A stretch of DNA of 64,000 nt from contig JAFWSH010000003.1 of the NCBI GenBank assembly GCA_017519405.1, forward strand, positions 1 through 64,000, written 5' to 3'. The translations under genes were made by a program, and so were the position numbers. Positions 1 to 64,000 of the stretch are shown in pieces. Source of the DNA: Clostridia bacterium (GTDB lineage: Bacteria; Bacillota; Clostridia; Christensenellales; Aristaeellaceae). The notes under the pieces are model-generated. The model did not search any database. It saw only the letters and a list, made by a program, of their open reading frames with translations, and was not told the DNA's origin. How positions within the stretch are numbered: the first letter of the stretch is position 1; each line of letters begins with the position of its first letter.

Positions 1-1644
1 CAGGACGGCATCCGGCCCGACAGCGTGGAGCTGGTGCTGCTGACCGGCAACACCCCCGTGGCCAAGGCCGAGGTGACCGGCGAGGGCGACACCTGGACCT
101 ACACCTTCTATGACCTGCCGAAGTACGAGGCGGGCGAGGAGATCACCTACACGGTGATCGAGCCCAACGACGTCACCGGCTATGAGAAGAAGGTGGATGG
201 CCTGACCGTCACCAACAAGCACGAGCCGGAGACGGTGACTGTAACGGTGGTGAAGGTCTGGGACGACGCGGAGGACCAGGACGGCGTGCGGCCTGACAGC
301 CTGAAGGTCAGCCTGAGTGTCAGCGGCTACGAAGTGACGCTGGACGAGGGCGGCGACTGGACGGGCAAGGCGGAGGGCTTGCCGAAGTACGAAAAGGGCA
401 AGGCCATCACCTACACCTGGACCGAGGAGACCATCAGCGGCTACACGCTGGTGGGCACCGAGATCAGCGAGGACGGCCTGACCACCACCCTGACCAACCG
501 CTATACGCCCGAGACCGTGGATGTCACCATTGTCAAGGTCTGGGAGGATGCGGATGATCAGGACGGTCTGCGGCCTGACTTCCTGCCGGTCACCCTCTCC
601 GACGGCACCGTGGTGGTGCTCAGCGAGGACAACGGCTGGACGGCCACGGTGAAGGATCTGCCGAAGCTCAACAAGGGCGAGGAGATCACCTACACCTGGA
701 CGGAGCCCGCCGTGGAAGGCTACGAGCTGACCGGAACCGACATCAGCGAGGACAAGCTCACCACCACCCTCACCAACACCCATGAGCCCGCGGTGACCGG
801 GATCACCGGCACCAAGGTCTGGGTGGACAACAACGACAACGATGGACTGCGGCCCGAGAGCATCACGGTGAAACTGCTGGCGGACGGCGAGGCTGTCCAG
901 ACCCGGACGGTCACCGGCGATGACTGGAGCTTCACCTTCTCCGACCTGCCTGTGTATGCTGCCGGCAAGCCCATCAGCTACACGGTGGACGAGGATGCGG
1001 TGGAAGGCTATGTGAAGAGCGTCACCGGCAATGCGGCGGACGGCTTCACCATTACCAACACCCATGCCACCACCACCATCAGTGTCAGCGGCGTCAAGAT
1101 CTGGGACGACGCTAACGACAGCGACGGCGTGCGGCCCGGCTCCATCACCGTGAACCTCCTGGCCAACGGCAAGCCCGTGGCGTCCAGGAAGGTCACCGGT
1201 GTCGGAAACATCTGGTTCTACACCTTCACAGGGCTGAGCCAGTATGCGGACGGCAAGCTGATCGATTACACCGTCAGCGAGGAGCCGGTGGATGAGTACC
1301 TCTTCGAGATCCGCGGCACCACCATCACCAACACCCACCGTCCCACCAGCGTGATGCTGACAGTGCGGTATTACTACATGAACGGCCAGACGGCGGCACC
1401 CACGGTGCAGGAGACGCACCAGAGCGGTGATCCGTACAACGTGGTCTCGCCGGTGATCCCGAACTATGTGGCAACCCTGCTGCGTGTGACAGGCACCATG
1501 CCGGACCACGATGTGGAGTTCGTCGTCATCTACACGCCGGCGCCCACACCGCCGCCCGGAAGACCCACCACCGAGATCGAAGAGCCGGAGACCCCCTTGG
1601 GCCTCGGCAATGCAAGCCTGAACGCAGGCGAATGCTTCGAGTAA
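1..1644 (+). CDS. Cna_B-repeat surface protein, 5' end outside window
   Basis: The reading frame is open from base 1, so the start is missing; residue numbers here count from base 1. The visible 547 residues contain a partial Cna_B-type beta-sandwich repeat (to ~74) and four complete ones (~75-168, 169-261, 262-354, 355-445). Each opens with a KVWxDxxDxDGxRP-like motif and closes with TNxH. Residues ~448-513 resemble a MucBP-type segment. A Pro-rich linker follows, and the protein ends in PETPLGLGNASLNAGECFE. Cna_B repeats form rigid stalks on Gram-positive surface proteins, so an adhesin or pilin-like role is inferred. No LPXTG motif, hydrophobic segment or basic tail is present, so the usual sortase anchor is missing. 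The adhesive head must lie upstream of the window. Confidence 0.88.
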   Translation, partial: QDGIRPDSVELVLLTGNTPVAKAEVTGEGDTWTYTFYDLPKYEAGEEITYTVIEPNDVTGYEKKVDGLTVTNKHEPETVTVTVVKVWDDAEDQDGVRPDSLKVSLSVSGYEVTLDEGGDWTGKAEGLPKYEKGKAITYTWTEETISGYTLVGTEISEDGLTTTLTNRYTPETVDVTIVKVWEDADDQDGLRPDFLPVTLSDGTVVVLSEDNGWTATVKDLPKLNKGEEITYTWTEPAVEGYELTGTDISEDKLTTTLTNTHEPAVTGITGTKVWVDNNDNDGLRPESITVKLLADGEAVQTRTVTGDDWSFTFSDLPVYAAGKPISYTVDEDAVEGYVKSVTGNAADGFTITNTHATTTISVSGVKIWDDANDSDGVRPGSITVNLLANGKPVASRKVTGVGNIWFYTFTGLSQYADGKLIDYTVSEEPVDEYLFEIRGTTITNTHRPTSVMLTVRYYYMNGQTAAPTVQETHQSGDPYNVVSPVIPNYVATLLRVTGTMPDHDVEFVVIYTPAPTPPPGRPTTEIEEPETPLGLGNASLNAGECFE

Positions 1645-1661
1645 CGCGCAGAACCTGAGGC

Positions 1662-1700
1662 GGCGCGGGGGGAGGAGTGAAACCTCCTCCCTCCCGCGCC
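1662..1700 (+). other. strong intergenic hairpin
   Basis: GGCGCGGG followed by a GGAGGAG arm pairs, with a single bulge, with the CCTCCTCCC and CCCGCGCC arm around a TGAAA loop. This gives a stem of about 16 bp directly after the Cna_B gene. No T-run follows, so it is not a classic intrinsic terminator. It may be a processing or stability element, or a weak terminator, ahead of the solute-binding protein gene. Confidence 0.5.
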
Positions 1701-1733
1701 AAGGATCAGACTGACGAGAAGGAGATGCCCGAT

Positions 1734-3719
1734 ATGAAGAGATTCGCTGCCGCGTTGCTGGCACTGATGATCCTGATGACCTGCCTCTCCGCCCTGGCGG
1801 AGGGGGAGACAGAAACCGACGCCCCCGCCTATCCCCTGGATTCGCTGACCGTCGGCAACACCACCCGGCTGGACGGCCGTTTCTTCACCGAGATGTGGGG
1901 CAACGCCACCAGCGACTACGATGTCCGCCAGCTCCTGCACGGCTGCAGCCTGGCGGAATGGGACGGGGTAGAGAGCATGTTTGTGCTCAATCCCCAGGTG
2001 GTGACCGGCAGCGCCGTCACCGAGGATGAGCAGGGAAACAAGACCTACCACCTGGCCCTCTCCCATGCCCTGTACTACTCCGACGGCAGCCGGATTACAG
2101 CGGCGGACTACGCCTTCACCCTGCTGCTCACGGTAAGCCCGGTGATTGCGGAACTGGGGGGAACCCCCATGCACCGGGACCACATTCTGGGCTGCAGCGA
2201 GTTTGCCGCAGGCACCAGTCCGGTGCTGGCCGGCGTAAGAATGCCCAACGAGTTTTCCCTGGATATCACCCTGAGCGCGGCGTATCTGCCCTTCTTCTAT
2301 GAGCTGGGCCTGCTGGAGGTTATCCCCTCGCCGATCCAGGTGATCGCCCCGGGAGTAAAGGTGCAGGACGACGGCGACGGCGTCTACCTGACCAATGCGG
2401 ATGCGGCCGTGACAGAGCCGCAGTTCACCGCGGAGAACCTGGCCCGGACCCTGCTGGATGATCCGGAGAACGGCCGCTTTGGCTACATCTCCCATCCCAC
2501 GGTGGTCTCCGGCCCCTACACCCTGGCCGGCTTTGACGGCACCACCGCCGAGTTCGACCTGAACCCCTTCTACAAGGGCAACCGCAGCGGCGTGACGCCG
2601 TCCATTGCTCACATCACCTACACCCTGGCGGACAACGCCACCATGATGGAGGATCTCCGGGCCGGCAAGTTTGGTCTCCTGAATAAGGTGACCAGGGCGG
2701 ACTCGGTGACAGCGGGCCTGGAACTGGCCCAGACCGGGCACTGGCGGATGAGCAACTACGCCAGAAGCGGTCTGAGCCTGCTGAATTTCTGCTGTGAGCG
2801 GCCCATCCCGGCCAGCCAGGCGGTGCGGCAGGCAGTGGCGTACTGCCTGGACAAGGAGAACCTGACGCGGGCCTATGTGGGCGACAACGGCGTGACCGTG
2901 GACGCCTGGTACGGCATGGGCCAGTGGATGGTTCAGGTCCTCAGCGGTACCATGGATTACCCGGTGATCGACCCGGGCGAGGGCGCCAGCGCAGCCCTGC
3001 GCAAGGCTTACGATGCCATGATTGCGGAGTGGGAAAGCCTGAGCATGGCCAACATCCGCAGCTATGGCCTGGATCTGGGCCGGGCGAAGGCCCTCCTGGC
3101 GGGCGACGGATGGACCCTGAATCGCCAGGGACAGCCGTATCGCGAGGGGGAGGACGATGTCCGCTGCAAGGATGTGGACGGCACGATTGTTCCGCTGGAG
3201 CTGGTGCTGGCCTACCCCGACGGCAATGCCATCGCCGACGCCATGCAGGAACACCTGATTCCCGGCGCGGCGGAGGCGGGTATCCAGATCACCCTGCAGC
3301 CCATGGCCATGTCCGAGCTGCTGGACCAGCTCTACCGCCGCACGGACCGCACAGTGGACCTGGTCTATGTGGCCACGAATTTCGAGGTGCTCTATGACCC
3401 GGCGGTGCACTTCTCCCTGGACGAGGAGGGCAGACCGGTGTGGAGCTACACGGGCCTGGCGGACGACATGCTGTGCCAGATCGCGGACGAGATGCGCCAT
3501 ACCGAGCCCACGGATTACCTGACCTACGTCAAGCGCTGGCTGGCCTTCCAGGAACGGTTTGCGGAGCTCCAGCCCGCCATCCCCATCTACTCCAACATCT
3601 ACTTCGACTTCTACACCGACCTGCTGCAGAACTATGAGATCACCTCCAATGTGTCCTTCAGCACGGCCATCGTGCCCGCATGGCTGGGCGAGGCCGCGGA
3701 AGACACGATCGAGGAGTAA
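1734..3719 (+). CDS. ABC transporter substrate-binding protein, SBP_bac_5 (oligopeptide/dipeptide) family
   Basis: A 661-residue extracytoplasmic binding protein. The N-terminus MKRFAAALLALMILMTCLSA is a signal peptide with likely cleavage after ALA (residue 22). The LMTC sequence is a poor lipobox, so lipid anchoring is uncertain. The body shows the family pattern: an early LLHGCSLAEWDG-like segment, a SGPYTL motif near 260, and the C-terminal AxxIPIYSN strand. The start at 1734 is chosen because AAGGAG sits 9 nt upstream and the signal peptide begins there. No permease or ATPase genes are adjacent, so it is an orphan binding protein that must use a transporter encoded elsewhere. The family binds peptides, nickel or sugars; the substrate cannot be read from the sequence. 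Confidence 0.82.
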   Translation: MKRFAAALLALMILMTCLSALAEGETETDAPAYPLDSLTVGNTTRLDGRFFTEMWGNATSDYDVRQLLHGCSLAEWDGVESMFVLNPQVVTGSAVTEDEQGNKTYHLALSHALYYSDGSRITAADYAFTLLLTVSPVIAELGGTPMHRDHILGCSEFAAGTSPVLAGVRMPNEFSLDITLSAAYLPFFYELGLLEVIPSPIQVIAPGVKVQDDGDGVYLTNADAAVTEPQFTAENLARTLLDDPENGRFGYISHPTVVSGPYTLAGFDGTTAEFDLNPFYKGNRSGVTPSIAHITYTLADNATMMEDLRAGKFGLLNKVTRADSVTAGLELAQTGHWRMSNYARSGLSLLNFCCERPIPASQAVRQAVAYCLDKENLTRAYVGDNGVTVDAWYGMGQWMVQVLSGTMDYPVIDPGEGASAALRKAYDAMIAEWESLSMANIRSYGLDLGRAKALLAGDGWTLNRQGQPYREGEDDVRCKDVDGTIVPLELVLAYPDGNAIADAMQEHLIPGAAEAGIQITLQPMAMSELLDQLYRRTDRTVDLVYVATNFEVLYDPAVHFSLDEEGRPVWSYTGLADDMLCQIADEMRHTEPTDYLTYVKRWLAFQERFAELQPAIPIYSNIYFDFYTDLLQNYEITSNVSFSTAIVPAWLGEAAEDTIEE

Positions 3720-3765
3720 CACCTGCGGCAGAAACTCCGGAGCGTAAGGCTCCACCGGAGAACGG

Positions 3766-3811
3766 AAAAGGGCCAGTACCCCGGCACCATGTCAGGGGAC
3801 TGGCCTTTTTC
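3766..3811 (+). terminator. intrinsic terminator after the binding-protein gene
   Basis: GGCCAGTACCCC pairs with GGGGACTGGCC (one bulged A) and is followed by TTTTTC. The rest of the 3720-4000 gap holds only the promoter listed next. Confidence 0.85.
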
Positions 3812-3928
3812 TGATTCTGTGATTGGGCAGCGCGGAGGCTCAGAACGGATAGCTGGAGCGGCGGCCGGGGAAGCCGGAGCTGTCCTTGACGCCCCATAGT
3901 GCCGGTCACGAAAGTTCCCAGCCCCTGG

Positions 3929-3957
3929 TTGCAGGAAAATCAGGTCAATTGTAGAAT
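3929..3957 (+). promoter_or_regulatory. sigma-A-type promoter for the acyltransferase-like gene
   Basis: TTGCAG (3929-3934), a 17-nt spacer and TAGAAT (3952-3957) lie about 45 nt upstream of the coding start. Confidence 0.6.
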
Positions 3958-4000
3958 AATGGCTGACGTCCCGGCTCAGTAAGGCGGGACACAAGGGAAA

Positions 4001-5092
4001 ATGCAGATGCAGGAAACGCGCGAAGCCCATCCGGGCCGCATTCTTGAAATCGAGCTGATGAAGGCGGTCGCCATCATCGGCATGGTGTTTGTACATGCTT
4101 TCGAGATGGGGGTCAACCTGTCGTATCCCTCCTCAGGGGAATATGCGGCGGCCTTTCTGATGGAATTCCTGGGCGCCATTCCCAGCGCGGGGGTGTTCAT
4201 GTTTGCCATGGGGTGGGGCGCGGCGTTCTCGAAGCGGGCCACAGTGCAGAGCTACCTCAAGCGGGGCGTCTCCCTGTTTGTGCTGGGTGTGGTGATCAAC
4301 CTGTTCGAGGAGTATCTCCCGGCCATCCTGGTTCCCGATGCCCTTGGCCCGCTGGGGGAGGTGCTGCCATCCATCCTGGCCACGGATATCTATTTCTTCG
4401 CGGCCCTGGCCAGCCTGTACTTTGCCCTGATGAAAGCGCTGGAGGAGAGAAAAGGCCTGAGGATCCTGGTCAGCGCCTTGCTGGTGAGCCTGTGCTTCTG
4501 TGCCAACATTTTCATCGGCTTTGAGTCCTTCACCACCGGCAATGAGTGGCTGGATACCCTGCTGGGGCTGTTCATCCGGGTCAACGAGTACTCCTACTTC
4601 CCCTTTGTCTCCTGGATTGTGTTCCCTGTGCTGGGCTTCGGCGTTGCCTCCCTCTGCCGGATAATCGGCAAGAAGAAGCTGGTTCTCTTTGCTGCGCTCA
4701 CCGGCACGGTTGCCCTGATTGCGTCATCGGTCGCGGTGCGGGCGATGGGCATGCCGGATGCTACCATCGTGGACGTGGTCAGTGTCCGGGAGGGAGTGTA
4801 TTACGCCCTGCACCCGATCTATGTGGCCGGGTATGGCATCATCATGGTGGAGTTCGCGCTGACTTACCTTGTGCTGCTGGCGACCAAAAACCGGCTGCCA
4901 GGTTTCATGCTCACCATGAGCAAAAACGTGGCGCAGATCTATATCGTCCAGTGGCTTGCCATTGGGCTGCTGTCCCCGCTGCTGGTGATGATTGAAAACA
5001 TCTGGGTCAATGTTGGGATGGGCTGCCTTGTGCTGATCATCTCGTACCTTGGCGGCCTGCTGCTCAAAAAGACAAACTGGATCCGGGTTTAA
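4001..5092 (+). CDS. multi-pass membrane protein, HGSNAT/DUF1624-like acyltransferase
   Basis: A 363-residue polytopic membrane protein with about nine to ten hydrophobic helices. The N-terminal segment RILEIELMKAVAIIGMVFVH matches the first helix of the heparan-alpha-glucosaminide N-acetyltransferase-like family (R.xElxxlxAiixMvxxH), whose conserved His follows the first helix. The family moves acyl groups across the membrane onto sugars. The substrate here is unknown, and a related acyltransferase-3 membership is possible. The Met at 4007 is an equally acceptable start, since the GGGA site sits close to 4001. The secreted unknown at 5136 follows after 43 nt and is probably co-transcribed. 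Confidence 0.6.
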   Translation: MQMQETREAHPGRILEIELMKAVAIIGMVFVHAFEMGVNLSYPSSGEYAAAFLMEFLGAIPSAGVFMFAMGWGAAFSKRATVQSYLKRGVSLFVLGVVINLFEEYLPAILVPDALGPLGEVLPSILATDIYFFAALASLYFALMKALEERKGLRILVSALLVSLCFCANIFIGFESFTTGNEWLDTLLGLFIRVNEYSYFPFVSWIVFPVLGFGVASLCRIIGKKKLVLFAALTGTVALIASSVAVRAMGMPDATIVDVVSVREGVYYALHPIYVAGYGIIMVEFALTYLVLLATKNRLPGFMLTMSKNVAQIYIVQWLAIGLLSPLLVMIENIWVNVGMGCLVLIISYLGGLLLKKTNWIRV

Positions 5093-5135
5093 TCGAATGG
5101 CGCTGTGAGCACTGAAAAAGAGAGGAGATTGCCCC

Positions 5136-6020
5136 ATGAAGAAAACAATGCTGCTGCTGACTGTAATGGTTTTCCTGGTGACATGGACTGCCTGGGCACA
5201 GGCGGAAGGCACAGTCGTGCGCCCGCGGCTGGTCAGGACGGTGACGGAGTACGGCGTCGACTTTGATACACAGGAATGGACGCCGGTGAGAACATGGAGT
5301 TACAGCTACGAGAACGGGTATCCCGTGTCTGTCGACCGCTACGAGATCGATGCGGATAACCACGTCATCACCAGTTTCTCGTATGTGTTTGACGGGGACC
5401 TCCCCACAGAGCGGAAATCCCTTGATGACGACGGAAACCTCCTCTCGGTGACGGAGTATCATAACGGCCGCGTCTACAATGTGATTGAAGAGGATGAGGA
5501 CCGGAGGAACGTGCTGTATTATCAGTATGGGAACGGGGATGAATACTTCACCCTGGTGCTCCGGGACGAACGCATCCGCAACACCGAGGATCCGGAGGGC
5601 GTCAGCGATTACAGCGAGGAGGTGGACGCCATCTCCGTGACAACGGAGAACGGGCTGCTGGTCAAAACCGTGAACACCGGCATGTATGCCAACTGGAGCG
5701 ACCGGGAAGAAAAAGAGTGGCTGCGCTTCAGCGGCACCTACACCGCTGAGTATGATGAAGACGGCATCGCCGTCCTCACCTCCGCGGTGCACAGAGTGGG
5801 CCCCTCCGGCGTGGACGGCCGCTATGAGCTGACAAAGGCCGACGGCGTGGTTACCGGGGGAAGCTGCTTCATCCCGGAAGAGAACGACAGCTGGCTCGAA
5901 ACCGCCCGGTTCACGTTTGAATACACGGACACAGAGACGACGCCCGCCCGCTATGCCCAGATGATCAACAGCTTCCTGATGGGCACCGAAAGCTCCTATT
6001 ACAAATACAACTGGTATTGA
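5136..6020 (+). CDS. secreted protein of unknown function
   Basis: A 294-residue protein with a signal peptide (MKKTMLLLTVMVFLVTWTAW, likely cleavage after AQA at ~22). The mature part is acidic and rich in Tyr, Asp and Glu. It has repeated short beta-strand phrases such as SYSYENGYPVSVDRYE, SFSYVFDGDLPTERKS and SVTEYHNGRVYNV, reminiscent of YD/RHS-like or MORN-like beta-repeats, but no family is recognised. AGAGGAG lies ~10 nt before the ATG. It follows the acyltransferase-like gene and is followed after 47 nt by a GNAT gene. No transmembrane segment other than the signal is seen. Confidence 0.7.
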   Translation: MKKTMLLLTVMVFLVTWTAWAQAEGTVVRPRLVRTVTEYGVDFDTQEWTPVRTWSYSYENGYPVSVDRYEIDADNHVITSFSYVFDGDLPTERKSLDDDGNLLSVTEYHNGRVYNVIEEDEDRRNVLYYQYGNGDEYFTLVLRDERIRNTEDPEGVSDYSEEVDAISVTTENGLLVKTVNTGMYANWSDREEKEWLRFSGTYTAEYDEDGIAVLTSAVHRVGPSGVDGRYELTKADGVVTGGSCFIPEENDSWLETARFTFEYTDTETTPARYAQMINSFLMGTESSYYKYNWY

Positions 6021-6067
6021 GACGGAACGCAAAAACGGATCCGCAATGGACCCGCAGGGAAAACGGA

Positions 6068-6835
6068 ATGAGCACGTTATTCGGCGCGTACCGGGAAAGA
6101 CTGCTGCAGCAGCTGTCCCTGGACCTGAATTGTTCCCCCGCCGATCTGATGGCGGAAGGAAATGTTGTCACGGAATCGGCACTGAGGGACGGCAGGAGAA
6201 GCTACAGCCCCGGCAAACCCTTCCTGGAGATGGCGACCCTGGGCGGAAGTACGGTGATGATGGCGGACCCCTGCCTCCATGACTTCCTGGGGAAGCTGGC
6301 CAGGGATGTGGAGGGGCACCGGCTTTTCGAGCTGGGATACCTGGAAAGGCTCAACGGGGAGCTCCGGAAATACGGCTATCAGATGGCGCCGACCCACCAC
6401 ATGTTCCTGCCCTGCCGACAGGCGGCGGCGGAGGAGAGATGCCGGGTACGGTGGCTGTACGGCGATGAAATCAGGCCGTTCTATGGGGAACCGCGGTTTC
6501 CCAATGCCATCGCCTATCCGGAGCCCTGTCCCGTGCGGCCGGACAGAATCGCGGTTGTGGCCCTGGACGGCGACACCATCATGGGCATGGCCGGCTGCTC
6601 GGAGGACGCCCCCCACTGGCAGCAGATCGGCATCGATGTCCTGCCGGCGTACCGGTCAAGGGGGATCGGCTCCTTCCTGGTGAGCCTGCTGAAAAACCGG
6701 ATCATGGAGATGGGGGACGTTCCCTTCTATGGCACCGCCGCGGCCAACATCCGCTCCCAGAACATTGCCTTCAACAGCGGGTTCAGGCCTGCGTGGGTGG
6801 AAACCGAGGCGGTGAAGGTCGGGGAGGCGGACTGA
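6068..6835 (+). CDS. GNAT-family N-acetyltransferase
   Basis: 255 residues. The C-terminal half carries the acetyl-CoA binding signature IGIDVLPAYRSRGIGSFLVS followed by YGTAAANIRSQNIAFNSGF, typical of the GNAT_acetyltran (ZapA-like) group found in Clostridia and Bacilli. The N-terminal ~110 residues are the divergent helical part usual for that group. An in-frame TTG at 6017 overlaps the previous stop; the ATG at 6068 is preferred because the family begins near there. Substrate unknown. Confidence 0.8.
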   Translation: MSTLFGAYRERLLQQLSLDLNCSPADLMAEGNVVTESALRDGRRSYSPGKPFLEMATLGGSTVMMADPCLHDFLGKLARDVEGHRLFELGYLERLNGELRKYGYQMAPTHHMFLPCRQAAAEERCRVRWLYGDEIRPFYGEPRFPNAIAYPEPCPVRPDRIAVVALDGDTIMGMAGCSEDAPHWQQIGIDVLPAYRSRGIGSFLVSLLKNRIMEMGDVPFYGTAAANIRSQNIAFNSGFRPAWVETEAVKVGEAD

Positions 6836-6839
6836 GGGC

Positions 6840-7643
6840 TTACGCCAGCGCCTCGCTCAGGCTCCGGGGAACGCCCCGGGGCCCGCGCACGGCACAGACA
6901 CCGTGGTCCCGGGTCAGCACGCTGAGGGTAAACTGCGTGGGGTCATAGCGCTTCATCAGGCGGATCCGCATCAGGCTCCGGATGTTCAGCGCCCCCTGAT
7001 CCCCCTGCCAGGGGATGTCGGTCCGGGTCACCACGCACTTGTAGCAGACGGCGGAGACCGGCGCGCCGATGTACATGAACACGATATCCCCTGTCCGGAT
7101 GCCGGCGCCCTGCTTCCAAGCGATCTCATCCGTATGGTCGAAGGCGTGGACACTGTCAAAATACTTCAGGTTGGAAGGAATCAGCCACTCCTTCGGCGGA
7201 CGGGTGGCTTTTCTGGTGGCGGCGGAGGCGGTGGCCTGATAGCTGGCGTCGACCAGGCTGCAGACCTCCGCCAGGGGGACGGTGCCGTCCAGCAGGATGG
7301 AAATCCAGCTGCCCCGGCTGATGTGGTAGCCGGGGAGAATGCCTTCCCGGCGTATCAGCAGATCCCGCAGCAGCGGGTCGCCCAGCTTCACGTTCAGCAC
7401 ATCCGCTGCCCCTTCGCCGGAGAGCCCCAGCTTGCAGCGCGGCACATCCATCAGCAGGGCAAACCACTTCCTGTTGTCCGGGTGCCGGAAGATACCATAG
7501 GAGGGGAAGCGCATCCACAGGTACTCGATCCCGCAGTGGTACTTCTCCCGGATCCAGTCAATGACCTGCCGGCGGATGCTTTCTTCGCCCTTTGGCGGCA
7601 CACCATGGTTTTCGGATGTGCCGCTGTTTTCATGGACAGCCAT
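6840..7643 (-). CDS. MmcQ/YjbR-like protein fused to an EVE/PUA-like domain
   Basis: 267 residues. Residues ~20-140 match the MmcQ/YjbR family, a cytosolic CyaY-like fold sometimes described as DNA-binding: YLWMRFPSYGIFRHPDNRKW, then LGLSGEGAADVLNVKL and GYHISRGSWISILLDGTV. Residues ~150-267 (WLIPSNLKYFDSVHAFDHTD, then MYIGAPVSAVCYKCVV and the closing RGPRGVPRSLSEAL) look like an EVE-type PUA-fold domain, a fold known to read modified bases. The start at 7643 has GGGGGAAGAG upstream. It lies 14 nt after the hydrolase gene and is translated from the same message. A role in recognising modified nucleic acid is inference. Confidence 0.75.
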   Translation of the reverse strand: MAVHENSGTSENHGVPPKGEESIRRQVIDWIREKYHCGIEYLWMRFPSYGIFRHPDNRKWFALLMDVPRCKLGLSGEGAADVLNVKLGDPLLRDLLIRREGILPGYHISRGSWISILLDGTVPLAEVCSLVDASYQATASAATRKATRPPKEWLIPSNLKYFDSVHAFDHTDEIAWKQGAGIRTGDIVFMYIGAPVSAVCYKCVVTRTDIPWQGDQGALNIRSLMRIRLMKRYDPTQFTLSVLTRDHGVCAVRGPRGVPRSLSEALA

Positions 7644-7657
7644 CTGCTCTTCCCCCT

Positions 7658-8458
7658 TTATCGGCAGAAATCCCCCACCCGCCGGAGGAAATCGGGGGCT
7701 TCCTCGTAAAGCCCGTGTCCCAGCCCCTCGTACATGTGGAGCTGACAGCCCGTGATCCTGTCTGCGATTTCCCGGGAGGCCTGCCCTGTCACGATCTTGT
7801 CCTCTGTCCCGCCGATGACCAGCGTCGGGCACTGGATGCGGTCCAGCAGGCCCCAGGCGTTGTGGGCCGCACAGGATGCGGCCTGGATCAGAAAACGGTC
7901 AAAGGACTTCGGCTTGCCGACGCTGCCCAGGAGCCGGTAGGTCAGCCGCGTCTGCCGCAGCCGCTTCTCCGAGTAGGAGCGCTCCGCCGTGTCCAGCATA
8001 ATGCCGCGGTAGTCGCCCCGGTGCGCCATGTCAGTCCAACGGGCGATAACATCCCGCATGGTGTCGTTGGGGCGGCTGAGGGTAACCACCAGCACCAGCT
8101 TGGACACCTTGTCCGGATGGTCGAGGGCCAGCCACTGAGCGATCATGCCGCCCTGGGAGACGCCCACCACGGCGCAGGCGGAGAGCCCCAGCGAATCCAG
8201 GGCCAGGTTCAGGTCCTCCGCCATGTCCCGGGTCGTCATGCCCGGCACCAGCTGGCGGCGCCGGCTGAACACATACACCGTGAACGCCTTCGCCAGGCTC
8301 CGGTAGAGGAAGGCGAAGGGGAGGGCCGTGCCCCTGACGGTCTTCAGGCCGTCCCCCACACCGGGGATCATCACCAGCGGCCGGGCACCGCTGCCGAAAC
8401 GGATATAGTCCATCTCACCTCCGGGCAGCTGCAGACAGCAGTTTCTGGCATTCAGCAC
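7658..8458 (-). CDS. alpha/beta hydrolase
   Basis: 266 residues with the alpha/beta-hydrolase layout: an oxyanion loop near LVMIPGVGDG, the nucleophile elbow GVSQGG (Ser nucleophile), an Asp in GGTEDKIV, and the catalytic His in GLGHGLYEEAP. I start it at GTG 8458 because AAGGAGG lies 8 nt upstream; longer in-frame versions would run into the promoter of the divergent flavin reductase gene. No signal peptide, so cytosolic. The substrate is unknown. It heads a two-gene unit with the MmcQ/EVE-like protein. Confidence 0.82.
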   Translation of the reverse strand: MLNARNCCLQLPGGEMDYIRFGSGARPLVMIPGVGDGLKTVRGTALPFAFLYRSLAKAFTVYVFSRRRQLVPGMTTRDMAEDLNLALDSLGLSACAVVGVSQGGMIAQWLALDHPDKVSKLVLVVTLSRPNDTMRDVIARWTDMAHRGDYRGIMLDTAERSYSEKRLRQTRLTYRLLGSVGKPKSFDRFLIQAASCAAHNAWGLLDRIQCPTLVIGGTEDKIVTGQASREIADRITGCQLHMYEGLGHGLYEEAPDFLRRVGDFCR

Positions 8459-8503
8459 GGGGCAGCCCTCCTTTGCATCGCCGTCGTTGCCGCGGCAGCA
8501 TGC

Positions 8504-8532
8504 TTGCCAAACGGCAGGCTTTCGCATATAAT
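8504..8532 (+). promoter_or_regulatory. promoter of the flavin reductase gene
   Basis: TTGCCA (8504-8509), a 17-nt spacer and a perfect TATAAT (8527-8532). It lies in the divergent gap with the hydrolase gene. Confidence 0.75.
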
Positions 8533-8585
8533 TGTATATACAGCGGGAATCGCTGTCAACAGGAAGATGAAAGAGGTGCTGAACA

Positions 8586-9158
8586 ATGAAAAAGGATCTG
8601 GGGCTGGTGCAGGCGGTCTATCCCATGCCCGTGCTGATGGTGGCGGCCTATGACGCCCACGGCAAGGTCAATGTGATGAATGTGGCCTGGGGGCAGATCT
8701 GTGATGAGGACAAGATCATACTGTTCATCGGCGAGGGCAAAAGGACCTGGCTGAACATTCAGGAAAGCAGGGCCTTCACCGTGTCCCTGGCCGACGAGGC
8801 GCACATGGACGTGGCGGACTTCTTCGGCATTGCCTCCGGGAACAGGATCGACGACAAGTTCGAGAGAACCGGCTATCACGCGGTGGAGAGCGACCGGGTG
8901 CATGCCCCTGTCATCCAGGAGTTCCCGGTGGTGATGGAATGCGAGCTGCTGGAGTTCCTGCACACGGACTATGTGGACGGCATTGTGGGGCGGATTGTCA
9001 ACGTGAAGGCGGAGGAGGCCGTATTGTCCGAAAACGGCAAGGTCGACCCGGCGAAGCTGCATGCCCTGATGTTTGACCAGTTCCAGCACGGCTACTATGT
9101 CACCGGCCCGAAGGTGGGCCAGGCCTGGAATGCCGGCGCGGCGCTGATGAAGAAGTAA
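8586..9158 (+). CDS. flavin reductase family protein (FMN-binding split barrel)
   Basis: 190 residues, full length for the family. It opens with the strand QAVYPMPVLMVAAYD, then NVMNVAWGQICDEDKIILFI, then FTVSLADEAHMDVADFFG, the usual FMN-contact region of flavin_reduct-like proteins. These use reduced or oxidised FMN, often as electron-transfer or flavoredoxin partners. No dedicated partner gene is next to it. AGAGGTG precedes the ATG and a good sigma-A promoter lies just upstream. Confidence 0.88.
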   Translation: MKKDLGLVQAVYPMPVLMVAAYDAHGKVNVMNVAWGQICDEDKIILFIGEGKRTWLNIQESRAFTVSLADEAHMDVADFFGIASGNRIDDKFERTGYHAVESDRVHAPVIQEFPVVMECELLEFLHTDYVDGIVGRIVNVKAEEAVLSENGKVDPAKLHALMFDQFQHGYYVTGPKVGQAWNAGAALMKK

Positions 9159-9208
9159 CCGGGCAGCCGGGAAAACAAACCGGGAGAGAGGCCCGGACGG
9201 TCTCCCCT

Positions 9209-9242
9209 GGCAGGGTGCCCAGGCGCTCTGCCTTTTGCTTTT
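9209..9242 (+). terminator. probable intrinsic terminator after the flavin reductase gene
   Basis: GGCAG and CTGCC arms, with an imperfect inner stem, are followed by TTTTGCTTTT. Confidence 0.6.
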
Positions 9243-9310
9243 CAGGCGGCGGAGATTTCACTTCGGACCTGTGCCGTCTCCCACGGTGATCTTCAGAACA
9301 ACGGCAATAC

Positions 9311-9339
9311 TTGCACAGCGGCGGATTTCGTGGCATAAT
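9311..9339 (+). promoter_or_regulatory. promoter of the small protein-dipeptidase unit
   Basis: TTGCAC (9311-9316), a 17-nt spacer and CATAAT (9334-9339), 31 nt before the small gene's start. Confidence 0.7.
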
Positions 9340-9370
9340 GGGAGCGATAAAACGGGGGGAGGATGAGCAT

Positions 9371-9661
9371 ATGGCCACATCCCTGTGGGTGCGGGTGATC
9401 CGCAGACACCGGACGGAGCGGGAGACCGTGGAGCCCTGCGGCCGGGAAAACCCGGAGGAAGCCCTCAGTGAGGCCTGCCGGAAGCTGGACCTCTCCCGCC
9501 CCCTCTGGCTGGAGAAGAACCAGCGGGAGTGGGAGGCCTTCGGGCAGACCCGCTTTTTGCCGGACGCCTTTATGGAGCCGGTGCATTTTGACCGGCTGGA
9601 GATCGAGTTCATCGATCCTGAGGCGAAGAAACGCCGGTCCAATGACCCGAGAAATGCTTGA
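9371..9661 (+). CDS. small conserved hypothetical protein
   Basis: 96 residues, starting at MATSLWVRVIRRHR with GGGGGGAGG 7-8 nt upstream. It is soluble and charged, with Trp-rich phrases LWLEKNQREWEAFGQTRFLP and a C-terminal FDRLEIEFIDPEAKKRR. I recall similar short proteins in Clostridia beside unrelated housekeeping genes, but no function is known to me. It shares a promoter with the dipeptidase, whose start lies 27 nt after its stop. Confidence 0.72.
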   Translation: MATSLWVRVIRRHRTERETVEPCGRENPEEALSEACRKLDLSRPLWLEKNQREWEAFGQTRFLPDAFMEPVHFDRLEIEFIDPEAKKRRSNDPRNA

Positions 9662-9688
9662 CGCAGAACGCAACAGGAGGAGATCAAT

Positions 9689-11065
9689 ATGCTGGATCCC
9701 AAAGTGGCTGCCCTGATTGACAGTTACGCGGCGGAGTATGCCGCCATGCTCACCCGGTGGGTGCAGGTGCCCTCGGTGAAGGGCGAACCCGAGGACGGCG
9801 CGCCGTTTGGCGCACAGGTCCGGCGCATGCTGGACATGGCCATGGTGGACTGCGAGACCATGGGCTTCCTGACCCACGTCTATGACGGCTATGCCTGTGA
9901 CGCCACCCTGGGGGACGAGGACTGGGAGATGCTGGCAGTGCTGGCCCACCTGGACGTGGTGCCCGCCGGGGACGGCTGGCGTGTGCCGCCCTTCTCCGCC
10001 ACCCGGGAGGGGGACAAGATCCTGGGCCGGGGCACCAGCGACGACAAGGGGCCGGCCCTGGCGGCCATGTTCGCCATGAAGGCCATCAAGGAGGCGGGCA
10101 TCCCCCTGCGCCGCTCCATCCGGCTCATCCTGGGCTGCGACGAGGAGAGCGGCTGGGAGGACATGGACTGGTACTGCGAGCACGCGAAGATGCCGGCCAT
10201 GGGCTTTTCGCCGGACGCCAGCTTCCCGCTGATCAACACCGAAAAGGGCATGATCCACGCCCTGGCCAGGGCGGAGGTCTCCCGGGAGGGACTGCAGGTG
10301 AAATACCTGCACACCGGCGAGCGGCTGAATGTGATCCCCGGGGAGTCGGTGGCGGTGCTGGAGGGCAGCGCGGCGCTGGCAGAGCGCGTGAAGGCCTATG
10401 CCGAGAAGAGCGGCCTGCCCTACACGGCGGAGCTCACAGCGGAGGGCGTCCGGGTGACGGCCCACGGCATTCCCGGCCACTCGGCCTATCCGGAGGGCTG
10501 CCGCAATGCCAACGGCATGATGCTCCTGCTGCTGAAAGCCCTGGGGGTTCAGGGGGCGCTGGCCACCCTGGCGGACGCCTACCCGATGGAGTATGACGGA
10601 AAGGCCCTGGGCATTGCCTGTGCGGACGATGTTTCCGGCCCCCTCACCTGCAATATGGGCATCCTGCACCTGGACGACGGGGTGATCACGGCTTCCCTGG
10701 ACTGCCGCTGCCCGGTGAACGCGGACCTGGATGCCCTGGTGGCGTCCATCCGCCAGCACCTGCCCGGCTTCCGCCTGGAGAACCTCTCCACCACACAGCC
10801 CCACCATGTGCCGGCGGACAGTGAGCTGGTGACGGCGCTGCTGGCGGCGTACCACGATCAGACGGGGCTGCCGGCCGTGGCGGAGTCCACCGGCGGCGGA
10901 ACCTATGCCAAGGTGCTGGCCCAGGGCGTGGCCTTTGGCGCCGCCTTCCCCGGGGACGAGGACCTGGCGCACCAGGCCAACGAGTATGTGGAGATCCCCA
11001 AGATGATGCTGGCAGCCAAGATCTATGCGGACGCCCTCATCCGGCTCTGCGGCGCTCAGGCCTGA
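9689..11065 (+). CDS. pepV: M20-family dipeptidase, PepV/Sapep type
   Basis: 458 residues, the normal length of PepV/Sapep-type metal-dependent dipeptidases. The metal and catalytic motifs are present: AHLDVVPAGDGW (His87, Asp89), RGTSDDKGP (metal-bridging Asp119), DEESGWEDM (catalytic Glu152, Glu153), the central dimerisation or lid segment with HGIPGHSAYPEG, and the C-terminal STGGGTYAK. Family members cleave a range of dipeptides in the cytosol during amino-acid recycling. AGGAG is ~7 nt upstream of the ATG. Confidence 0.92.
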   Translation: MLDPKVAALIDSYAAEYAAMLTRWVQVPSVKGEPEDGAPFGAQVRRMLDMAMVDCETMGFLTHVYDGYACDATLGDEDWEMLAVLAHLDVVPAGDGWRVPPFSATREGDKILGRGTSDDKGPALAAMFAMKAIKEAGIPLRRSIRLILGCDEESGWEDMDWYCEHAKMPAMGFSPDASFPLINTEKGMIHALARAEVSREGLQVKYLHTGERLNVIPGESVAVLEGSAALAERVKAYAEKSGLPYTAELTAEGVRVTAHGIPGHSAYPEGCRNANGMMLLLLKALGVQGALATLADAYPMEYDGKALGIACADDVSGPLTCNMGILHLDDGVITASLDCRCPVNADLDALVASIRQHLPGFRLENLSTTQPHHVPADSELVTALLAAYHDQTGLPAVAESTGGGTYAKVLAQGVAFGAAFPGDEDLAHQANEYVEIPKMMLAAKIYADALIRLCGAQA

Positions 11066-11092
11066 GAAACCGAATCCGGAGGATAAGGGAAG

Positions 11093-12034
11093 ATGCCGAT
11101 TCGTCTCAACGACCAGATGCCGGTCTTCCAGCGGCTGGAAGCGGAAAACATCTTTGTGATGCGGGAGCAGCGGGCGTCCACCCAGGACATCCGGGAGCTG
11201 CATATTGCGATCCTGAACATTATGCCCAACAAGATTGACACGGAGCTGCAGCTGCTGCGCCTGCTTTCCAACACGCCACTGCAGGTGCGCATCACCTTTG
11301 TCCGCCTGGACTCCCACCGCTACAAGCACACCTCGGAGGAGTACCTGAACCGGTTTTACAAGCCCTTCAGCGAGGTGCGGGAGGAGCGCTTCGACGGCAT
11401 GATCATCACCGGCGCGCCGGTGGAAAACCTGCCCTTTGAGCAGGTTGACTACTGGGAGGAGCTGCGGGAGATCATGGGCTGGGCGGATACCCACGTTACC
11501 TCGGTGATGTACATCTGCTGGGCGGCCCAGGCGGGCTTCTACTACCACTACGGCATCCAGAAGCATGCGCTCCCGGAGAAGCTCTCCGGCATCTACCGCC
11601 ACACCACCCTCTACCGCAACGAGGCGCTGACCCGGGGCTTCAACGACCGCTTCTATGCCCCCCACTCCCGCTATACCGAGGTGCGGCGCGAGGATGTGCA
11701 GGCGGTGCCGGAGCTGACCATCCTGGCGGAGGCAGACGACGCCGGGGTGTATCTGGTGCACGACAAGAAAAACCACCGGGTCTTTGTCTGCGGCCATCCG
11801 GAGTACAGCCGGATGACCCTGGATGCGGAGTATCAGCGGGATGTGAACAAGGGCATCGATCCCAACATGCCCATCCACTACTACCGCAACGATGATCCGG
11901 AGATCGGCCCGGTCTTCCAGTGGAAGGCCCATGCCTACCTGCTCTTCTCCAACTGGCTGAACTACGAGGTGTATCAGGTGACGCCCTACCGCCTGGACGC
12001 CATCGGCACCGGCCAGACCACGGAGGTGGACTGA
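11093..12034 (+). CDS. metAA: homoserine O-acyltransferase (MetA), predicted acetyl-CoA-specific
   Basis: 313 residues, full length. MetA activates homoserine in methionine synthesis. The catalytic triad is visible: nucleophile Cys142 in YICWAAQAG and His235 with Glu237 in VCGHPEYSR. Residue 111, in GAPVENLPFEQ, is Glu. In this family Glu111 has been linked to acetyl-CoA use and Gly111 to succinyl-CoA, so the acetyltransferase (MetAA) is predicted rather than the succinyl enzyme. GGAGG precedes the ATG, which starts 27 nt after the dipeptidase stop. No other methionine gene is adjacent. Confidence 0.93.
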   Translation: MPIRLNDQMPVFQRLEAENIFVMREQRASTQDIRELHIAILNIMPNKIDTELQLLRLLSNTPLQVRITFVRLDSHRYKHTSEEYLNRFYKPFSEVREERFDGMIITGAPVENLPFEQVDYWEELREIMGWADTHVTSVMYICWAAQAGFYYHYGIQKHALPEKLSGIYRHTTLYRNEALTRGFNDRFYAPHSRYTEVRREDVQAVPELTILAEADDAGVYLVHDKKNHRVFVCGHPEYSRMTLDAEYQRDVNKGIDPNMPIHYYRNDDPEIGPVFQWKAHAYLLFSNWLNYEVYQVTPYRLDAIGTGQTTEVD

Positions 12035-12054
12035 GGCTGGATCGCAGGCCCATC

Positions 12055-12082
12055 AACCGATGCTGAACAGGCATCGGTTTTT
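12055..12082 (+). terminator. intrinsic terminator after metAA
   Basis: AACCGATGC and GCATCGGTT form a perfect 9-bp stem around TGAACAG, and the stem runs into TTT. Confidence 0.85.
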
Positions 12083-12139
12083 CGATGCCCTCCCCATGCG
12101 GCGGTGCCCGCCGGCGGCCGAAAAGGACGCCCCGCAGAC

Positions 12140-12168
12140 TTTACTTTTCCGGCGGCGGCTGGTATAAT
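12140..12168 (+). promoter_or_regulatory. promoter of the parA-parB block
   Basis: TTTACT (12140-12145), 17 nt, perfect TATAAT (12163-12168). It lies 40 nt ahead of parA and could drive the long co-directional block downstream. Confidence 0.65.
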
Positions 12169-12208
12169 GATCGGGTATACCGCAGGAATGCCACCGGGAG
12201 ATGAAGGA

Positions 12209-13048
12209 ATGGGCAAGATCATTGCGATCACCAACCAGAAGGGCGGCGTGGGGAAGACCACTACGGCGGTCAACCTGTCCGCGCTTTTGGCGAGCGCAGG
12301 GAAACGGGTGCTGGTCATCGACCTGGACCCCCAGGGGAACACCACCTCGGGCCTGGGTATGGAGGCCGGCGCTGTCAGCATCTACGAGACGCTGACCGGT
12401 GCGGCGGACATGGCGGAGGCGGCGGAGGAGACCGACTGGCCGGGGCTGTATCTGGCGGCCGGGGACATCCGCCTGGTGGGCGCCGAGCTGGAACTGGCCG
12501 GCCTGCCCCAGCGGGAGCACCGGCTGAAAAACGTGCTCCAGCCTGCCCGGGCGCTGTATGACTTTATCATGATCGACTGCCCGCCCTCCCTGGGCCTGCT
12601 GACCCTCAACGCCCTCACGGCGGCGGACACGGTGCTGATCCCCATCCAGTGTGAGTATTTCGCCCTGGAGGGTGTCTCCAGCCTCATGAACACCCTGAAC
12701 CGCGTGCGCAAGAGCCTGAATCCCGGCCTGGAGATCGAGGGCGTGCTGCTGACCATGCTGGACGGCCGCACCAACCTGGGCCTGCAGGTGGTGGACGAGG
12801 TGAAGAAGCATTTCCGCCAGAAGGTCTATGCGGTGACTATCCCCCGGAGCGTGAGACTGGGGGAGGCCCCCAGCCATGGCGAGCCGATCCATATCTACGA
12901 TCCCAACTCCACCGGGGCGCTGGCCTACCGGAACCTGACGGCAGAATTCCTCCGCAGGAACGGCATGGAGGCGCCCGAAGGTTTTACCGCCGCGGCTGCC
13001 GGAAAGGCAAAGAAACCCAAGGACAAGAAGAAGCACAAGAAAAAGTGA
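12209..13048 (+). CDS. parA: chromosome partitioning ATPase ParA/Soj
   Basis: 279 residues. The deviant Walker A motif KGGVGKTTT follows MGKIIAITNQ directly. The A' motif VLVIDLDPQGN and the Walker B-like IMIDCPPSLG are in place. The late PRSVRLGEAPSHGEP segment is typical of chromosomal Soj proteins. The extreme C-terminus is Lys-rich (KKPKDKKKHKKK), an added basic tail. The ATG at 12209 is chosen because the family begins there and GGGAG sits upstream. It forms an operon with parB (15 nt apart). The protein loads on nucleoid DNA and works with ParB on parS in origin segregation. Confidence 0.95.
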   Translation: MGKIIAITNQKGGVGKTTTAVNLSALLASAGKRVLVIDLDPQGNTTSGLGMEAGAVSIYETLTGAADMAEAAEETDWPGLYLAAGDIRLVGAELELAGLPQREHRLKNVLQPARALYDFIMIDCPPSLGLLTLNALTAADTVLIPIQCEYFALEGVSSLMNTLNRVRKSLNPGLEIEGVLLTMLDGRTNLGLQVVDEVKKHFRQKVYAVTIPRSVRLGEAPSHGEPIHIYDPNSTGALAYRNLTAEFLRRNGMEAPEGFTAAAAGKAKKPKDKKKHKKK

Positions 13049-13063
13049 GCATCGGAGGATACC

Positions 13064-13930
13064 ATGCCGAAGAAGATTCACGGCCTCGGCCGGGGGCTGG
13101 ATGCGCTGCTGCCGGACACCGTCCCGGAGGGCGGCGTGCAGGAGATCGACATCGGGCTGATCGATCCCAACCCGAATCAGCCCAGGCAGAGCTTTTCTGA
13201 GGAGAACCTGGAACAGCTGGCCCAGTCCATCCGGGACCAGGGTGTGCTTCAGCCGATTCTGCTGACACCCTCGGCAGACGGGCGGTACAGCATTGTGGCC
13301 GGCGAGCGCCGCTGGCGTGCTGCCAGGATGGCCGGCATCAGGACGGTTCCCTGCCTGGTGCGGGAGCTGAGCCGCCAGCAGCAGATGGAGGCGGCCCTTA
13401 TCGAGAACATGCAACGGGAGGACTTGAACCCCGTGGAGGAGGCACTGGGCATCCGCGCCCTGATGGATGAGTGCGGTTACACCCAGGAGCAGGCGGCTGA
13501 GCGCCTGGCCAAAAGCCGCCCGGCGGTGGCCAACCTGCTGCGGATCCTGACCCTGCCGGATGCCGTGCTGGACGAGGTGCGCAAAGGCCTCCTCAGCGCA
13601 GGCCACGCCCGGGTGCTGGCGGGACTGGACAGCGCCCACGCCCAGCTGGCCCTGGCGGAGGAAACCCTGCGGGAGGGCTACAGCGTCCGCCAGCTGGAGG
13701 AGCGGGCGGCGGCAAAAAAGAGCACCGCGGCGTCAAAGACGAAGGCGTCCGCCCACAGGGGGGATCTCTCGGCGGAGCTGCGGGGCCTGGAGGACGAGAT
13801 GCGGGAGACCCTGGGTCTGCGGGTGACCATCGCCGGCAGCGAGCGCAAGGGACGCATCATCCTGCAGTATCACACGGCAGCGGAGCTGGAAGCCCTCTAC
13901 GAGGCCATCCAGCGGCTGCGGGAAGGCTGA
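13064..13930 (+). CDS. parB: chromosome partitioning protein ParB/Spo0J
   Basis: 288 residues. It opens with the ParA-stimulating peptide KKIHGLGRGLDALLP. The N-terminal CTPase domain shows PNPNQPRQSF, GVLQPILL, the signature GERRWRAARMAG and IENMQREDLNP. The helix-turn-helix follows around YTQEQAAERLAKSRPAVANLLRIL. The C-terminal ~70 residues form the dimerisation part. ParB slides on DNA as a CTP-dependent clamp after loading at parS. I did not see a parS copy in the window, though I could not search exhaustively. Confidence 0.95.
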   Translation: MPKKIHGLGRGLDALLPDTVPEGGVQEIDIGLIDPNPNQPRQSFSEENLEQLAQSIRDQGVLQPILLTPSADGRYSIVAGERRWRAARMAGIRTVPCLVRELSRQQQMEAALIENMQREDLNPVEEALGIRALMDECGYTQEQAAERLAKSRPAVANLLRILTLPDAVLDEVRKGLLSAGHARVLAGLDSAHAQLALAEETLREGYSVRQLEERAAAKKSTAASKTKASAHRGDLSAELRGLEDEMRETLGLRVTIAGSERKGRIILQYHTAAELEALYEAIQRLREG

Positions 13931-13961
13931 CATGACGGCAAGAGAAAGGAGAGGTGCGGGA

Positions 13962-14645
13962 ATGGCCAGGGAGGAGCTTCCCCAGCTGCCCTATTGGGAC
14001 GGGCCGCTGTCCCACCCTTTCTATTCCCATGTGGTGAAGCGGGTGCTGGATTTCCTGCTGGCGCTGATTCTGCTGATCCCCGGCAGCATCATCATGCTGC
14101 CCCTGGCGGTGTGGGTGAAGCTGGACAGCAAGGGGCCGGTCTTCTACCGGGCGCCCCGGGGCGGATACCACAACCGGACCTTCTACATCCTGAAGTTCCG
14201 CTCCATGGTGGTGGACGCGGACAAGACTGGCGGCACCACGGCCCTGGGGGATCCCCGGGTTACCCGGGCGGGACGGGTGATGCGGCGGCTGAAGCTGGAT
14301 GAGCTGCCCCAGCTGTTCAACATCCTCAAGGGGGACATGTCCTTTGTGGGCCCCCGGCCGGAGCTGCTGCTCTATACCATGCAGTACACCCCGGAGCAGG
14401 AGTGCATCCTCTGGGTCCGGCCCGGGGTCACGGACCGCTCCTCCATTGTCTACATTGCTCAGGACGAGATCGTGGGCACGGAGAACCCGGTGGAGAACTA
14501 TGAGAAGTATGTGCTGCCCAACAAAAACCGCCTCCGGGTGGAATACGCGCTGAACCAGTCTTTCGGGCTGGATGTTAAGCTCTTTCTGGAGACCATCGGC
14601 GGCGTGTTCGGCAAGATGAAGGGCAGACACCCGGAGAACCCGTAA
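13962..14645 (+). CDS. undecaprenyl-phosphate sugar phosphotransferase (bacterial sugar transferase family)
   Basis: 227 residues, the short single-TM form. The amphipathic or reentrant helix (VVKRVLDFLLALILLIPGSI) is followed by the catalytic region KLDSKGPVFYRAPRGG, YILKFRSMV, RRLKLDELPQLFNILKGDMS and FVGPRPE, as in WbaP/EpsL-type initiators. It transfers a sugar phosphate from a nucleotide sugar to undecaprenyl phosphate at the inner membrane face, starting a surface glycan. The ATG at 13962 is preferred over 13932 because AAAGGAGAGG sits 7 nt upstream. It heads a five-gene run with the transketolase pair and licD. Confidence 0.9.
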   Translation: MAREELPQLPYWDGPLSHPFYSHVVKRVLDFLLALILLIPGSIIMLPLAVWVKLDSKGPVFYRAPRGGYHNRTFYILKFRSMVVDADKTGGTTALGDPRVTRAGRVMRRLKLDELPQLFNILKGDMSFVGPRPELLLYTMQYTPEQECILWVRPGVTDRSSIVYIAQDEIVGTENPVENYEKYVLPNKNRLRVEYALNQSFGLDVKLFLETIGGVFGKMKGRHPENP

Positions 14646-14654
14646 GGAGGCAGA

Positions 14655-15560
14655 ATGGCATTGGGAGACTATGAGGCCCTGACGCATGCCGCGTTTCAGG
14701 GGCGGGAGATCGACACCGCTGACCCCCGCGTGCTGGCGTGGCTGATCCGCCGCCACGGCCTGGAGATGACCCACATCAGCCGCGGGAGCCATATCGGCGC
14801 CGTTTTTTCTGTCGCCGAAATCATCGCGGTGCTCTATACCAGCGTACTGCGGGTCCGGCCGGAGGAACCCGGCTGGCCGGAGCGCGACCGGCTGATTCTC
14901 TCCAAGGGCCATGCCGGTGCCGCCGTCTATGCAGCCCTGGCGGAGCGCGGCTTTTTCCCGGTGGAGGAGCTGAGCACCCACTACGCCAACGGCTCCCGGC
15001 TTTCCGGCCATGTGTCCGCCAAGGGGGTCCCGGGGGTGGAATTCTCCACCGGCTCCCTGGGCCACGGCCTGGCGGTGGCGTCGGGTCTGGCCTTGGGCGC
15101 CCGCATGAATGGCGAGAAATGGCGGGCTTACGCGGTCCTGGGGGACGGAGAGTGCGACGAGGGCGAGGTCTGGGAGAGCGCACTGCAGGCGCGGCAGTAC
15201 AAGCTGGACAACCTGATCGCCGTGGTGGACCACAACCGGATGCAGTCCCTGGACTTCTGCGAAAACACCCTGGCCCTGGAGCCCTTCGCCGACAAGTGGC
15301 GGGCCTTCGGCTGGCGCACCCTGGTGGTGGACGGCCATGACACGGACGCGCTGCGGCGGGCCTTCGGCCAGTGCCGGGGTGCCCAAGGCTCCGGCGTGCC
15401 CAGCGTGATTATCGCCCAGACCACCAAGGGCAAGGGCGTGTCCTTCATGGAGAACGACATCCTGTGGCATTACCGGACGCCCCAGGGCGAGGAATACGAG
15501 GCGGCGCTGCGGGAACTCAACGCACAGTGCCCCGGTGCGACGGGAGGTGAGCAGCGGTGA
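14655..15560 (+). CDS. transketolase, N-terminal (TPP-binding) subunit
   Basis: 301 residues, covering only the pyrophosphate-binding half of transketolase. SKGHAGAAVYAALAERG and GSLGHGLAVASG are typical, and the thiamine diphosphate motif is GDGECDEGEVWESA with a downstream VVDHNRMQ. Its C-terminal partner starts in an overlapping frame at 15557. Together they should form the alpha2beta2 split transketolase. Its position between a sugar transferase and LicD suggests supply of a C5 or C7 sugar or ketose for a glycan rather than the general pentose-phosphate pathway; that is inference. Confidence 0.9.
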   Translation: MALGDYEALTHAAFQGREIDTADPRVLAWLIRRHGLEMTHISRGSHIGAVFSVAEIIAVLYTSVLRVRPEEPGWPERDRLILSKGHAGAAVYAALAERGFFPVEELSTHYANGSRLSGHVSAKGVPGVEFSTGSLGHGLAVASGLALGARMNGEKWRAYAVLGDGECDEGEVWESALQARQYKLDNLIAVVDHNRMQSLDFCENTLALEPFADKWRAFGWRTLVVDGHDTDALRRAFGQCRGAQGSGVPSVIIAQTTKGKGVSFMENDILWHYRTPQGEEYEAALRELNAQCPGATGGEQR

Positions 15561-16501
15561 GGGATGCTTTTTGCCGGGCGCTGATGAAGGCGGCCGCGGA
15601 GGACCCCAAACTGACCCTCATCACGGGGGACCTGGGCTTCGGCGTCCTGAAGCCCTTCTGGGAGACCTATCCGGATCAGTTCATTAACGCCGGGATCGCC
15701 GAGCAGAGCATGGCCTCCATGGCGGCAGGCCTGGCCATGACGGGCCGGACGGTGCTCACCTACTCCATCGGGAACTTTCCCACCCTGCGCTGCCTGGAGC
15801 AGATCCGGAACGACTGCGCCTATCACGGCCTGAACGTGAAGGTGGTCTGCGTCGGCGGCGGCTTTGTCTACGGCTCGCTGGGGGTCAGCCACCACGCCAC
15901 GGAGGACATGGCCATCCTGCGGGCCCTGCCCGGGGTGACGGTGTTCACGCCGGGAGATCCGGCGGAGGTGGAGGCGGTGGTGCCGGTCATGCTCCGGACC
16001 CCCGGCACCTGCTATCTCCGGCTGGGCCGGGGCGGTGAGCCCACGGTGCACGACACGCCGGTGACAGACTGGCAGATCCCCCGGGCCCTGACCCTGCGCC
16101 AAGGCTCGGACGTGGCGCTGCTCTCCGCCGGCGGCATTCTGACGCAGACCTGGGAGGCGGCGGAGCTGCTGGCCCGGAAGGGTGTCTCGGCGGAGGTGGT
16201 CTCCTTCCCGTGCCTCAAGCCCATTGACACGGAGAAGATCGCGGACCTGTGCCACCGCTTTGCCCATCTGGTGACGGTGGAGGAGCACACGGTGATCGGC
16301 GGCCTGGGCGGCGCCGTCTGTGAGGCGGCGGCGGAGCTGGGCTCCGCCTGCAGGATCCACCGCATCGGCATGCCGGACGCCTACGCCGTGGAGGTGGGCA
16401 ATCAGCAGTACCTGCGCGGGCGCTACGGCATGGACGCGGCGGGCATCTGCGGCCAGACCCTGGCCTGGCTGGGAAAGAAAAAGACGGAGGAGCATGCCTG
16501 A
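15557..16501 (+). CDS. transketolase, C-terminal (pyrimidine-binding) subunit
   Basis: 314 residues starting at GTG 15557, 4 nt inside the previous gene, with GGAGGTGAG just upstream. It contains ITGDLGFGVLKPF, the Pyr-domain cofactor Glu in FINAGIAEQSMAS, SIGNFPTLRCLEQIRND, VSHHATEDMA, and the C-terminal domain VEEHTVIGGLGGAVCE. It is the second half of the split enzyme. Members of this pair often sit in carbohydrate clusters in Clostridia and archaea. Confidence 0.9.
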   Translation: MRDAFCRALMKAAAEDPKLTLITGDLGFGVLKPFWETYPDQFINAGIAEQSMASMAAGLAMTGRTVLTYSIGNFPTLRCLEQIRNDCAYHGLNVKVVCVGGGFVYGSLGVSHHATEDMAILRALPGVTVFTPGDPAEVEAVVPVMLRTPGTCYLRLGRGGEPTVHDTPVTDWQIPRALTLRQGSDVALLSAGGILTQTWEAAELLARKGVSAEVVSFPCLKPIDTEKIADLCHRFAHLVTVEEHTVIGGLGGAVCEAAAELGSACRIHRIGMPDAYAVEVGNQQYLRGRYGMDAAGICGQTLAWLGKKKTEEHA

Positions 16502-17250
16502 TGCCGGAGGAGAAGGGACTCTCCCTGGAGAGCATACACGAGGAGCTGCTGGAACAGCTGCGGGATATCACGGCGGTGTGCAAGCGGCATAGCATCCGCT
16601 ACAACATGATGTGCGGAAGCCTGCTGGGAACGGTGCGCCACAAGGGCTTCATTCCCTGGGATGACGACGTGGACCTGCTGATCACCCGGGAGGAGTTCAC
16701 CCGCTTTCGGGAGATCTATCCCCGGGAGTGCGACCCCCGCTTTGAGCTGACGTATCTCAACACCTGGACGCCCCGGGTCATGAACCGGGATCCGGAGAAG
16801 GCGGCGGCCTTCACGGACCTGTTCATCCTGGACCATGTGCCACCGGAAGGGCTGAAGCGGAAGCTGTGGTTCCTGGAGCTGCACACGCTCCAGGGCATGC
16901 TGAAGCGCAACGTGGACTATTCCCGCTTTGGGCTGAAGCACCGGATCCTCCTGTGGGGAACCCATGTCCTGGGCCTGCCCTTCACCACAAAGTGGAAGAC
17001 GGCGCGCTATGAGAAGGTCTCCACCCGCTGCAAAACCGGGGACGACCTGTGCATGTCCAACGGCGCCTTCGAGCTGATGATGCACATCTGGCACCCGAGC
17101 CAGTTTGAGAAACTGGTCCCGGCACAGTTTGAGGACGTGGAGGTCCTGATCCCGGAGAACTGGGACGAGATCCTCACCATCCTCTTCGGACCGGACTACA
17201 TGACCCCGCCGCCGCCGGAGGAGCGGGTGGCCAAGCATCTGGACCTGTAA
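16501..17250 (+). CDS. LicD-family phosphotransferase
   Basis: 249 residues with the LicD nucleotidyltransferase-fold signature YNMMCGSLLGTVRHKGFIPW followed by DDDVDLLI (the metal-binding acidic pair) and a later AAFTDLFILDHVPPEG. LicD proteins attach phosphocholine or other phospho-substituents to surface glycans and teichoic acids. The ATG overlaps the final A of the transketolase stop codon, so translation is coupled. The acceptor is probably the polymer initiated by the sugar transferase at 13962. Confidence 0.88.
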   Translation: MPEEKGLSLESIHEELLEQLRDITAVCKRHSIRYNMMCGSLLGTVRHKGFIPWDDDVDLLITREEFTRFREIYPRECDPRFELTYLNTWTPRVMNRDPEKAAAFTDLFILDHVPPEGLKRKLWFLELHTLQGMLKRNVDYSRFGLKHRILLWGTHVLGLPFTTKWKTARYEKVSTRCKTGDDLCMSNGAFELMMHIWHPSQFEKLVPAQFEDVEVLIPENWDEILTILFGPDYMTPPPPEERVAKHLDL

Positions 17251-17300
17251 GCGGTGCGCCTCTTCTGAATGGAAAGCAAAGGTTGGGAAGAAACTTGGAC

Positions 17301-18101
17301 ATGAAATTCTGTCCGCTCTACTCCGGCTCCAGTGGCAATGCGCTCTATGTGGAGTGTGGGCAGACACGGCTGCTGATCGACGCCGGCAAGTCGGGCAAGA
17401 CCATCATCGAGGCGCTGCAGTTTATCGGGGTGGATCCCTGGAGCCTCTCCGGCATCCTGATCACCCATGAACACTCCGACCATATCGCCGGGGCAGGTAT
17501 CCTGGCCCGGAAACTCAAGATCCCGCTGTATGCCACCACCGGCACCTGGCTGGCCATGGAGGGCAAGCTGGGGAAGATTCCGCCGGAGAGCAAGCGCTTC
17601 ATCGAGGCAGACACAGACTTCTATATCGGGGATCTGGGCGTGGCGCCCTTCCGCATTCCCCACGATGCGGCGGATCCCGTGGGCTACCGGCTGTGGGGCG
17701 GAAGATGCAGCGTTTCCACGGCCACAGACCTGGGACACTTCCCCCAGCGGGTGCTGGATGCCGTCCGGGACAGCAGCCTGGTGCTGCTGGAGTCCAACCA
17801 CGACCCGGACATGCTCCTGGCCAACGACCACTATTCCCAGGCGCTGAAGCGGCGCATACTGGGGCAGAAGGGCCACCTCTCCAACCAGACTTGCGCCGAG
17901 GCGGCGGTGCAGCTGGTGAATGCCGGGGTGCACAACCTGATCCTGGGCCATCTCTCCGGGGAGAACAACACCCCGCGGCTGGCCCTGGAGACCACGGAAA
18001 GCCGCTGTGAGATCGAGGGCATGCGGCTGGGAACGGACGTGTGCATCGACATCGCCTACCGGGACCGGGTGGGCTCCGTCTACACCATCACAGACGAGTG
18101 A
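17301..18101 (+). CDS. walJ: metallo-beta-lactamase-fold hydrolase, YycJ/WalJ type
   Basis: 266 residues. MKFCPLYSGSSGNALYVECG and ITHEHSDHIAG (metal-binding HxHxDH) define the YycJ/WalJ group. STATDLGHF, LLESNHDPDMLL and LILGHLSGENN follow in order. WalJ-like proteins are 5' exonuclease-like enzymes implicated in coordinating replication with cell division or in mismatch repair. Here the gene is separated from walRK, its usual company. ATG 17301 is preferred to an upstream TTG (17283) because the conserved N-terminus starts there. Confidence 0.88.
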   Translation: MKFCPLYSGSSGNALYVECGQTRLLIDAGKSGKTIIEALQFIGVDPWSLSGILITHEHSDHIAGAGILARKLKIPLYATTGTWLAMEGKLGKIPPESKRFIEADTDFYIGDLGVAPFRIPHDAADPVGYRLWGGRCSVSTATDLGHFPQRVLDAVRDSSLVLLESNHDPDMLLANDHYSQALKRRILGQKGHLSNQTCAEAAVQLVNAGVHNLILGHLSGENNTPRLALETTESRCEIEGMRLGTDVCIDIAYRDRVGSVYTITDE

Positions 18102-18119
18102 CAGAAGGGAAAGAGACCG

Positions 18120-20027
18120 ATGATACTGCTGGCACTGCAGGGCGTACAGAAATCCTTCGGCACCAACCGGGTGCTGAAGAATGTTTCCTTTACCCTGCAG
18201 GACAGCGACCGGATGGCGCTGGTGGGGGTCAACGGCAGCGGCAAGTCCACCCTGATGAAGATCCTGGCCGGGCTGGACACCCCGGATGGCGGCACCATCA
18301 ATGTCCAGAAGGGCCTGCGCTTCGGCTACCTGGCCCAGCAGGGGGAGGTCAGCCCGGACCGGACGGTGCTGGAGGAGCTGGAAAGCGTCTTCGAGCCGGT
18401 GGTGGCCATGGAGCAGCGCCTGCGGAGCCTGGAGCAGGAGATGGCGGACTGCGGGGAGGACGAGCAGCTGCTGCACCGCCTGGGGAGCCAGTATGACCAG
18501 CTGACCCGGGACTTTGAGCGGGCCAACGGCTACGGCTGGCGGTCCGCGGTGCAGGGGGTGCTCTCCGGCCTGGGCTTTACCCGGGAGCAGCAGAGCCAGC
18601 GGGCTGCGCTGCTCTCCGGTGGGGAACGCACCCGCCTGTGCCTGGGGCGGATGCTGCTGACGGAGCCGGACATCCTGCTGCTGGACGAGCCCACCAATCA
18701 CCTGGACCTGAAATCCATCGCCTGGCTGGAGGATTATCTCCAGAACTACCGGGGCGCTGTGCTGCTGGTGAGCCACGACCGGTATTTCATGGACCGGGTC
18801 TGCAGCCGGATCGGGGAGCTGCTCTTCGGCAGCGTGGAGACCTACGAGGGCAACTATACCCAATACATGGAGCAGCGGGCAGAGCGCTTCGAGATCCGGA
18901 TGAAGGCCTGGCAGCTGCAGCAGACGGAGATTGCCCGGCAGGAGGCCATCATCGCCCGCTACCGGGCGTTCAACCGGGAGAAGAGCCTACGGGCCGCCAG
19001 AAGCCGGGAGAAGCGTCTGGAGAAGATGGAGCGGCTGGAGCGCCCGGAGGACGAGCACGCCATCCGCTTCCGCTTTGAGACCCGGCGGCGGACCGGGGAC
19101 GATGTGCTGATGGTGGAGGACCTGAGGAAGAGCTTCGGCGGACGGCAGCTCTTTGACCATATCCGCCTCCACCTCCGGGCCGGCGACCGCTGCGCGCTGA
19201 TCGGGGACAACGGGGTGGGCAAGACCACCCTCCTGCGCTGTATTGTGGGGGAGGAGCGGCCGGACGCGGGGGTCATCCGCTTCGGGGCCGGGGTGGACAT
19301 CGGGTATTACGACCAGCACCAGGCCAGGCTCCATGACAGCAAGACCGTGCTGGACGAGGTGTGGGACGACTTCCGCCGCCTGGACCAGACCGAGGTCCGG
19401 GGCGCACTGGGGCTGTTCCTCTTCACCGGGGACGACGTGCTGATGCCGGTGGGAACCCTCTCCGGCGGCGAGAAGGGCCGGGTGGCCCTCACCAAGCTGA
19501 TGCTCCACAAGGACAACCTGCTGCTGCTGGACGAGCCCACCAACCACCTGGACATGGACAGCCGGGAGGTATTGGAGCAGGCGCTGCAGGACTTCCCCGG
19601 CACCATCCTGGCCATCAGCCATGACCGGTATTTCATCAACCGCTTCGCCGAGAAGGTGCTGGTGCTGACCCCGGAGGGCATCCAGGAGTATCTGGGGGAC
19701 TACGACGACTACTACGAGAAGATCACCCGGGAGATGCCGCCGGACGGCAGCCAGCCCCAGATGACCCGCACCGCCATGGACAAGGAGCGCCGGAAATCCC
19801 GGGAGGAGGAAAACCGCCTGAAGGACCGCAAACGCCGCCTGGCGGAGGCGGAGGCTGCGGTGGCCCGGGCGGAGGAGGAAGCGGCGGAGATGGAGCAGCG
19901 CCTGGCAGACCCGGCCATCTGGCAGGACGCAGAAAAGGCGGCCGCCCTCTCCAAGGCCTACCAGGCCAAGAAGGATGAGATCACCCGCCTGTACGAGGCG
20001 TGGGAGGCCATGGAGGCGGAGGCGTAG
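18120..20027 (+). CDS. ABC-F family ATPase
   Basis: 635 residues with two ABC domains and no membrane segments. The first has Walker A GVNGSGKST (~36), signature LLSGGERTR and LLLDEPTNHLD. The second has GDNGVGKTT, LSGGEKGR and LLLDEPTNHLDMDS. The ~80-residue interdomain linker (EIARQEAIIARYRAFNREKS, then basic) is the P-site tRNA interaction motif. The C-terminal ~90 residues form a charged coiled coil of the YdiF/Uup kind. ABC-F proteins act on ribosomes. An antibiotic-resistance role cannot be claimed; general translation maintenance is more likely. It follows walJ by 18 nt. Confidence 0.9.
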   Translation: MILLALQGVQKSFGTNRVLKNVSFTLQDSDRMALVGVNGSGKSTLMKILAGLDTPDGGTINVQKGLRFGYLAQQGEVSPDRTVLEELESVFEPVVAMEQRLRSLEQEMADCGEDEQLLHRLGSQYDQLTRDFERANGYGWRSAVQGVLSGLGFTREQQSQRAALLSGGERTRLCLGRMLLTEPDILLLDEPTNHLDLKSIAWLEDYLQNYRGAVLLVSHDRYFMDRVCSRIGELLFGSVETYEGNYTQYMEQRAERFEIRMKAWQLQQTEIARQEAIIARYRAFNREKSLRAARSREKRLEKMERLERPEDEHAIRFRFETRRRTGDDVLMVEDLRKSFGGRQLFDHIRLHLRAGDRCALIGDNGVGKTTLLRCIVGEERPDAGVIRFGAGVDIGYYDQHQARLHDSKTVLDEVWDDFRRLDQTEVRGALGLFLFTGDDVLMPVGTLSGGEKGRVALTKLMLHKDNLLLLDEPTNHLDMDSREVLEQALQDFPGTILAISHDRYFINRFAEKVLVLTPEGIQEYLGDYDDYYEKITREMPPDGSQPQMTRTAMDKERRKSREEENRLKDRKRRLAEAEAAVARAEEEAAEMEQRLADPAIWQDAEKAAALSKAYQAKKDEITRLYEAWEAMEAEA

Positions 20028-20028
20028 C

Positions 20029-20556
20029 ATGGCCATGAACATTGTGCTGGTGGAGCCCGAGATTCCCCAGAACACGGGCAACATCGCCCGGACCTGTGCG
20101 GCCACCGGGGCGATGCTCCACCTGGTGAAGCCCCTGGGCTTTTCCCTGGACGATCGCTACATGCGCCGGGCAGGCCTGGACTACTGGTTCCTGATGCGCT
20201 ATGCGGTCTATGAGGATCTGGAGGACTTCTTCCGGAAAAACGGCACGGAGCGCTGCTGGCTGGCCTCCACCAAGGCGGCCCGCTGCTACAGTGAGGTGAC
20301 CTACCGGGACGGGGACTTCCTCCTCTTCGGCCGGGAGAGCCGGGGCCTCCCGGAGAGCCTGCTGGCGCGGATGCCGGAGCAGTGCGTCCGCATCCCCATG
20401 CGCAGCGAAGCCCGCAGCCTGAACCTCTCCAACGCCGCGGCGGTGGTGCTCTATGAGGCGCTGCGGCAGCGGGGCTTTCCGGAGATGCAGCAGGAGGGGA
20501 GCCTCACCGGGCGTCCGGAGCCGGAGGCACCCTGGCTGGACTATCTGGGCAAATAA
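20029..20556 (+). CDS. trmL: tRNA (cytidine(34)-2'-O)-methyltransferase
   Basis: 175 residues, the short SPOUT form. MNIVLVEPEIPQNTGNIART is the TrmL N-terminus. LFGRESRGLPESLL and the knot-forming RIPMRSEARSLNLSNAAAVV motifs bind S-adenosylmethionine. The enzyme methylates the wobble ribose of tRNA-Leu species. The ATG at 20029 lies 1 nt after the ABC-F stop; the Met at 20035 is an alternative. Confidence 0.92.
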   Translation: MAMNIVLVEPEIPQNTGNIARTCAATGAMLHLVKPLGFSLDDRYMRRAGLDYWFLMRYAVYEDLEDFFRKNGTERCWLASTKAARCYSEVTYRDGDFLLFGRESRGLPESLLARMPEQCVRIPMRSEARSLNLSNAAAVVLYEALRQRGFPEMQQEGSLTGRPEPEAPWLDYLGK

Positions 20557-20557
20557 A

Positions 20558-20580
20558 AAGCGCCGGCCGGAGCCGGCGTC
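20558..20580 (-). terminator. intrinsic terminator of bioY
   Basis: On the minus strand CGCCGGC-TCCG-GCCGGCG is followed by CTTTTTATTT. It may also stop the convergent trmL transcript, although no T-run exists on the plus strand. Confidence 0.75.
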
Positions 20581-20596
20581 CCATGGTTCCTTCGCC

Positions 20597-21160
20597 TCAG
20601 TTTCCCCTGAGCCAGGGCATGACGGGGCGCAGCGGTACGGTGAGAGCGCGGACCAGCACCACAGCGAGGGCTACCTTGACGGCGTCAAAGGGCAGGAAGG
20701 GCAGTACACACACGGAGAGGGCCGCTGACCAGCCGGTGCCCGTGGACAGCACGAACCAGGCTGTGCCCAGCGCATAGCAGGCAAGAATGCCCAGCACCAT
20801 GCCGGCCGCCATGAGGGGGACTGAATCCCGGCTCCGGCGGATGAACAGTCCGGTGATCAGCACGCAGGGCAGGTAGCCCACCAGATACCCGCCGGTGGGG
20901 CCCAGCAGCTTGGCCGGACCGCCCCCCAGCCCTGAAAAAACCGGCACACCCGCCAGCCCCAGCAGCAGGTAGGCGCCCATGGCAGCCAGGGCGTCCGGCA
21001 GGGGCAGGAGACAGCCGCACAGCAGTACCGGCAGCAGGCTCAGGGAGACAGGCACCGCACCGATGGGGATGATGAGCTGGGCACACACAGCCGTCAGCGC
21101 CACAAACAGCGCACAGCAGCAAAGCCGAAGAATCGGGGATGAACCGCGGGAATTACTCAT
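20597..21160 (-). CDS. bioY: biotin transporter BioY (ECF S component)
   Basis: 187 residues with six hydrophobic helices. The BioY hallmarks are FVALTAVCAQLIIPIGAVPV near the N-terminus and GLAGVPVFSGLGGGPAKLLG followed by PTGGYLVGYLPC. It captures biotin and works with an ECF energising module encoded elsewhere. The ATG at 21160 has AAGGAGG 5 nt upstream. Regulation is readable: a TTGACA-17-TATTAT promoter runs directly into a BirA-type operator, so biotin should repress it. Confidence 0.93.
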   Translation of the reverse strand: MSNSRGSSPILRLCCCALFVALTAVCAQLIIPIGAVPVSLSLLPVLLCGCLLPLPDALAAMGAYLLLGLAGVPVFSGLGGGPAKLLGPTGGYLVGYLPCVLITGLFIRRSRDSVPLMAAGMVLGILACYALGTAWFVLSTGTGWSAALSVCVLPFLPFDAVKVALAVVLVRALTVPLRPVMPWLRGN

Positions 21161-21174
21161 GGCAGCCTCCTTGC

Positions 21175-21202
21175 GTAAACCGATATCGATCAAACGGTTT
21201 AC
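21175..21202 (-). promoter_or_regulatory. BirA-type biotin operator in front of bioY
   Basis: Inverted half-sites GTAAACC and GGTTTAC separated by 14 nt, plus one extra flanking C/G pair inside, match the known BirA operator layout. The operator begins immediately after the -10 box and ends before the ribosome-binding site. Confidence 0.85.
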
Positions 21203-21231
21203 ATAATAGCGCGGTTCCCGGCGGCTGTCAA
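21203..21231 (-). promoter_or_regulatory. promoter of bioY
   Basis: Minus-strand TTGACA (21231-21226), 17 nt, TATTAT (21208-21203). Confidence 0.85.
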
Positions 21232-21296
21232 GCGGCGGCAGCGAAATCACGAGCACTTTGCCGCATGGAATTTGAGAGAAAGGGGAGGCCGGAACC

Positions 21297-22739
21297 ATGA
21301 GCACACGGAAAAACACGGCATACAATGTGGCGTACCGCGTGTTTTCGGTTCTGCTGCCCCTGGTGACAGCCCCTTATCTGTCCCGGACCGTGGGGCGGGA
21401 GGGCGTCGGCCTCTACAGCTATGCATGGAATATCTCCTACTTCTTTTGCCTGGTGGCGATGCTGGGGCTGGAGAACTACGGCACCCGCGCCATCGCCGCG
21501 TGCCGGGACGACCAGAAAAAGCTGAATCAGACCTTCTCCGCCATCTGGCGGATGCAGAGCGCCACAGCCGGGCTGGTGCTGCTGGTCTGGACCGGCTATG
21601 TACTGCTGGTGGCCGGGGAGGAGAAGCCCATCGCTATCCCCCTGACCCTGATGTCCGTGTCCTGCCTGTTCAACCTGGACTGGGCGCTGATGGGTCTGGA
21701 CCAGTTCCGCCCCATTGCCCTGCGGAACACCGCGGTGAAGCTCATCGCAGCGGCCTGTGTTTTCCTGTTTGTCAAGGGGCAGGAGGATCTGTGGATCTAC
21801 GGGCTGGCCTGGTCGGCAGCCACCGTGGCGGGCTGCCTGCTCAGTGCAGCGTCCCTTCGGGGGAAGGTGCAGCTGGTCAGGGTGACATGGCGGGATGCAG
21901 GCCGGCATTTCTGGCCTTGCGCCTCCCTGTTCGTCTCGGTGCTGGCGGTGAGTGTCTACCGGATCATGGACAAGGTGATGGTGGGCGGCATGGCCGGCAT
22001 GGCTCAGAACGGGCTGTACGAGAATGCGGAGAAGATCATCTACTGCCTGTCCGGTTTCATCTCTGCCGTGGGCACGGTGATGCTGCCCAAGGTCACCGCC
22101 ATGCAGAAGAAGGGGCAGACCGAACGGATCCGCCGGCACCTGGATGCCACCATGCAGGCTGTCCTGTGCATGACCGCGGCCATGGCCTTCGGCGTCTGTG
22201 CGGTGGCGGACAGGCTCTGCGTGCTCTTCTACGGTGAGGATTTTGCCCAGTCGGCAGCGCTGATGGCGCCCCTGGGCTTCACCCTGATGATGATCGGCTT
22301 TGCCAACGTCATCCGTACCCAGTGGATCCTGCCCCAGGAGCGGGACCGGGTGGTGGTGCGGAGCGTGTGCGCCGGCGCGGTGGTGAACCTGGCCGCCAAT
22401 TTGCTGCTGATCCCCGGGATGAAGGCCATGGGCGCGGTGATTGGCACCCTGCTGGCGGAGTTCACCGTGCCGCTGGCCCAGTGGCTCCAGCTCCGGGGCG
22501 AACTGGATTACAGGCGGTACCTGGGGCACACGGCGGTCTATGCGGCCCTGGGGGCGGCCATGCTGGCCCTGGTGCGCCTGCTGGCTGTCCCGCTGCCGGT
22601 GACCTGGCCGGCATTGATCCTGCAGATGGCGGCCGGCGCCCTGTTCTACGGCGCCGCGTGCCTGATTCTCTGGCGGGCGACGGGAAGTCCGCTGCTGCGG
22701 CTGCTTCGTTTCGGCCGCCATGGGGAGGGAAAGAAATGA
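21297..22739 (+). CDS. polysaccharide flippase (MOP superfamily, Wzx/MviN-like)
   Basis: 480 residues with about 12-14 membrane helices. The N-terminus NTAYNVAYRVFSVLLPLVTA followed by PYLSRTVGREGVGLYSYA is the usual opening of clostridial oligosaccharide flippases. It would move undecaprenyl-linked oligosaccharide across the membrane. It overlaps the CapA-family gene by ATGA, so the two are translationally coupled. Confidence 0.9.
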   Translation: MSTRKNTAYNVAYRVFSVLLPLVTAPYLSRTVGREGVGLYSYAWNISYFFCLVAMLGLENYGTRAIAACRDDQKKLNQTFSAIWRMQSATAGLVLLVWTGYVLLVAGEEKPIAIPLTLMSVSCLFNLDWALMGLDQFRPIALRNTAVKLIAAACVFLFVKGQEDLWIYGLAWSAATVAGCLLSAASLRGKVQLVRVTWRDAGRHFWPCASLFVSVLAVSVYRIMDKVMVGGMAGMAQNGLYENAEKIIYCLSGFISAVGTVMLPKVTAMQKKGQTERIRRHLDATMQAVLCMTAAMAFGVCAVADRLCVLFYGEDFAQSAALMAPLGFTLMMIGFANVIRTQWILPQERDRVVVRSVCAGAVVNLAANLLLIPGMKAMGAVIGTLLAEFTVPLAQWLQLRGELDYRRYLGHTAVYAALGAAMLALVRLLAVPLPVTWPALILQMAAGALFYGAACLILWRATGSPLLRLLRFGRHGEGKK

Positions 22740-23986
22740 AGATGCGTGCCTTGATCCTGGCGATGCTCCTGATGCTGTTTTGCATGGGCTGCGCCCGGGC
22801 GGATCAGACGGTGACCCTGACCTTCACCGGGGACTGCACCCTGGGCTCGGAGGAGTATCTCCGATCCCGGGAGACATCCTTCGACTCGTTTGCCTATGCG
22901 CAGGGCTATGACTATTTCTTCAAACACTTCAAGGAACTGTTCGAGGAGGATGACGCGACGGTCATCAACCTGGAGTGCGTGTTTTCGGATCACCGGGGGG
23001 ACGAGAACAAGACCAAGACCTACCGGTTCCGCGGCCCGACGGACTTTGTCAACATCATTACCGCCTACTCCATCGAGGCGGCGGTGCTGGCCAACAACCA
23101 CATCAACGACTACTCCAGGACAGGCCTGGAGGACACCAAGGCTACCCTGGAGGCCGCAGGCGTAGCCTGGGCGCGCCTGAAACAGATCTACTATGTAGAA
23201 AAAGGGAATGTCCGGATCGCCGTGATCTCCGTGGATCAGACCACGCTGAACACCAACTATCAGTGGCTGAACAAGGAGATTACCCGGCTGAAGACCAGCG
23301 GGGAAGCCAATGCGGTGGTGATGGTTTACCACGGCGGGACGGAGTATGACCCGAAACACAATGCCAGCCAGGCAAAATTCGCCCGGAACTGGATCAAGCT
23401 GGGGGCGGACCTGGTGATCATGCACCATCCCCATGTGGTCCAGGGGATCGAGATTTCCCGGAACCGGACCATCTGCTACTCCCTGGGCAACTTTGTCTTC
23501 GGCGGCAACAGCGAGATCCGCTCGGAACCCTGGCGGGGCGACCGGATGGCCACCTCCCTGTATGCCTGCGTCGCCCGGGCGGAGCTGCACTTTGACGACA
23601 GCGGAGTGTATACGGGTCAGCAGGTCTTCCTCTACCCGGTGTTTATCTCCAGCGACGCGCCCCACAACAATTATCAGCCCTATCCCGTCAGCGGGGAGGA
23701 CGCGGCAGCGGTGCTGGAGGCGATCCAGTTCGACACCCCCTTCGCGCTTCCGGCCTTCAATGAGGAGACCGGCAGGGTGACCATGGACTTCCTGCCGGCG
23801 GAGGAGGAGAATCCGCCCACGGCCACCCCCAGGCCCACCCAGCGGCGTACCACCACCCGCAAGCCCAGTGCGACGCCCGCACCGCAGAAGACGGAACCGG
23901 CCCCGGAGCCTGTGCCGGATCCCAAGCCGACGGCAGCGGAAACCGGTAGCCCCGCGGCGCCCCAGGAGCCGGAACCGGGGGAGTAA
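22736..23986 (+). CDS. CapA-family (PGA_cap) secreted metallophosphatase-fold protein
   Basis: 416 residues. A signal peptide (MKMRALILAMLLMLFCMGC) could be cut after ARA or, weakly, be lipidated at Cys19. The CapA/PGA_cap core follows: LTFTGDCTLGSEEY, INLECVFSD, VLANNHINDYSRTGLEDT, VMVYHGGTEYDPKHN, MHHPHVVQGIE and YSLGNFVFGGN, giving the metal ligands of the calcineurin-like fold. The last ~60 residues are a Pro/Thr/Glu-rich low-complexity tail, likely a wall-spanning spacer. The family was named for poly-gamma-glutamate capsule factors, but many members serve other envelope polymers. It is coupled to the flippase. Confidence 0.87.
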   Translation: MKMRALILAMLLMLFCMGCARADQTVTLTFTGDCTLGSEEYLRSRETSFDSFAYAQGYDYFFKHFKELFEEDDATVINLECVFSDHRGDENKTKTYRFRGPTDFVNIITAYSIEAAVLANNHINDYSRTGLEDTKATLEAAGVAWARLKQIYYVEKGNVRIAVISVDQTTLNTNYQWLNKEITRLKTSGEANAVVMVYHGGTEYDPKHNASQAKFARNWIKLGADLVIMHHPHVVQGIEISRNRTICYSLGNFVFGGNSEIRSEPWRGDRMATSLYACVARAELHFDDSGVYTGQQVFLYPVFISSDAPHNNYQPYPVSGEDAAAVLEAIQFDTPFALPAFNEETGRVTMDFLPAEEENPPTATPRPTQRRTTTRKPSATPAPQKTEPAPEPVPDPKPTAAETGSPAAPQEPEPGE

Positions 23987-24012
23987 CCCGACGGGCGAGA
24001 ATGGAGGACAGG

Positions 24013-25902
24013 ATGCGCTTAGAGGACGTGAAAACCCCTCAGGACATCAAAAATCTATCCCAAGATGAGCTGGCCGATCTGGCCCGCCAGATCCGCGAAA
24101 CCCTGGTGACCACCGTGGCGGAGCGGGGCGGACACCTGGCTTCCAACCTGGGCATTGTGGAGCTGACCCTGGCGATCCACCGTGTTTTCGACGTACCCGA
24201 CGACAAGCTGATCTTTGACGTGGGACATCAGTCCTATGTGCATAAACTGCTGACGGGGCGCTACTGGAGGTTCCACACCCTCCGCGCCTTCGGCGGAATC
24301 TCCGGCTTCCCCAAACGGTCGGAGAGCCCTTACGATGTATTTGACGCCGGCCACGCCTCCACAGCCATCTCCGCCGGTCTGGGCATGGCGCGGGCCCGGG
24401 ATCTGCTGGGGGAGAAGCACCAGGTGATCTGCGTTGTGGGCGACGGCGCCATGACGGGCGGCATGTGCTATGAGGCCCTCAACGACGCGGGCAGTACCGG
24501 GACCAAGATGATCGTCATCCTCAACGACAACGAGATGTCCATCGCCCCCAACGTGGGCGCCCTGTCCTCCCATCTCACCGACCTGCGCATCAGCAAGGGC
24601 TGGACCAGCACCAAGCGCCGGGTGAAGACTCAGCTGGAGAAGATCCCGAAGATCGGCGTGCCGCTGTACCGCTTTGTGCACCGGGCCAAGAGCTTTCTGA
24701 AGAGTCTGGTGGTGCCGGAGGGCTTCTTCACCTCCCTGAAATTCCACTATTTCGGGCCGGTGGATGGGCACAACGAGGCGTACCTGGAGCACATCCTGCA
24801 GCAGGCCAAGGGTGTGGACGGGCCCTGCCTGATCCATGTCATCACCCAGAAAGGCCACGGCTACGACAAGGCGGAGGAACAGCCTGAGCGCTTCCACGGC
24901 GTGCCCCCCTTCTATGTGGAGACGGGGAACAACCGGGAGGTGTCCACCCTTCCGTCCTTCGGCTCGGTGATGGCGGAGGAGCTGATCCGACTGGCCGGGA
25001 CGGACCGGCGGGTGGTGGCGGTCACTGCTGCCATGGCCCAGGGCACCGGCATGGACAGGTTCGGGAAACAGTACGGGAACCGGCTGTTTGACGTGGGCAT
25101 CGCGGAGGAACACGCGGTGACCATGGCATCCGGCATGGCGGCTACGGGGCTGAGGCCCTATGTGGCCATCTACGCCACCTTCTTCCAGCGCGCCTATGAC
25201 CAGCTGATTCACGATACCGCCATGCAGCATCTGCCGGTGGTGTTTCTCCTGGACAGGGCCGGTCTGGTGGGGGAGGATGGCGCCACCCACCACGGAATCT
25301 TCGATCTGGCGGAGACGATGCCGGTGCCGGGGCTGACGATCCTGGCGCCCCGGGACCTGGAGGAGCTGCGACTGATGATGCGCTGGACCCCGTCCGCCGC
25401 CGCGCCGGTGGTGATCCGCTATGGCCGCAAGCCGGTGGACCTGGAGGAGCGCTTCCCCTGCAGGCGGTTTGTGCCGGGGACATGGGAGGTGCTGCTGCCC
25501 GGCGCGGACTGCGTTCTGCTGGCGGTGGGCTCCATGGTGCGGGAGGCGGTCAGCATTCACGATATCCTGGCGGAGGAGGGCATCGGGGCGGCGGTGGTGA
25601 ACTGCTCCACCGTGAAGCCCTTGGACGAGGGCGCCCTGAGGGCCTTTGCGGACCGGCCGGTTTTCACCCTGGAGGAGCATGTGCTGACCGGCGGCTTCGG
25701 CAGCGCGGTGACGGGCTTCCTGGTGGCGGAGGAGCTGCCGCCGCCGGTGATCACCTTCGGCCTGCCGGATACTTTCATTCAACACGGGTCCAGGGGACAG
25801 CTGCTGCGCTATCTGGGCCTGATGCCGGAACAGATGGCCAGGCGGATCCGGGTGGCGCTGAGCCAGCATCCGCAGCAGGGCATGAGGACATCGGGAGACT
25901 GA
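24013..25902 (+). CDS. dxs: 1-deoxy-D-xylulose-5-phosphate synthase
   Basis: 629 residues, normal length. It condenses pyruvate and glyceraldehyde 3-phosphate in the first step of the MEP isoprenoid pathway. Visible motifs are the TPP signature GDGAMTGGMCYEALNDAG, GHQSYVHKLLTGR, the cofactor Glu in FDVGIAEEHAVTMASGMA, the loop DRAGLVGEDGATHHG, and the C-terminal LEEHVLTGGFGSAV. ATG 24013 is chosen over 24001 because GGAGG sits 5 nt ahead of it. tlyA follows after 1 nt, a conserved Firmicutes arrangement. Confidence 0.95.
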   Translation: MRLEDVKTPQDIKNLSQDELADLARQIRETLVTTVAERGGHLASNLGIVELTLAIHRVFDVPDDKLIFDVGHQSYVHKLLTGRYWRFHTLRAFGGISGFPKRSESPYDVFDAGHASTAISAGLGMARARDLLGEKHQVICVVGDGAMTGGMCYEALNDAGSTGTKMIVILNDNEMSIAPNVGALSSHLTDLRISKGWTSTKRRVKTQLEKIPKIGVPLYRFVHRAKSFLKSLVVPEGFFTSLKFHYFGPVDGHNEAYLEHILQQAKGVDGPCLIHVITQKGHGYDKAEEQPERFHGVPPFYVETGNNREVSTLPSFGSVMAEELIRLAGTDRRVVAVTAAMAQGTGMDRFGKQYGNRLFDVGIAEEHAVTMASGMAATGLRPYVAIYATFFQRAYDQLIHDTAMQHLPVVFLLDRAGLVGEDGATHHGIFDLAETMPVPGLTILAPRDLEELRLMMRWTPSAAAPVVIRYGRKPVDLEERFPCRRFVPGTWEVLLPGADCVLLAVGSMVREAVSIHDILAEEGIGAAVVNCSTVKPLDEGALRAFADRPVFTLEEHVLTGGFGSAVTGFLVAEELPPPVITFGLPDTFIQHGSRGQLLRYLGLMPEQMARRIRVALSQHPQQGMRTSGD

Positions 25903-25903
25903 T

Positions 25904-26710
25904 ATGGGAGAGAAAAAGAGACTGGATACAGCCCTGGTGGAGGCCGGCCTGTGCCCCAGCCGGGAGAAAGCTCAGGCGGCCATCATGGCCGGGCAGGTGT
26001 ACATCGGGGAGAGAAAGGCGGAAAAGGCGTCTGAACAGGTGCTGCCGGGGGACAGCGTGACCCTCCGGGCGCCGGCCCATCCCTGGGTGGGCCGGGGCGG
26101 GCTGAAGCTGGAGAAGGCGGTGCAGGCCTTCGGGGCGGACCTGCAGGGCAAGGTCTGCATGGACATCGGCTGTGCCACCGGGGGCTTCACGGACGTATGC
26201 CTGCACAACGGTGCCGCCCACGTCTACGCCATCGACGTGGGGTATGGCCAGTTTGACTGGAAACTGCGCCAGGATCCCCGGGTCACCCTCATGGAGCGGA
26301 CCAATGCCCGGAACCTGACGCCGGAGATGGTGCCCCTGCACCCCACGGTCACCGTGATGGACGTCAGCTTCATCTCCATACGGCTGATCCTGCCGGTGGC
26401 GGCGGAGATCATGGGGGACAGCGGCGTCTTCTACACCCTGATCAAGCCGCAGTTTGAGGCGGGCAGGGGGAAGGTGGGGAAGAACGGCGTGGTGCGCGAT
26501 CCCGCGGTCCACGCGGAGGTGCTCCTGGGCATCGCGGCCTTCGCGGAGGACATGGGCTGGCGGGTGTGCGGCATGGATTTCTCCCCTGTCACAGGTCCCA
26601 AGGGCAACATTGAGTTCCTGGCGGAGATCCGCAAGGCCCGGGAGGACCTGGCCGGCGTGACGGAAGCGGACATCCGGGCCCTGGTGAAGCGGGCCCACGA
26701 GGCGCTGTGA
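25904..26710 (+). CDS. tlyA: TlyA-family rRNA 2'-O-methyltransferase
   Basis: 268 residues. An N-terminal S4 RNA-binding domain (RLDTALVEAGLCPSREKAQA) is followed by the FtsJ-type methyltransferase: GRGGLKLEKAVQAFG, the SAM motif DIGCATGGFTDVCLHNGA, YAIDVGYGQ and DVSFISIRLILP. TlyA methylates ribosomal RNA cytidines, and loss gives capreomycin resistance in species that use it. It follows dxs in the same unit. Confidence 0.93.
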   Translation: MGEKKRLDTALVEAGLCPSREKAQAAIMAGQVYIGERKAEKASEQVLPGDSVTLRAPAHPWVGRGGLKLEKAVQAFGADLQGKVCMDIGCATGGFTDVCLHNGAAHVYAIDVGYGQFDWKLRQDPRVTLMERTNARNLTPEMVPLHPTVTVMDVSFISIRLILPVAAEIMGDSGVFYTLIKPQFEAGRGKVGKNGVVRDPAVHAEVLLGIAAFAEDMGWRVCGMDFSPVTGPKGNIEFLAEIRKAREDLAGVTEADIRALVKRAHEAL

Positions 26711-26724
26711 TGGGCGGTTGGCAC

Positions 26725-26752
26725 TTGCTATTCCCGGCCAACATGGTATAAT
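26725..26752 (+). promoter_or_regulatory. promoter of glnS-gltX
   Basis: TTGCTA (26725-26730), 16 nt, perfect TATAAT (26747-26752). The leader to glnS is under 40 nt, so there is no room for a T-box. Confidence 0.7.
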
Positions 26753-26794
26753 GACATGAGCCTGCGTCAGCGGGCAGGAAAGGGGCTTGTTGCC

Positions 26795-28519
26795 ATGGAT
26801 GACAAGGCACGCAGCAATTTTATCTGGGATATGATTGAGCAGGATCTGTCGGAGGGCGTGTACACCGAGGTGCACACCCGCTTTCCGCCTGAGCCCAACG
26901 GCTATATGCACATCGGCCACTGCAAGGCGCTGATCATGAACTTCCTCACGGCGGAGAAGTTCGGCGGCAAGTGCAACCTGCGCTTCGACGACACCAACCC
27001 CGCCAAGGAGGACATGGAGTTTGTCCGCAACATCGAGAAGGACATCCGCTGGCTGGGCTTCGACTGGACCGGCGGCCTTTTCTACGCCTCCGATTATTAC
27101 GATCTGTGCTACGAGATCGCGGAGGACTGGATCATGCGGGGCCTGGCCTATGTGGACGAGCTGAGCAAGGAGGAGATGCGCGCCTACCGGGGCACCCTCA
27201 CGGAGCCCGGCCGGAACAGCCCCTGGCGGGACCGCCCGGCGGAGGAGAGCCTGAACCTCTTCCGGCGGATGCGAGCCGGCGAATTCCCCGAGGGCAGCCT
27301 CACCCTGCGCATGAAGATTGACATGGCCTCCCCCAACGTGGTGATGCGGGACCCGGCCATGTATCGCATTCTCTACAAGGAGCACTGGCGCACGGGCAAG
27401 AAATGGTGCATCTATCCCATGTATGATTTCGCCCACCCCATCGGGGACGCCATGGAGGGCATCACCCACTCCCTGTGCTCCCTGGAGTATGAGATTCACC
27501 GCCCCCTCTATGACTGGGTGGTGGAGCACGCCGGGAACAAGCTGCCCGGCCATCCCAGGCAGATCGAGTTTGCCCGGCTGAACCTCACCGGCACCATCAT
27601 GAGCAAGCGCTACCTCCGCCAGCTGGTGGAGGGCGGCTACGTGCGGGGCTGGGACGATCCCCGCATGCCCACCCTGTCCGCCCTGCGCCGCCGGGGTTAC
27701 ACCGGGGAGGCCATCCGGGACTTTGTCAGCCGCATCGGCATGAGCAAGGCGGACTCCGTGGTGGACTACGCCCTGCTGGAAAGCTGTGTCCGGGACGACC
27801 TGGGGGAGAAGTCTCCCCGGGCCATGGCGGTGCTGCATCCCCTGAAGGTGATCCTCACCAACTGGCCGGAGGGCGAGACGAAGACCCTCACCGTGGAGAA
27901 CCACCCCGACCACCCCGAGATGGGCACTCACACGGTGACCATCGGGCGGGAAATCTGGATCGAGCAGGACGACTTCATGGAGGAGCCCATCAAGAAGTAT
28001 CAGCGGATGTTCCCGGGCAACGAGGTGCGGCTGAAGGGCGCCTACATCGTGCGCTGCGACGGCTGCGAGAAGGACGCGGAGGGGAACGTCACCGCGGTGC
28101 TGTGCACGGTGGACTTCGACACGGAGAGCGGCACCCCCGGCGCGGACCGCAAGATCAAGGGCAAGACCCTGCACTGGGTCAACGCCGCGGACGCGGTTCC
28201 CTTCGAGGCACGTCTTTATGAACCCCTGCTGGCGGAGGATGACGAGCTGGCGGCGGAGGCGGACCCCGAGGCGGCGGACCCGGATGCCGAGAGCGCGGTG
28301 CCGGCCAAGAAGGACTTCATCAGCCGGCTGAATCCCAACAGCCTGACTGTGGTGAAGGGCTATGCCGAGCCGGTGATCCTGTCCGCGGAGGTGGGGGATA
28401 CCTTCCAGTTCCTCCGCAGCGGCTATTTCTGCAAGGACCCGGACAGCACGGCGGCCATGCCGGTTTTCAACAGAACGGTGGGTCTGCGGGACACGTTTGC
28501 CAAACAGGCCAGGAAGTAA
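26795..28519 (+). CDS. glnS: glutaminyl-tRNA synthetase
   Basis: 574 residues. The class I catalytic domain shows FPPEPNGYMHIGH (HIGH), FDDTNPAKEDMEF, the KMSKS-type loop GTIMSKRYLRQLVEGG, and RGWDDPRMPTLSALRRRGYT. The C-terminal anticodon-binding beta-barrels run from ~340, with an Asp/Glu/Ala-rich insertion around 485-505. The clear PEPNGYMHIGH form marks a true GlnRS rather than a GluRS. The start follows GGAAAGGGG. gltX follows after 16 nt. Confidence 0.95.
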   Translation: MDDKARSNFIWDMIEQDLSEGVYTEVHTRFPPEPNGYMHIGHCKALIMNFLTAEKFGGKCNLRFDDTNPAKEDMEFVRNIEKDIRWLGFDWTGGLFYASDYYDLCYEIAEDWIMRGLAYVDELSKEEMRAYRGTLTEPGRNSPWRDRPAEESLNLFRRMRAGEFPEGSLTLRMKIDMASPNVVMRDPAMYRILYKEHWRTGKKWCIYPMYDFAHPIGDAMEGITHSLCSLEYEIHRPLYDWVVEHAGNKLPGHPRQIEFARLNLTGTIMSKRYLRQLVEGGYVRGWDDPRMPTLSALRRRGYTGEAIRDFVSRIGMSKADSVVDYALLESCVRDDLGEKSPRAMAVLHPLKVILTNWPEGETKTLTVENHPDHPEMGTHTVTIGREIWIEQDDFMEEPIKKYQRMFPGNEVRLKGAYIVRCDGCEKDAEGNVTAVLCTVDFDTESGTPGADRKIKGKTLHWVNAADAVPFEARLYEPLLAEDDELAAEADPEAADPDAESAVPAKKDFISRLNPNSLTVVKGYAEPVILSAEVGDTFQFLRSGYFCKDPDSTAAMPVFNRTVGLRDTFAKQARK

Positions 28520-28535
28520 GGAAAGAGGAAAGAGT

Positions 28536-29999
28536 ATGGAAGTCAGAACCAGATTTGCGCCCAGCCCCACGGGCTTCATGCACCTGGGCGGCGTGCGCAC
28601 CGCGCTCTACGCCTATCTGTTTGCCAAGCAGAACGGCGGCAAATTCATCCTGCGCATCGAGGACACGGACCAGGAGCGCTATGTGGAGGGCGCCGTGGAC
28701 GTGATCTACGACACCCTGCGGGCCTGCGGCCTGAACTGGGATGAGGGCCCCGACGTGGGCGGCCCCGTGGGCCCCTATGTGCAGTCCGAGCGCAAGTCCA
28801 CCTACCTGCCCTATGCTCAGCAGCTGGTGCGCAGCGGCCACGCCTACTACTGCTTCTGCTCCAAGGAGGAGATCGAGGCGCGCCGCGCCGCGGTGGAGGC
28901 CGCCGGCGGCACCTGGAAGTATGACAAGCACTGCCTGCATCTGACCCCTGAGCAGGTGGAGGAGAAGCTGGCGGCGGGGATCCCCTGGACCATCCGCATG
29001 AACGCTCCCACGGAGGGGGAGACCAGCTACCACGACACCGTGTTCGGCGACATGACCTTCCAGAATGCGGAGGCCATGGACGACATGGTGCTCATCAAGC
29101 AGGACGGCATGCCCACCTACAACTTCGCCAACGTGATTGACGACCACCTGATGGGCATCACCCACGTGATGCGGGGGATGGAGTATCTGTCCTCCACGCC
29201 GCGCTACAACTACCTCTACCGGGCCCTGGGCTGGGACATTCCGGTCTATATCCACCTGCCCACCGTCATGCGGGACGCCACCCACAAGCTCTCCAAGCGG
29301 GACGGGGACGCCTACTACTCCGACTACATCGACAAGGGCTATCTCACCGAGGCCCTGGTGAACTACCTGGCCCTGGTGGGCTGGAACCCCGGCGACGAGC
29401 GGGAGTTCTTCACCCTGCCGGAGCTGGTGGAGGCTTTCGATGTGCATCGGCTGAACAAGGCCCCCGGCATCTTCGACGTGAACAAGCTGACCTGGTTCAA
29501 CGCGGAGTACATCCGCCGGATGGACCCGGACCGCTACCTGGCGCTGGCCACCCCGTGGTTTGACCGGGTGCTGGCGGGCCGGAACATCGACTATCACCGC
29601 CTGGCCCAGCTGATGCAGGAGCGGACCGAGATCTTCAGCCAGGTGCCGGGGATGGTGAGCTTCCTGGCGGAGCTGCCGGACTACGATATCGAGCTCTACA
29701 CCCACAAGAAGATGAAGACCAACCCGGAGGTGGCCCGGACCGCCCTGGCGCTGTGCCGCCCTGTGCTGGAGGGCATCGCTCCGGAGGACTGGACCGAGGA
29801 GCAGCTCCACGACCGGCTGATGGCGGCCATTGCGGAGAGCGGCATGAAGAACGGCGCGGTGCTGTGGCCGCTGCGCATCGCCATCTCCGGCCTGGCCTCC
29901 ACCCCCGGCGGCGCCATGGAGATCGCCTACCTCCTGGGCAAGGAGGAGACCCTCCGCCGCCTGACCCTGGGGGAGGAGAAGCTGGCGGCAGCACTGTAA
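28536..29999 (+). CDS. gltX: glutamyl-tRNA synthetase
   Basis: 487 residues. The class I motifs are FAPSPTGFMHLGGVRTALYA and HKLSKRDGDAYYSDYIDKGY (KMSKS-type KLSKR). The C-terminal helical anticodon-binding part follows to residue 487. The ATG has AAAGAGG upstream. It is co-transcribed with glnS. Because a dedicated GlnRS exists, this enzyme may be discriminating for tRNA-Glu; that is inference. Confidence 0.95.
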   Translation: MEVRTRFAPSPTGFMHLGGVRTALYAYLFAKQNGGKFILRIEDTDQERYVEGAVDVIYDTLRACGLNWDEGPDVGGPVGPYVQSERKSTYLPYAQQLVRSGHAYYCFCSKEEIEARRAAVEAAGGTWKYDKHCLHLTPEQVEEKLAAGIPWTIRMNAPTEGETSYHDTVFGDMTFQNAEAMDDMVLIKQDGMPTYNFANVIDDHLMGITHVMRGMEYLSSTPRYNYLYRALGWDIPVYIHLPTVMRDATHKLSKRDGDAYYSDYIDKGYLTEALVNYLALVGWNPGDEREFFTLPELVEAFDVHRLNKAPGIFDVNKLTWFNAEYIRRMDPDRYLALATPWFDRVLAGRNIDYHRLAQLMQERTEIFSQVPGMVSFLAELPDYDIELYTHKKMKTNPEVARTALALCRPVLEGIAPEDWTEEQLHDRLMAAIAESGMKNGAVLWPLRIAISGLASTPGGAMEIAYLLGKEETLRRLTLGEEKLAAAL

Positions 30000-30014
30000 C
30001 CATTCCACGGAAAA

Positions 30015-30046
30015 AGCGATGGCGTTTCGGCGTCATCGCTCTTTTC
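30015..30046. terminator. bidirectional intrinsic terminator between gltX and the thioesterase gene
   Basis: AGCGATGGCG-TTTCG-GCGTCATCGCT is flanked by CTTTT on the plus side and by AAAAA (T-run on the minus strand) on the other. Confidence 0.8.
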
Positions 30047-30070
30047 GATTCCAGCAGCTCTCAGCGGCGC

Positions 30071-30514
30071 TCAGCGGCTCAGGCGAATCTCCCGGCGGGA
30101 CAGGGCGGCTGCGTACTCCCGGCTCTCCTCCGGGGTCTCCGGCTGAAAGGGGGGCACGGGGATCGGCTTGCCCTCCGCGTCCAGGGCCACGAAAACCAGG
30201 TAGGCCCGGTTGATGAGCTCCCGGGAGCCGTCCAGCCGCTCCACATAGCTGTCCACCCGCACCTCCAGGGAGGTGCGGCCGGTCCAGGTGACCACCGCCT
30301 CCTGCACCACGGTGTCGTTGAGAAAGGCGGGCTGGAGGAAGGAGAGGTTGTCCACGCAGACGGTGGTGACGTTGGACTGGGTGTAGCGGCGGGCGGCAAC
30401 GGCGCCGATGATGTCAATCCAGGCCATGATCTGGCCGCCGAAGAGCCGCGGCTGCTCATAGCCATTGCAGTGCTGGGGCATGACGATCTGCACGCCGGTG
30501 GTTTTCTCCCGCAT
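30071..30514 (-). CDS. acyl-CoA thioesterase, hotdog fold (YciA/BACH-like)
   Basis: 147 residues, one hotdog domain. MPQHCNGYEQPRLFGGQIMA holds the family's substrate-loop motif, followed by WIDIIGAVAARRYT, VDNLSFLQPAFLNDTV and RAYLVFVALDAEGKP. It would hydrolyse acyl-CoA thioesters in the cytosol. The ATG at 30514 is supported by AGGAGGAG 5 nt upstream. It lies 14 nt after the VanW-protein gene and probably shares its message. Confidence 0.85.
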   Translation of the reverse strand: MREKTTGVQIVMPQHCNGYEQPRLFGGQIMAWIDIIGAVAARRYTQSNVTTVCVDNLSFLQPAFLNDTVVQEAVVTWTGRTSLEVRVDSYVERLDGSRELINRAYLVFVALDAEGKPIPVPPFQPETPEESREYAAALSRREIRLSR

Positions 30515-30528
30515 GGGCGCTCCTCCTG

Positions 30529-32148
30529 TCATTGGTTGTACTCCACGGTCTCCTGGTAGGCCTTGTAGGTGGAGGTGCACAGAAGCTCCCGCTTGAATTC
30601 AATGCCGTCATGATACCAGACCTGGTAGGTTTCCACCACATAGCCCTTCCGGGCTTTCACCGTGGTCTGGCGGGTTCCGTAGGGGAGTTCCGGGTTATAG
30701 ACCTCCTTGATGCCGGTGGGCTTTTCCAGGGTTTTGATCACCTTGCTCTCCAGATCGATGGTGATACCCTCGCCCAGACGCACGCCGTAGAGTTCCACGG
30801 TCACCACCCGATCCGCATACCAAGCGACGATGTAGACGGGGTATTCCGTGTTGTTCCGCCACTGGAAGTCCAGCCCGGGCCAGTTGACGGTGGCATCCAG
30901 GCCTTTCTCCACATAGGAGGAGGGCCAGGCGTGGGGACTGCGCTTCACAATCTCAAAGTTGCCCCGGGCTACGGCGTTGAAGAGGGTGGAGGAGGTCTGG
31001 CAGACGCCTCCGCCCACCTCCTCGATGTTCTGGCCGCCGGAGATGGCGGTGGCGGGCTTGTAGCCCTTGCCCTCCGTGCGCTGGCCGGTGGCGTGGTTGA
31101 AGGAGAATTCTTCCCCCGGCTGGACGCAGTAGCCGTTGATGGCCTCGGCGGACAGGCGGATGTTGGTGTTCCGGTTCTTGTTGTTGGTGGTCTTGGTGCT
31201 GTAGCCGGAGATTCTGCCCAAGGTGCCGGCCAGGTCGTCCACAGTCACTGCGGCAAAGAGGGTGTCGGGCTCCATCTGCACCACGGCGTTCATATTGCCG
31301 TGGTCCAGCTCCGTGAGGACGGCCTCGTACAGCTCTGCCGCGTTGAGGGAAGTGCCGCTTTGCTCCCGGGAGAGGGTGAAGTTGTGGGTGGCGGGGTCAA
31401 AGCCGGCGATGGCTGCGTTCACGGGCGGCATTTCCAGCTCCGCCGCAATGCTGTCGGTGATGCTCCGGATGGCCTCCTGGTCGAAGGTCAGCTCGGTCTG
31501 AAACCAGACCGGGTTCTGTTCCCGCTCCCGCAGGGCCCGCAGCCGGGTTTCCATCATGGTCTCGCCGGGCAGGGGATCGGGCTCGGCGGAACTGACCGCC
31601 CAGGCATCCGCCACCACTTCCTCCACGTTGCGGGTCATGGGCACCATGGTGGAGTCAATGGTCCAGGTGCGCCCGGCAATCTGCACCGTGACGGAGAACT
31701 CCCCGCCGCCTGCTGCCGGCACCGCCTCCACGGCGGCCAGCGCGTCCCCATAGGTCATGCCGGACACGTCCACGTTGTCGATCCGGATGCCGCTGCCGAA
31801 AACGCCGTCGGCGGCTGCCACCTCCGCCTGGCTGCTGGCCAGCGCGGAGACAGCGGCTTCGTCGCAGGTCACCAGCTGCTGCCCCACAAAGGCCATGCGG
31901 GGGAGGCCGCCGATGGCTTGCCCCGTCACCTGGGGCAGGATCAGCACTGCCGCGACGGCGATGCCCGCCAGGCTGAACAGGGCCAGCAGCAGCCAGGCAA
32001 AGGTGTGCCTTCGGGGCTTTTTTTCTTCCTGGGGCGGGAGATAGCGCATCTCCTCGTACCCCTGATTCCGCGTCTCCCGCTGCCGCTCACGCGCTTTCAG
32101 CGCCTCTGTGCGGCCCAGGGCAGATCTGCGGTGTCTCTCCTGTGTCAT
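30529..32148 (-). CDS. VanW-family protein with C-terminal G5-like segment
   Basis: 539 residues, membrane-anchored. A basic cytoplasmic N-terminus (1-47) is followed by one membrane helix (~48-72, TFAWLLLALFSLAGIAVAAV). The extracytoplasmic part has a peptidoglycan-binding-4-like region (~115-320) and the VanW domain (~325-460: NTNIRLSAEAINGYCVQPGE, then GGGVCQTSSTLFNAVARG and SSYVEKGLDATV). A G5-like beta domain closes the protein (KARKGYVVETYQVWYHDG). VanW proteins are common envelope proteins in Clostridia, and the name does not imply vancomycin resistance. GGGAGG precedes the ATG. Confidence 0.9.
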   Translation of the reverse strand: MTQERHRRSALGRTEALKARERQRETRNQGYEEMRYLPPQEEKKPRRHTFAWLLLALFSLAGIAVAAVLILPQVTGQAIGGLPRMAFVGQQLVTCDEAAVSALASSQAEVAAADGVFGSGIRIDNVDVSGMTYGDALAAVEAVPAAGGGEFSVTVQIAGRTWTIDSTMVPMTRNVEEVVADAWAVSSAEPDPLPGETMMETRLRALREREQNPVWFQTELTFDQEAIRSITDSIAAELEMPPVNAAIAGFDPATHNFTLSREQSGTSLNAAELYEAVLTELDHGNMNAVVQMEPDTLFAAVTVDDLAGTLGRISGYSTKTTNNKNRNTNIRLSAEAINGYCVQPGEEFSFNHATGQRTEGKGYKPATAISGGQNIEEVGGGVCQTSSTLFNAVARGNFEIVKRSPHAWPSSYVEKGLDATVNWPGLDFQWRNNTEYPVYIVAWYADRVVTVELYGVRLGEGITIDLESKVIKTLEKPTGIKEVYNPELPYGTRQTTVKARKGYVVETYQVWYHDGIEFKRELLCTSTYKAYQETVEYNQ

Positions 32149-32173
32149 CGGATGCCTCCCGGTTATACAAGAA

Positions 32174-32192
32174 TGGCAGCCGGTCGGCTGCC
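32174..32192 (-). terminator. weak terminator-like hairpin after rex
   Basis: GGCAGCC-GACC-GGCTGCC on the minus strand is followed only by ATTCTTGT, so termination is probably partial and the VanW gene may be read through from rex. Confidence 0.35.
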
Positions 32193-32199
32193 GCAGGGT

Positions 32200-32829
32200 T
32201 TATGGCTGCGCCATCCTGTAGGACAGAATGTGCAGGCTGTCGCTCAAGTGGACGTTCACGACGGTGCAGCGCTGGGGGTCATACTGCAGGTCGGTGGGCG
32301 CAAAGTTCCATACGGCCGCCACCTGCTTGGCCAGGAGCCGGTCCATGACCTCCTGGGCGGCGTGCTTGGGAACCGCCAGTACGGCGATGTCCACCAGGTT
32401 TTCGTCGAGAAAGCGCTCCAGATTCTCTGTGCTCTGTACCGTGAGATCGCCGATCTGCCTGCCGATAGCCTCCGGCCGGTTGTCAAACAGGGCGATGGTC
32501 CGGAAGCCCTCGTTGGAGAAGGAGGGATAGCGGGCCACAGCGCTGCCGATGCTGCCGGCTCCGATGATGATCATCCGGTGCTCGTGGTCCAGCCCGAGAA
32601 TCTCCCCGACGCGTTTCTTCAGCTCCGGCACATGGTAGCCATAGCCCTGCCGGCCTACGCCGCCGAAGCAGTTGATGTCCTGGCGGACCTGGGAGGGTGT
32701 CTGGTGCATGCGCTCGCCCAGCTCCTTGGAGGAGATCTGCTCGATGCCCTCCGCTTCCAGCTCCCGCAGATGCCGGTAATAGCTGGGCAGTCGGCGGATC
32801 AGCGCGTCCGAGATGTAGTCATTCGCCAC
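32200..32829 (-). CDS. rex: redox-sensing transcriptional repressor Rex
   Basis: 209 residues. The N-terminal winged helix reads ISDALIRRLPSYYRHLRELE, then SSKELGERMHQTPSQVRQDI and NCFGGVGRQGYGYHV. The Rossmann NAD(H)-binding domain starts at MIIIGAGSIGSAVARY, and LAVPKHAAQEVMDRLL and VWNFAPTDLQ follow as in the family. Rex senses the NADH/NAD+ ratio and represses fermentation genes. The start GTG 32829 has GGAAGGTGGG upstream; the ATG 18 nt earlier has none. Confidence 0.94.
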   Translation of the reverse strand: MANDYISDALIRRLPSYYRHLRELEAEGIEQISSKELGERMHQTPSQVRQDINCFGGVGRQGYGYHVPELKKRVGEILGLDHEHRMIIIGAGSIGSAVARYPSFSNEGFRTIALFDNRPEAIGRQIGDLTVQSTENLERFLDENLVDIAVLAVPKHAAQEVMDRLLAKQVAAVWNFAPTDLQYDPQRCTVVNVHLSDSLHILSYRMAQP

Positions 32830-32865
32830 GGGTTTCCCACCTTCCATGATGGAATGGAATGACCC

Positions 32866-32894
32866 ATCTTACCACATATTCCGGGCAGGAGCAA
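32866..32894 (-). promoter_or_regulatory. promoter of rex
   Basis: Minus-strand TTGCTC (32894-32889), 17 nt, TAAGAT (32871-32866). Confidence 0.6.
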
Positions 32895-33024
32895 GGAGAA
32901 AACCGTGAGGAAAAGTAAATTTCAGGACAGTGTCCCGGGTGAGCACCTTTCCGGAATCCCCTTTCCGGAGGAAGCCGTGCGGGTTGCTGTGTCCCCGGCG
33001 GCTGTGCAGCGGGGGCGAGGAAGA

Positions 33025-33055
33025 CAAAATCCTCCCGCCCGCAGCGGGCAGGAGG
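33025..33055 (-). terminator. intrinsic terminator of the GH3 gene
   Basis: Minus-strand CCTCCTGCCCG-CTG-CGGGCGGGAGG is followed by ATTTTG. It lies 45 nt past the stop codon. The 32895-33024 stretch between it and the rex promoter shows nothing else. Confidence 0.75.
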
Positions 33056-33100
33056 ACAGGGGGATGGGATGCAAGCGGCAGGGTCGGACGACCCGCTGCC

Positions 33101-35968
33101 TTACTGAGCCTTGCTCTTCTTCCGGTAGTTCAGCCAGATCAGGACAGCGCCGGCCAGGATCAGGCTGATGACCACGGCGTCCACCACGTAGAAGAGGGCC
33201 TTCCAGGGGGTGGTCTCGGCGCCCTTGTGTTCCTCGTCGTAGATCCAGCTGTTGGCGGTGGTGAAGAGGATGTTCTTGGCTGCGGTGCGCATGTACTGCA
33301 CGTTGGAGGCGGCGGTGCGGTCGGTGACCTGGTTGGGGCCGCCGGCATAGGTGGAGAGCATAGCGTCCACGCCGTTGGCCAGGGCGATGTCCGCGTTCAT
33401 GAAGCCATGGCCGTTGTTGCGGAAGAAGTCGCTGACAATGAAGCCGCGGAAGCCCCACTCGCCACGGAGAATGTCGTTGTTCAGGGCGCTGAGCTCGCCC
33501 ACCCACTTGTTACCCAGGAAGGCCCAGGACTCCATGATGCCGTTTGCCCCGTAGCGCTTCACGGCGATTTCGAAGGGCTTGAGGTAGATCTCCCGCATGG
33601 ACTGCTCCGTGGCCCAGGCGCAGACCATCTTACCGTTGGAGTCGTACATGGCGAAGTGCTTCACGGTGGAGTACACGCCCCGGTCCAGGGCGCCGGCCAC
33701 GCCGCAGCCCGCCAGGATGCCGGCCAGGACGCCGTCCTCGGAGAAGTACTCATAGTTCCGGGCGGTGAAGGCGGAGCGGTGGGTGTTCACGGCGGGAGCG
33801 TACCAGCCGGTGGAGCCCATCTCCTTGGCCATCTGGCCCATGGTCTCGCCCCATGCGGTGGCGGCCTCCTTGCTCCAGGTGCAGGCGATGACCACCTCGA
33901 TGGGGAAGCCCAGGGAGCCCGCGCCGGTGAAGTTGTTGTTGATGGCGGCGGGGCCGTCGGAGTCGATGTTCTGCACCTTGCCGATGGACTCGATGGCGGG
34001 GGTCTGGTAACCGGCCAGGGCGCTCATGTTGGCCATCTCATCCACGGTGAGCTGGTCCAGAAGCTGCTCCCAGACGGGGTCGTCGTAGCTCTTGCCCCGC
34101 ACGTCGTAGATGGTCAGCTTGCCGGCGGCGCCGGTGACAGGCATGGCGGCGTCGGGATCGATGAAGGCGGCGGGGTCGTAGTTGCTGTTCAGGTGGTAGC
34201 CGGCGATGTACTGCTCCGGCATGTCGGTGTTGGCGGGGGCGGCGGTGGCGGCCTCATAGTTGGCGAAGTGGTCCGCCCGGGAGAGGTACACCACGTCGCC
34301 CTGGGCGTCCTGCAGGCGGTTCATGGCGGCCGTCTTGTCGGAGGCCCGGGGATTTCCCTCGCCGTAGGCCACGGTTTTCTCTTGGCTGTAAACCCGGCTG
34401 TCCAGCACGTTGTGGGAGTTGTTGTTGATGGACAGGACGTAGTCGCCCTGCTCCAGCACATAGCATCCCAGGCCCTTCTCGTCGTAGGAGGCCATCTCCT
34501 CGTTCAGGAAGGTGAAGGTGAATTCCTGGGACTCGCCGGGGGCCAGGATGCGGGTCTTCTCAAAGTCCAGCAGGTTGGCGGAGGCCTTCTCGATGCCGCC
34601 GTTTGTGTAGGGCGGGTTGTAGAAGACCTGCACGGTGTCCCGGCCTGCCACGGCGCCGGTGTTGGTGACGGTGACTGTGAAGCTGATCTCATCGCCCTTC
34701 ACCGCCAGGTCGCTCATGCGCTGGCTGAAGCTGGTGTAGGACAGGCCGTAGCCGAAGGGATACTGCACCACCTTGTCGTAGTCGATGATGCCCTCCGCCG
34801 CAGCGGTCTCATAGAACTTGTAGCCCACATAGATGTTCTCGTTGTAGTTCATGAAGGAGGGGGCGTACTGGGTGGGCACGCCGGCGTTCATGCCGTCCAC
34901 GGTCATGTGGGTCATGTTGGTGTAATCGGTCTTCTCGGCGTTGTAATAGTAGGGTGCCTGGTCGATCTCATACACGAAGGTGTCGTTGGTGCGGCCGGAG
35001 GGGTTCACCGTGCCGTTCAGGATCTTGCCCAGGGCGTTGAAGCCCACGTTGCCCGGGCCCGGGGCCCAGATGACCGCCTTAATCCGGGGGTAGTCGTTCA
35101 CCCAGCCCATCTCCATGGCGTAGGCGGAGTTGAGCACCACGATGACCTGGCTGGAGTTTTCGCAGGCCAGGGCCACCATGTCCCGCTCGGTGCGGGAGAG
35201 CTGCAGGTAGTGCTCCCCGGGCTGGAAGTCGTTATATTCCGTGGAGTTGTTGGTGTAGGTGGCCCGGGTCATGTCCTGGGGAATGTCGTTGTGCCCCTCG
35301 CCGGCATAGCGGGAGATCACGATGACGCCGGTTTCGGAGAAGGCCTTGGCGCCGCTGAGCAGGCTCTCCGGATAGGTGGAGGCCGGGGGCTCGGGCAGGT
35401 CCCACTTCTGCTTGGCCTCGATGTTCATAGCGCCGCGGCTGGCGCAGTAGGCGGTGTAGAAGTCCAGCAGCTCGCCGTTCACCTGGTAGCCCGCGTTCTC
35501 CAGACCCTGACGCAGGGAGACCACCGGGAACAGGTCGTTGATGCCGCCGGAGCCCGTGCCGCCGTAGGCCGGATTGGAGGCAGCCCAGCCGTACAGGTTC
35601 AGCTTTGTCTGGCCCTGCAGGGGGAGGAAGCCGTCCTTGTTCTCCAGCAGCACGAAGCCCTGGGCGGCCACGTCCTCCGCCACCTCCTCGGCTTTCGCCG
35701 TGGTCTCGGCGCTGACGGAGCCCTTGCCCATGGCCATGCTGATGATGCTGTACATGGGGTTCCAGATGATGCCGTTGACCAGGATCACCAGCGCCAGCAG
35801 CAGGGCCATCACGGTCTCGCCCCGGATCAGGCTCCGCAGGGGTTGCTTCACCTTCCGCACCGCGATGATCACCGCCACGGCCACCAGGATCGCAGCGCCA
35901 ATCCCGATCAGCCAGGGCGTACAGGTTTGCAGAACACCGAGGACGTCCGACCAGTCGACTTTCAGCAT
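33101..35968 (-). CDS. membrane-anchored glycoside hydrolase family 3, domain-permuted
   Basis: 955 residues. Two membrane helices open the protein (~17-37 and ~52-70), and a third closes it (~925-945, ahead of a basic RKKSK tail). Between them the GH3 domains appear in permuted order. The (alpha/beta)6 C-domain comes first (~90-390: AAQGFVLLENKDGFLPL, YAGEGHNDIPQDM, IWAPGPGNVGFNALGKIL, YPFGYGLSYTSF). An Fn3-like domain follows (~400-500, VTVTNTGAVAGRDTVQVFY). The TIM-barrel catalytic domain is last (~610-900: IDSDGPAAINNNFTG, STVKHFAMYDSNGK, and GFIVSDFF with nucleophile Asp847). A beta-glucosidase-type activity facing outside is inferred. GAGGAGG precedes ATG 35968. It diverges from a TetR gene. 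Confidence 0.9.
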   Translation of the reverse strand: MLKVDWSDVLGVLQTCTPWLIGIGAAILVAVAVIIAVRKVKQPLRSLIRGETVMALLLALVILVNGIIWNPMYSIISMAMGKGSVSAETTAKAEEVAEDVAAQGFVLLENKDGFLPLQGQTKLNLYGWAASNPAYGGTGSGGINDLFPVVSLRQGLENAGYQVNGELLDFYTAYCASRGAMNIEAKQKWDLPEPPASTYPESLLSGAKAFSETGVIVISRYAGEGHNDIPQDMTRATYTNNSTEYNDFQPGEHYLQLSRTERDMVALACENSSQVIVVLNSAYAMEMGWVNDYPRIKAVIWAPGPGNVGFNALGKILNGTVNPSGRTNDTFVYEIDQAPYYYNAEKTDYTNMTHMTVDGMNAGVPTQYAPSFMNYNENIYVGYKFYETAAAEGIIDYDKVVQYPFGYGLSYTSFSQRMSDLAVKGDEISFTVTVTNTGAVAGRDTVQVFYNPPYTNGGIEKASANLLDFEKTRILAPGESQEFTFTFLNEEMASYDEKGLGCYVLEQGDYVLSINNNSHNVLDSRVYSQEKTVAYGEGNPRASDKTAAMNRLQDAQGDVVYLSRADHFANYEAATAAPANTDMPEQYIAGYHLNSNYDPAAFIDPDAAMPVTGAAGKLTIYDVRGKSYDDPVWEQLLDQLTVDEMANMSALAGYQTPAIESIGKVQNIDSDGPAAINNNFTGAGSLGFPIEVVIACTWSKEAATAWGETMGQMAKEMGSTGWYAPAVNTHRSAFTARNYEYFSEDGVLAGILAGCGVAGALDRGVYSTVKHFAMYDSNGKMVCAWATEQSMREIYLKPFEIAVKRYGANGIMESWAFLGNKWVGELSALNNDILRGEWGFRGFIVSDFFRNNGHGFMNADIALANGVDAMLSTYAGGPNQVTDRTAASNVQYMRTAAKNILFTTANSWIYDEEHKGAETTPWKALFYVVDAVVISLILAGAVLIWLNYRKKSKAQ

Positions 35969-36199
35969 GGGAATCCTCCTCTTCTTCCGGATGTTCCTTG
36001 ACATATCCGATTTGCTTCTCCACAGTGTACTGTTTCTTGACACTGTGTCTGTAAATAATATGCCAAAGAGAACCCGGAAAAACAATGTCACTCTTCGAAA
36101 AAGGGAACGGTTCTTGACACATTGGGAAAAGTGTCATAGACTTTGGATAGTCATTGACATATTGTATAGAAAAAGTGTTTATGGAAGGAGATGACAACT
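35969..36199. promoter_or_regulatory. divergent control region with repeated TTGACA/TGACAC motifs
   Basis: The stretch is markedly A+T-richer than its surroundings. TTGACA occurs four times on the plus strand (35998, 36037, 36114, 36154). Palindromes are GACAC-T-GTGTC (36039-36049) and TGACAC-N10-GTGTCA (36115-36136), with ACAGT-GT-ACTGT at about 36022-36033. TTGACA-17-TAGACT (36114-36142) and TTTGGA-17-TATAGA (36142-36170) are candidate promoters for the TetR gene. The dyads are likely operators of that regulator. Confidence 0.65.
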
Positions 36200-36847
36200 G
36201 TGTCCACCACACCGCGCAAGACAGACCGGCGGACGCTCTACACCCGGCGGGTGATCAAGGACGCGCTGCTGGAGCTGCTGGGGCAGGAGCCCTACAATAA
36301 GCTCAACGTCACCATGATCTGCAAGGGGGCGGAGATCACCCGGGCCACCTTCTATCTGCACTACAGCGGCCTGGACGAGGTGCTGGACGAGGTGATCGGC
36401 GAGGCGCTGGAGCTGGCGGAGGAGGCGGGGGATCCGTCGGACTACGAGGCTCGGGTGCAGCGGCTGATGCGGGTGCTCAGCGGAGGACCCCAGGCGCTGC
36501 GGGGGAACGAGCAGCTCCTGCCCCCCTGTCAGCGCATCGCAGATCCGGCCAAATACCGGGCTCTGTTCATGGACGACTCCCTGTCCTACTATGTGATCCG
36601 GCGGATCTACCTGGCGGAGCGGGACAGCGCGGTGCCGTGGATCGCGCGCCAATCCGGGGTCCGGGAGGAGGACGCGGATCGGCTGTTCATGCTGATGATC
36701 TATGGCCTGTATTATGTCAACCGCAGCATGAAATGGGAGAAGAATGAAGACTGGTACCGGATGCAGTATCTTGTGCATCATATGTTCTGGGCGGGACTGC
36801 AGGGGATAGCCGTCCTGCCGGAAACGGGACGGGATCCGAAAACCTGA
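36200..36847 (+). CDS. TetR/AcrR-family transcriptional regulator
   Basis: 215 residues from GTG 36200. The N-terminal helix-turn-helix is RRVIKDALLELLGQEPYNKL followed by NVTMICKGAEITRATFYLHY and the usual post-HTH Tyr. The C-terminal ~140 residues are a divergent ligand or dimerisation domain with a TetR_C-like RLFMLMIYGLYYVNRSMKW. AAGGAG directly abuts an ATG at 36191 but sits 9 nt before the GTG, so GTG is preferred. It diverges from the GH3 gene and probably controls both itself and that gene through the dyads between them. Confidence 0.85.
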   Translation: MSTTPRKTDRRTLYTRRVIKDALLELLGQEPYNKLNVTMICKGAEITRATFYLHYSGLDEVLDEVIGEALELAEEAGDPSDYEARVQRLMRVLSGGPQALRGNEQLLPPCQRIADPAKYRALFMDDSLSYYVIRRIYLAERDSAVPWIARQSGVREEDADRLFMLMIYGLYYVNRSMKWEKNEDWYRMQYLVHHMFWAGLQGIAVLPETGRDPKT

Positions 36848-36914
36848 AACAGACGACCCGGCCGGGGCCTTTCCCGGCAGATAACGGACCTTATAAAAGC
36901 GGGAGGTGGTATGG

Positions 36915-38141
36915 ATGGGCCAGATGATTATCCATGTGGACATGGATGCCTTTTACGCCTCCGTGGAAATGCGGGACAATCCGCTGCTGCGGGGCAAACC
37001 GCTGATCATCGGCTCCCTGCCGCAGGAGCGGGGCGTGGTGGCCACCTGCAGCTACGAGGCCCGGAGATTCGGCGTGCACTCCGCCATGAATATCAAGGAG
37101 GCCTACCGGCTGTGTCCCGGCGGGATTTATATGCACCCCAACTTCGACAAATACCGGCAGGTGTCCGGGCAGCTGCATGCCATCTGGAATGAATATGCCG
37201 CCGCTGCGGAGACCATCGCGCTGGACGAGGCTTACCTGGACGTGACGGAGCGGGCCGGCAGCTGGGAAGGTGCATGTGAGATCGCCCGGACCATCAAGTG
37301 CCGCACCCTGGAGGAGGTGGGACTCACATGCTCCATCGGCGTGGCGTACTCCAAGACAGCGGCCAAGACAGCCAGCGAGGAGAAGAAGCCCGATGGGTAT
37401 TTTGAGATCCCCACCCCCCAGGCCTTTGTGGATCTGATCCTGGACCGGGACGTGCGGGTGCTGTACACCGTGGGGGAGAAGACCGCAGAAAAGCTGCACA
37501 GCGTGGGGATCCGCACCGTGCGCGACCTCCAGGCCCGGTCGGATGAGGTGGTCCGGATGATGGGCCGGCAGGGGGAATGGATTGTCCGGGTGGCCTTCGG
37601 GGAGGATGAGCGCCCGGTGACCGCCTATCGGCCGGAGGACGCCAAGTCCATCAGCCGGGAGCTCACATTCCAGGAAGATGTGGAGGATGTGGAATTTCTG
37701 AAGGACGTGCTTCTGCTGCTGTCCATGAGCGTGGAGCGGCGGGCAGCCCGGGTGGGCTTGTACGGCGAGGGCGTCACCCTCAAAATCACCTACGGGGACA
37801 TGAAGAACGTGACGCGCTCCCGGCTGATTCCCACCACCCGCTCCGCGGCAAGAATCTGGTCCGAATCCGTACAGATGCTGGCTCAGCTGCAGGGACGGCC
37901 TGTCCGGCTGATCGGCACCGGCATCTACCGCCTCTCGGGGGAGAATGGCCGCCAGATCTGCCTGGAAGACCTGCTGCCGGAGACCATGCAGCAGGAGACG
38001 GAGATGCTCCGGGCGGGGCTGGAGGACCTGCAGCGGCGCTACGGGCTGGATTTTGCCGGCAATCTGGACAAGATCTTCCATGGCGAGACCCTCTACAGGA
38101 CCGTGGAGTACATGCGCAGGCACAGGCCCGGGAGGAGCTGA
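36915..38141 (+). CDS. dinB: Y-family DNA polymerase IV
   Basis: 408 residues. The catalytic palm carries IIHVDMDAFYASVEMRDNP (metal Asp residues) and AETIALDEAYLDVT (second acidic pair), then CSIGVAYSKTAAKTASEEKK. The thumb has a helix-hairpin-helix near TVGEKTAEKLHSVGIRTV. The little-finger domain starts at ~240 (SISRELTFQEDVEDVEFLKD). It performs translesion synthesis. No beta-clamp motif is obvious at the C-terminus. ATG 36915 lies 6 nt after GGGAGGTGG. No LexA box was seen upstream. Confidence 0.93.
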   Translation: MGQMIIHVDMDAFYASVEMRDNPLLRGKPLIIGSLPQERGVVATCSYEARRFGVHSAMNIKEAYRLCPGGIYMHPNFDKYRQVSGQLHAIWNEYAAAAETIALDEAYLDVTERAGSWEGACEIARTIKCRTLEEVGLTCSIGVAYSKTAAKTASEEKKPDGYFEIPTPQAFVDLILDRDVRVLYTVGEKTAEKLHSVGIRTVRDLQARSDEVVRMMGRQGEWIVRVAFGEDERPVTAYRPEDAKSISRELTFQEDVEDVEFLKDVLLLLSMSVERRAARVGLYGEGVTLKITYGDMKNVTRSRLIPTTRSAARIWSESVQMLAQLQGRPVRLIGTGIYRLSGENGRQICLEDLLPETMQQETEMLRAGLEDLQRRYGLDFAGNLDKIFHGETLYRTVEYMRRHRPGRS

Positions 38142-38164
38142 GCCTGCTTCGGCCCCGTCGGCGC

Positions 38165-38202
38165 AAAAAAACGACCCTGACCTCTCATCAAGGTCAGGGT
38201 CG
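38165..38202 (-). terminator. intrinsic terminator of tRNA-Leu
   Basis: A perfect 11-bp stem CGACCCTGACC/GGTCAGGGTCG is followed on the minus strand by seven T. The same stem may help stop dinB on the other strand. Confidence 0.9.
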
Positions 38203-38210
38203 GCTGGAAG

Positions 38211-38292
38211 TGCGGCCGACGGGACTTGAACCCGAACCCATTGCTGGACACGCCCCTCAAACGTGCGCGTATGCCAATTCCGCCACAGCCGC
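38211..38292 (-). tRNA. tRNA-Leu (anticodon GAG)
   Basis: The acceptor GCGGCTG pairs with CGGCCGC. The D-arm GCGGAATTGGCATACGC and an anticodon stem CACGT/GCGTG around loop TTGAGGG give anticodon GAG, read on the minus strand. A variable arm and GGTTCAAGTCC-type T-arm follow. The discriminator is A, and CCA is not encoded. Confidence 0.93.
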
Positions 38293-38311
38293 ATATTCAC
38301 ACAGCGTTGCC

Positions 38312-38340
38312 ATTATATAAGTCAACGCGCGGTTTGTCAA
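38312..38340 (-). promoter_or_regulatory. consensus promoter of tRNA-Leu
   Basis: Minus-strand TTGACA (38340-38335), exactly 17 nt, TATAAT (38317-38312): a full sigma-A consensus, fitting a strong stable-RNA gene. Confidence 0.9.
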
Positions 38341-38414
38341 GCGTTTTGACGGAATTTTGCCGAAAGTGGGGCGCAGCCGGCATGGAAACCATAACAATCT
38401 CCGGCCCGGGCGCG

Positions 38415-41153
38415 CTATTCGATGACCGCTACGCTGCCCATCATCCCCACATCCTTGCGGACGACGATCTTGCGGTCGATCCGCCGGCGCAGCTCCTCCA
38501 CGTGGGAGATGATGCCCACCTGCCGGTGGCTGTCGGAGAGGCTCTGCAGCACTGAGATGGCGCCGTTCAGGGCAGCCTCATCCAGGGTGCCGAAGCCCTC
38601 GTCAATGAACAGGGTGTCCAGCTGGACGCCCCCGGCGGTGGCCTGGATTTCATCGGAGAAGCCCAGGGCCAGGGCCAGGGAAGCCAGAAATGACTCGCCG
38701 CCGGAGAGGGTCTTTACGCTGCGCCGCGTGCCGTTCCAGCTGTCCACCACATCCAGGGCCAGGCTGGTGTTGGTGTTGCCGTGCTGCTCCTCGGAGCGGG
38801 CAAAGGTATACTGTTCGTCGCTCATGCGGCGGAGCCGGAGGTTGGCCCGCTGGAGGATCCGGTCGAAGAAGTGCTGCTGCACAAAGGCCTCCAGGGTGAT
38901 TTTTTTGGTGCTGATCTGACCGTTGGCGGTGGCGTTCAGCGCCTCCATCCACCTGTAGCGGGCGTCGATGCCCTCCAGGGTCCGGTATGCGTCGGTGAGC
39001 TTCGCCTGCACGTCAGTATTGGCGTTGCAGCGGGCGTGCAGTGCCTTGACGGCTTCGTCTGTCTCCTGCCAGGCCTGCCGGGCGGCGCTGCGCTTTTCCT
39101 GCGCCTCGTCAACGGTGGTGTCGGGCAGTTCACCGAGCTGTTTGTCCAGTGCGGCAATCTCCGCGGCCTTTGCGGCAAGCTGCTTCTCCAGCTCCTGCTG
39201 CCGCTGGGTTCCCGCTGCGATGGTCTTGTCGATGTCGTCAGCCCGGGCTCTGAGGGACTGCTGCTGTGCCAGGGCCTCGTTCCGGGAGGGGAAGGGGAGG
39301 GTGCGGAGGATCTCCGCCTCCTGCCGCTGCGCTGCATCCAGTGCGGCACCGGCCTCAATCATCCGGGCCTGGTCGGCGGTGTGTGTTTCGACGGCTTCCT
39401 GGTGCTGCGTGCGCAGCGCCGGCAGCTCATCCACCAGCTGCTGGCGGCGACTGCAGGAAGCCTGCAGCCGGTGAATCTCACCGTTGACCTCCTGCCAGAG
39501 GGCCCGGGTATGGGCCAGCTCGGCGTGCAGGGCATCCGCGTCCTGCCCCGGGAGAAGCTCGGCCAGCGCCGCATGGAGGCGCTCCGCCAGCGCATCGCAC
39601 CGGGTCTTGTCCTCGCTGGCCTTCCGGAAGGCTGTCTCCTGCCGCTGCCGTTTCTGCTCCGCGGCCCTGCCGGCGCTCTCCAGCTGGGCCTCGCTGGGCT
39701 CCTCGCCGGTCAGAACGGCCGGGGCGGGGTGGCAGGTGGAGCCGCAGACGGGACAGGCCTTGCCCTCCACCAGGTCCTGGGCGATCAGTGCCGCCTTGCC
39801 CCGCAGGTGGGCATCGCGCATTTCCTTCTCTGTCGTCAGGGCATGCAGGTATTCCTGCTGTGCCTGCAGATACAGGGCGCTGCTTTCCGCCGACTGCTGC
39901 CGCAGTTTGATCATGTCGTCGGCGTCCTCGACCGCCTTGCGCAAGGCATCGCCACGCTGCCGGAGCCGTTCCAGCTCCTGCTGGGCTTCCAACTGCAGAT
40001 CCAGGTCCCCTTCCCGCTGACTGATCTCAGCCTCGGCCGCGCCGATGCGCGCCTGCAGGTCGTCAGCGGCTGCCTTTTTCTCCCGGACGCTCCGGCTGAG
40101 CTGATCCCTGAGGCGTTCCGACTGGGCGATGCGTGTCCGCAGCGCTTCCAGCTGATCAAACCGTGGCAGCAGGCTGTCGATCTTCGCGGCTTCCTCCCGA
40201 TACTTTAGCGCCTTGGGTGCCTCCGCCTTGGCCTGGGTGAGCTGCACACCCGCCTGCTCCAGGGCGGCGGAGAGACGGTCCTTCGCATCCTCTGCCACCT
40301 GCTTTTGCTGCAGCGTGTCGACCCGCTGACGGGCGAATGTCAGCAGGCTGTCGGCCGCGGCCAGCGCCTCATGCTGTATATCTCTCCGCTGCTCAAGCTC
40401 CGCCAGGGCGGCCTTGTCCCGTGCGATGACGGTGCGCAGGGCCTGGAGTACCTCCTCCGGCGTGAGGCTGTGGGTCTTGAGCAGCGGCTCGGTCTGTGCC
40501 AGCTCCTCGCAGCCCTCCATCCGGATCGCGGACTCGTGCACCTGGATTTGCTGCAGCACCGAATCCCGCCGGGCCTTGATTTCCCGCACGTCGTCCTTGA
40601 TGCGATTCTGAAGCTGACGATAGAAGTCGGTGTTCAGGATCTGCCGCAGGATGTCCTGGCGGTCGGCAGTGGAGGCGTGGAGGACCCGGTCAAAATCCCC
40701 CTGGGCAATCATGATCACCTGCTTGAACTGCTCGGCGTTCAGCCCCAGCGCCTCGGTGACGGCGTCTCTGGCCTCCTCGATGCGGGTGATCTGCCTGCCG
40801 TCGGGCAGCGTCAGCAGAACGGAAGCCGCCACTTGCCGGGTTCCGGTGCCCCGGCGCTTCAGCACCTCCTGGGAGGGCTTGCGCAGAATGCTCCATTCCT
40901 TTCCCTGGTGCAGGAAGTGCAGCTCCACCTCCGTCTCGGTCTCAGGCGATGCATACTTGGAGCGGTGCTCGCTGCCGGGGGCGGCCTTCTCGTCATAGAG
41001 GGCGTAGGCGATGGCGTCAAAGATGGTGCTCTTCCCGGCGCCCGTGTCGCCGCAGACCAGGTAAAGCCCGGCACCGTCCAGCTTCCGGAAGTCGATCTCC
41101 TGTACGCCGGCATAGGGACCAAAGGCTTGCATCCGAAGATAAACCGGCTTCAT
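38415..41153 (-). CDS. sbcC: SbcC-type SMC-like exonuclease subunit
   Basis: 912 residues. Walker A GDTGAGKST (~35) follows the opening MKPVYLRMQAFGPYAGVQEI. Long coiled coils run on both sides of a zinc hook KACPVCGSTCHP near residue 465. The C-terminal lobe carries the ABC signature LSGGESFLASLALALGFSD and Walker B LDTLFIDEGFGTLDE. With SbcD it forms the SbcCD (Mre11-Rad50-like) nuclease that cuts hairpins and blocked DNA ends. Its ATG overlaps the sbcD stop by 4 nt. Confidence 0.94.
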   Translation of the reverse strand: MKPVYLRMQAFGPYAGVQEIDFRKLDGAGLYLVCGDTGAGKSTIFDAIAYALYDEKAAPGSEHRSKYASPETETEVELHFLHQGKEWSILRKPSQEVLKRRGTGTRQVAASVLLTLPDGRQITRIEEARDAVTEALGLNAEQFKQVIMIAQGDFDRVLHASTADRQDILRQILNTDFYRQLQNRIKDDVREIKARRDSVLQQIQVHESAIRMEGCEELAQTEPLLKTHSLTPEEVLQALRTVIARDKAALAELEQRRDIQHEALAAADSLLTFARQRVDTLQQKQVAEDAKDRLSAALEQAGVQLTQAKAEAPKALKYREEAAKIDSLLPRFDQLEALRTRIAQSERLRDQLSRSVREKKAAADDLQARIGAAEAEISQREGDLDLQLEAQQELERLRQRGDALRKAVEDADDMIKLRQQSAESSALYLQAQQEYLHALTTEKEMRDAHLRGKAALIAQDLVEGKACPVCGSTCHPAPAVLTGEEPSEAQLESAGRAAEQKRQRQETAFRKASEDKTRCDALAERLHAALAELLPGQDADALHAELAHTRALWQEVNGEIHRLQASCSRRQQLVDELPALRTQHQEAVETHTADQARMIEAGAALDAAQRQEAEILRTLPFPSRNEALAQQQSLRARADDIDKTIAAGTQRQQELEKQLAAKAAEIAALDKQLGELPDTTVDEAQEKRSAARQAWQETDEAVKALHARCNANTDVQAKLTDAYRTLEGIDARYRWMEALNATANGQISTKKITLEAFVQQHFFDRILQRANLRLRRMSDEQYTFARSEEQHGNTNTSLALDVVDSWNGTRRSVKTLSGGESFLASLALALGFSDEIQATAGGVQLDTLFIDEGFGTLDEAALNGAISVLQSLSDSHRQVGIISHVEELRRRIDRKIVVRKDVGMMGSVAVIE

Positions 41154-42292
41154 ACCCCATCCCCCCTCAGGTCGTCGATCAGCTGCTGCAGATAGGCCCG
41201 CTGCTCAGGAGAGAAAGGCCGGCCATACTGCTGGGTGAAGAGATCCTCAAAGGAGGACAGGGGGTCGATGGCCTCTGCGGTGATGGCAGGCAACAGGTCC
41301 GTGCTCTCCTGAGCGCGGGTTTTGCTGTTGCAGTAGCGCACAGAGAGCACATGGGGATACCTGTGCCTGAGCCGGGAGACGGCGTCCGGGGTCTCCTCCT
41401 CATCGGTGATCACAAAGTCCAGGTAGGCGTCCGGATCCATGCCCGGCAGGCCGGCCAGCAGTTCGTCAAAGGCGCCCTCCACCCGGAGCACAGCCCGGGG
41501 TACAGGCAGCGGGATGGTCCGCACTTCCGGGTTCCCGGGGCTGTCCAGGGAGACCACCGTGACGGATTTGTGCTGATGGCACTCGGAGACCGAGTATATG
41601 AGCGGGGTGCCGCAGTAGCGGATCCGGCCTTGGGCGTCCACATTCTGCGGGCCGTGGAGATGGCCCAGGGCCACATAGTCGAAATCAGAAAAAACCTCCG
41701 CATCCACATTGTCCTGGCCACCGATGGAGAGCTCCTCCGAGTCGCAGCGGGCAGCGCCGGTGACAAACAGATGGGCCGCCAGCACATTGCGGGGTGCGGA
41801 GAGATCCAGATGCCGGATCGCCACCCGGAGGGCGGAGGTGTAGTCCGTGACTTCCGCCGCCTCCTCCGGCCAGACACGCCGGACGTCTGTGGGCTTGATG
41901 TAGGGCAGCAGATGAAAGGCCACCTCACCGGCAGCGTCGGAGAGCACCACCCGCTTCACGTTCCCATCGTAGGCGGGGGAGATATAGATCCGGCTGTTCT
42001 CCAGCAGGCCGGCGGCAAAGGCGATGCGCTCGGCGCTGTCGTGGTTGCCGCTGATCATCATCACGGGCAGATCCAGCCGGTGCAGCTGCATCAGAAAAGT
42101 GCTGAGCAGGGCGGTGGCCTCCTCCGGGGGTACGGGACGGTCGTAGATGTCGCCTGCGATCACCACGGCGTCCGGCTGCTCAGCCTGAATGAGCTCCAGG
42201 ATCCGGCCCAGGATCTCCTGCTGCTCTTCCATCCGGGAGTAGCCGTTCAGGCGCTTCCCCAGGTGCAGATCGGAGAGGTGAACAAACTTCAT
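41150..42292 (-). CDS. sbcD: SbcD-type exonuclease subunit
   Basis: 380 residues. The calcineurin-like metallophosphoesterase motifs are MKFVHLSDLHLGKRLNG, VVIAGDIYDRPVPP, MMISGNHDSAERI and VALGHLHGPQ. The C-terminal ~110 residues form the capping and SbcC-binding part. It is preceded by a phosphoribosyltransferase gene 13 nt upstream on the same strand. Confidence 0.94.
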   Translation of the reverse strand: MKFVHLSDLHLGKRLNGYSRMEEQQEILGRILELIQAEQPDAVVIAGDIYDRPVPPEEATALLSTFLMQLHRLDLPVMMISGNHDSAERIAFAAGLLENSRIYISPAYDGNVKRVVLSDAAGEVAFHLLPYIKPTDVRRVWPEEAAEVTDYTSALRVAIRHLDLSAPRNVLAAHLFVTGAARCDSEELSIGGQDNVDAEVFSDFDYVALGHLHGPQNVDAQGRIRYCGTPLIYSVSECHQHKSVTVVSLDSPGNPEVRTIPLPVPRAVLRVEGAFDELLAGLPGMDPDAYLDFVITDEEETPDAVSRLRHRYPHVLSVRYCNSKTRAQESTDLLPAITAEAIDPLSSFEDLFTQQYGRPFSPEQRAYLQQLIDDLRGDGV

Positions 42293-42305
42293 GCCGACCC
42301 TCCGA

Positions 42306-42947
42306 TCAGAAGCTGGAGATGCCGTGGCTGTTCACCATGCCGTCCAGCTTCATGCCGGCCTTGCACAGCGGGCAGTCGTGGGAGGAGCAGCTCACATAGT
42401 CGTCCAGGTCATGCTGGCGGGTGTAGATGCTGACCACGGGGAAACCCTCGCACTCCTCCACACAGGAGAAGATGGCCGCGATGCCCACCGGGATGCCGCT
42501 GTAATACCGGATGGCCTCCACGGCGGCCTGGGCGGTGTAGCCCGTGGTCACAGAGGCGGCCAGCACCAGCACATGCTTGCCCACGATCATGGGGGCGGTG
42601 TTGTCCCGGAAGATCAGCTGACTTCCGGAGGTGTGCTCCGGGGTCACCACGTAGATGGTGCGGTGGGCGTTCATATTCATGTAGCCGGCCAGGGAGAGCT
42701 CGCTGGCCATGCAGGCGCCGATCACCTCGGTGCCGTCCAGACAGAGGATGGTGTCGATGATGGTGGAGGACTGGTATTTGGAGCACAGCTCCACTGCGGC
42801 CAGCTGCGCCTCGGACAGGCGATGCTTGGTCATGGTGAGATCCAGGTAGTAATTGATGTGGCTGTGACTGGTGGCAAAGTGGCCCCTGGCAACACGAAGA
42901 GGAAGCGCACCGCCGAGGTTGGGGTACTTGATGATCTGGATGGCCAT
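42306..42947 (-). CDS. phosphoribosyltransferase family protein (orotate PRTase-like)
   Basis: 213 residues. A type I PRTase core is suggested by the PRPP-type strand VIGACMASELSLAGYMN, TIYVVTPEHTSGSQLIF, and the loop GKHVLVLAASVTTGYTAQAA in the place of the VxxVDDxxxTG motif. The two acidic residues of that motif are replaced by Ala-Ala (LVLAASVTTG), which is atypical. A C-terminal CSSHDCPLCKAG cluster could bind metal. I recall similar proteins annotated as orotate phosphoribosyltransferase-like in Clostridia, but the altered PRPP loop leaves activity in doubt. AAGGAG precedes the ATG. Confidence 0.7.
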   Translation of the reverse strand: MAIQIIKYPNLGGALPLRVARGHFATSHSHINYYLDLTMTKHRLSEAQLAAVELCSKYQSSTIIDTILCLDGTEVIGACMASELSLAGYMNMNAHRTIYVVTPEHTSGSQLIFRDNTAPMIVGKHVLVLAASVTTGYTAQAAVEAIRYYSGIPVGIAAIFSCVEECEGFPVVSIYTRQHDLDDYVSCSSHDCPLCKAGMKLDGMVNSHGISSF

Positions 42948-42981
42948 GAAGGATCACTCCTTTTTTTTCTTTGCTGATCCC

Positions 42982-43010
42982 ATTATACGTCAGTCAGAAC
43001 TTTTTGACAA
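42982..43010 (-). promoter_or_regulatory. promoter of the phosphoribosyltransferase-sbcDC unit
   Basis: Minus-strand TTGTCA (43010-43005), 17 nt, perfect TATAAT (42987-42982). Confidence 0.8.
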
Positions 43011-43133
43011 GCCCGCCGGGAACTGCAGGAATGAAGAAAAAAAGCTCGAAATTTCTCTGTCGTACGGGATGAAAGCATGGCGCAAACGCGTTATCTGAGT
43101 GAAAGCGGATGCGCCGGGAGGGGAGGAAACTGG

Positions 43134-43652
43134 ATGCAGACGCAGACAGTGCGCGGGGACGTCCGCAGCAGCGCGACTTTTGACGAGCTATACACTGCGT
43201 ATGCCACGGATGTTCTCAGGGTCTGCTACTTCTATCTGGGCGACAGGACACAGGCGGAGGATGTCTGCCAGGATGTGTTTGTGAGGCTGTTGACCACCAA
43301 GCCCGAGCTGAGCGAGGGAAAGGAGAAAGCGTGGCTGCTGAAGGTGGCGCTGAACCGGTGCCGGGACCTGTGGCGCTCCGCGTGGGTCAAGCGGGTCTGC
43401 CTGGGGCACCCGGCCCTGGAGCTGATCCCCGGGTCGGACGAGTTTGCCGAGCGTGAGGAGAAGCAGGCCCTGATGCAGGCGGTCAACCGTCTGCCCGCTG
43501 AATTCCGGGAAGTGGTGCTGCTGCACTATTATCAGAACTTTGGCATCGCGGAGATCGCGACCATGCTGGACATACCGGAGGGCACCGTATCCTCCAGGCT
43601 CAACCGGGCCAGGAGGAAGCTCTCGGAGACACTGAAGGGGGAAGAGGCATGA
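43134..43652 (+). CDS. ECF-type sigma-70 family RNA polymerase sigma factor
   Basis: 172 residues, regions 2 and 4 only. Region 2 reads FDELYTAYATDVLRVCYFYL then GDRTQAEDVCQDVFVRLLTT. Region 4 reads NRLPAEFREVVLLHYYQNFG then IAEIATMLDIPEGTVSSRLN. GGGAGGGGAGG sits ~7 nt before ATG 43134. The next gene overlaps by ATGA and encodes a one-helix membrane protein, the usual position for an anti-sigma factor. Confidence 0.92.
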   Translation: MQTQTVRGDVRSSATFDELYTAYATDVLRVCYFYLGDRTQAEDVCQDVFVRLLTTKPELSEGKEKAWLLKVALNRCRDLWRSAWVKRVCLGHPALELIPGSDEFAEREEKQALMQAVNRLPAEFREVVLLHYYQNFGIAEIATMLDIPEGTVSSRLNRARRKLSETLKGEEA

Positions 43653-44569
43653 AGGATCTGGAAAAGCTGCGGGTGGTGGCAGAGGAAGGCCTGGCGGGAC
43701 TGACTGCCGGGACGGAGCTGCGGGGACGCATCCTGGCCGCGGCGAGTGAACAAAACAGAAAGACAGCGCCGACGCGCCCTCTGTGGGTACGATGGACGGC
43801 GGTGGCGGCTGCCTGTACGCTGGTGCTGGCCGTCGCCCTGGGGGTTGTGCTGGGCGGCAATCAGGCGGCGAAACCCGTGCTGCCCGGCATGACCGTCATG
43901 ACAGCGGGCGATGATCCCGTGGCCAATGAGCGCGCCTCCCTGGACAGGGGCAGCAGCGGCCTGAATGTGGTCTCCAAAAACGCCGGCACGCCCCAGGGCA
44001 TCTGGGAGAGCAGCCAGAGCGGCGCCTTCCCCATGGTGGTGCTGGGGGACAGGGTTTATCGCCGGCTGACGGCGGGCAACCTGGCGGAGGACGCCCTGGG
44101 GGCGCCCATCGCGACCATCTGGGAGCAGGCCGATGAACCCGACCTCTCCGACGGCAATGTCAGCAATGTGATGCCCAAGGGCACGGAAGTCTACGGCGTG
44201 AAGGGCATGGACGGCACCCTGGTGGCCTGCCGGACAGAAAACGGCATTGCCGCCTTCCAGCGCGTGTCCTACAACGGAACCGCCATTTCGGCGGGGGAGC
44301 GCTTCACGGACGTGATGCAGCTGGACGGCCATGTGGTGGCCATGTCCCTGAGCGGTGTGGGCATGGTGGAGGGAGAACGGGCAGAGCAGCTGTTCGGAAT
44401 CCTGGCGGAGAACGCCCAGTATGAGAGCGCCGGCAGCATCTCCGGCAGCCAGGTGCTCCTGATCGAGCTGGACAATGGCGCTGCAGTCCAGATGACCGTG
44501 CGGAACGACCGGCTGGCGGCCTGCGGCGTCTGGGTCTGTCCCGAGTTCTTTGAGGCCTTCGGCAACTGA
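43649..44569 (+). CDS. putative membrane-bound anti-sigma factor
   Basis: 306 residues. A short cytosolic part (1-46) is followed by one membrane helix (~47-68, WTAVAAACTLVLAVALGVVL) and a ~235-residue extracytoplasmic domain with strands such as FPMVVLGDRVYRRLTAGNL, EVYGVKGMDGTLVACRTENG and VLLIELDNGAAVQMTV. The translational coupling to the ECF sigma gene points to an anti-sigma role, but no zinc-binding ZAS motif (HxxxCxxC) is present. The outer domain matches nothing I recognise; it may sense an envelope signal. Confidence 0.68.
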   Translation: MKDLEKLRVVAEEGLAGLTAGTELRGRILAAASEQNRKTAPTRPLWVRWTAVAAACTLVLAVALGVVLGGNQAAKPVLPGMTVMTAGDDPVANERASLDRGSSGLNVVSKNAGTPQGIWESSQSGAFPMVVLGDRVYRRLTAGNLAEDALGAPIATIWEQADEPDLSDGNVSNVMPKGTEVYGVKGMDGTLVACRTENGIAAFQRVSYNGTAISAGERFTDVMQLDGHVVAMSLSGVGMVEGERAEQLFGILAENAQYESAGSISGSQVLLIELDNGAAVQMTVRNDRLAACGVWVCPEFFEAFGN

Positions 44570-44602
44570 AATCCGCTGCTGCGCAAGAGCGAGGCGTACC
44601 GC

Positions 44603-46252
44603 ATGATCGATTTGACACATCCCACGCCCCAGTTCCGCCGGGACAGCTTCCTGTCCCTGGACGGGGAATGGCAGGCAAACGAACAAACCATCCGGGTGCC
44701 GTATCCCCTCCAGGCCCCTGCTTCCGGCTGGCAGGGGCCGGTTCCCGACAGCATCACCTGTCATCGGCGCTTCACCCTTCCCGGAGGATTCCCGGGGAAG
44801 GGCAGGCGCCTTTTGCTTCATTTCGGCGCTGTGGACCAGGTGGCCTATGTGTTCCTGAATGATCGCCCCGTGATGATGCACGAGGGCGGCTACCTGCCCT
44901 TTGAGGCCGACATCACAGAGCTGGTGCGGCCCGGGGAAAACGACCTGATGGTGGAGGCGGTGGACACCCTGAGCCACGACTACCCCTGGGGCAAGCAGTC
45001 CCTCCGCCCCAAGGGGATGTGGTATACGCCGGTGAGCGGCATCTGGCAGAGTGTCTGGCTGGAGACGGTGCCGGAGAAGAGAATCCGCCGCCTGCGTGTC
45101 ATGCCGGACTTGACGGGGATCACCATCCGTGTGGACGGGGATGGGGAGCGTGCGCAGCTGAGCATCGCCATGCCCGACGGCGGGACGGTCAGCGCCTCCG
45201 TGAGCACCGGCTGCGATGAGCGCATCGAAATCCCCCAGCCCAGATGCTGGTCACCGGAGGATCCGTATCTCTATGAGCTGGAAATCTGTTCCGGAGAGGA
45301 CCGGGTGCAGAGCTATTTTGCCTTGAGAACCGTCTCCTTCGGGGAGGATGCGGCGGGCGTCAAACGGCTGCAGCTGAACGGGAAGCCGGTCTTCCTCAGC
45401 GCCGTGCTGGATCAGGGCTATTTCCCGGAGGGAATCTACACAGCGCTCTCCCCGGAGGCCTGGACTGAGGAAGCGGCCCGGGTGCAGCATCTCGGCTTCA
45501 ACTGCATCCGCAAGCACATCAAGATTGAACCGGAGGCCTTCTATACCGCCTGTGACACAGCGGGTGTGCTGGTCCTCCAGGACATGGTGAACAGCGGCGG
45601 TTACAGCTGGTTCTTCGACACCGCACTGCCCAACCTCGGCTTCCAGCACAGACCCGACTGGCTGCCCGGCGACAAAAGGCGCAGAGCGTTCTTTGAAAAG
45701 CACTGCCGGGACACCCAGGCACACCTGTTTAATCATCCCTGTGTCATCGGCTATACGATCTTCAATGAGGGCTGGGGGCAATACCACACGGGCAGGCTGT
45801 ATGAAATGCTGAAGGGGAATGACCCGAGCCGCTTCTACGACAGCACCTCCGGCTGGTTCCGGGGATACCCATCAGACGTGGACAGCCGCCATGTCTATTT
45901 CCGCAACCGCAGGCTCAGGCCGGGAAAACAGCCGATGCTGCTCTCCGAGTGTGGCGGCTACAGCCGGGCGGTGGAGGGCCACCTGTTCCTGGCCGGGGAA
46001 AAGTACGGCTACGGCGAGGAGAGCACCGAACAGGCCCTGACGGACCGGATCGAAAAGATGCTGCGGGAGATGGTGATGCCGGCCATCCCCGGTGGGCTGA
46101 TGGGCTATGTCTACACCCAGATCACGGATGTGGAGGGGGAGATCAACGGCCTGTATACCTATGACCGCCAGGTCTGCAAGGTGGACGCCGGGCGGATCCG
46201 GACCCTGAACCAGGCGTGTACGGAACTCCTGCAAAAGGCGGCAGGCGGCTGA
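44603..46252 (+). CDS. glycoside hydrolase family 2
   Basis: 549 residues. The jelly-roll sugar-binding domain spans ~1-160 (LLLHFGAVDQVAYVFLNDRP, GGYLPFEADITELV). A short immunoglobulin-like domain follows (~160-260). The TIM barrel contains FNCIRKHIKIEPEAFYTACD, the acid/base Glu389 in IFNEGWGQ and the nucleophile Glu449 in LLSECGGYS. It is compact for GH2 and lacks a signal peptide, so it should be cytosolic and act on imported beta-glycosides; the exact sugar is unknown. The ribosome-binding site is weak, and the gene starts 33 nt after the putative anti-sigma gene. Confidence 0.9.
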   Translation: MIDLTHPTPQFRRDSFLSLDGEWQANEQTIRVPYPLQAPASGWQGPVPDSITCHRRFTLPGGFPGKGRRLLLHFGAVDQVAYVFLNDRPVMMHEGGYLPFEADITELVRPGENDLMVEAVDTLSHDYPWGKQSLRPKGMWYTPVSGIWQSVWLETVPEKRIRRLRVMPDLTGITIRVDGDGERAQLSIAMPDGGTVSASVSTGCDERIEIPQPRCWSPEDPYLYELEICSGEDRVQSYFALRTVSFGEDAAGVKRLQLNGKPVFLSAVLDQGYFPEGIYTALSPEAWTEEAARVQHLGFNCIRKHIKIEPEAFYTACDTAGVLVLQDMVNSGGYSWFFDTALPNLGFQHRPDWLPGDKRRRAFFEKHCRDTQAHLFNHPCVIGYTIFNEGWGQYHTGRLYEMLKGNDPSRFYDSTSGWFRGYPSDVDSRHVYFRNRRLRPGKQPMLLSECGGYSRAVEGHLFLAGEKYGYGEESTEQALTDRIEKMLREMVMPAIPGGLMGYVYTQITDVEGEINGLYTYDRQVCKVDAGRIRTLNQACTELLQKAAGG

Positions 46253-46271
46253 GCGACTCCTGAACCACGAA

Positions 46272-46303
46272 AAAACCGCCCCGGGAACAGAGGGCGGTTT
46301 TTC
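46272..46303. terminator. bidirectional terminator between the GH2 and rho genes
   Basis: AAAACCGCCC and GGGCGGTTTT around CGGGAACAGA, with A- and T-runs on both flanks, serve both convergent genes. Confidence 0.9.
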
Positions 46304-46319
46304 ATTTACAAAGCAGGGT

Positions 46320-48083
46320 TCACGACTGCTTATCCCCGTGGAGCAGCTCCACCCACTCCGGCAGACGCTCAAAGATCTTGTCATTGGTGGGGAACTTGTC
46401 CAGCAGCTCGTTCAGGTGCCGCATCACGGCGGAGTCGGAGATGCCGTTGAACTCCCTGCGGAGGATCCGGATGCCCTCCCTGCGGGTGTCGCTGAGGAAA
46501 CCGTCGCAGCGGCGGGTGCCGCTCTGGCTGTAGGAGATGGTGGGACGCACCCCCACCCGGGCCAGGCCGTTGTCCAGGAAGATGGTGGCATTGGCGGCTT
46601 CCCGGAACTCCTCGATGATGGTGTCGTCCGCCCGGTTGCCGGTGGAGATGTTCAGGGTGCCGATCACCGTGATGCTGCCGCCCTCCCGCAGGGCCCTGGC
46701 GGCGCCGAAGAGGTGCTTCGCCCGGTACAGGCTGGTGGGGTTGATGGAACCAGGCATGGCGCGTCCCTGCTGCGCCGCGGCCAGGGTGTAAGCCTTGGAG
46801 AGCCGGGTCAGGCTGTCCACCAGCATCACCACATCCTCGCCGGACTCGGCCAGACGGGCGGCCCGCTCCATGGCCAGTTCGCTCATGCGGAGATGGTTCT
46901 CCGGATTCTGGTCGAAGGTGGTGGCATAGACGGGGCAGCGGACGGCGTCCCGGAACAGGGTGACGTCCTCCGGATTCTCATCCAGCAGCACAATGAAGAC
47001 CTTGGCGGTGGGGTGGTTATAGAGGATGGTGTTGGCCAGATCCCGCATGAAAGGCGCCTTGCCGGAGTCGGGCTGGCAGAGCATCAGCACCCGCTGGCCG
47101 AAGCCCAGGGGCGCGGTGAGATCCAGCACCCGCATGGTGCGCAGCGCCGGGTTCGGCGGGGTCAGGTTGATCTGGCGGGTGGGATAGGTGGCGGTGAGGG
47201 TGTCAAACTGCGGCCGGTCAATGCTCTCCTCGGCGGGCTTGCCGTTCACCTCGGTGACTGTCAGCATGGCGGCGTATTTGTCCCCCTCCCGGGTGGGACG
47301 GACCTTGCCCACGATCTGGTCGCCGGCCCGCAGGCGGAAACGCTTGATCTGCGCGGCGGCGATATAGATATCCGACGACGAGGCCAGCAGGCCGTTCACC
47401 CGCAGGAAGGCATAGCCGTCCGGGTGTGTCTCCATAATGCCGGAGCACTCCTTCAGCTCCTCCGGCGTGATCAGCTCCTGGGCGGAGGGGGAGATGGGCA
47501 GACCGGCCGGCTCCTGGGGCCGCTCCTGGGGAGCAAAGGCATCCGCTGCAGGCTCCGGCGGTTCCGGGGATGGCACGGGGGCAGGCCTGGGCTCCTCGCT
47601 CCACACAGGGGTGCGGGGCGTGGTGGCGACCGGCGTCCGCGGCTCGGCGGCAGTTGCGCCGGGACCAAACCGGGGCGCCACACGGGCAGTGCGGACAGCG
47701 GCGGGACGGGGCGCAGGCGGGACCGGTGCTGCACCGGGCGTATATGGCGTGTGCTGGTTCGGGCCCGTATAGCGGTTGGACGGGTTATGCCAGACGGCCC
47801 GGAAGGTGGTGGATCCGCCGGCGGAAGGGGCAGGTGCCGGCCTGGACGCGGCCGCGGGCGCGGGGGAGGAAACGGGTGCGGGGGCCGGTGTCTGCTGCTC
47901 CGGCGTCTCCACCACGGCTTCCGGGGACGCAAAGGAGAGCTGCGCCTCCTGACTGCCGCCTTCGGCTGCGGTGATCTTCGCGATGATGTCCGCCTTGTTG
48001 AGACCGGCACCCAAAACAATGCCATGATCCTTGGCGTACTTTCTCAGATCGACGACTTTCATCTCGCTGAAATTCTCTGACAA
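46320..48083 (-). CDS. rho: transcription termination factor Rho, divergent
   Basis: 587 residues from TTG 48083 (GAGGAGGT 7 nt upstream). An N-terminal SAP-like helix region (MKVVDLRKYAKDHGIVLGAG) comes first. A ~140-residue Pro/Ala-rich linker separates it from the cold-shock RNA-binding domain (~205-285). The RecA-like motor shows LDLTAPLGFGQRVLML, a P-loop of QPDSGKAPF, VDSLTRLSKAY, the K-containing YRAKHLFGAAR and the arginine-finger region SQSGTRR. The usual GKT is GKA here (Lys342-Ala343), and the usual DERPEEV is DENPEDV (Asn370). Rho is a hexameric RNA translocase; whether this one hydrolyses ATP normally is open. Confidence 0.92.
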   Translation of the reverse strand: MSENFSEMKVVDLRKYAKDHGIVLGAGLNKADIIAKITAAEGGSQEAQLSFASPEAVVETPEQQTPAPAPVSSPAPAAASRPAPAPSAGGSTTFRAVWHNPSNRYTGPNQHTPYTPGAAPVPPAPRPAAVRTARVAPRFGPGATAAEPRTPVATTPRTPVWSEEPRPAPVPSPEPPEPAADAFAPQERPQEPAGLPISPSAQELITPEELKECSGIMETHPDGYAFLRVNGLLASSSDIYIAAAQIKRFRLRAGDQIVGKVRPTREGDKYAAMLTVTEVNGKPAEESIDRPQFDTLTATYPTRQINLTPPNPALRTMRVLDLTAPLGFGQRVLMLCQPDSGKAPFMRDLANTILYNHPTAKVFIVLLDENPEDVTLFRDAVRCPVYATTFDQNPENHLRMSELAMERAARLAESGEDVVMLVDSLTRLSKAYTLAAAQQGRAMPGSINPTSLYRAKHLFGAARALREGGSITVIGTLNISTGNRADDTIIEEFREAANATIFLDNGLARVGVRPTISYSQSGTRRCDGFLSDTRREGIRILRREFNGISDSAVMRHLNELLDKFPTNDKIFERLPEWVELLHGDKQS

Positions 48084-48178
48084 CGGAACGACCTCCTCAT
48101 CGCGCAACACACGCCGTGGGTGAGAGGGATTGTTTTTTCTTTCCACACAAAATGACAAGCGAAAACTTCCCTGCTGAA

Positions 48179-48207
48179 ATTATAGCAAAACCACAGCAGG
48201 AAATCAA
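48179..48207 (-). promoter_or_regulatory. promoter of rho
   Basis: Minus-strand TTGATT (48207-48202), 17 nt, perfect TATAAT (48184-48179), leaving a leader of about 90 nt. Confidence 0.75.
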
Positions 48208-48234
48208 GCGCCCGGGAAACTTTCTTTAAAACTC

Positions 48235-48262
48235 TTGACGAAACCGGAATAGTGTGTATAAT
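48235..48262 (+). promoter_or_regulatory. promoter of the tRNA-Ser pair
   Basis: TTGACG (48235-48240), 16 nt, perfect TATAAT (48257-48262), 15 nt before the first tRNA. Confidence 0.85.
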
Positions 48263-48277
48263 GGACATACTGGTTAC

Positions 48278-48366
48278 GGAGAGATGGCCGAGCGGTTGAA
48301 GGCGCTGGTCTTGAAAACCAGTGATGCCGAAAGGCACCGGGGGTTCGAATCCCTCTCTCTCCGCCA
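48278..48366 (+). tRNA. tRNA-Ser (anticodon TGA)
   Basis: Acceptor GGAGAGA pairs with TCTCTCC. D-arm GGCCGAGCGGTTGAAGGC, anticodon stem CTGGT/ACCAG around CTTGAAA (TGA), a long class II variable arm, T-arm GGGGGTTCGAATCCC, discriminator G and encoded CCA. Confidence 0.96.
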
Positions 48367-48379
48367 GTTTGCCACCTAT

Positions 48380-48471
48380 GGAGAAGTACCCAAGTGGCCG
48401 AAGGGGCTCCCCTGCTAAGGGAGTAGTCGGTGAATAACCGAGCCCGGGTTCAAATCCCGGCTTCTCCGCCA
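48380..48471 (+). tRNA. tRNA-Ser (anticodon GCT)
   Basis: Acceptor GGAGAAG/CTTCTCC, anticodon stem CTCCC/GGGAG with loop CTGCTAA (GCT), long variable arm, T-arm CCGGGTTCAAATCCCGG, discriminator G and encoded CCA. It lies 13 nt after the first tRNA and is co-transcribed. Confidence 0.96.
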
Positions 48472-48472
48472 A

Positions 48473-48511
48473 AACCCGCGTAGATACTGAATCTGCGCGG
48501 GTTCTTCTTTT
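48473..48511 (+). terminator. intrinsic terminator of the tRNA-Ser pair
   Basis: AACCCGCG-T-AGAT and ATCT-G-CGCGGGTT are followed by CTTCTTTT. Confidence 0.85.
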
Positions 48512-48571
48512 GCCCTTGCGCAGGGCGCTCCCCCCGAACTATTGCCCAGAATAGGGCGCTATTGCCCGCAA

Positions 48572-48628
48572 CGATGTACAAAATGATGAACAAGCAACAG
48601 CCCAAAACGATGTACAGCGCGATGTACA
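48572..48628. repeat. three copies of CGATGTACA
   Basis: CGATGTACA occurs at 48572-48580, 48608-48616 and 48620-48628, each ending in the palindrome TGTACA. Just upstream, CTATTGCCC and GGGCGCT also occur twice (48520-48568). The function is unknown; it could be an operator array or debris of the adjacent phage-like remnant. Confidence 0.6.
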
Positions 48629-48633
48629 AGCAC

Positions 48634-48661
48634 GAAAAAAACGGGGGCATTCCGCCCCCGT
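48634..48661 (-). terminator. intrinsic terminator downstream of the holin-like remnant
   Basis: Minus-strand ACGGGGGC-GGAAT-GCCCCCGT is a perfect 8-bp stem followed by seven T. It is the first terminator after the two-gene module at 49015-54032. Confidence 0.85.
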
Positions 48662-48671
48662 GTCAGGTCCT

Positions 48672-48965
48672 TCACTCCACCGCTTCATCCGGCACTTCCG
48701 GCAGCCCCGCCACGCTGGTCAGCAGGCTCAAAATCCCCGCCAGCAGCGACGCGCTGCCCACCATGATCCAGTTGACCTCCGACAGCACCGCCGAGGTATC
48801 GATGGTGTGACTGCGCAGCGGTTGGTGATACAAGACAAAGGTGAAGTCCCACAGCAGACCCGCCCCTGATACTGTCTCGACGGGAGAGACCTCACCCTCG
48901 CCTGAGAGTATATTCGAGAAATTGTCTAATCGCAATAGATAATTGGTCAAAGTAGAGAGCAGCAC
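48672..48965 (-). pseudogene. remnant of a phage r1t-type holin, N-terminal half unrecognisable
   Basis: The 97-codon frame ends in SAVLSEVNWIMVGSASLLAG then ILSLLTSVAGLPEVPDEAVE. This is the second membrane helix and conserved SLLTSxAGLPEV tail of r1t-type phage holins. The upstream part (LLRLDNFSNILSGEGEVSPV, then LLWDFTFVLYHQPLRSH) lacks the holin's first helix and looks unrelated, so the gene seems truncated or fused to other DNA. No ribosome-binding site is clear and no other phage gene is near. The stretch 48512-49014 holds only this, the short repeats and the terminator. Confidence 0.5.
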
Positions 48966-49014
48966 AGCACGACTGAAATGGACCAGGTGTACAGGTCGGT
49001 GGGGAACAGCCTGC

Positions 49015-52000
49015 TCACTGCCTCGTCTTCATCAGATCCAGCACCAGCTGCTCCAGAATCTTGATGAAGAAGGCCGCATCGCTGTCGCTGCGATGGGCGG
49101 CGGACTCCGCCAGATAGGACAGGATGGAGGGCACGGGCAGCCCGTCCGCGGTGAACAGACCCGGGAGCAGCACGTCGGCAGCGGCCGGGAAGGCCTGTTT
49201 GAAGAACAGCAGGAAGCGGGAGGCCAGCTGGTTGGGGGGCTCCACGCCGTCCAGGACACCGACGGAGGCACCGGGCAGGGGAGCCGTGGCGATGGCCAGC
49301 CCCAGGGCTGCCTCCCTCCCCGGCTCCGGGCTCAGAAAAACCGGGCAGGATGCCACCGGGTTTCCTTCCCCCATGGCCACCTGCAAAAAGCTGTTCAGCT
49401 GCCAGACAGAAGCCGCGTCCAGTCCCGCAAACAGCGGCACACCCAGATCGCACAGCACCAGGGGCAGATGGGCGGGAAGATGGATGGACAGGGCACTGTC
49501 CCAGCGGAGCTTCTCGATGGCCAGACCCATGACCGCAAAGCGCAGTGACAGGCTGTAGAGCAGCAGGGACTCCACAACGGCACCGGGGGCGTTTTGCCCG
49601 GCGGCCTTGATCCGATTGCGCAGCGCTCCGCCATGGCGGGCGATCAGAAGATCCAGCGTCTGCTGGAGATGCTCCATGTGGGAAGGATGCTCGGCTGACT
49701 GGACCGAAAAGTCGACAGCCTGCTGCATCAGCAGCTCAAAGCTGCTCCCTGCCTCTCCGACTGCCGGCGGGGAAAAGGCGTCGCGCAGCAAACCGGGACA
49801 GGCGGCACTGCAGCGCGCCAGCAGGGTCGTGACGCCGCCCGGCAGATCCCTGACCAGGGCAGGGCGCTCCATGCCCCGCAGCCAGATGGCCAGCCCGGAG
49901 GCCGCGCCGCCCAGATGCAGCATGGCAAAAGCCTGGTTGGGGTAAGGGATCCGCAGGAAACGCACGGCGCAGTTCAGCCGGCTCCCCGTGGGCAGCTTCA
50001 GCTGAATCGGCATGCCGGTCTCCCGGGAGAGGGAGGCAGCAATGCCGGCAAACTCCTCCGCCAGCCGCTGGGCGTCCATGGCCAGGAGGCTGTCGGGCAG
50101 CACCAGACGGGCGGTCAGATGATCGGCGTTCCGGAGGGCGGCGGCCAGGGACAGCAGGGTCAGGCACTCCTCCAGCATCAGCTTTCGGGCGCACCGGGAG
50201 GGCGTATCCTGGTGGTAGAGCAGCCTGGGAAGGGACTGGGGATCCTCCGCCAGACGGCCGTCCTGCCAGGGGAAGGGATCCTCACAGGGCTCCGTCATCA
50301 GCACCGAGGCAGGCAACTCCGGCCCGACGTCGAAGACGGGCAACGGTTCGCCCTCGTAGGTGGGCTGATTCCGCAGCAGCACCCGCCACAGGGACGCAAG
50401 GCTGAAGGGTTCGCCGGTGCCGTCGGCGCAGACCGCCAGATGAATCTCCGATCCGGTGGCGTCAATGGCCCCGGTCAGCTCGCCATCCGGCGTGTCCGTC
50501 ACCGGCTCGGTGATGTTCAGCACGGCCCCGAGATGACGGCCATTCTTGCTGACGGACACCGCATAAGGACAGTGCTCGGCCCGAATCACCGCGGGACGCT
50601 CCCCGCCGGCCGGGGACTCGAAGGCCTCCCAGCTGCCCCGGCGGAGCAGGCGCAGGGTCACATCCCCTGTGACGCTCAGGCAGTAGAGATGCCAGTGGTC
50701 CGGATGGAAGGCACGGCAAGGCCAGAGGGATATGGAGGGCACTTCCTCCACCAGGAGCTGCTGATCAGGGCTGTATACCCGGGTGAAGCTGATGGTCTGC
50801 TGTCCCTTCAGGGCGAAGGCTACCTCCACGGCGCCGCCGGGGAGCAGGGAGACCCGGGAGAGCGCCGGCTGGAAACCATCCCCTGTACAGCCATGGCGCG
50901 CCACATACTCGGCGGCCCGGTCCGAGAGGGGAGGCAGGATGCTGCGGCTGCCGGCATCCGTGTGGAGGGCGAACACCGCGTCCAGCATGGTATCGCCCAG
51001 CAGGGAATGGGGGAACAGAGTCAGGGTATCGGAGAAGAGATGAAACGCCACCCGGGCCAGCTCATCTCCCAGCGCTTCCCGCAGGGATGCCTGCAGGGCG
51101 GGAGACATGGCGTCCAGGGGGCATGACAGCACGGGAAGCTCCCGGGGGAGGAGGCTGGTGTCCCGCCAGTCGGATGCCCAGGCGGACACAGCCTGCGCTG
51201 CCTCCTGCGTGAGACAGTCCCGGTGCGTGTCCTGCCAGGCGGACAGGCTGTCGGCGGCTCCGGCCGGGAAAGCCCTGGACAGACGCCGCAGCAGGTCCAG
51301 CTCCTCCTTGAGCTCCGCCAGGGCATCCTCTGTCTCCCGGGCGGCAACGGGCGGCTCCAGGCCGATGCTGCCGGAGGAGACGGCGATGGGCACACCACGC
51401 CACAGCCAGGTTCTGGCTTCCCCGGGCGCCTGCCGGGTTTCGGAAATGCCCAGCCCGTCCAACAGTGCATTTCTGCCGGGGATGAAGGGCCTGTCGGCAA
51501 AGGTCAGCGCATCGAATTCCGGGCGGCTGTGCAGGCAGATGACCGCCTCCATTCGGGTGCGCCAGGCGGACGCGTCGTCCCCCTCCAGGGCGCTGTGGAC
51601 CAACGCCGCCTCCCGGGCGAGGAGCTCCTCCCGGAAAGCAGCAGCCTCCGGCGCGTCAAAAAAGCCGAGCCGCCGGATCAGCAGCGCCCGCTGCCGGCTG
51701 TCCAGAAAAGGAACGGGATCCCCGGGGACGCCGCCGTCCGCCCAGACCACCTCCCGGGGCAGCAGGCCGTTCAGTACAGGTTCCTGGGCGGCAGCCCGGA
51801 TCACCCGGTGGGGATCGGCGATGCCCAGCACTGCGTCCTGCCCGTCCAAGCTCCACAAAACCAACTGCAGCTTCTGCGAACTGGTCTGTTCCAGGATGGC
51901 GTCCGCCAGTGGGGACACGCCGGCTGCGAAGGTATGCAGGGAGAGTTCACCGGGGCCGAGGGTGTCGGCGAGCAGCACAAAAGCCGCCAGACCCCGCCAG

Positions 52001-52164
52001 GCGGCGGTATCCGGCGCTGTTTCAGGTGTGCCGGCATCCCGGGACCGCACAGCGGCGGGAGCCCGGCGGGTGAATCCGGCAGGCAGGGGCGTTATGCCGG
52101 CCTCGTGTACCCGCTCTGTCAGGTCCTCAGGCTCCTGGGAAAGAAGAAGCAGATAATCGGTCAT
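49015..52164 (-). CDS. very large protein of unknown function; C-terminal half resembles an actin/Hsp70-like fold
   Basis: 1049 residues, no signal peptide or clear membrane helix. The N-terminal ~300 residues are alpha/beta with phrases LVLWSLDGQDAVLGIADPHR and PIAVSSGSIGLEPPVA. A middle section (~290-560) is partly helical then beta-rich. The C-terminal ~450 residues show an order typical of actin/Hsp70 folds: a connect-like strand LTARLVLPDSLLAMDAQRLA (~683), a phosphate-2-like hairpin AFAMLHLGGAASGLAIWLRG (~746), and an adenosine-like LVLCDLGVPLFAGLDA (~900). The expected acidic and glycine residues are eroded (DxGGGT has become HLGGAA), so nucleotide turnover is doubtful. ATG 52164 lies 5 nt after GGAGG and 11 nt past the upstream stop, so it is co-expressed with the preceding gene. 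The fold assignment is inference. Confidence 0.8.
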   Translation of the reverse strand: MTDYLLLLSQEPEDLTERVHEAGITPLPAGFTRRAPAAVRSRDAGTPETAPDTAAWRGLAAFVLLADTLGPGELSLHTFAAGVSPLADAILEQTSSQKLQLVLWSLDGQDAVLGIADPHRVIRAAAQEPVLNGLLPREVVWADGGVPGDPVPFLDSRQRALLIRRLGFFDAPEAAAFREELLAREAALVHSALEGDDASAWRTRMEAVICLHSRPEFDALTFADRPFIPGRNALLDGLGISETRQAPGEARTWLWRGVPIAVSSGSIGLEPPVAARETEDALAELKEELDLLRRLSRAFPAGAADSLSAWQDTHRDCLTQEAAQAVSAWASDWRDTSLLPRELPVLSCPLDAMSPALQASLREALGDELARVAFHLFSDTLTLFPHSLLGDTMLDAVFALHTDAGSRSILPPLSDRAAEYVARHGCTGDGFQPALSRVSLLPGGAVEVAFALKGQQTISFTRVYSPDQQLLVEEVPSISLWPCRAFHPDHWHLYCLSVTGDVTLRLLRRGSWEAFESPAGGERPAVIRAEHCPYAVSVSKNGRHLGAVLNITEPVTDTPDGELTGAIDATGSEIHLAVCADGTGEPFSLASLWRVLLRNQPTYEGEPLPVFDVGPELPASVLMTEPCEDPFPWQDGRLAEDPQSLPRLLYHQDTPSRCARKLMLEECLTLLSLAAALRNADHLTARLVLPDSLLAMDAQRLAEEFAGIAASLSRETGMPIQLKLPTGSRLNCAVRFLRIPYPNQAFAMLHLGGAASGLAIWLRGMERPALVRDLPGGVTTLLARCSAACPGLLRDAFSPPAVGEAGSSFELLMQQAVDFSVQSAEHPSHMEHLQQTLDLLIARHGGALRNRIKAAGQNAPGAVVESLLLYSLSLRFAVMGLAIEKLRWDSALSIHLPAHLPLVLCDLGVPLFAGLDAASVWQLNSFLQVAMGEGNPVASCPVFLSPEPGREAALGLAIATAPLPGASVGVLDGVEPPNQLASRFLLFFKQAFPAAADVLLPGLFTADGLPVPSILSYLAESAAHRSDSDAAFFIKILEQLVLDLMKTRQ

Positions 52165-52175
52165 GGGAACCTCCG

Positions 52176-54032
52176 TCATACGGGGAGAACGGCTGAAACG
52201 GGATCACGGCGGGATGCGACGCTGAAAACGGCGTCAAGAAACGCAAGGGCCGCATCCGGGTGCGAACCGGGCTTTTCGTGCAGGATTTGCTCCTGAAGGG
52301 CTTTGACGGGCGACATGCCGGCAGGCCAGACGGACAGCAGCTCCTGGATCAACCGCTGTCTTGACCGGGTGTGCTCCTCCCCGATATCGCACAGAAGGGA
52401 GAGCCAGGCGTGCGGCCAGAACACGCTGGGCGGCGCCGCAGCGAGCTCCTCCAGGGCGGGGGGCGGCGTCAGGGGCTCCTGCAGGCTCAGGGCGTGATCC
52501 ACCTGTGCCTGATGGGCCCTGCCCTCCAGATTCGCCACGCGGCGTTCCATGCGGCGCAGCCGGGCGCGGGCCTGGTCGATTTTCGCCATCTCCTCCGGGC
52601 GGGCAATCTGGGCCGCGGCCTCGATGCGCCGGTGGGCCTCCCGGGCCTGCTGCTGGAGATCCTGATAGGCTTCCCGGGTCCGTTGGTCAAAACCGGCCAG
52701 CATGGAGCGCACGATACGGGCACCCAGGACCCGGTTCAGGGTGTTCTGCGCGTCCTGGGCGCCCTTCAGGTCCTCCTCCAGCAGATCCTGCTCCTGGAGG
52801 GCCTGGTCCACGGCCGTGTCCTCCGCGCTGCCGCGGTGAACAAAGCTGGTGTCGTGCAGACTGGTCTGCTCATTGTCGTAGGATACCAGGGCATACTGGC
52901 CGGCCAGGGTCAGCAGGGTGTCGTAGTGTGCGGCCGCTGCCTTTTCCGCCGCTTTCAATTCCGGAATGGGGCAGAAGACATAGGGGAGGGAAGCCTGCAC
53001 ATCCCGCAGAAAACAGACGGCGGCATGGAAAAGACGCCTGGCGGCCTCCAACTGGCGCATGGCACGCTGCCGCTGCTCCGGATCAGGCTTCCTGCGCGTA
53101 AAGAAGGCATTGAACCAGGGGTTCAGACGGTCCCGCAGCAGGTTGGGCGCACTGAGGGAACGGTTGGCTTCCGGTGCATAAAAGCACTCCCAGAGGGCGG
53201 CTGTCAACAGCAGGCTGTTCAACTGCCGGCCCCAGACATCCCCGTTGGGAGAGAAGCAATCCCAGCCTGCCTTCTCCTGGGCGGCTGCCACCGTATAGAT
53301 GCCTGTGCAGCCGTTCATGAAGGCGATCACAGAGCGGATGGCCAGCAGATGCAGCAAGTGCGGCGTGCCGGCATGGACGCGGCAGTCCGCGGGAAGCCCC
53401 AGCAGCCCGAGACAGCTCAGCTCGGGCATGTCAGCCAGGGCAGCGTTAGCGTCTTCCTCAGCGTCCTCCTGCCTGAAAGGCGTCAGGAAAACGGCCCCCA
53501 CCGGCTGCGAACCAGCCGCGGCCAGGAGCGCCTTCACAAGGTGCGGCACAGCGCCGCCGCAGCAGGGCTCGGCGAGGGCGCCTGCCACCACCGTGGGCAT
53601 CTCGCCTGCATCCTGCAGGAGATCGGCCAGCACCCCCTCCGGCTGGCGAAGGAGCATGCGCCAGGCGGTGGAAGCACTCTGCGCCGTGCCCGACATGGCG
53701 GGGCTGTGAGCCGCTTCCGCTGTACAGAAGGCTTGCAGCAGCCATTCGTCCCGGGGCTCGGTGACCATGCCGGCCAGGGAGGGGGAGCCTGTGAGGCTGC
53801 GGAGGGAAAGGATGGGCTGGAGTCCCGTGTGGCTGTCCAGCCCCCAGGCACCCCGCAGCCCTGCGTAGTCCGCATAGAGGGAATTCAGGCGGCGAAGGGC
53901 GGCCTCCGGCGGGTAGAGGAGCGTGACGCGGACCACATCCTCCCGGGAGACGATACCGCTCATGGCGCAGGTCAAAAGGCCCTCCGCCACCATGGCGCCC
54001 TCAGCGCCCAGGCACAGCAGGGATATCTTCAA
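52176..54032 (-). CDS. large protein of unknown function; possible degenerate tubulin/FtsZ-like domain plus helical region
   Basis: 618 residues from TTG 54032, chosen because GGGAGGGAGG lies 7 nt upstream and the reading MKISLLCLGAEGAMVAEGLL looks like a true N-terminus. It opens as a Rossmann-like beta-alpha unit with LGAEGA in place of GxGGxG. At ~147-186 there is TVVAGALAEPCCGGAVPHLV then a strand PVGAVFLTPF. This resembles the tubulin/FtsZ T4 loop (GSxxGGTGA) and following strand, but with key glycines lost. Residues ~400-515 are strongly helical (QALQEQDLLEEDLKGAQDAQ, RARLRRMERRVANLEGRAHQ), likely a coiled coil. No transmembrane helix. It pairs with the 1049-residue protein. Confidence 0.8.
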   Translation of the reverse strand: MKISLLCLGAEGAMVAEGLLTCAMSGIVSREDVVRVTLLYPPEAALRRLNSLYADYAGLRGAWGLDSHTGLQPILSLRSLTGSPSLAGMVTEPRDEWLLQAFCTAEAAHSPAMSGTAQSASTAWRMLLRQPEGVLADLLQDAGEMPTVVAGALAEPCCGGAVPHLVKALLAAAGSQPVGAVFLTPFRQEDAEEDANAALADMPELSCLGLLGLPADCRVHAGTPHLLHLLAIRSVIAFMNGCTGIYTVAAAQEKAGWDCFSPNGDVWGRQLNSLLLTAALWECFYAPEANRSLSAPNLLRDRLNPWFNAFFTRRKPDPEQRQRAMRQLEAARRLFHAAVCFLRDVQASLPYVFCPIPELKAAEKAAAAHYDTLLTLAGQYALVSYDNEQTSLHDTSFVHRGSAEDTAVDQALQEQDLLEEDLKGAQDAQNTLNRVLGARIVRSMLAGFDQRTREAYQDLQQQAREAHRRIEAAAQIARPEEMAKIDQARARLRRMERRVANLEGRAHQAQVDHALSLQEPLTPPPALEELAAAPPSVFWPHAWLSLLCDIGEEHTRSRQRLIQELLSVWPAGMSPVKALQEQILHEKPGSHPDAALAFLDAVFSVASRRDPVSAVLPV

Positions 54033-54071
54033 GCGCTCGCCTCCCTCCCGCATCGGGATTTGCATGAAACA

Positions 54072-54102
54072 GAAAAACAGGGGAGCGCAAAAGCCTCCCC
54101 TG
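54072..54102 (-). terminator. intrinsic terminator of galE
   Basis: Minus-strand CAGGGGAG-GCTTTTGCG-CTCCCCTG is followed by TTTTTCTGTTT. It lies 40 nt ahead of the tubulin-like gene's start, leaving little room for a separate promoter. Confidence 0.85.
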
Positions 54103-54109
54103 ATACAGG

Positions 54110-55126
54110 TCAGGTGGTGTATCCGTTGGGGTTCATGCACTGCCAGCGCCAGGCGTCGCGGCACATATCCTCCAGCGTCTTTTTCGCTTCCCAGCCCAGC
54201 AGACGCTTGGCCTTGGCGGGGTCCGCAAAGCACGCGTCCACATCGCCTGGACGCCGGGGTCCGATGACATAGGGCACCTTGACGCCGTTGACCCGCTCAA
54301 AGGCCTGTACCATGTCCAGCACGCTGTAGCCCACGCCTGTGCCCAGGTTGATGATCTCGCAGCCGCTGTGTCCGGCGGCGTAGGCGCAGGCATCCACATG
54401 CCCGCGGGCCAGGTCTACCACGTGGATGTAGTCCCGGACGCCGGTGCCGTCATGGGTGTTGTAATCATCGCCGAAGACGTTCAGATGGGGGAGCTGCCCG
54501 GCGGCGACCTTGGTGATGAAGGGCATCAGGTTGTTGGGCAGGCCGTTGGGATTCTCGCCGATGCGGCCGCTCTCATGGGCACCCACCGGGTTGAAGTAGC
54601 GCAGCAGCACCACGGACCAGGAGGGGTCTGCCTGGGCGACGCCCATCAGGATCTTCTCGATCATGTACTTGGTCCACCCGTAGGGATTGGTGCAGCCCTT
54701 GCAGAACATGTCCTCCCGGAGTGGCACCTCGTCCGGCACGCCGTAGACGGTGGCAGAGGAGGAGAAAACCAGACGCTTCACCCCGTGGGCGGCCATGGTC
54801 TCGCACAGGGTCAGGGCGGAGTCCAGGTTGTTGCGGTAATAGCGCAGGGGCTGCGCCACGCTCTCGCCGACTGCCTTCAGACCCGCAAAGTGGATCACCG
54901 CATCAATGGCATGCTCGGAGAAGATGCGGTCCATGGCTGCCCGGTCGCACACGTCCGCCTCATAGTGGGGGATGGTGCGGCCGGTGAGCTCCTCCACCCG
55001 GCGGACGGCTTCCGGCTGACTGTTGACATAATTGTCCACAATGACGACATCGTGGCCGGCACTGATCAGTTCCACGCAGGTGTGGGTTGCGATGAATCCG
55101 GCGCCGCCCGTAAGCAGAATGTTCAT
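54110..55126 (-). CDS. galE: UDP-glucose 4-epimerase
   Basis: 338 residues, full length. The NAD-binding motif MNILLTGGAGFIATHTCVEL, catalytic Ser124 in FSSSATVYG and Tyr149/Lys153 in NPYGWTKYMIEK define an extended SDR epimerase. GDDYNTHDGTGVRDYIHVVD and GPRRPGDVD are GalE-specific. It interconverts UDP-glucose and UDP-galactose, and here ends an operon with a nucleotidyltransferase and a sugar transferase, so it probably feeds the same polymer. Confidence 0.95.
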   Translation of the reverse strand: MNILLTGGAGFIATHTCVELISAGHDVVIVDNYVNSQPEAVRRVEELTGRTIPHYEADVCDRAAMDRIFSEHAIDAVIHFAGLKAVGESVAQPLRYYRNNLDSALTLCETMAAHGVKRLVFSSSATVYGVPDEVPLREDMFCKGCTNPYGWTKYMIEKILMGVAQADPSWSVVLLRYFNPVGAHESGRIGENPNGLPNNLMPFITKVAAGQLPHLNVFGDDYNTHDGTGVRDYIHVVDLARGHVDACAYAAGHSGCEIINLGTGVGYSVLDMVQAFERVNGVKVPYVIGPRRPGDVDACFADPAKAKRLLGWEAKKTLEDMCRDAWRWQCMNPNGYTT

Positions 55127-55165
55127 GTGTTGATCACCTTTCCTGTCTGTATTTCCGGGATTGTG

Positions 55166-56065
55166 TTACAGCCTTTCGGGGTACTCGCCGCTGCGGTGCT
55201 TCTCGGCCAGGGCCGCCTGCACCAGAGGCTTGTCCTGGCGGTAGGTGACGCCGAACCATTTGGCGTGGGTGCGCAGGACGCGGACCGGCAGGCACTCCTC
55301 CCGCATGAGGGTATCGATGAGGGTAGGCAGCAGAAACTCACACTTCAGCGGGTCTGCGCCGGGAGCTTCCAGGAAGGCGCGGAACCGGGATTCCGCGGCG
55401 GAGAAGAACCAGGGAGTCAGCCCCCAGAAATTCATGGAGACCGGCGTGGCGGCATCCAGCGCAGGGCCGGCAGAATCCCCGGAGAAGTCCCGGATCAGCC
55501 CATGCTCATCCCGGCCCAGCTTGTAGGTCTCCACCACGCGCTCCAGCAGGCCCTCATCGCTGACCCGGCAGAGCCCCCGGGTCACGGTGCCGTTTTCGGA
55601 GAGCGTGTTGCCCAGGTCGTAGGCCACCATGCAGGCCTGGGCGCCTTCCATCTGATGAAGGGCTCCGGCGATGGTGACGAAGGCGTCCTTGCCATAGTAG
55701 TCATCAGCGTTTACCACCGCGAAGGGGCCGTCGATGGCGTCCCGGGCACACAGCACGGCGTGGACGGTCCCATAGGGCTTCACCCGCTCTGCCGGCGGAA
55801 CGAAGCCCCCCGGCAGGCTGTCGTACTCCTGGAAGGCATAGACCACCTGACACTTGCGGCTGATGCGGTCGCCGATCAGCTGGTGGAAGCGCTCCTCCAT
55901 CTGCCGGCGAATCACGAAGACCACCCGGTCAAAGCCGGCGTTCAGGGCGTCGTGGACCGTGTAGTCCACCAGAATCTCATTGTGCGGGCCCAGACCGTCC
56001 ACCTGCTTGTCGCCGCCATAGCGGGAGCCCATGCCGGCGGCCATGATCAGGAGTGTGGTTGACAC
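55166..56065 (-). CDS. sugar-phosphate nucleotidyltransferase family protein
   Basis: 299 residues from GTG 56065, with AAGGAAGG upstream and 19 nt overlap with the preceding gene. The nucleotide-binding motif MAAGMGSRYGGDKQVDGLGP and the metal-binding FAVVNADDYYGKDAF place it in the NTP_transferase family. Later segments (TPVSMNFWGLTPWFFSAAES, THAKWFGVTYRQDKP) are typical of this clostridial subgroup. It should charge a sugar phosphate for the adjacent sugar transferase and GalE. The exact nucleotide and sugar are unknown. Confidence 0.87.
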   Translation of the reverse strand: MSTTLLIMAAGMGSRYGGDKQVDGLGPHNEILVDYTVHDALNAGFDRVVFVIRRQMEERFHQLIGDRISRKCQVVYAFQEYDSLPGGFVPPAERVKPYGTVHAVLCARDAIDGPFAVVNADDYYGKDAFVTIAGALHQMEGAQACMVAYDLGNTLSENGTVTRGLCRVSDEGLLERVVETYKLGRDEHGLIRDFSGDSAGPALDAATPVSMNFWGLTPWFFSAAESRFRAFLEAPGADPLKCEFLLPTLIDTLMREECLPVRVLRTHAKWFGVTYRQDKPLVQAALAEKHRSGEYPERL

Positions 56066-57471
56066 GCGTCATCCTTCCTTTCCTCTTGCTGCAGCGCATC
56101 CGTGGTGACGAAGGGTGCAGCGGAATCCTTTTTGAAAAACACCGTCAGCGTCCGGAAGAGCAGCCGGACGTCGTTCCACAGAGAGAAGCTCTCGATGTAC
56201 ATGAGGTCCAGCATCAGCTTGTCCTCCGGGTTGGTGTTGTAGCGTCCTTCAATCTGTGCATAGCCGGTGAGGCCGGCCTTCATTTTCTCCCGGTAGACAA
56301 ACGTGGGCATGGCCGATTTGTAGCGCTGGATGTTGTCCAGCATCTCCGGCCGGGGCCCCACCAGGGTCATGTCGCCCACCAGAATGTTCCAGAACTGGGG
56401 CAGCTCATCCAACCGGGCGCGCCGGAGAAAACGTCCCAGGGGCGTGACCCGCGGATCCTGCTCCACCTCCGATTCCGCAGGGGCTGTGCCCTCCGGCGCA
56501 GCGCTGCGCATGGTGCGGAATTTCCTGATGGTAAAGCGGCGGCCGCCCACAGTCAGGCGCTCCTGGCGGAAGAAGACCGGCCTGCCGTCTGTCAGGAGAA
56601 TGGCCAGGGCGATCAGCAGCATCAGGGGGGAGGCAATCACCAGCACCGCCAGGCTGACCAGGATGTCGCCCAGACGCTTGAGGATCCGCTGGCCCAGGGA
56701 CATTTTGTGGTAGTCCATCTCCAGGAACAGCGAGTCGTCAATCACCAGGGGCTGGGCCGCGGAGAGCATAATGTCCTGCAGCTGGGCACGGGCCAGCACA
56801 TCCCGGTGGAGGTCGTAGCAGATCTTCATCAGCCGCATCCGTTCCTGATCCGGGACATCCGCCAGAAACACGGCGTCAGCGCGCTCGATCCGGTCGGCCA
56901 GGCCGGGATCGGACCAGAGCGCCGTGTCCGAGACATGCCACTGCAGGCTGTAGCGGCTGATCTTCTCCGCCATGGCGTCCCTGTCGCTGCCGGCGTCCAG
57001 GATCAGCAGGCAGGCGCGGGGCTGCCGGATGCGGAAATAGATCCGGTTGCCCACCCGCACCATCAGAATCAGAAGGAGGGTCTGGAGCACCGCCGCCAGC
57101 ATCAGCCACCAGAAATCCTCGCCGAACAGCGTCAGGTGGGCCCGGTTATCCGGGTTGACGTTCATGATCTGCAGCTGCAGATAGGTGACCAGGTCCACAC
57201 ACAGATTGGCCAGGGCCATGGAGGAGATGATGGGCTTGCTCTTTTTCTTTCCGATGTCGTAACCGCCGTAGACTGCAATCATGGTGACGGTCATCACCGT
57301 CCAGGTCAGCAGCGTGGTGGCCAGGGTCCGGTTGATATGCCGCAGCTGCCAGTTGGGAATGCCCAGCAGCCCGAAAAACAGCGCCATGAGTCCCAGATAG
57401 GTGAGGGCCCGCAGCAGGCCGACGGCGATCTCGGTGCGGTGTCTGCGGAGCGCCCCGGCGATTTTGCGCAT
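56047..57471 (-). CDS. polyprenyl glycosylphosphotransferase (WcaJ/CpsE-like sugar transferase)
   Basis: 474 residues, the long form. Four membrane helices occupy the first ~150 residues, followed by a CoA-binding-like Rossmann region (ACLLILDAGSDRDAMAEKIS). A fifth reentrant helix (~275-300) leads into the catalytic domain: TDGRPVFFRQERLTVGG, IRKFRTM, RRARLDELPQFWNILVGDMT, LVGPRPE and AGLTGYAQIEGRYNT. It starts an exopolysaccharide or capsule on undecaprenyl phosphate. ATG 57471 has AAGGAGG 10 nt upstream. It is the second such initiator in the window, the first being the short form at 13962. Confidence 0.92.
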   Translation of the reverse strand: MRKIAGALRRHRTEIAVGLLRALTYLGLMALFFGLLGIPNWQLRHINRTLATTLLTWTVMTVTMIAVYGGYDIGKKKSKPIISSMALANLCVDLVTYLQLQIMNVNPDNRAHLTLFGEDFWWLMLAAVLQTLLLILMVRVGNRIYFRIRQPRACLLILDAGSDRDAMAEKISRYSLQWHVSDTALWSDPGLADRIERADAVFLADVPDQERMRLMKICYDLHRDVLARAQLQDIMLSAAQPLVIDDSLFLEMDYHKMSLGQRILKRLGDILVSLAVLVIASPLMLLIALAILLTDGRPVFFRQERLTVGGRRFTIRKFRTMRSAAPEGTAPAESEVEQDPRVTPLGRFLRRARLDELPQFWNILVGDMTLVGPRPEMLDNIQRYKSAMPTFVYREKMKAGLTGYAQIEGRYNTNPEDKLMLDLMYIESFSLWNDVRLLFRTLTVFFKKDSAAPFVTTDALQQEERKDDACQPHS

Positions 57472-57511
57472 GGCACGACACCCTCCTTTCCGCCGCCATG
57501 GCTGTATGCTC

Positions 57512-57540
57512 ATCATAGCATGAACCCCATTTCAAGTCAA
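57512..57540 (-). promoter_or_regulatory. promoter of the sugar transferase-nucleotidyltransferase-galE operon
   Basis: Minus-strand TTGACT (57540-57535), 17 nt, TATGAT (57517-57512). Confidence 0.75.
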
Positions 57541-57623
57541 ACGGAAAAAGGGCCGGAAGGCTGCCGGGGCCGCAGGCAGTTTGCCCGGCCGCCGGCGGAA
57601 TTCTTCTTTTTTCGCGAAAAGGC

Positions 57624-57652
57624 TTTTCAAGAAGGAAAAGATATGTTACAAT
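57624..57652 (+). promoter_or_regulatory. promoter of efp
   Basis: TTTTCA (57624-57629), 17 nt, TACAAT (57647-57652). Confidence 0.6.
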
Positions 57653-57719
57653 GCCTGCGGACAATCGTGCCCGGGACAACACGGGCCGGGACCGCAGATA
57701 AAGTTTGGAGGAATGCAAC

Positions 57720-58277
57720 ATGATCACTGCCGGCGATTTCAGAAAGGGTGTAACCATCGAGTGGGAAGGCGGCGTCTGGACCATCGTGGACTTCCAGCAC
57801 GTCAAGCCCGGCAAGGGCGCTGCCTTTGTGCGCACCAAGCTGAAGAACGTGCTGACGGGCGCTGTGGTGGAGACCAGCTTCAACCCCACCTTCAAGACCA
57901 ACCGCGCCATCATCGAGACCAAGGAGATGCAGTATTCCTACAGCGATGGGGATCTGTTCTACTTCATGGATCTGGAGACCTTTGACCAGCTGCCCCTGAA
58001 CCGGGACCAGGTGGAGGGCGCCATCCAGTATGTGAAGGAAGGCACCAATGTGACCATCAAGTTCTTCAAGGGCAGCGCCTTCTCCGTGGAAGCGCCCAAC
58101 TTCGTGACCCTGGAAGTCACCAACACCGAGCCCGGCTTTAAGGGTGACACGGCGTCCAACACCTACAAGCCCGCGACGCTGGAGACCGGCGTGACCCTGC
58201 AGGTTCCCCTGTTCATCAACACCGGCGACCTGATCCGCGTCGATACCCGCACCGGCGAGTACATGGAGCGCGCCTGA
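57720..58277 (+). CDS. efp: translation elongation factor P
   Basis: 185 residues, standard length. The N-terminal KOW-like domain begins [20 protein letters not shown]. The tip loop [12 protein letters not shown] carries Lys32, the residue that contacts the peptidyl-tRNA CCA end and is modified in some bacteria. The C-terminal OB domain ends in [20 protein letters not shown]-like sequence (here [20 protein letters not shown]). EF-P rescues ribosomes stalled on polyproline, fitting the Pro-rich Rho and CapA proteins in this window. GGAGG lies 8 nt before the ATG. Confidence 0.96.
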
Positions 58278-58304
58278 TCCGGGCGTGCCGCAGGAGGTTT
58301 CGGC

Positions 58305-58793
58305 ATGAGCAAACTGACGGACCGCGCCAACTACCTCAGAGGCCTGGCGGAGGGAATGAAGCTGAATCCCGAGAAGGACAGCAATCGGGTCATTCTGGAA
58401 CTGCTGGACCTGGTGGCGGAGATGGCGTCTGAGCTGGAGGCGCTGGACGCTTCCCAGCAGCAGCTCTCCGATTTTGTGGATATGATGGACGATGACCTCT
58501 CCACCGTGGAGGAAATCCTCAGCGATGACGAGGAGGAGGACTGGGACGAGGACGGGGAAGCGGAGGACGCGGAGGACGACGACATCAGCGTCACCTACAC
58601 CTGCCCCCATTGCGGTGAGGAGATCACCCTCTCCCTGGACGACCTGGACCTGGAGGACGACATGCCCTGCCCCGCGTGCGGAAAGCCCCTTTTCCCCGGC
58701 GCTGATGAGGAGGCGGAGGAAGAGGCGGAGGGCGAGGACAAGGCGGATACGCCGGCTGAGTCCGATGGCGCCAAGGAGGATCTGCCCTTCTGA
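58305..58793 (+). CDS. CD1247-type protein with acidic linker and zinc ribbon
   Basis: 162 residues. The N-terminal ~65 residues (LTDRANYLRGLAEGMKLNPE, LDLVAEMASELEALDASQQQ) match the helical domain named after C. difficile CD1247. A very acidic stretch follows (~70-93), then a zinc ribbon YTCPHCGEE...MPCPACGKPLFPG and another acidic tail. The function is unknown; the family is frequent in Clostridia. It starts 27 nt after efp and is probably co-transcribed. Confidence 0.85.
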   Translation: MSKLTDRANYLRGLAEGMKLNPEKDSNRVILELLDLVAEMASELEALDASQQQLSDFVDMMDDDLSTVEEILSDDEEEDWDEDGEAEDAEDDDISVTYTCPHCGEEITLSLDDLDLEDDMPCPACGKPLFPGADEEAEEEAEGEDKADTPAESDGAKEDLPF

Positions 58794-58808
58794 TCACCCT
58801 GATCTGAG

Positions 58809-58835
58809 AAATGCACCCGCTCGGGTGCATTTTTC
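58809..58835 (+). terminator. intrinsic terminator of the efp unit
   Basis: AAATGCACCC-GCTC-GGGTGCATTT forms a perfect 10-bp stem followed by TTC. Confidence 0.9.
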
Positions 58836-58883
58836 GTTGCCCCGATGCGGGCAGCCGAACCGCTTTTCAGATCCTGAAGGTAC

Positions 58884-58912
58884 AAAAAAGAGTGCCCTTG
58901 CGGACACTCTTT
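58884..58912 (-). terminator. intrinsic terminator of the zinc-ribbon gene
   Basis: Minus-strand AAAGAGTG-TCCGCAAGGG-CACTCTTT followed by TTTG. It lies 24 nt after the stop codon. Confidence 0.85.
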
Positions 58913-58935
58913 CATCCCGGACCATAAGCGCAGGA

Positions 58936-59217
58936 TTACTGCTGGGCACGCATCTCCCGGTAGCACTCGCTGCAGTAGACAGGAGCGTCCCCCCGCGGGA
59001 CGAAATTGACGTGGTCGACCTTTCCGCAGCGGGAGCAGACGATCTCCACGGGCTCACGGGAGCTGTCGGCGCGGCCGGCCTTGCGGGCGTTGCGGCATTC
59101 GCGGCAGCGCACAGGCGCATTCTGGAAGCCCTTGGAAGCGAAGAATTCCTGTTCTCCGGCCGTCCAGGTGAATTCCTTGCCACAGTCCCTGCACACGAGC
59201 ACTTTGTCTTCGAACAT
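58936..59217 (-). CDS. small double zinc-ribbon protein
   Basis: 93 residues with two zinc-binding pairs: VCRDCGKEFTWTAGEQEFF followed by RCRECRNARKAG (zf-trcl type, CxxC-x20-CxxC), then IVCSRCGKVDHVNFV and VYCSECYREMRAQ (a second CxxC pair set). Such proteins are common in Clostridia and may bind RNA or protein; no function is proven to me. It lies about 30 nt downstream of a structured RNA and shares its promoter and terminator. Confidence 0.85.
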   Translation of the reverse strand: MFEDKVLVCRDCGKEFTWTAGEQEFFASKGFQNAPVRCRECRNARKAGRADSSREPVEIVCSRCGKVDHVNFVPRGDAPVYCSECYREMRAQQ

Positions 59218-59248
59218 GATCTGGAAACCCCCAATAGTTTATTCTGGC

Positions 59249-59458
59249 GATCCCGCGGCTGACCTGGTATTTGACCCCACACTCGCCGTCTGGAAGGTTG
59301 CTCAACGCATCTGCGCCCTCACGCACTTCTCTCGGGAATAATCCCGGACGGACTTACATCTAGACCGCACCATGCTCCCCGGGGCTTTGCCCGGATTACG
59401 TGGACCGCTTCGCCTGCGACTGGCATCGGCTTTCAACCACAGACCCGCGGAATCAACC
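59249..59458 (-). ncRNA. structured RNA of about 210 nt, raiA-motif-like
   Basis: A closing stem GATTCCGCGG (59454-59445) pairs fully with CCGCGGGATC (59258-59249), about 190 nt apart. Inside are compact hairpins CCGGG-CAAAGC-CCCGG, CGGGA-TTAT-TCCCG, TGCG-TGAGGG-CGCA and GTTG-AG-CAAC. The many short stems and the phrase GTCTAGATGTAAGTCC look like the clostridial raiA RNA motif as I remember it; 6S RNA is the main alternative but should be one long rod. A strong promoter sits just upstream and the start of RNA would be near 59458. No convincing ORF explains the stretch. Confidence 0.55.
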
Positions 59459-59464
59459 GCCGCC

Positions 59465-59492
59465 ATTATAACCCATTTTCAGAAAAAAGCAA
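59465..59492 (-). promoter_or_regulatory. promoter of the structured RNA and zinc-ribbon gene
   Basis: Minus-strand TTGCTT (59492-59487), 16 nt, perfect TATAAT (59470-59465). Confidence 0.8.
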
Positions 59493-59545
59493 GAGTTGGA
59501 AAAGAAAATATTCCCAGAGTGCGCACAAGCCCGGACCGTGCCGTC

Positions 59546-60322
59546 TCAGGCATCGAAGCCGGCCGCCATCAGCGCCAGATCCTGCAGCGCCCGCTCCGCC
59601 GCCGGGACTTGGGCACCCTCCGCCAGGAAGCAGAACACCACCGGATGCGCTGCGTAGATGATGCCGCAGTCGTGGGTGATGCCGTCGTCGTAGTCCTCGC
59701 CGGTCTTGTGGGCGCAGCGGATTTTCCGCGGGGCCAGGTGGAAGGGCATTTTACCGTTGAGCCGCTGGTCCCGGAGAATTTGCAGCATGGCGGCTGAGGC
59801 ATCCCGACTGACCACCTCGCCCCGCTCCAGCTTCTCCAACAGGAGACCGATATCCCGGGCGGTGACATGGTTGGTGATGCCCCGGGCGGACAGTTCCGGC
59901 ATGAAGAGCTTCCGGCGGCAGCGGGTCTTATCCGACAGGCCCAGCAACGTCATGAATCGGTTGATGGCATCGGTGCCCAGCCGGTCAATCAGCAGGTTGG
60001 TGGCGGTGTTGTCCGAGAGGATGATCATCAGCTCCACCAGGTCCTCCACCGTGACGGTGAGGCCGTCGTGGAGGTAGGTCAGGGCGCCGCAGGAGGGCTT
60101 TTTGTCCTCCGCCCGGATGGAGACCGGGGAGGAGAAATCCAGGGTGCCCTCCTCCCGGCGGCGGAATGCCTCTGCCATCACCGTCAGCTTGATGACGCTG
60201 GCGGCCACCACAGGCTCCTCTGCGTGGTGGGAGAGGGTCTCCCCGGTGGTAAGATCCCGGCAGTAAAAGCCGATATGACCGGTGAGTGAGGAGAGTATGT
60301 GCTCCATGGCTTCCGTATTCAT
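59546..60322 (-). CDS. class A beta-lactamase-fold serine hydrolase, cytosolic form
   Basis: 258 residues. The serine-hydrolase triad motifs are present: Ser42-Val-Ile-Lys45 in AASVIKLTVMA, Ser103-Asp-Asn105 in ILSDNTATNLL, and Lys206-Thr-Gly208 in AHKTGEDYDDG. The omega-loop Glu that deacylates beta-lactams (E166 in EPELN) is Met here (FMPELSARG). There is no signal peptide. Together these argue against a resistance enzyme and for a related hydrolase of unknown substrate. Its ATG overlaps the preceding glycosyltransferase stop. Confidence 0.85.
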   Translation of the reverse strand: MNTEAMEHILSSLTGHIGFYCRDLTTGETLSHHAEEPVVAASVIKLTVMAEAFRRREEGTLDFSSPVSIRAEDKKPSCGALTYLHDGLTVTVEDLVELMIILSDNTATNLLIDRLGTDAINRFMTLLGLSDKTRCRRKLFMPELSARGITNHVTARDIGLLLEKLERGEVVSRDASAAMLQILRDQRLNGKMPFHLAPRKIRCAHKTGEDYDDGITHDCGIIYAAHPVVFCFLAEGAQVPAAERALQDLALMAAGFDA

Positions 60323-61944
60323 CGACGGGTACCTCCGTTTTCTTTTTCAAATGCGGCGCAGGGGTCGTGCCAGCCTGTCCACCTGTCCCGGAAGGGCTGC
60401 AGGAGGGATGAATCCACCGTGTTGCCGGACAGCAGCGGCGAGCGGTTTGTGCATACGGCCGCTGCGTGGGGCGTGTAGACATGATACAGACCGTTGTTCA
60501 TCATCCGCAGGCAGGCGTCCGGTACTGCGCAGGCACTGCCCATGGCGGGGTCCAGGGGCAGCCAGGCTTCCCGACGCACCATGAAGCAGGCGGCGCTGAC
60601 GGCCGCAGTGTTGCGGCTTTGCCGGTTTCGCAGGAAGGGCCCGGGCGCCCGGGCGGGCAGGCCGGTGCCGGGGGTGGAGAGGGTGCCGTCCGGGTGCACG
60701 GTGAAGCCGGTGAACAGCACCTGTCCGTGACTGTCAGTCAGCAGGGGAGTCACCATGCCCACGTCATCCCGCTGGGCGTACATGGCCAGTTCCCGGACAA
60801 ACCCCGGGGACAGCCGGGTGATGCCCGCGTCCAGCACCAGCAGCAGGTCCTCCCGGCTGGCCGCTACAGCGTCGTTGAGCGCCTCCGGGACGGATTGTCC
60901 CTCGGCGGGTACCACGAGGCGGACGGGGGTATCTTCCGGCAGCGCGCTCTGCAACGCCTGCTGACGGTCGTGGGCACCGCCGGCGTTGGGCATCAGGGCC
61001 AGCACGCCAAGTGAGCGTGGCAGCAGTGTATAGTGCAGGCGGAGGATGCCATCCTCCACGGTGACGGTTCCCGGGGTGCCCTGCCGGTCCATCTGCTCCT
61101 CCACGGCCCTGGCGGAGGCTGCAAGGCAGCGCTCCAGCTGCTGATGGCTCATGGATGCGCCTACCGTGCGCCAGTGATAGCCGATGATGGGCAGGTGGAG
61201 AATCCGCTTTGTGCGTTCACTCAGCCGCAGCATCAGGTCGTGATCCTGGGAGCCGTCGAAGGCAGGCCGCTCGCCGCCCACCGCCTCATAGAGACTCCGC
61301 CGAAGGGCCAGGAGATGGCAGACATAGTTTCCCGAGCGGAGGTTGTCCGGACAGAAGTCCGGCTTGAAATGGGGCGCGGAATGCCACCGGCCTTTTTCGT
61401 CAATCTTGTCCTCATCGGTATAGATCACGTCGGGCTGCTGCTGCACGATGGCATCCGCCACATGCCAGAGCACATCCGGCGGCAGCAGGTCGTCGTGGTC
61501 ACAGAGGACGACCCAGCCGCCGCTGCAGGCCCGGAAGGCCGCGTTGGTGTTGCCGGAGATGCCCGCGTTTTCCGCATCCATGAAGCAATGAATCCGCGGA
61601 TCCTTCTCTGCGGCGCGCCGGGCGGCTGCCCTGGTGTCCGCCCGGGTTCCCGTGACCTGGACGCAGGCCTCCCAGTGGGGATAGGTCTGGGCCATCAGCG
61701 CATCGAGCAGGGCTTCCAGAAACTCAGGCCGGGTATTATAGGCGGGAATCAGGACGGAGATCAGGCCGGCAGCCGGCAGGGATTTCCGCTGGTCTTCCAA
61801 CGCTGCAGCGTCCGCCTGCTGCAGGCGCCACGCCTTGTCCCAGGGGTGGAACAGCCGGTCTGTCAGCTTCTCCCGGATTTTCATAAACGTGTAATCCGCG
61901 CCATAGGTCCGAAGATAGCGGATGCCGCGTGCCACCCATCCCAT
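60319..61944 (-). CDS. family 2 glycosyltransferase
   Basis: 541 residues. The GT-A core starts near residue 63 (ISVLIPAYNTRPEFLEALLD) with GISGNTNAAFRACSGGWVVL, the DxD-type CDHDDLLPPDVLWH and the later TDEDKIDEKGRWH. The C-terminal ~250 residues contain a second, weaker GT2-like region (REDLLLVLDAGITRLSPGFV). This two-part build resembles rhamnan or O-antigen type glycosyltransferases. ATG 61944 follows GGGGAG. It starts 4 nt after the histidine kinase stop. Confidence 0.88.
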   Translation of the reverse strand: MGWVARGIRYLRTYGADYTFMKIREKLTDRLFHPWDKAWRLQQADAAALEDQRKSLPAAGLISVLIPAYNTRPEFLEALLDALMAQTYPHWEACVQVTGTRADTRAAARRAAEKDPRIHCFMDAENAGISGNTNAAFRACSGGWVVLCDHDDLLPPDVLWHVADAIVQQQPDVIYTDEDKIDEKGRWHSAPHFKPDFCPDNLRSGNYVCHLLALRRSLYEAVGGERPAFDGSQDHDLMLRLSERTKRILHLPIIGYHWRTVGASMSHQQLERCLAASARAVEEQMDRQGTPGTVTVEDGILRLHYTLLPRSLGVLALMPNAGGAHDRQQALQSALPEDTPVRLVVPAEGQSVPEALNDAVAASREDLLLVLDAGITRLSPGFVRELAMYAQRDDVGMVTPLLTDSHGQVLFTGFTVHPDGTLSTPGTGLPARAPGPFLRNRQSRNTAAVSAACFMVRREAWLPLDPAMGSACAVPDACLRMMNNGLYHVYTPHAAAVCTNRSPLLSGNTVDSSLLQPFRDRWTGWHDPCAAFEKENGGTRR

Positions 61945-61948
61945 GCAC

Positions 61949-63412
61949 TCACTCCCCTCTTTGCTGCGCCGGCTCTGTCCTGGGCAGGGTGAAGCACAGC
62001 GCGGCGCCTGTGCCTTCCGGCCGCTCCTCCGCCCAGATGCGCTCCCCGTGCATGGCCATGATCCGCTGGCAGATGGACAGCCCCAGGCCGGTGCCCTTTC
62101 CGGCGGTGTGGGCCCGGTCTGCGGTGAAGAAACGGTCGAAGATGCGGGGCATATCCGCCGGGCTAATGCCGATGCCGTCATCCTCCACGCGGCATGTGGC
62201 ATGATTGCCGCTGCAGCTGACCCCCAGGACGATATGGCCGCCGGCGGGGGTGAATTTGATGGCGTTGTCCAGCAGGTTCACCGCCACCTGCTCGATCCGG
62301 TCCGGATCCGCCAGCACGGTGCACGTCTCCTGCTCCAGCTGGAAAGAAAGCGCAATGTGCTTGCCCTCCAGGTCGTTCATCCGGCGGATGGCCACCCGGC
62401 GGAGCATCTCGCACAGGTCAAAGGGGCGCTGCTGCAGCTCGGCGTCATCCCGCTCCAGCCGGGAGAGGGCCAGCAGATCGCTGATGAGCTTGGTCAGGCG
62501 CTGGCTCTCCTGGCGGATCAGGGCCAGATACTTCCCGTGGTCCTCCGGGGGAATGGTGCCGTCCTCCATGGCCTGGGCAAAGCCGGAGATGGTGGTGACC
62601 GGGCTGCGCAGCTCATGGGAGACATTGGCCACAAACTCCCGGCGGTGGGCCTCCGTGTCGGCCAGCTTCTGCGCCATGGAGTCAAAGGCGGAGGAGAGGG
62701 CTGAGACCTCGCCGGCGCCGGCCCTGGGGTCAACCCGGACGGAGAAATCCCCCTCGGACATGGCCCGGGCGGCAGCGGTGAGCTTCCGCAGCGGCCGCAT
62801 CACACTGCGGATGTACAGGAACAGCACCACGCCGGAGAGCACCAGCGCGCCGGCGGCCAGCAAAATCAGCGGGAGGATCAGATCAGCCACGTTGTCCTCC
62901 ACCTGCTGGGCGGGGGTCCGGATCAGCACCGCGCCCAGCACCCGGCCGCTGCGGACGAAGGGCACGCCCACCGTGAAGGTGGGGGCGCTGCTCCCGGAGG
63001 AGCGGAGGGCGATCTCCTCGCCGGAGAGCACCTTGTCCATCACGCTGCTGAGCTCGGTGCCGTCCAGGGAGGTGATGAAGTCCGGGTTCTCCTCCATGGC
63101 CAGGCTGAAGTTATCCATCACCCTGCCCTGGCGGTCCACCACCACGATGTAGGCGCCATAGCGCTGATAGACCTGCCGGGCTTTCTGGGTGAGGTAGTCG
63201 GTGGTGGAGAGGCCGGGGGAGCGATAAAAGTAGAAGAAACTGCTGCCGGTATTCTGGGCCGCCAGCCAGGCGATGTCCCGGGCTTCCACCGTCAGGGCGT
63301 CCAGCCGGGCACTGATGCGTTCCTGGCGTATGGCAAACAGGCCGATCACACCAAAGCTGACCGTCAGGATCAGGATCACCGCCAGCACGACGGACATGAT
63401 ACGGGCAAACAC
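61949..63412 (-). CDS. sensor histidine kinase with extracytoplasmic domain
   Basis: 487 residues. The first membrane helix (~5-27) and second (~177-202) flank a ~150-residue outer sensor domain of double-Cache/PAS-like look (QRYGAYIVVVDRQGRVMDNF, FTVGVPFVRSGRVLGAVLIR). HAMP follows (~203-255). The HisKA domain has phospho-acceptor His266 in FVANVSHELRSPVTTISGF. The HATPase domain shows NLLDNAIKFTPAGG, DDGIGI and GTGLGLSI. No response regulator gene lies next to it inside the window. Neighbours are a HAD hydrolase, a glycosyltransferase and a beta-lactamase-fold protein. Confidence 0.93.
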   Translation of the reverse strand: MFARIMSVVLAVILILTVSFGVIGLFAIRQERISARLDALTVEARDIAWLAAQNTGSSFFYFYRSPGLSTTDYLTQKARQVYQRYGAYIVVVDRQGRVMDNFSLAMEENPDFITSLDGTELSSVMDKVLSGEEIALRSSGSSAPTFTVGVPFVRSGRVLGAVLIRTPAQQVEDNVADLILPLILLAAGALVLSGVVLFLYIRSVMRPLRKLTAAARAMSEGDFSVRVDPRAGAGEVSALSSAFDSMAQKLADTEAHRREFVANVSHELRSPVTTISGFAQAMEDGTIPPEDHGKYLALIRQESQRLTKLISDLLALSRLERDDAELQQRPFDLCEMLRRVAIRRMNDLEGKHIALSFQLEQETCTVLADPDRIEQVAVNLLDNAIKFTPAGGHIVLGVSCSGNHATCRVEDDGIGISPADMPRIFDRFFTADRAHTAGKGTGLGLSICQRIMAMHGERIWAEERPEGTGAALCFTLPRTEPAQQRGE

Positions 63413-63424
63413 GGCGGCACCTCC

Positions 63425-64000
63425 TCAGATTCCGGAGATCCTCCCCGACAGCGCGGGGATTTCCCGCAGATCTGCGATTTCCATACAGCTGCGGGGAAGG
63501 GATTCGCACCGGGGCGGGGACTGTTCTGTGGCGATGTAGAGGCTGTCCATGCCCACCTGGGCCGCCCCCCGGCAGTCGCACCCATCGTCGTTGCCCACCA
63601 TCAGAAAATCGGACGGATCCTCCCCGCCGGCCAGCAGCTGCCCGAAAAAAGCGGGGGAGGGCTTTCGCACGCCGAAGGAACTGGAGATCAGGATATGGTC
63701 GAAGGCCTTCAATAGCCCCAGGGATGCCAGCTCCGGCAGGGTGAAACTCTCCTGGGCGTTGGTCAGCAGCCAGACCCGGCAGCCCAGGCGGTGCAGGGTC
63801 TCCAGCGTGTCCGCTGCCCCGGGAAACAGGCGCAGTCTTATGGTGGTGCGGCACCGGAACCAGCGGGAGATCTCCCGGGCCTGCGTGTCCGTGATCTGTA
63901 GTCCGGCCAGGTCACCGAGGCTGCGCCAAACCGACAGCAGATCGATCTCCTCCGGGCCGGGTATGCCATGCGCCTGCAGACGGGCGGCGCAGCGGGCACT
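63425..64000 (-). CDS. HAD-family hydrolase, 5' end outside window
   Basis: The frame is open to the window edge, giving 191 residues and missing motif I (DxDxT). Motif II is VWLLTNAQESF, motif III the Lys of FGVRKPSPAFF and motif IV VGNDDGCDCRGA, with YIATEQ after it. It is a phosphatase-like HAD protein with an all-helical cap, as in the YjjG/haloacid dehalogenase groups. The substrate is unknown. The kinase gene starts 12 nt after its stop, so they share a message. Confidence 0.85.
   Translation of the reverse strand, partial: SARCAARLQAHGIPGPEEIDLLSVWRSLGDLAGLQITDTQAREISRWFRCRTTIRLRLFPGAADTLETLHRLGCRVWLLTNAQESFTLPELASLGLLKAFDHILISSSFGVRKPSPAFFGQLLAGGEDPSDFLMVGNDDGCDCRGAAQVGMDSLYIATEQSPPRCESLPRSCMEIADLREIPALSGRISGI

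Follow-up and report, generated by a model that had tools for sequence, protein, structure and literature searches.

A pair of adjacent genes in the window (a stretch of 64,000 nucleotides from a Clostridia bacterium) encodes a tubulin-like protein, A, and an actin-like protein, B, both of which have lost canonical motifs of their nucleotide-binding sites. The explanation that we favour, and that we consider rather probable, is that the pair stems from tubulin-like and actin/Hsp70-fold ancestors and is now a nucleotide-independent scaffold, probably one that organises envelope polysaccharide enzymes. The presence of such a pair in a gut bacterium, with the fuel-binding parts lost and selection seemingly maintained, suggests a passive scaffold built from former switch proteins.

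Both open reading frames were found as stated in a preliminary description of the sequence: they are co-directional on the minus strand and encode proteins of 618 and 1049 aa (Table 1), with 11 nt separating the stop codon of A from the ATG of B; the TTG start of A has GGGAGGGAGGCGAG just before it. That description could name no family for either protein, and scans of Pfam, NCBIfam, PHROGs and PADLOC yielded nothing convincing for A or B, the best matches being of the coiled-coil type and belonging to A (e.g. PADLOC PDC-M03B, E 0.005). Its two fold guesses, tubulin-like for A and actin-like for B, are supported by intact relatives, by profile matches and by the order of elements in the AlphaFold models. 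The association of the genes is also maintained in other genomes: B is present in all 40 genomes with an A match (E <1e-8) and lies downstream of A, sharing its contig and strand, in 39 of these, whilst in the remaining genome (G209) A and B are located at two contig ends.

Table 1. Features of the A/B locus, given in window positions; gene names in the envelope-sugar cluster are presumed.
Feature	Position	Strand	Basis
Gene A, tubulin-like with coiled coil, 618 aa, TTG start	52176..54032	-	ORF, profile comparison, AF2 model
A residues 1-260, putative degenerate tubulin-type GTPase domain	53253..54032	-	Strand/helix order of model
A residues 7-14, eroded T1-like loop CLGAEGAM (intact example AIGGTGNK)	53991..54014	-	Aligned columns
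A residues 150-162, eroded T4 loop AGALAEPCCGGAV (intact example CGSIFGGTGASGI)	53547..53585	-	Aligned columns, model
A residues 397-412, Arg400 loop, VHRxSxxDTExE-like in derived clade	52797..52844	-	Alignment
A residues 407-518, long coiled-coil helices	52479..52814	-	AF2 model
Gene B, actin-like protein, 1049 aa, ATG start	49015..52164	-	ORF, profile comparison, AF2 model
B residues 53-550, N-terminal region without family match	50515..52008	-	AF2 model, family scans
B residues 562-957, degenerate actin/Hsp70-type domain	49294..50481	-	AF2 model, MreB profile match
B phosphate-1, TGAIDATGSEIHL (intact example VMALDFGSTGTAV)	50437..50475	-	Aligned columns
B connect-1 position, PTGSRLNCAVRFL (intact example LFASENQADGLYF)	49954..49992	-	Aligned columns
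B phosphate-2, AFAMLHLGGAASGLAIWLRG (intact example GFLNMDVGGGTTDLSVWLGG)	49873..49932	-	Aligned columns
B adenosine-motif position, PLVLCDLGVPLFA (intact example EICVAGNGGQFLK)	49426..49464	-	Aligned columns
galE-like UDP-sugar epimerase gene, upstream of A	54110..55126	-	Sequence resemblance
Sugar nucleotidyltransferase-like gene, envelope-sugar cluster	55166..56065	-	Sequence resemblance, neighbourhood in named loci
Sugar (undecaprenyl-phosphate) transferase-like gene, envelope-sugar cluster	56047..57516	-	ORF

In case of A, comparison of the window-side profile with the intact tubulin-like family gave a match from end to end (prob 100, E 1.4e-54). The AF2 model (pLDDT 91.4, pTM 0.89) predicts an N-terminal FtsZ-like domain, an extended coiled coil, as anticipated in the preliminary description, and a helical domain in that order, with the first 260 residues following what we take to be the element order of tubulin. 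The segment previously likened to the tubulin/FtsZ T4 region, GALAEPCCGGAV, was located at residues 151-162 and coincides with the intact T4 columns of the relatives; the T4 loop position falls between strand 147-152 and helix 156-173 of the model. A GGTG-type loop is found here in 17/17 intact A proteins with a paired B, in place of which the window protein has PCCGG. Intact A matches the true Tubulin_2 profile with E 1.7e-6, and a Pfam scan returned Tubulin_2 (E 5.2e-6) and Tubulin (E 4.7e-4), both below the curated cut-offs; against the FtsZ profile a match of E 0.22 covered the T4 loop only, and a search of PDB sequences with the profile of intact A gave nothing up to E 1. A further change concerns Arg400, which is present in 46/46 derived rows of the alignment vs 2/17 intact rows and is invariant in another alignment of 37 rows.

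B likewise matches its intact, actin-like family from end to end (window-side profile, prob 100, E 1e-118), and its AF2 model reached a pLDDT of 88.1 and a pTM of 0.77. The modelled domain at residues 562-957 shows two runs of beta-beta-beta-alpha-beta-alpha-beta-alpha, the order of two RNase-H-like subdomains, which we take to be the actin-type topology. The window-side profile matches MreB with E 8.3e-5 over 175 columns and intact B matches the MreB profile with E 1.9e-6; in a PDB sequence search the intact B profile found exopolyphosphatase (E 0.0068), actin (0.33) and MreB (0.37). The connect-, phosphate-2- and adenosine-like segments initially picked out, including AFAMLHLGGAASGLAIWLRG at residues 745-764, coincide with the intact-motif columns of the relatives, and the resemblance of these segments, like that of the A segment, exceeds chance, since intact motifs stand in the corresponding alignment columns of the relatives. 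The phosphate-1 strand (residues 564-576) was missing from the initial list of segments.

Intact A-B pairs, with tubulin-type GGTG loops in A and actin/Hsp70-type motifs in B, span 3 families and 2 orders and sit in an operon that also encodes C, an exported lipoprotein, and D, a membrane protein. C is present at 19/20 intact-type loci, where it displays a DxSxS-like, vWA-like stretch by eye without a Pfam VWA match. C matches below 1e-15 occur in 30 genomes; a wider count of 105/308 genomes was rejected, as matches of ~1e-6 to 1e-3 mostly cover the signal-peptide end of the model. Within the derived clade, C was found in G212 only, there on a separate contig, and it was not found in the window genome, which is 80% complete. 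Beside one intact operon (G928), ZorA/ZorB-like genes follow B; a phmmer search with these genes, covering the fetched loci including 47.5-55.5 kb of the window, found no ZorA-like and one weak ZorB-like gene (L119, 6e-6) at the other loci. Among the listed ORFs near the pair, which were partly scanned with family models, no TRAFAC GTPase or GAP1 gene was noticed.

The window pair belongs to a derived clade (support 99/97 in a tree of 43 rows), with B of the window on a long branch, in which C and D have been lost at the locus and motifs have been lost stepwise. Using a score of 7 A and 14 B residues at positions that we picked ourselves, 17/17 intact pairs obtained full marks, compared to 2/7 for A and 4/14 for B of the window; B of genus g4 keeps 9-13/14 residues and the T4 GTG is kept in 11/18 A proteins of genus g41. 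In one genus the A site is gone and the B site mostly kept, whilst both sites are heavily eroded in the window pair. No support was obtained for a coupled decay of the two proteins among derived-clade members (Spearman 0.11, p 0.47, n=46); a correlation was seen inside g41 (Spearman 0.68, p 0.002, n=18), the value of 0.57 over all 63 pairs is trivial, and a test with independent pairs had one usable pair only. In g4, A and B are fused into a single ORF of 1,589-1,828 aa in 35/37 genomes with a B match. An A profile built without g4 detected 22/22 tested N-terminal halves of these ORFs and none of 22 shuffled halves below E 1; 6 of 66 B sequences also fell below E 1 (G016 at 3.8e-5, the rest at 0.025-0.84), with the G016 match put down to the cut position in its fused ORF.

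Directly upstream of A lie genes that we presume, from sequence resemblance, to belong to envelope-sugar synthesis (Table 1). Among 80 named loci picked with the sugar nucleotidyltransferase as bait, a choice on which the following counts depend, a galE-like ORF lies at most ~400 bp upstream in 30/36 loci with A and the nucleotidyltransferase is the next upstream gene, without galE, in the other 6, such that one or the other is directly upstream in 36/36.

The arrangement of A and B resembles the FtsZ-FtsA division pair, which we take to share adjacent genes, tubulin-fold and actin-fold partners and a membrane site; it differs in that A and B belong to other families, carry large additional domains, have C and D as partners, have lost motifs and are fused into one chain in one genus. 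SrfB (PF07520) is also an actin-fold-like protein of ~1000 aa encoded in an operon, and was rejected given that seven B-type proteins gave no match to it (Pfam, with E limits of 10 or 1). A itself can be compared with FtsZl1/Tubulin_2 (PF13809) and the vWA operons of that family (Makarova and Koonin 2010, PMC2875224): in the main text of that paper FtsZl1 has an FtsZ-like N-terminal domain with a GGTG loop, then a coiled coil and a helical C-terminus, is additional to the cell-division FtsZ, and occurs in operons with an exported/membrane vWA-type protein and membrane proteins, as the intact operon may do here. The window genome also encodes its own FtsZ. Against PF13809 (cut-off 27 bits) seven intact A relatives score 11.9-26.4 bits, and for window A no match is listed at E up to 10. 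The same main text gives no actin-like partner, although its supplementary, unnamed linked families A1-A2 and B1-B9 could hold B; a further difference is that no GTPase or kinase was noticed in the operons here. The GTPase-centric GAP1-N2 systems that carry tubulin or HSP70 themes (Kaur et al. 2020, PMC7159879), whose overview mentions GTPases in combination with homologues of tubulin and with an HSP70 protein, share coiled-coil tubulin-domain proteins, vWA proteins with an extracellular domain, HSP70-family proteins, a near-membrane setting and occurrence in Firmicutes. In section 29 of that paper, however, the two themes are non-overlapping and GTPase-centred, whereas here tubulin-like and actin/HSP70-fold proteins are constant neighbours. 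The window genome has a separate locus resembling the Kaur type. CoCoNuTs, which have Hsp70-like parts, were rejected, 'tubulin' occurring 0 times in the passages of PMC11090510 covered.

A rather unlikely alternative is that A and B still bind nucleotides via altered, non-canonical loops, with assembly remaining dynamic and only the signature changed: motifs survive in some derived members (B of g4, A of g41) and FtsA-like proteins function with weak ATPases, but the window pair no longer has the aspartate of phosphate-2, the glutamate of connect-1, the GxG of the adenosine motif or the GTG of T4, in agreement with the replaced catalytic residues reported initially. That the pair is a remnant of a tubulin/vWA/HSP70-type membrane sensing or conflict (defence) system, with A and B as effectors or thresholding parts, is in our view distinctly unlikely. 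Tubulin, vWA and HSP70 parts do occur in such systems as outlined in Kaur et al. 2020 (PMC7159879), and the membrane protein and vWA-like stretch of the intact operon, the Zor-like genes of G928 and fast divergence would fit; on the other hand, no PADLOC match was convincing (best E 0.005-0.008 for the window pair and for two relatives each of A and B), and the derived pair consistently neighbours envelope-sugar genes at the named loci and occurs in 11/12 genomes of genus g1.

Progressive motif loss, the long branch of window B and the stops interrupting B in G092 could also be read as decay of relics heading for loss. This seems very improbable: stop-to-stop frames reach 600 aa or more for A and 1,048 aa or more for B in 37/38 genomes of g1, g41 and g44, the exception being B of G130, cut by its contig, and Arg400 is newly fixed. 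For the relatives it is largely refuted by dN/dS (NG86) of 0.10-0.36 in 5 eroded species pairs vs 0.19-0.33 in 3 intact pairs: decay is unlikely since the eroded pairs fall in the range of the intact ones, with purifying selection seen in close pairs of relatives. The fused g4 A halves gave values of 0.08-0.24. We give hardly any credence to a fortuitous likeness with A and B of other folds, in spite of the lack of Pfam matches for the window proteins, of a PDB sequence match for intact A and of a better FtsZ match, given the canonical motifs of intact pairs across families and orders, the Tubulin_2/Tubulin Pfam scores, the MreB profile matches and the element order in the models.

Returning to the scaffold, in the ancestor A may have switched with GTP and B with ATP, assembling at the inner membrane face, where the small membrane protein D would have tied the assembly to the exported lipoprotein C; by analogy with FtsZ/FtsA, A could have formed the polymer or ring and B its adaptor. 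In the derived clade, C and D have gone from the locus, the pair follows envelope-sugar genes and its nucleotide sites have eroded over time. The window pair, presumably no longer binding nucleotides, would be held by direct A-B contacts and the coiled coil of A, and would probably organise envelope polysaccharide synthesis enzymes at the membrane; we propose that both proteins are retained because the folded pair itself is useful. More tentatively, and with some doubt on our side, pseudo-tubulin and pseudo-actin might assemble only mutually, as a fuel-free composite scaffold made as one chain in one genus and serving envelope polysaccharide synthesis.

The intact four-gene operon is itself a Clostridia membrane machine, apparently undescribed, with no description found in the main texts of open-licence PMC papers. 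Nucleotide-driven assembly is the defining property of tubulins and actins; if our explanation is true, these folds would have been retained purely as building parts after loss of the nucleotide sites, with selection continuing. The living series of intact, half-eroded, fused and fully eroded pairs would make what is left of a cytoskeletal switch without turnover directly testable, and since intermediate steps survive in living genera, the conversion from switch to scaffold would be traceable motif by motif.

The two genes (see table) are adjoining ORFs separated by a gap of 11 nt, and searches of Pfam, NCBIfam, PHROGs and PADLOC gave no convincing match for either, gene A yielding weak coiled-coil-type matches. 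ORF reading and searches agree with the preliminary description of two co-directional genes without a nameable family. Upstream of A on the same strand lie three ORFs that, from their sequence resemblance, we take to encode a sugar transferase, a sugar nucleotidyltransferase and a galE-like protein. The window genome (2.27 Mb, 80% complete) encodes its own FtsZ and MreB, so that A and B are additional to these.

Coordinates of the tubulin-like (A) and actin/Hsp70-type (B) genes in the window
Gene	Position	Strand	Description
gene A	52176-54032	minus	ORF, 618 aa, TTG start
gene B	49015-52164	minus	ORF, 1049 aa

Relatives that keep intact nucleotide motifs were found in genera g25, g9, g11, g5, g6 and g20, all of the window's family, and beyond it in genus g72 (another family of the same order) and genome G928 (another order); in G310, from a fourth family, A is likewise intact, and its contig breaks off ahead of B. 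Intact A proteins exhibit the start GG[TS]GxK and GS[IV]FGGTGA, and intact B proteins DFG[ST], a connect-1 E[SN]xAxG, DxGG[GS][ST]xD/E and a GxG adenosine motif. The segments originally picked out by eye do fall in these motif columns: window A GALAEPCCGGAV aligns under intact GSIFGGTGASGI and window B MLHLGGAASGLAIWLRG under intact NMDVGGGTTDLSVWLGG, to which we can add a previously overlooked phosphate-1 segment of B (TGAIDATGSE under intact VMALDFGSTG). Motif retention was scored on 7 (A) and 14 (B) residues, selected by us on the basis of canonical positions and of the consensus of intact forms. All 17 intact pairs reach 7/7 and 14/14, partly through this choice; the 46 derived pairs retain 0-7 and 1-13, and the window pair retains 2 and 4, bearing out the erosion proposed for both proteins.

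In profile-profile comparison, the window-side family aligns along its full length with the intact one for both A (600 columns, E 1.4e-54) and B (1,054 columns, E 1e-118). Three intact A proteins matched Pfam Tubulin_2 (E 5.2e-6 to 3.4e-4, at most 26.4 bits against a cut-off of 27), one of them also Pfam Tubulin (E 4.7e-4). Against a profile of true Tubulin_2 proteins, intact A gave E 1.7e-6 (prob 90) in the T4 region and window-side A E 0.018 (prob 2.5) in the same region, with intact A reaching only E 0.22 against FtsZ. The MreB profile was matched by intact B (E 1.9e-6, prob 90) and by window-side B from phosphate-1 through phosphate-2 (E 8.3e-5, prob 61).

AlphaFold2, supplied with 37 (A) and 36 (B) sequences, produced confident models of both. 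The model of A (pLDDT 91.4, pTM 0.89) shows strand 2-8, helix 9-25, strand 33-39, helix 43-63, strand 74-80, helices up to 142, strand 147-152, helix 156-173, strand 178-183, helix 192-200, strand 207-211, further helices and the long helices 407-518; set against the known tubulin topology, this would be the element order of the GTPase domain followed by the predicted coiled coil, and it puts the eroded T4 loop in its expected position. In case of B (pLDDT 88.1, pTM 0.77, residues 1-50 unordered), residues 562-957 run twice through a beta-beta-beta-alpha-beta-alpha-beta-alpha order (562-569, 573-580, 583-586, 654-677, 682-689, 695-716, 720-722, 729-737; then 746-751, 755-761, 770-776, helices, 902-905, 909-925, 942-944, 951-957), a predicted duplication as in actin and Hsp70. 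Profile matches, intact relatives and model element order all fit the reading of a tubulin-like and actin-like pair with eroded nucleotide motifs in both, which stands.

A occurs in 47 and B in 97 of the 308 genomes of the window's family. The two are neighbours as a rule: all 40 genomes with an A match below E 1e-8 also contain B; in 39 it lies downstream of A and shares its contig and strand, and in the fortieth (G209) each of the two sits at a contig end. In genus g4, where 37/45 genomes match B, both form a single ORF (1,589 to 1,828 aa in 35/37). An A profile free of g4 picks up the N-terminal half in all 22 of the fused sequences examined (E between 1e-23 and 2e-55), among which at least two genes are present twice; 0/22 shuffled controls and 6/66 B-sequence controls fell below E 1 (G016 at 3.8e-5, the others at 0.025-0.84). 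From this fusion of neighbours we infer a physical partnership.

Intact loci carry two extra genes before A. One, termed C, encodes an exported lipoprotein some 550-700 aa long; the product of the other, D, measures roughly 170-240 aa and has between two and four hydrophobic segments, three in most cases. C is present in 19/20 intact-type loci, the exception (G059) being at a contig end. Its D-x-S/T-x-S-M-like letters after a strand (FIDGSESM in locus L182, VDGTPSM in g72, LDASQVM in g25) suggest that C may hold a vWA domain, for which Pfam gave no confirmation. At E < 1e-15, C was detected in 30/308 genomes of the family, with no match in genera g1, g44, g4, g8 and g24 and one among 18 g41 genomes (G212); here C and D were located on a 4-kb contig of their own (L200, G212:C10), apart from the A/B pair, representing either a second operon copy or contamination (5% estimated). 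Downstream of intact C-D-A-B in G928 (L252:5257-15971) come a coiled-coil gene and genes resembling ZorA and ZorB (MotA/MotB-type; PADLOC E 3e-11 and 5e-19), a possible link of tubulin/actin pairs with ion-driven motors. A gene starting MPSSY follows B in 3/3 intact operons seen in g72 (family f23, L178-L180), and the one tested (L180) encodes Sel1 repeats (Pfam E 9e-14). In G310, an additional 652-aa vWA protein precedes C (L182:1277-3232; PF00092 E 9e-5, slightly under cut-off).

With the nucleotidyltransferase as bait, 80 named loci were retrieved; A was present in 36 of them and absent from 44, several of the latter being short contigs. In 30/36, a galE-like ORF is found upstream of A at a distance of at most about 400 bp, and in the remaining 6 the nearest upstream gene is the nucleotidyltransferase itself; by guilt by association, the A/B pair might have an envelope-sugar role. 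Ruminant gut samples (goat, sheep, deer, yak) and the names Clostridia, Clostridiales or Christensenellaceae appear in many of the record titles.

We found no tubulin-like/actin-like pair of this kind, nor an eroded form, in the open-licence PMC literature. FtsZl1/vWA operons have been described (PMC2875224), the main text using 'actin' only in other connections, and Tubulin_2 proteins have been termed FtsZ-like (PMC9871819). In a description of GTPase-centred systems (PMC7159879), the overview places homologues of tubulin and an HSP70 protein alongside GTPases, and section 29 treats the tubulin and HSP70 themes as non-overlapping. The window genome encodes two Tubulin_2 proteins above the Pfam cut-off, at G000:C4:105886-106827 (L248:9887-10828; E 2.4e-47) and G000:C20:59146-60054 (L249:9147-10055; E 1e-30); the former is followed by zinc-ribbon and GAP1-N2-like genes, named by eye, and its locus resembles the systems of Kaur et al. 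2020 (PMC7159879).

Erosion appears stepwise. The g1, g41, g44 and g4 pairs form one clade in the B tree (support 99/97, 43 rows; SH-aLRT 97 with g8 included), deep joins being unsure due to long branches. T4 GTG is kept in 11/18 g41 genomes; g4 has lost the A motifs (0-2 of 7) and retains most actin motifs (9-13 of 14); g1 and g44 have lost the A motifs and, to varying degree, those of B. The T4 motif requires a minimum of 2 changes on the tree with regain allowed, phosphate-2 a minimum of 7, and the single change of C/D merely repeats the clade, as its state was set by genus with G212 passed over. In G092 (genus g24, L066:6416-9625), three TAG codons are the sole stops that interrupt the B match, with A open: either B is a pseudogene or TAG is decoded as an amino acid.

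NG86 dN/dS values (A, B) for eroded pairs were 0.32, 0.27 (G125/G129), 0.28, 0.36 (G123/G124), 0.13, 0.14 (G206/G213), 0.23, 0.25 (G203/G210) and 0.13, 0.10 (G248/G251), indicating that purifying selection continues; intact pairs gave 0.26, 0.33 (G101/G102), 0.25, 0.22 (G058/G063) and 0.19, 0.29 (G093/G108). Arg400 of A, in a VHRxSxxDTExE-like loop ahead of the coiled coil, is found in 46/46 derived rows and also in g8 and g24 rows; among 17 intact rows, two display R (G070, G088) and nine a gap. The preliminary description is extended by intact relatives, an operon, a fusion, a stepwise course of change, evidence for selection and structural models. The invariance of Arg400 whilst the old motifs vanish points to a new job rather than decay.
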